Position numbers and translations under genes: made by a program. From assembly GCA_002399225.1 (NCBI GenBank), contig DHDF01000066.1, positions 8,027 through 18,101 of the forward strand: 10,075 nucleotides of DNA, given 5' to 3'. The notes below the pieces were generated by a model, which searched no databases, had not been told where the DNA came from, and saw nothing but the letters and a program-made list of their open reading frames with translations. This document shows, piece by piece, positions 1 to 10,075 of the stretch; position 1 is the first letter of the stretch, and each line of letters opens with the position of its first letter. This stretch comes from a bacterium UBA4883 (GTDB lineage: Bacteria; Bacillota; Clostridia; Oscillospirales; Acutalibacteraceae).

Positions 1-22
1 TCGAGTCCTGTAACGTCCACCA
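1..22 (+). tRNA. tRNA 3' end (partial, isotype not determinable)
   Basis: The first 22 bases read as the 3' end of a tRNA. Bases 1-6 fit T-loop positions 55-60 (TCGAGT). Bases 7-11 (CCTGT) would be the 3' half of the T stem, 12-18 (AACGTCC) the 3' half of the acceptor stem, base 19 the discriminator A, and 20-22 the encoded CCA. A terminator follows at once, as expected for a tRNA transcription unit. The anticodon lies outside the window, so the amino acid cannot be named. The predicted missing partners are GGACGTT (acceptor 5' arm) and ACAGG (T-stem 5' arm). Confidence 0.82.
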
Positions 23-26
23 TCTA

Positions 27-75
27 AACCCGCATGGTTGCTGGAAAAATTCAGTATCCATGCGGGTTATTTTTT
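27..75 (+). terminator. Intrinsic terminator of the tRNA unit
   Basis: The 11-bp perfect inverted repeat AACCCGCATGG (27-37) / CCATGCGGGTT (58-68) has a 20-nt loop and is followed by ATTTTTTCCCC. It sits 5 nt after the tRNA CCA end and would release the tRNA transcript. Confidence 0.8.
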
Positions 76-201
76 CCCCATCGTTAGCCTTTCTCGCCCG
101 TTTTGCGCCAATAGGGCAATTTCATCAGGTCATGAATGGGATGCTCATGAATTTGTGAAAATTTCCCGAAACGGCGGCGGCCATGGCATGTATGAAATCG
201 G

Positions 202-1110
202 CTACGGCTCTTTCAAAATCCGGACGATCTCCCCCATTGCTTCCTTTCCTTCCGGAAAAAAAGGCATCATCGGATAACAGTGGCATAATCCCTGCCCGAC
301 ATGCATGTGATAGGAAACCCCGTATTTTTTACAAGCTGCGGCAAAAGGCTCCGCTTCGGCGTAAAGGATCTCATCACTGCCATAGTAGAAATGGATTTCC
401 GGCAAACCTTTAAAGTTCCCGCAAATGCCGGAAAGCATGTACTGCGGAACCTCTTTTCCATGCGCCATCGGCCCTTTGATCGTGGACATAAAAGCAGAAT
501 CGACCATGATATCCTTTTGGGACAGCTTTTTCATTTTAGCGCGTTCTTCCTCTGTAAGCGGAACGCATCCCGGGGAACAGGCGATGATCCGCCGGGGCAT
601 CGGCAACGGATGCGGCTGCACATTGTTGTAAAGGCATACCCCAATGGCAAGGGCTGCACCGGAGGAGAAGCCGACAATCGAGAGATTCCCGGCATTGTAG
701 CTCTCTGCCATCTTCCGATACACCTCGTACACCATTCGGTAGGTATCTTCAATGCTGGAATCCAGACACAACGGATAATAGGGAAACCAGACATCCGATT
801 CGCACATCTTGCCAAGCCTGCAGGCAATTTTCAAGTCGCCGGGGTCGGAACCGAGGAGCATTCCTCCTCCATACAGAAAGAGAACGGCGCGAGCCGCCCG
901 TCTTTTCTGCGTTTCAATTTTCAGGCAGTGAAACCGTCCGAAAATCATCTCGTCGTCATACCGGTATTTCGAATCCTTAGGCATTCGAAAGCACCGATGC
1001 CGGTTCAATCTTCGCACCTTTTGCAACAGTTTATCTTCCGGGAGAGTAAAAGCTTTTTTAATTTCACTGATCTGTAGCGCGATTTTAAAAAGCTGGAAAC
1101 GAACACTCAT
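202..1110 (-). CDS. alpha/beta-hydrolase, HSL/acetyl-esterase type
   Basis: Predicted cytoplasmic carboxylic-ester hydrolase of the alpha/beta-hydrolase fold (302 aa). The order of motifs fits the hormone-sensitive-lipase (Abhydrolase_3) group. YGGG at residues 80-83 stands where the oxyanion-hole HGGG usually is. GFSSG (147-151) is the nucleophile elbow with Ser149. Asp246 (in YYGSDEILY) and His277 (in GLCHCYP) complete a plausible catalytic triad. There is no signal peptide. The start at 1110 is preferred because AGAGG lies about 8 nt upstream; an in-frame start at 1173 would add 21 unconvincing residues without a comparable ribosome site. It is a single gene, divergent from the remnant at 1292. 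Its natural substrate cannot be told; small acyl esters are the family norm. The Tyr for His change in the oxyanion motif is seen in some relatives and need not mean inactivity. Confidence 0.88.
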   Translation of the reverse strand: MSVRFQLFKIALQISEIKKAFTLPEDKLLQKVRRLNRHRCFRMPKDSKYRYDDEMIFGRFHCLKIETQKRRAARAVLFLYGGGMLLGSDPGDLKIACRLGKMCESDVWFPYYPLCLDSSIEDTYRMVYEVYRKMAESYNAGNLSIVGFSSGAALAIGVCLYNNVQPHPLPMPRRIIACSPGCVPLTEEERAKMKKLSQKDIMVDSAFMSTIKGPMAHGKEVPQYMLSGICGNFKGLPEIHFYYGSDEILYAEAEPFAAACKKYGVSYHMHVGQGLCHCYPMMPFFPEGKEAMGEIVRILKEP

Positions 1111-1217
1111 CTGATCGCCTCTTTTTCTTTCGGTTAATCGTCTGTCGGCGGCTTTTGTGGGCCAGCAGACCAATCCAATCCTTTCCTAGAGAATGCATTG
1201 CGGAGGCTTCCGGGTCG

Positions 1218-1264
1218 CAAGAATTTCTTGAATTGGTTAGCGTATGCTAACACGTTGTATTATA
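1218..1264 (-). promoter_or_regulatory. Probable hydrolase promoter region with two palindromes
   Basis: Read on the minus strand, TATAAT lies at 1264-1259 and is a full-consensus -10; no good -35 is seen. Just downstream, near the expected transcript start, is the palindrome GTTAGC-GTAT-GCTAAC (1236-1251). Next to it is CAAGAA-T-TTCTTG (1218-1230). Their placement over the start of transcription suits operator sites for a repressor of the hydrolase, but no regulator gene is in the window. A weaker plus-strand promoter (TTGGTT 1233-1238, TATTAT 1258-1263, 19-nt spacer) could overlap and serve the remnant at 1292. Confidence 0.45.
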
Positions 1265-1291
1265 GCATATTCTTTTAGGAAAGAAAACCAT

Positions 1292-1811
1292 ATGATTGAT
1301 ATTTCCCCTTCCCAAATTCAAAAAGCGGAGAACTTCCACGAAACTAGCCTATCTTGCTACAAAACCTCTTTCGAAGATCAAGAGTCCCTATGTCGCGGAC
1401 ACAGATTTCCCGAGCCCGGTGGAAGTGACGGAAGCGCTCCGCAAGCGTGTCGAGATGAATCATTACGGATACCCTTATATCGACTCTGCTTTTGAAAAAA
1501 GCATCAATTCTAAACTCATTCTGTATGCAAATCAAGCCGGATTGGCGTTCGGCTTATTACTGAATAAGCTGAATATTGTAGAATGCCACGCCGTTAGAAT
1601 GTCGGACTGCGGGTTAAAACTGTTTCAAAAAAGCGGAATTCGATTTGACTATGAAAAGCTGATCCCCTTGGTAAAATCGTCAAAGGATGAAAACAAGGTC
1701 TGTCCTATTGAAAAATTTTTATCAGAACATTCAAATCCGGAAGAGCAGTGGAAATTTTTAAAAGACCGCTTTCAGGAGGAACATGAGTTTCATGACTCTT
1801 GCAAACGATAG
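1292..1811 (+). pseudogene. Chimeric remnant: MalY/PatB-like N-terminus joined to DUF1893 C-terminus
   Basis: An ATG at 1292 with AGGAAAG 8 nt upstream opens a reading frame that soon loses recognisable sequence. The neighbouring frame, open from a TTG at 1296 to the stop at 1809-1811 (171 aa), carries two unrelated family pieces. Residues of about 32-66 (SPYVADTDFPSPVEVTEALR, then KRVEMNHYGYPYIDSAFEKSI) match the start of MalY/PatB-type PLP-dependent C-S lyases (consensus like WVADMDFPxPxxVxEALKxRVxHxxFGY). From about residue 70 on, the text (ANQAGLAFGLLLNKLNIVEC, KSGIRFDYEKLIPLV, CPIEKFLSEHSNPEE) matches the C-terminal two thirds of DUF1893. The PLP lysine domain and the DUF1893 N-terminus are both absent. 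A deletion joining two genes, plus a frameshift near the start, is the simplest reading. A translated fusion protein is possible but less likely. Confidence 0.6.
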
Positions 1812-1857
1812 GATTTTTTGACTGACTTTCCGAAAAGATCTACAAAATGGGCATTGA

Positions 1858-1902
1858 AGAGCTTCCTGTCACAGTTTCCCTCTGTGTAGGAAGCTCTTTT
1901 TA
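1858..1902 (+). terminator. Strong intrinsic terminator
   Basis: The perfect 10-bp repeat AGAGCTTCCT (1858-1867) / AGGAAGCTCT (1888-1897) encloses a second stem, CACAG (1870-1874) / CTGTG (1882-1886). It is followed by TTTTTAT. It lies 47 nt after the stop of the chimeric remnant and insulates cassette A from upstream transcription. Confidence 0.88.
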
Positions 1903-2015
1903 TATTTCCAAAATATTGGATAATCCCCTTACCGAGTTTTTGGAGCCATTCTTGCCATTGCAAAGCTATGTGCAAATTGTCTAGAATTGCAAATACTATT
2001 TAACCATTTCGACGG

Positions 2016-2044
2016 TTGACTTTATGATGACAACGTTTTATGCT
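2016..2044 (+). promoter_or_regulatory. SigA-type promoter of cassette A
   Basis: TTGACT (2016-2021) and TATGCT (2039-2044) are separated by 17 nt. The matching stretch before cassette B has the same TTGACTTTA start and the same spacing, and both are followed by TAAAGTATT, so the promoter is conserved between the copies. Transcription should start near 2051 and enter the small ORF at 2081. Confidence 0.72.
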
Positions 2045-2080
2045 ATTAAAGTATTCTGAGTTAATAAAGGAGGCTTTCCA

Positions 2081-2200
2081 ATGCGCTGTGCGGAACTGAC
2101 CGGTTGTAACCGTATGCTTTCTGCCTGTGCGGAAGAAGGCTCCTCTTTTTATGCCTATTACTGGTTTTACTTTTACTTTTTTACAAGCAAAAGTTCATAG
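2081..2200 (+). CDS. 39-aa small ORF of cassette A (leader peptide or small membrane protein)
   Basis: The ATG follows a perfect AAGGAGG (2067-2073) at 7 nt. The ORF codes 39 residues: a Cys-containing first half (Cys3, Cys9, Cys16) and a very aromatic stretch, YAYYWFYFYFF, at residues 24-34, ending in TSKSS. It lies where the 41-aa ORF of cassette B lies, with the same start context (ATGCGC) and the same element at its end; its TAG overlaps the first bases of that element. Beyond Met-Arg the two peptides do not align, so this copy may be decayed or frameshifted, or only translation matters. I recognise no family. The aromatic run could sit in a membrane. It may be a leader peptide whose translation affects the hairpin downstream, or an independent small protein. 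Confidence 0.5.
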   Translation: MRCAELTGCNRMLSACAEEGSSFYAYYWFYFYFFTSKSS

Positions 2201-2223
2201 GCATACGCTCAAAAAACGAAATA
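2197..2223 (+). repeat. Conserved 27-nt element, copy A
   Basis: ATAGGCATACGCTCA, one variable base, then AAAACGAAATA. It is identical at 26 of 27 positions to copy B (5262-5288), while the sequence on either side differs strongly. Such conservation in non-coding DNA points to a functional site. AAAACGA (2213-2219) is complementary to TCGTTTT (2252-2258) inside the following terminator hairpin, so an alternative pairing can be drawn. Confidence 0.75.
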
Positions 2224-2243
2224 GCCTCAGCTATCTGCATGAA

Positions 2244-2285
2244 GTGGCGGCTCGTTTTAAGCGGGCCGCCACTTTTGTTTTTGGG
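2244..2285 (+). terminator. Terminator-like hairpin, cassette A
   Basis: GTGGCGGCTCG (2244-2254) pairs with CGGGCCGCCAC (2262-2272) over 11 bp with one T-G wobble. The loop is TTTTAAG, and TTTTGTTTTTGG follows. It stands between the small ORF and the amidohydrolase gene, so the operon can be expressed only by read-through or from an undetected later promoter. The B copy has the same hairpin. Confidence 0.8.
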
Positions 2286-2403
2286 GCCACCAGGGAAAGG
2301 GGGAACACGTTGCAGGGCCGGCCGCGCCGCCGTCAGAGCAGAGAAAACGCCGGAATCAGAGCCGGGGAGAGTCAAAAAATCAAAATAAAGGAGCGGATCT
2401 GTT

Positions 2404-3579
2404 TTGAATTACCTTGAACGTGCACAGGAACTAAAAGACACACTGCTGGAGGACCGCCAGACCATTCACCAGTTTGCCGAGACAGGATTTGATTTGCCGA
2501 AAACTTCGTCTTACGTTGCAAAAAAGCTGCGTGAATACGGCTGTCAGCCACAGCAGGTCGGCCGCTGCGGCGTTTCCTGCACCGTGGGCCACGGCGGAAA
2601 AACAATTCTCCTGCGGGCGGACATGGATGCTCTGCCGATGGCGGAAGAAAGCGGCCTGCCGTTTGCGGCAAAAAACGGGCACTGCCATTCCTGCGGCCAC
2701 GATATTCATACCGCCATGCTGCTCTGCGCGGCAAAAATGCTGAAGGAGCGGGAAAATGAACTGAAAGGAACCGTCAAGTTCATGTTTCAGCCTGCCGAAG
2801 AGCTTCTGAGCGGCGCGAAAGATATGATCGCAGCCGGAATTTTGGAAAATCCGACCGTTGACGCTGCGGTTGGCATGCATATTTTCTCCGGCCTTCCGTT
2901 CAGCCGCTCCGGTCATATCCTGTATCACTGCGGGCCGGTAATGAATTCCGGAGACACGGTGCGCGTGCGGATCACAGGCCTTGCCGCACACGGTTCCATG
3001 CCGTTTCAGGGGGTGGACGCAATCAATATCGCCGCACATCTCACGCTCGCTCTTCAAGAGATTATCTCCCGTGAAATCCCTGCCCAAAAGGAAGCCGTCG
3101 TTCTGGTTGGCACCATTTCGGGCGGCGCGTCGCCGAATACCGTGGCAGGCGAGGCGGAACTGGGCGTTACCCTGCGTGCGGAGAGCATGGAACTGCGCAA
3201 TTTCCTTTTAAAACGTGTCAAAGAGATTTCAGAGGCTACGGCGGCTGTCTACCGCGGCAGCGCCTCGGTCAATGTGGAAGTTTCCGTTCCGCCGCTTTAT
3301 AACGAACCCGAACTGACAAAAGAGATTGCCGGCTATGCCGCGAATCTTCTTCCGCAGGGGACGGTGGAGGAAATCCCGAAACTGAACGGCGGGGAAGACT
3401 TTACTTACGTTGCGCAAAAAGTGCCGGCCGCTTTCCTGATTCTCGGCGGAGGCTCCATCGACGAGGGCTACAAGTATTCACAGCATAACCCGAAAATTCG
3501 TTTCAACGAAACTGCGTTTCCTGCCGGAGCGGCGATGCTGGCACACTGTGCGGAGGCATGGCTTGAGCATAACCAATAA
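2404..3579 (+). CDS. M20D-family amidohydrolase (N-acyl-amino-acid / hippurate hydrolase type)
   Basis: Predicted cytoplasmic di-metal hydrolase of 391 aa, the usual length for the M20D (AmhX/hippurate hydrolase) group, which splits N-acyl amino acids or related amides. Visible motifs: RADMDALP (71-78), CHSCGHDIH (94-102) with ligands Cys97 and His99, PAEE (130-133) with the catalytic and ligand Glu pair, GMHI (157-160) with His159, AAHGSMP (194-200) of the dimerisation-domain His, NGGEDF (328-333) and QHNP (360-363) with ligand His361. All expected metal ligands are present, so it should be active. Translation begins at a TTG with AAGGAG (2388-2393) 10 nt before it; no better start is nearby. 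The permease gene follows after 67 nt, implying co-transcription. Its substrate is unknown; uptake or export of the acylated compound by the permease is a reasonable inference. Confidence 0.92.
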   Translation: MNYLERAQELKDTLLEDRQTIHQFAETGFDLPKTSSYVAKKLREYGCQPQQVGRCGVSCTVGHGGKTILLRADMDALPMAEESGLPFAAKNGHCHSCGHDIHTAMLLCAAKMLKERENELKGTVKFMFQPAEELLSGAKDMIAAGILENPTVDAAVGMHIFSGLPFSRSGHILYHCGPVMNSGDTVRVRITGLAAHGSMPFQGVDAINIAAHLTLALQEIISREIPAQKEAVVLVGTISGGASPNTVAGEAELGVTLRAESMELRNFLLKRVKEISEATAAVYRGSASVNVEVSVPPLYNEPELTKEIAGYAANLLPQGTVEEIPKLNGGEDFTYVAQKVPAAFLILGGGSIDEGYKYSQHNPKIRFNETAFPAGAAMLAHCAEAWLEHNQ

Positions 3580-3588
3580 AGGTATGCC

Positions 3589-3605
3589 GCGGGGCTAGGC
3601 CCCGC
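3589..3605 (+). other. Intergenic hairpin between amidohydrolase and permease
   Basis: GCGGGGC (3589-3595), loop TAG, GCCCCGC (3599-3605). The 7-bp GC-rich stem has no T run after it, so it is not a typical terminator. It may stabilise the upstream message or modulate the amidohydrolase:permease ratio. Confidence 0.5.
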
Positions 3606-3646
3606 AATGTTCCTCCGGACAATCAATTAGAAAGAGAGTGAAATGA

Positions 3647-4810
3647 ATGAACAGTCTGCTGGCGGTTTTCATCATTTTCCTGGTGTTCTTCCTGGGAGAT
3701 GCTGTCGCGACCAAAACAAAAGCCCTGGTTTCCATGCTGTTTTTCGGTGCAATCGTTTTTATGGTCGCGTTCTGGTGCGGCCTGCCCAAGACCATTTTTA
3801 AAGATTCCGGCCTGCTGGCCTTTGCGTCCATCACCATTGGAATGTTTCTCGCAAACATCGGTACGACCATCAACGTGCGTGACTTTGTCAGCGAATGGAA
3901 GACCGTTGTTGTCGTCCTGCTTTCCACATGCGCAATCGCGCTCAGCGTCTATTTTATCGGCAAAAACTTTATGGATCAGTATTATGCGCTTTCGGGCGCG
4001 CCCGTCCTCGCGGGCGGCATGGTGGCCTACCTGATCATGAAGGATGTCGCAAAGGCGCTGTCACGCCCTGACGTAGCCGTATTTGCCATGCTGGTTCTGA
4101 TCTTTCAAATGTTTGTCGGGCTGCCTATTGCAAGCACCCTGCTGAAAAAAGAAGCGCGCAGCGTTCAGAAAAGCTACCGGGCGGGTACGCTTCAGCTTCA
4201 GGAATCGATGCCGAAAGATGGAACGCCAAAACGCAGACTGATTCCGTCGCTTCCGTCAAAGTATGATACGCCGAACTTTGCCCTCTGCAAGCTGGCCCTG
4301 ATCGCCTATCTTTCCAGCGTTTTAGGGTCGCTGACCGGGGTTACGCAGCTCATCTTTGCACTGCTTTTCGGTGTGCTTGCCCGTCAAGTCGGTTTTCTGG
4401 AGGAAAATGCGCTGGTAAAATGCAACGGCTTTGCCTTTGTCCTGGCCGGCGCGGTCATTTCCGTGTGGGCCAGCCTTCCGGCGGCAACTCCTTCGATGGT
4501 CCTGTCTATGCTGTTCCCTCTGATTTTGGTCCTGGTCATCGGCGTCGTTGCCGGCTGTATCGTAGCCGTACTGGCGGGCCGGCTGATCCATTTCAGCTGG
4601 GAAATGTCCATTTGCATGGCGGTCACGGCCCTGTTTGGTTTTCCGGGAACTTACCAGATCCCCGTGGAGGTTGCGAGGGCTGTCGGTGAGACGCCGGAAG
4701 AGACCAAGGCGATTCAAGACGCGATTATGCCGAAAATGATTATCGCAGGTGTCGTTTCCGTTTCCATCGTATCCGGCCTTTTGGCCGGCATCATGGCAAA
4801 ATGGATTTGA
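3647..4810 (+). CDS. Polytopic membrane permease, cassette A paralogue (387 aa)
   Basis: Integral membrane protein with about 11-12 hydrophobic segments, split into two halves by a charged cytoplasmic-type loop at residues 168-208. Conserved-looking stretches are GAPVLAGGM (117-125) in the first half and FGFPGTYQIPVEV (330-342) in the second, both Gly/Pro-rich as in substrate or ion sites of inverted-repeat transporters. The two-half build and a Gly-rich re-entrant-like motif recall GltS-type symporters, but this is an impression of architecture, not a family assignment. The start at ATG 3647 has GAGAG about 8 nt upstream, and the paralogue has the same start; an overlapping ATG at 3643 is in another frame. 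Placed 67 nt after an M20D amidohydrolase, it probably transports that enzyme's substrate or product. The substrate is unknown. Confidence 0.82.
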   Translation: MNSLLAVFIIFLVFFLGDAVATKTKALVSMLFFGAIVFMVAFWCGLPKTIFKDSGLLAFASITIGMFLANIGTTINVRDFVSEWKTVVVVLLSTCAIALSVYFIGKNFMDQYYALSGAPVLAGGMVAYLIMKDVAKALSRPDVAVFAMLVLIFQMFVGLPIASTLLKKEARSVQKSYRAGTLQLQESMPKDGTPKRRLIPSLPSKYDTPNFALCKLALIAYLSSVLGSLTGVTQLIFALLFGVLARQVGFLEENALVKCNGFAFVLAGAVISVWASLPAATPSMVLSMLFPLILVLVIGVVAGCIVAVLAGRLIHFSWEMSICMAVTALFGFPGTYQIPVEVARAVGETPEETKAIQDAIMPKMIIAGVVSVSIVSGLLAGIMAKWI

Positions 4811-4925
4811 GCTTTTCCGCCTGACCCGGTTTTGGGACAGGCTCGACCGACTTTTTTCAAAACAACAGATTGATTTCCCCTGCTCTTAAGCGGGGCTGGC
4901 TGAAAAACATCAGGGAATTGCAGTC

Positions 4926-4948
4926 AGCTCTGTTTAAGGGCTTTTTTT
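4926..4948 (+). terminator. Terminator after cassette A
   Basis: AGCTCT (4926-4931) / AGGGCT (4937-4942), a 6-bp stem with one wobble and a GTTTA loop, is followed by seven T in all. It lies 115 nt after the permease stop and would end the cassette A message. The rest of 4811-5065 shows no gene. Confidence 0.6.
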
Positions 4949-5065
4949 AGTCTGACAGCAGTTTTTTACCCCCTTTTCAAAGCTCCAGTTTACGTTTCAT
5001 ACCATCTTTGGCATTGAGGACGAAAAACAGTTTAAAAATCCACAGATCTTTGATGATTTCAATGA

Positions 5066-5094
5066 TTGACTTTAGCAAAACATCAATTTATACT
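5066..5094 (+). promoter_or_regulatory. SigA-type promoter of cassette B
   Basis: TTGACT (5066-5071), 17-nt spacer, TATACT (5089-5094). It is the counterpart of the cassette A promoter, with the same TTGACTTTA start and a shared TAAAGTATT just downstream. The -10 is closer to consensus than in A. Confidence 0.77.
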
Positions 5095-5130
5095 AATAAA
5101 GTATTTATGATTTTGTAAGGGGGCTCTCAA

Positions 5131-5256
5131 ATGCGCAGCATGGAAGAAAAGCAGTTTAATGCCAAACTCTGCGTCCGCATCATTATTGAGGGCGTCATTA
5201 CCTATGCCCTGTTGCTGGTCCTACCGCTGGTAGTACTGCTGCTAAATACCGGATGA
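5131..5256 (+). CDS. 41-aa small membrane protein or leader peptide, cassette B
   Basis: ATG preceded by AAGGGGG at about 8 nt. The 41 residues comprise a charged N-terminus (MRSMEEKQFNAKLCVR) followed from residue 17 by a hydrophobic stretch that includes YALLLVLPLVVLLL (25-38) and ends NTG. It reads as a single-pass membrane peptide. It sits between a conserved promoter and the repeated 27-nt element, just as the 39-aa ORF does in cassette A. I do not recognise a family; the size and shape resemble small type I toxin or regulatory membrane peptides, but none of their signatures is present. A leader-peptide role before the hairpin at 5308 is equally possible. Confidence 0.6.
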   Translation: MRSMEEKQFNAKLCVRIIIEGVITYALLLVLPLVVLLLNTG

Positions 5257-5261
5257 AGTGA

Positions 5262-5288
5262 ATAGGCATACGCTCATAAAACGAAATA
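5262..5288 (+). repeat. Conserved 27-nt element, copy B
   Basis: ATAGGCATACGCTCA, T, AAAACGAAATA. It differs from copy A (2197-2223) at one position only. It begins 5 nt after the small ORF stop and ends 19 nt before the hairpin. AAAACGA (5278-5284) can pair with TCGTTTT (5316-5322) of the hairpin, as in copy A. Confidence 0.77.
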
Positions 5289-5307
5289 ACCCGTTGATCC
5301 ATATTAC

Positions 5308-5346
5308 ATGGCGGCTCGTTTTTAAGCGAGCCGCCATTTTGTTTTG
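5308..5346 (+). terminator. Terminator-like hairpin, cassette B
   Basis: ATGGCGGCTCG (5308-5318) pairs perfectly with CGAGCCGCCAT (5327-5337) over 11 bp. The loop is TTTTTAAG, and TTTGTTTTGG follows. The stem sequence is shared with cassette A. It lies about 230 nt before the permease start, so permease expression needs read-through or another promoter. Confidence 0.82.
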
Positions 5347-5573
5347 GGAACAGAGAGGAGGAAGAACAGCGCGCAAGCCGGCTGCACAGAGGGGACCCGT
5401 CCAACCGGTCAAAAGAGGAAAGAGAAATCAGGAGAAAAATGAAGCGGCGCAGCCGGACGTGCCGGCACACAGCACACAGGCATGACCGGAAGGACCATCG
5501 CCGGCGAAACCAATCGGGGTTTCCTGCATGAGTCATATGCCCCGGATCATCTTTGGAAAGAGAGTTGAAAACA
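5347..5573 (+). other. Gene-poor leader of the second permease with probable duplication scar
   Basis: No convincing gene lies in these 227 nt. The last part (TATGCCCCGG 5536-5545, AAAGAGAGT 5557-5565) resembles the spacer before the first permease (TATGCCGCGG 3583-3592, AAAGAGAGT 3631-3639), with about 30 nt including the GC hairpin missing. This suggests that an amidohydrolase gene once stood here and was deleted. A 30-codon basic ORF (5439-5531) with an AGGAG site is open but looks like chance. Confidence 0.5.
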
Positions 5574-6737
5574 ATGAACAGTCTGTTGGCAGTCTTAATC
5601 ATATTTTTTGTGTTTTTCCTGGGGGACGTTGTTGCTACCAAAACAAAAGCCGTCGTTTCCATGTTGTTTTTCGGTGCGGTTGTCTTTATCGTCGCATTTT
5701 GGTGCGGCCTGCCGGGCACCATTTTTAAAGATTCCGGCCTGCTGGCCTTTTCGTCCATCACAATCGGAATGCTTCTTGCGCACATTGGCACAACCATCAA
5801 TGTACGTGATTTTATCAGCGAGTGGAAGACTGTTGTCATTGTTCTGATTTCCACATGCGCAATCGCGCTTGGCGTTTACTTTATCGGCCAGCATTTTATG
5901 GACCGCTACTATGCGCTTTCGGGCGCACCCGTCCTCGCCGGCGGCATGGTTGCTTTCCTTGTTATGAAAGAGGTTGCGGCAACGCTGTCGCGCCCGGACG
6001 TAACCGTATTTGCCATGCTGGTTCTGATCTTCCAGATGTTCGTCGGGATGCCCATTGCGAGCACTCTGCTGAAGAAAGAAGCGCGCAATGTGCAGAAAAG
6101 CTATCGGGACGGAACGCTTCGTCTTGAGATGCCGGAGCAGGAGAAGAAAGTGCAGAAGCACACCCTGATTCCGCCTCTTCCCGCAAAATACAACACGGCA
6201 AGTTTTACCCTCTGCAAGCTGGCGCTGATTGCCTATCTGGCCTATCTGCTGGGAAAATGGACGGGAATCACGCAGTTAATCTATGCGCTGCTGCTCGGCG
6301 TACTCGCACGTGAAATCGGTTTTCTGGAAGAAAACGCGCTGGTTAAGTGCAATGGTTTCTCTTTCGTTCTGGCCAGCACCATTGTAGCCGTCTGGTCAAG
6401 TTTGCCGTCCGCAACCCCTAAGATGTTGCTGTCCATGCTGCCACCGCTCATTCTGGTTATGGTCATCGGCGTTGTTTCAGGCGGTGTCGTAGCCGTGCTG
6501 GTGGGCCGGTTGATTCATTTCAGCTGGGAAATGTCCATCTGTATGGCGGTCACGGCTCTGTTTGGCTTCCCCGGGACCTATCAAATTCCTGTGGAGGTCG
6601 CAAAGGCTGTCGGTGAAACACCGGAGGAGACCGAAGCAATTCAGAACGAAATTATGCCGAAGATGATTATTGCGGGTGTTGTTTCCGTTTCCATCGTATC
6701 CGGTCTTCTGGCCGGACTTATGGCAAAGTGGATTTGA
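5574..6737 (+). CDS. Polytopic membrane permease, cassette B paralogue (387 aa)
   Basis: Paralogue of the permease at 3647, with the same length (387 aa) and, by eye, roughly four of five residues identical; no gaps are needed. Both GAPVLAGGM and FGFPGTYQIPVEV are unchanged, and about 11-12 membrane segments are expected. Differences cluster in the central loop at about residues 178-212, where this copy is more charged (MPEQEKKVQKHT). The start at 5574 has GGAAAGAGAG (5555-5564) before it; an in-frame TTG at 5553 would add seven residues but overlaps this ribosome site and is not matched in the paralogue. Unlike the first copy, no amidohydrolase precedes it. It may have a shifted substrate range or simply add dosage. 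The transported compound is unknown. Confidence 0.83.
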   Translation: MNSLLAVLIIFFVFFLGDVVATKTKAVVSMLFFGAVVFIVAFWCGLPGTIFKDSGLLAFSSITIGMLLAHIGTTINVRDFISEWKTVVIVLISTCAIALGVYFIGQHFMDRYYALSGAPVLAGGMVAFLVMKEVAATLSRPDVTVFAMLVLIFQMFVGMPIASTLLKKEARNVQKSYRDGTLRLEMPEQEKKVQKHTLIPPLPAKYNTASFTLCKLALIAYLAYLLGKWTGITQLIYALLLGVLAREIGFLEENALVKCNGFSFVLASTIVAVWSSLPSATPKMLLSMLPPLILVMVIGVVSGGVVAVLVGRLIHFSWEMSICMAVTALFGFPGTYQIPVEVAKAVGETPEETEAIQNEIMPKMIIAGVVSVSIVSGLLAGLMAKWI

Positions 6738-6766
6738 ATTTTCTCTGCTTCAGATAAAAAGTTCCG

Positions 6767-6811
6767 GAAGGACCCGCCTGACGTGCTGAGCGACAGGCGG
6801 GGTCCTTCTTT
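6767..6811 (+). terminator. Strong terminator, bidirectional in form
   Basis: GAAGGACCCGCCTG (6767-6780) pairs with CAGGCGGGGTCCTTC (6794-6808), a 14-bp stem with one bulged G. TTT follows on the plus strand, and a T run follows on the minus strand (the AAAAA at 6756-6760). It lies between convergent genes, the permease and tex, and probably serves both. Confidence 0.85.
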
Positions 6812-6913
6812 ATGGCCGCAAATCAGGGTACCGGAAAAACTGCCGTCATATATTTGATACACTCCGCAGGTTGGACTTCTCGACTGCAAAATACAGATGA
6901 AATTCATTCAGGT

Positions 6914-9066
6914 TTACTGCCTCACCTGCTTCATGGAGAGGGAGATGCGTTTCTTTTGGGGATCCACGGCCAGAACCATGACTTTTACAATATCTCCGAC
7001 GGACACCACTTGCGAGGGGTGACGGATGAATTTATTTGCCAGCTCCGAGATGTGTACCAGCCCGTCCTGATGGATGCCGATATCGACAAACGCCCCAAAA
7101 TCAATCACGTTGCGCACGGTGCCGGTAAGAATCATGCCGGGCCGAAGGTCTTTTAGATCCAGAACGTCTGTGCGCAGGATTGGAGCGGGAAGTTCATCAC
7201 GGGGATCCCGTCCGGGTTTTACCAGCTCATTCACAATATCTCTGAGGGTGGGGATGCCTGCTTCACATTTCTCCGCGGCCTGCTTTTCCCCATAAGCCTT
7301 TAACTGCGCGGGAAGCTCAGAAAGCTTCCCGTTTGCCACGTCGCCGAGTTGATACCCGCACAGCCGGAGCAGCTTTTCGGCCGCTTTGTAGCTTTCGGGA
7401 TGGACGCCCGTGTGATCCAGCACGGATTTGCTTTCAGGAACACGCAGAAACCCCGCGCACTGCTCGTAGGCCTTCGGCCCCAGCTTAGGGACTTTTAAAA
7501 GCTGTTTTCTCGAGGTGAACACGCCGTGTTCTTCGCGGTAGGCCACAATGTTTTTCGCAGTCGTGGCGTTCAGACCGGAGACCCGCTGAAGAAGCGAGGC
7601 TGAAGCGGTGTTAAGATCAATGCCGACGGCGTTGACGCAGTCCTCCACCACACTGGCAAGCGATTCGTCAAGCCGTTTCTGCGGCATATCATGCTGATAC
7701 TGTCCCACGCCGATGGCCTTGGGGTCGATCTTAACAAGCTCGGCCAGCGGGTCCTGCATTCTGCGGGCGATCGAGATGGCGGAGCGCAAATTTACGTCGT
7801 ATTGAGGAAACTCCTCCGCCGCAAGCTTGGAAGCGGAATATACCGACGCCCCCGCTTCATTGACGATCATGTAGCGGACGCCGGGCATTTTTGCAATCAG
7901 TTCGCACGTCATCTGTTCCGTTTCGCGGGAAGCGGTTCCGTTGCCAATGGCGATATGCTCGACGCTGTGCTTCTGGATGAGTCCTGTCAAAGCTGCAATC
8001 GCTTCGTTTTTCTGGCGTTCCCCATAGGTCGGGTACACCACGGCGGTATCCAGCACTTTGCCTGTGCCGTCCACCACGGCAACCTTGCATCCGTTGCGGT
8101 AGCCTGGGTCAAGCCCCATGGTGACGCGGCCCTTGACCGGCGGCTGCATCAAAAGAGGCTTTAGGTTGAGCGCAAAGTTATGAATGGCGCCCTCCGAGGC
8201 GGCATCAGTGAGCCGGCCGCGCATTTCCCTCTCCATGGAGGGAAAGAGCAGGCGGTCATAACCGTCCTCCGCCGCTCTGCGGACAAAATCCGCCGCTTTT
8301 GATCCGGCCTTTCCGACCTTATTCCACATCAGGCCCAGTGCCAAGTCCCTGTCGAGCTCCACCGTAACTTTGAGGTAGCCCTCTTTTTCGCCGCGGTTTA
8401 TCGCCAGGATCTGATACCCTTGCAGCCGTGAAATCGGCTGGCTGAACTTATAGTAAAGACTGTAGGTTGAATCCTCATCCTTTGCCGCCGTTGAGCGCAA
8501 TGTGCCTTTTTTCAGGATCAGTTCCCGCAGAAGCCGTCGGATGTCCGCACTGTCCGAAACGATCTCCGCTATTATGTCCGACGCGCCGGCAAGCACGTCG
8601 TCTGCGCTCGCGACGCCCTTTTCCGCATCGATATATTCTGCGGCAAGTTTTCTGATATCCGGCAGATCCCCGGACTGTCCGAAGAGCGTTTTCGCCACGG
8701 CTCAAGGCCCTTTTCTTTTGCAATCGTTGCGCGGGTGCGGCGTTTCTGTTTGTACGGGCGGTAAATGTCCTCTACCTCTGCCAGCGTTTGCGCGGCGTCT
8801 ATCTCCGACGACAGCGCCTCCGTCAGTTTGCCCTGCGCAGTAATGGAATTTTTAACTTCTTCGCGGCGGGCTGCAAGGCTGCGAAGATAAGAAAGCCGGT
8901 CCATCAGCTTACGGAGGACCGTGTCGTCCATCGCTCCGTGCATTTCCTTGCGGTAACGGGCGATGAACGGAATGGTATTCCCTCCGTCGACGAGGTCTAT
9001 GACGTTTTTTACATGCTCTTCGCTTTGGCCCAGTTCTCCTGCAAGTATCTTTACAATGTTCTCCAT
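6914..9066 (-). pseudogene. tex: Tex (S1 RNA-binding transcription accessory protein), frameshifted
   Basis: Tex is a conserved cytoplasmic nucleic-acid-binding protein tied to transcription. Translation starts at ATG 9066 with AAGGAG 5 nt upstream, and the first frame holds the Tex N-terminus (MENIVKILAGEL..., GGNTIPFIARYRKE, RPYKQKRRTRATIAKEKGLE) to residue 123. Right after GLEP (near 8698) the frame changes: it continues as WRKRSSDSP and runs on out of family to a stop at 8572, while the next frame resumes perfectly (AKTLFGQSGDLPDIRKLAAE). One missing base explains this; repaired, the protein has 717 aa, normal for Tex. The remaining domains are intact: YqgF/RNase H-like (from about 313, VTMGLDPGYRNG), helix-hairpin-helix (about 480-545), and C-terminal S1 (about 641-715, GTVRNVIDFGAFVDIG). 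The downstream frame could start at GTG 8698, but no ribosome site is evident. A sequencing error is as likely as a true mutation. It lies 10 nt after the acetyltransferase stop. Confidence 0.85.
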
Positions 9067-9076
9067 AGGGTCTCCT

Positions 9077-9718
9077 TCATAACGGCTGAAATTCCGGTTT
9101 CCCGGTTTGCTCATCACCTGCCGGCGGGTTAAAATTCACCTCTCCGTAAGCGCAGACGTCCGCGAATGTCTTGACTCGGGACTGACTTTCCTCATGGATT
9201 CCTATCTGCTTTTCCATCCATACCATGTGATACCAGCGATTAAATTTGTATCCGCAGTTATGAAACTGTCCGACCATCTGAAAGCCCATCTTATGATGAA
9301 AAGCTACACTGTCTTTTGTCAGATACCTGTCCTCTTCTTCCGGATAGGCGATGCACGCATTGAGGTTAAGAATTCCTTGTGCTTTCAGCGCTGTTTCCAG
9401 CGCATCGTACAACTTGCGGCCGATTCCCAGCCGCCTCTGATTTTTCTTCACGTAAATAGTCGTTTCGACTGACCAGTCATAAGCCGCTCTTTCGTGAAAC
9501 GCGCCGGCATAGGTATAGCCAAGCGCTTCTCCATTCAATTCCGCAACCAAATACGGGTACCTTTGCAAAATATGCTGAATACGTTTTTTAAACTCGTCTT
9601 CGGAAGGAACTTGATATTCGAAAGTAACGGCGGTGGTTTCAACGTACGGGGCATAGATTGACAAAAGCGCCCGTGCGTCTTCTGCTTTTGCGATTCGAAT
9701 TTTTATTTTTTTATCCAT
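9077..9718 (-). CDS. GNAT N-acetyltransferase, phosphinothricin acetyltransferase-like
   Basis: Cytoplasmic acetyl-CoA-dependent N-acetyltransferase (213 aa) of the PAT/MddA-like group, which acetylates amino-acid analogues such as methionine sulfoximine or phosphinothricin. The group's pattern is clear: YAPYVETTAVTFEYQVPS (22-39), WSVETTIYV (82-90), the acetyl-CoA loop QRRLGIGRKLY (94-104), and the C-terminal HHKMGFQMVGQFHNCGYKF (141-159) with RWYHMVWMEK (161-170). A tail of about 40 residues after that is longer than usual and not recognised. The start at 9718 has AGAAGGAAA about 8 nt upstream; an in-frame start at 9784 would add 22 residues without a comparable site. It is the first gene of a tight two-gene unit with tex, whose AAGGAG follows its TGA directly. 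The physiological substrate is unproven. Confidence 0.88.
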   Translation of the reverse strand: MDKKIKIRIAKAEDARALLSIYAPYVETTAVTFEYQVPSEDEFKKRIQHILQRYPYLVAELNGEALGYTYAGAFHERAAYDWSVETTIYVKKNQRRLGIGRKLYDALETALKAQGILNLNACIAYPEEEDRYLTKDSVAFHHKMGFQMVGQFHNCGYKFNRWYHMVWMEKQIGIHEESQSRVKTFADVCAYGEVNFNPPAGDEQTGKPEFQPL

Positions 9719-9817
9719 AGTCAATTTCCTTCTTGTTGTTTCTATCAAAATCCATTCCGTTTCCGTCGTACCATCCGGAAACACTTGCTGCTTAAACTTA
9801 AAAATAATATTTTTCTC

Positions 9818-9846
9818 ATTATAAACCTGCGGAATATTGAAAACAA
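9818..9846 (-). promoter_or_regulatory. Probable promoter of the acetyltransferase-tex unit
   Basis: On the minus strand TATAAT (9823-9818) has TTGTTT (9846-9841) 17 nt upstream. The -10 is perfect and the -35 is weak. The 5' leader would be about 90 nt. Confidence 0.55.
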
Positions 9847-9849
9847 TTC

Positions 9850-9885
9850 AAGCAGGCCGGGAAAGAAAGAAATATCGGCCTGCTT
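9850..9885. other. Perfect 10-bp inverted repeat between divergent promoters
   Basis: AAGCAGGCCG (9850-9859) / CGGCCTGCTT (9876-9885) with a 16-nt A-rich loop. Neither side has a real T run, and no transcript converges here, so a terminator role is doubtful. It may be a protein-binding or topological element, or the relic of a terminator. Confidence 0.5.
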
Positions 9886-9931
9886 TCCGGCGCAGAAATT
9901 CCTTTTTCTTCCACAACTCTCCCGCTTTTCC

Positions 9932-9959
9932 TTGACTATCTTCCAAAAAGCGGTATAAT
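9932..9959 (+). promoter_or_regulatory. Near-consensus SigA promoter for a right-edge transcript
   Basis: TTGACT (9932-9937), 16-nt spacer, TATAAT (9954-9959). It is the strongest promoter in the window and fires to the right, away from the acetyltransferase, with a start expected near 9966. Confidence 0.78.
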
Positions 9960-9965
9960 TATCTT

Positions 9966-10075
9966 GTAGGGCACAAAAGAAAAGGTGCAATGCAGAAACA
10001 GGTGCTGGAACACCTGTCTCCTGCATACGGAGAATAGAGCTCCATACGCAACCGAATCATCGGCACATTGCGGTT
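9966..10075 (+). ncRNA. Structured RNA or 5' leader, class unknown, cut by window end
   Basis: Four hairpins in a row follow the promoter. (1) GCAC 9971-9974 / GTGC 9985-9988. (2) ATGCAG 9990-9995 / CTGCAT 10021-10026, enclosing ACAGGTG 9998-10004 / CACCTGT 10011-10017. (3) GGAG 10029-10032 / CTCC 10040-10043. (4) CGCAA 10047-10051 / TTGCG 10068-10072, enclosing CCGA / TCGG. No long ORF is present; a 15-codon ORF (ATG 9990 to TAG 10037) preceded by AAAGG overlaps hairpins 2 and 3. I could not match it to tRNA, SRP, tmRNA, RNase P or a riboswitch core that I know. It may be the leader of a gene beyond the window. Confidence 0.45.

Follow-up and report, generated by a model that had tools for sequence, protein, structure and literature searches.

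What regulates two neighbouring permease genes that are each preceded by a copy of the same compact leader? The two leaders (2016-2285 and 5066-5346) are paralogous and lie in a 10,075-nt stretch of UBA4883 (Acutalibacteraceae; GCA_002399225.1, contig DHDF01000066.1, positions 8,027-18,101 of the forward strand), called the window below, in which all features discussed are on the forward strand. In leader 1 the promoter sequence (TTGACT-17-TATGCT, 2016-2044) is followed by a Shine-Dalgarno sequence recognized by eye (AAAGGAGG, 2066-2073), a 39-codon ORF starting ATGCGC (MRCAELTGCNRMLSACAEEGSSFYAYYWFYFYFFTSKSS, 2081-2200), the first copy of a conserved 27-nt element that overlaps the stop codon of the ORF (2197-2223), and an intrinsic terminator (2241-2285) composed of a hairpin of 16 pairs (2241-2275) and a T-rich tail. 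Leader 2 consists of the promoter TTGACT-17-TATACT (5066-5094), a Shine-Dalgarno sequence, again recognized by eye (AAGGGGG, 5117-5123), a 41-codon ORF also starting ATGCGC (MRSMEEKQFNAKLCVRIIIEGVITYALLLVLPLVVLLLNTG, 5131-5256), the second copy of the element (5262-5288) and a terminator (5308-5345) with a 13-pair hairpin (5308-5337) and T-rich tail. Promoter, ribosome site, small ORF, element and hairpin are thus present at the positions given by the first-pass annotation, which had been made from the DNA letters. Judged by sequence, both copies have the part order of an attenuator (promoter, Shine-Dalgarno sequence, ORF, terminator), and hairpins 1 and 2 ranked at the top of a terminator scan, although the 6 sites that it returned in total are close to a shuffle mean of 5.4. 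Leader 1 precedes an M20 amidohydrolase gene (TIGR01891, 2404-3579) and permease A (3647-4810), which has a CitS-like predicted fold and belongs to no Pfam or NCBIfam family, and leader 2 precedes permease B (5574-6737), 80% identical to permease A. The description of the locus as two permease operons therefore fits the second unit, which is a permease alone, but not the first, in which the amidohydrolase accompanies the permease.

The two copies of the element are identical at 26 of 27 nt (96%). Identity between the leaders is 89% in the hairpin and tail and 76% in the promoter, and it is 48% in the small ORF, 47% in the spacer, 52% upstream of the promoter and 49% downstream of the hairpin. 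The permease genes share 78% of their nucleotides and 109 of 180 four-fold sites (61%). The element and the hairpin are therefore more constrained than their surroundings, which bears out the earlier claim that both were conserved while the ORFs diverged. The further claim that the conserved parts are the RNA features was half right: the diverged ORFs hold signal of their own in the form of differing regulatory codon runs.

ORF 1 contains the run FYAYYWFYFYFF (2147-2182), aromatic at 11 of 12 positions, and ORF 2 contains LLLVLPLVVLLL (5209-5244), leucine or valine at 11 of 12. When 1788 distinct small ORFs bearing Shine-Dalgarno sequences in 657 kb were scanned for such runs, each ranked highest in its class, the runners-up having 7/12 (aromatic) and 10/12 (Leu/Val). 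A regulatory-codon run beyond chance, as expected of a ribosome-mediated attenuator, is therefore present in both leaders. Hence the ORFs have indeed diverged, but not by mere decay, given their extreme amino-acid runs and the one-base-shifted nucleotide conservation described below. A protein collection holds a 39-residue entry identical to leader peptide 1 (P0122, one sequence on 8 contigs) and an entry (P0121, three member sequences) that differs from leader peptide 2 at residue 2 only, and this recurrence makes an assembly slip less likely.

An RNAalifold consensus of both leaders paired ORF nucleotides UAUG(C)CC.. with ..GGCAUA of the element. In leader 1 the ORF segment (segment 1, UAUGCCUAU, 2150-2158) pairs with 2197-2205 of the element (segment 2), and in leader 2 UAUGCC (5203-5208), next to which lies an extra C, pairs with GGCAUA at 5265-5270. 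The predicted 1:2 hairpin has an energy of -12.2 kcal/mol in leader 1 (4 of 200 shuffles were as stable) and -20.8 kcal/mol in leader 2 (9 of 200), which gives modest support in both leaders to a hairpin joining the run region of the ORF to a downstream segment. A clean thermodynamic switch was absent from the equilibrium model, in which the terminator was favoured by 15-22 kcal/mol at every ribosome position. With the 3' arm removed from the model, element:terminator pairing was already 0.94/0.92 in the ribosome-free RNAs; with a ribosome at the stop codon it dropped to 0.41 in leader 1 and was 0.95 in leader 2. Element-terminator pairing as in leader 1 was reached by 10/2000 dinucleotide and 16/1000 mononucleotide shuffles, the corresponding values for leader 2 being 647/2000 and 105/1000. 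The modelling is thus suggestive of a ribosome-dependent antiterminator in leader 1, but not in leader 2. The 1:2 and 2:3 pairings overlap hardly at all and so do not bear out mutual exclusion of the two.

We propose, with a probability of roughly 0.8, that the leaders are two paralogous ribosome-mediated transcription attenuators, one sensing the charging of aromatic tRNAs and the other that of leucine and valine tRNAs. The proposal draws on features of the sequence, namely the parts, the codon runs, the common 1:2 pairing, the one-base register of the runs and the aromatic T-boxes of homologous operons (both below), from which we infer stalling, antitermination by the element and the substrates. 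RNA polymerase would start at the promoter, and a ribosome would translate the leader ORF behind it. With abundant charged tRNA for the run, the ribosome would clear the run and move on to the stop codon, which lies at the 27-nt element or a little upstream of it, whereupon the terminator hairpin would form and transcription end. Scarcity of aromatic (leader 1) or leucyl- or valyl-tRNA (leader 2) would stall the ribosome in the run and open the UAUGCC:GGCAUA hairpin that encloses it, and the freed element would interfere with the terminator to allow read-through, from leader 1 into the genes for the amidohydrolase and permease A and from leader 2 into permease B. The system may import N-acyl or peptide-like derivatives of amino acids and recover the amino acids from them, and for permeases that lack a Pfam or NCBIfam family the leaders offer a substrate hypothesis, aromatic versus Leu/Val derivatives. 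The first-pass annotation had suggested a regulatory leader outside the known families. Regulation is upheld and no Rfam family matched the window at gathering score (T-box RF00230, riboswitches and curated leaders included), but the kind of regulation, leader-peptide attenuation, is a known one.

Homologous permeases provide a parallel for the aromatic class. A strict recount of distinct permease ORFs, which left out truncated copies as well as permeases A and B, gave 91 homologues (a looser count gave 99). An accepted T-box faces the permease or M20-permease operon in four of these and is absent from the other 87. The specifiers are UUC (Phe, L006), UAC (Tyr, L007) and UGG (Trp, L055 and L134), so that all four T-boxes read aromatic codons; by eye, the position of the specifier codon is consistent with those of the T-boxes before pheS (L009, UUC) and ilvD (L093, AUC). 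A T-box pattern match at L092 was discarded by eye, as the CCGCG continuation is missing. As the regulatory amino acid, the aromatic class agrees with the four T-boxes of homologous operons, whereas Leu/Val has no independent parallel. Among the homologous permease loci screened for an ORF with a terminator there was no second example of the leader, and no other locus covered by the run scan had a comparable peptide. The nearest permease relatives by protein are P0003-P0008 (59-65% identity). A search of genome contigs with a single protein gave no matches, and one with an alignment gave 22 loci.

The two runs themselves are related by a shift of one base. Following the common TAT GCC they match at 11 of 15 positions when shifted by one base versus 3 of 15 in frame, the next best of the five displayed registers giving 7 of 15, and in the shifted register six of the first seven codons, including all of the first five, specify the same residue. 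The extra C of leader 2 can bulge from the conserved RNA stem. We think it probable that duplication was followed by insertion of one base, the stem bulge, which switched attenuator specificity from aromatic to leucine/valine; with the extra base after TAT GCC, an aromatic run would have become a Leu/Val run and the sequence of the RNA stem would have been retained. The direction is an interpretation, leader 2 being most likely derived from an aromatic leader. All Phe, Tyr and Trp codons start with U, and reading an aromatic run from one base earlier can therefore yield no residues other than Leu, Val and Phe; the 25 aromatic codon pairs read in this way give 16 Leu, 5 Val and 4 Phe. The reverse conversion was seen in 19 of 200,000 simulated Leu/Val runs having the codon usage of the three window genes, and a Leu/Val to aromatic step by frame shift is very unlikely. 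If the scheme is correct, the genetic code offers aromatic leader peptides a built-in one-step path to branched-chain sensing, and the duplicated pair suggests that a regulator need not acquire a new RNA to alter its specificity, as a shift of frame leaves the RNA stem in place.

Three other explanations bear on parts of this picture. The one-base register could be a chance likeness of pyrimidine-rich runs, the two specificities having arisen independently by run replacement, an alternative that concerns origin only and not attenuation. It is the less likely account, although the good match spans just about 15 nt (11/18 and 13/24 when lengthened) and 62 of 5000 dinucleotide shuffles reached the match in the 18-nt window; for 15 nt only 9 of 5000 shuffles over 7 registers did so, the match adjoins the common TAT GCC, its first five codons give the same residues and some of the nucleotides in this stretch pair with the element in each leader. 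The remaining two explanations dispense with attenuation. If the ORFs encode small membrane peptides with a function of their own, as transporter partners or in the manner of type I toxins, and are followed by a conserved RNA tail, then the terminator would just end a short transcript. The hydrophobic runs at the ends of both peptides agree with this, as does ORF 2, in which about 17 consecutive residues, by eye mostly hydrophobic, could span a membrane, but the run of ORF 1 has just 12 residues, 11 of them aromatic, the peptides by eye have little in common beyond MR, EG and YA, and four homologous operons are under T-boxes for the same aromatic class, all of which makes this explanation improbable.

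Hardly more probable is an RNA leader that binds a protein or ligand (a riboswitch or the target of an antiterminator protein), the element being the binding site and the ORFs incidental or serving only in translation coupling. The contrast between the element (96%) and the spacer (47%) would suit a binding site, and in leader 2 the element is poorly explained by base pairing to the terminator. However, no Rfam family was found at gathering score, and two nearly identical elements would be expected to respond to one signal, so that the difference between the codon runs would have no explanation. Ribosome-mediated attenuation is thus the reading that we prefer.

Leader-peptide attenuators are well known from the amino-acid operons of Enterobacteria (trp, phe, his, ilv and leu). 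Gram-positive examples are Rli60 of Listeria and ilv-leu of Staphylococcus (PMC5864092, PMC5794164). The window leaders resemble these systems in having a short ORF with a regulatory codon run between a promoter and an intrinsic terminator, but the known attenuators precede amino-acid genes whereas here a CitS-like permease and an M20 amidohydrolase follow. Also unlike those systems, two adjacent paralogous leaders differ in specificity and have a 27-nt element in common, and the switch pairing is only a candidate. The histidine leader peptides on the hisZ and hisS paralogues of bacilli are likewise Gram-positive leader peptides where relatives have a T-box, and duplicated genes there have different attenuators; both peptides are histidine peptides, whereas the present copies differ in specificity with runs one base apart (Naville and Gautheret 2010, PMC2965389). 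Writing in 2010, these authors knew of no demonstrated leader-peptide attenuation beyond Proteobacteria and Actinobacteria, with the exception of ermC. In Gram-positives, T-boxes have been described more fully than has attenuation by leader peptides. T-box leaders (RF00230) serve the four homologous permease operons with aromatic specifiers, whereas the window lacks a T-box and sensing would be by the codon run; one amino-acid class would thus be read in homologous operons by T-boxes in some bacteria and by leader peptides in another. The LEU element of Actinobacteria combines a leucine-rich small ORF with a conserved RNA pairing, as here, but it forms a pseudoknot, the base stem of which is made up of the leucine codons and the ribosome site of leuA (PMC1262725). 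It has one specificity rather than two, and unlike it the window leaders have a terminator and runs distant from the ribosome site of the gene.

Sequence searches for the element returned nothing convincing beyond the pair. In its own genome (a bin that is 56% complete) there are two sites, both within the pair. A covariance model run on 198 genomes, own included, gave five weak matches in other genomes under strict filters; the one read fully (L060) corresponds to the tail of an ordinary gene with its terminator, and none of the five loci yielded a comparable ORF in the run scan. Viral contigs held no exact match to the element and plasmids no match. The covariance search that had been proposed to find wider occurrences in Clostridia thus turned up only this pair in 198 genomes, and the element does not appear to be a mobile or widespread RNA motif. 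The lack of further occurrences, which the first-pass annotation had said would count against its proposal, holds for the element as a sequence as far as searched, but leaves the attenuation mechanism unaffected. The known leader copies are two, in a single genome bin.

The leader promoter, including the TAAAG start region, appears to be of an ordinary kind; genome sites with 2-3 mismatches precede tRNA-Arg, tRNA-Ser and alaS. A regulatory role for the box TAAAGTATT is not favoured, sites with two mismatches preceding alaS and a helicase-like gene. By eye, no further attenuators were seen behind similar promoters in the own genome at the 11 readable loci of 13, the other two being one masked and one ending too soon. 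The wider promoter pattern also precedes tRNA-Arg, tRNA-Ser and further genes, with 15 matches versus 4 for the reversed control pattern.

Every part of the duplicated leader named in the first-pass annotation is present in both leader 1 (2016-2285) and leader 2 (5066-5346). The 27-nt element (2197-2223 and 5262-5288) is 96% identical between the copies and the hairpin with its tail 89%, whereas the small ORF, the spacer and the stretch 3' of the hairpin stand at 48%, 47% and 49% and the permease four-fold sites at 61%; between the copies, these three regions look like unconstrained DNA. The parts follow the order promoter, Shine-Dalgarno sequence, ORF with its codon run, 1:2 hairpin (UAUGCC of the ORF with GGCAUA of the element), element and terminator, and in both leaders this order is the layout of a leader-peptide attenuator.

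The run of ORF 1 (MRCAELTGCNRMLSACAEEGSSFYAYYWFYFYFFTSKSS) is aromatic and that of ORF 2 (MRSMEEKQFNAKLCVRIIIEGVITYALLLVLPLVVLLLNTG) is Leu/Val. Runs were scanned in 136 sequences (135 fetched loci plus the window; 657,300 bases including overlaps), in ORFs of 15-60 codons having a ribosome-site-like motif. Among the 1788 distinct ORFs, ORF 1 was the only one with 11 aromatic residues in 12 (runner-up 7) and ORF 2 the only one with 11 Leu, Ile or Val residues in 12 (runner-up 10, in two ORFs with TTG starts). An assembly slip is a less likely origin of the aromatic frame, because entries of the protein collection carry the leader peptides: P0122 that of ORF 1 (39 aa, 100%; one sequence on eight contigs, the window's own perhaps included) and P0121 that of ORF 2 (41 aa, R2C; three member sequences, one contig).

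In both copies AAAACGA of the element complements TCGTTTT of the terminator apex, and CGCT complements the adjacent AGCG. This pairing was reached by 10 of 2000 dinucleotide shuffles of leader 1, and in leader 2 it was no better than shuffles (647/2000). When the terminator 3' arm was removed from the model and no ribosome was placed, element:terminator pairing was 0.94 in leader 1 and 0.92 in leader 2; with a ribosome on the stop codon it dropped to 0.41 in leader 1 and did not drop in leader 2 (0.95). Given the full terminator, its advantage of 15-22 kcal/mol survived every ribosome position. As the modelling kept the terminator favoured throughout, we ground the attenuator reading in anatomy, codon runs and relatives, and the proposed switch stays putative.

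The in-frame motifs common to the two ORFs are GAR GGC ... TAT GCC. Past TAT GCC the match is 3/15 in frame versus 11/15 when one leader 2 base is skipped, the second best of the five registers shown giving 7/15. Nine of 5000 dinucleotide shuffles reached 11/15 over seven registers, and 62 of 5000 reached the observed match when it was widened to 18 nt. Shifted one base back, the leader 1 run reads LLLVLLLLF, which has the residue of leader 2 (LLLVLPL) at six of the first seven codons (one identical, five synonymous). RNAalifold of the two leaders paired the register stretch with the element and left a gap at the extra C, which is a bulge in the leader 2 centroid fold; hence, an RNA constraint could explain how nucleotides were kept while the reading frame shifted. 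Such a one-base shift would be the leader-peptide analogue of the single specifier-codon change that alters T-box specificity, as recounted in a passage of Wels et al. (PMC2494555). Among the literature matches listed, none described these leaders, leader peptides on the permease family or an attenuator specificity switched by a one-base frame change.

Leader 1 precedes an M20 amidohydrolase gene (2404-3579) and permease A (3647-4810), and leader 2 precedes permease B (5574-6737). The two permeases share 80% identity and had no family match in Pfam or NCBIfam. An elevator-type transporter is likely, since a structure prediction for permease A, with a mean pLDDT of 76, best matched the sodium/citrate symporter CitS (Foldseek E 1.2e-05, TM about 0.5). 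Many homologous permeases, though not all, adjoin M20 genes. Within the same family, homologues are rare, with two others in 398 genomes (own genome counted).

We surveyed 91 distinct homologous permeases (window pair excluded) with at least 300 nt upstream of each and at least 1200 for 89; all were motif-searched, and for 59 the loci were also scanned with Rfam. A T-box was oriented toward the permease in four of the 91; a fifth motif match, L092, was discarded on inspection by eye. The T-boxes of L006 (Megasphaera cerevisiae, 2514-2722) and L007 (Veillonellaceae, 2526-2740) lie upstream of the M20 gene and have specifiers UUC (Phe) and UAC (Tyr), and those of L055 (1200-1431) and L134 (1184-1421) lie immediately 5' of the permease, with M20 downstream, and have UGG (Trp). 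Specifiers were read at identical model positions, as the triplet following GAAN of the specifier loop, an offset that by eye also fits T-boxes before pheS (L009, UUC) and ilvD (L093, AUC), both genes identified via NCBIfam. The L055 T-box scored 77 bits (E 4e-17), below the Rfam gathering score of 93, and the L134 alignment has a one-base gap preceding the codon. These relatives are not uniformly close to the window genes: identity to permease A is 56% (L006), 54% (L007) and 28% (L055), and identity to the window M20 protein is 26-28% for L006 and L007 and 52% for L055. As the four specifiers are Phe, Tyr, Trp and Trp, leader 1 is of the same aromatic class as the four relatives using another sensor, an agreement covering the aromatic class only. 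Such T-boxes before homologous permease/M20 operons suggest a substrate hypothesis for the transporter family. Two more permeases of this family lie in tandem in the Veillonellaceae genome (L100, G704:C2:1433500-1440500), a locus with no Rfam match.

Read one base back, an aromatic run can give Leu, Val or Phe only (16, 5 and 4 of the 25 codon pairs). Conversely, 19 of 200,000 Leu/Val runs simulated with the codon usage of three window genes turned all-aromatic, and leader 2 in the reverse-shift frame reads CCWSYRW, then stop. Together with the T-boxes of the relatives and with leader 1 being the copy that precedes a complete operon, this asymmetry makes aromatic the likelier ancestral specificity. 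Leader 2 must have gained a stop codon as well and is longer by further bases; therefore, more than one change separates the leaders.

The search elsewhere that the first-pass annotation proposed returned little: in the own genome (a bin 56% complete, in 156 contigs) the element occurred, at up to 3 mismatches, in this pair alone, and the covariance model R1 gave across 198 genomes just five weak matches beside the pair (33-40 bits versus 111-118). In the run scan, the loci of these five had no ORF comparable to the leader ORFs. The own genome may also use T-boxes, because a leader 5' of alaS (L140, 1501-1830, contig C136) looks T-box-like by eye; its promoter closely resembles that of leader 2. 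Elsewhere in the window, the Tex gene (6914-9117, minus strand) is divided between two ORFs that overlap and differ in frame, one holding Tex_N and the other the remainder, which is a frameshift or an assembly error. An ORF at 1296-1811 (plus strand) has a DUF1893 (TM1506) domain, and its upstream part weakly matches the beginning of PatB C-S lyase, which looks like a remnant fused to the domain.
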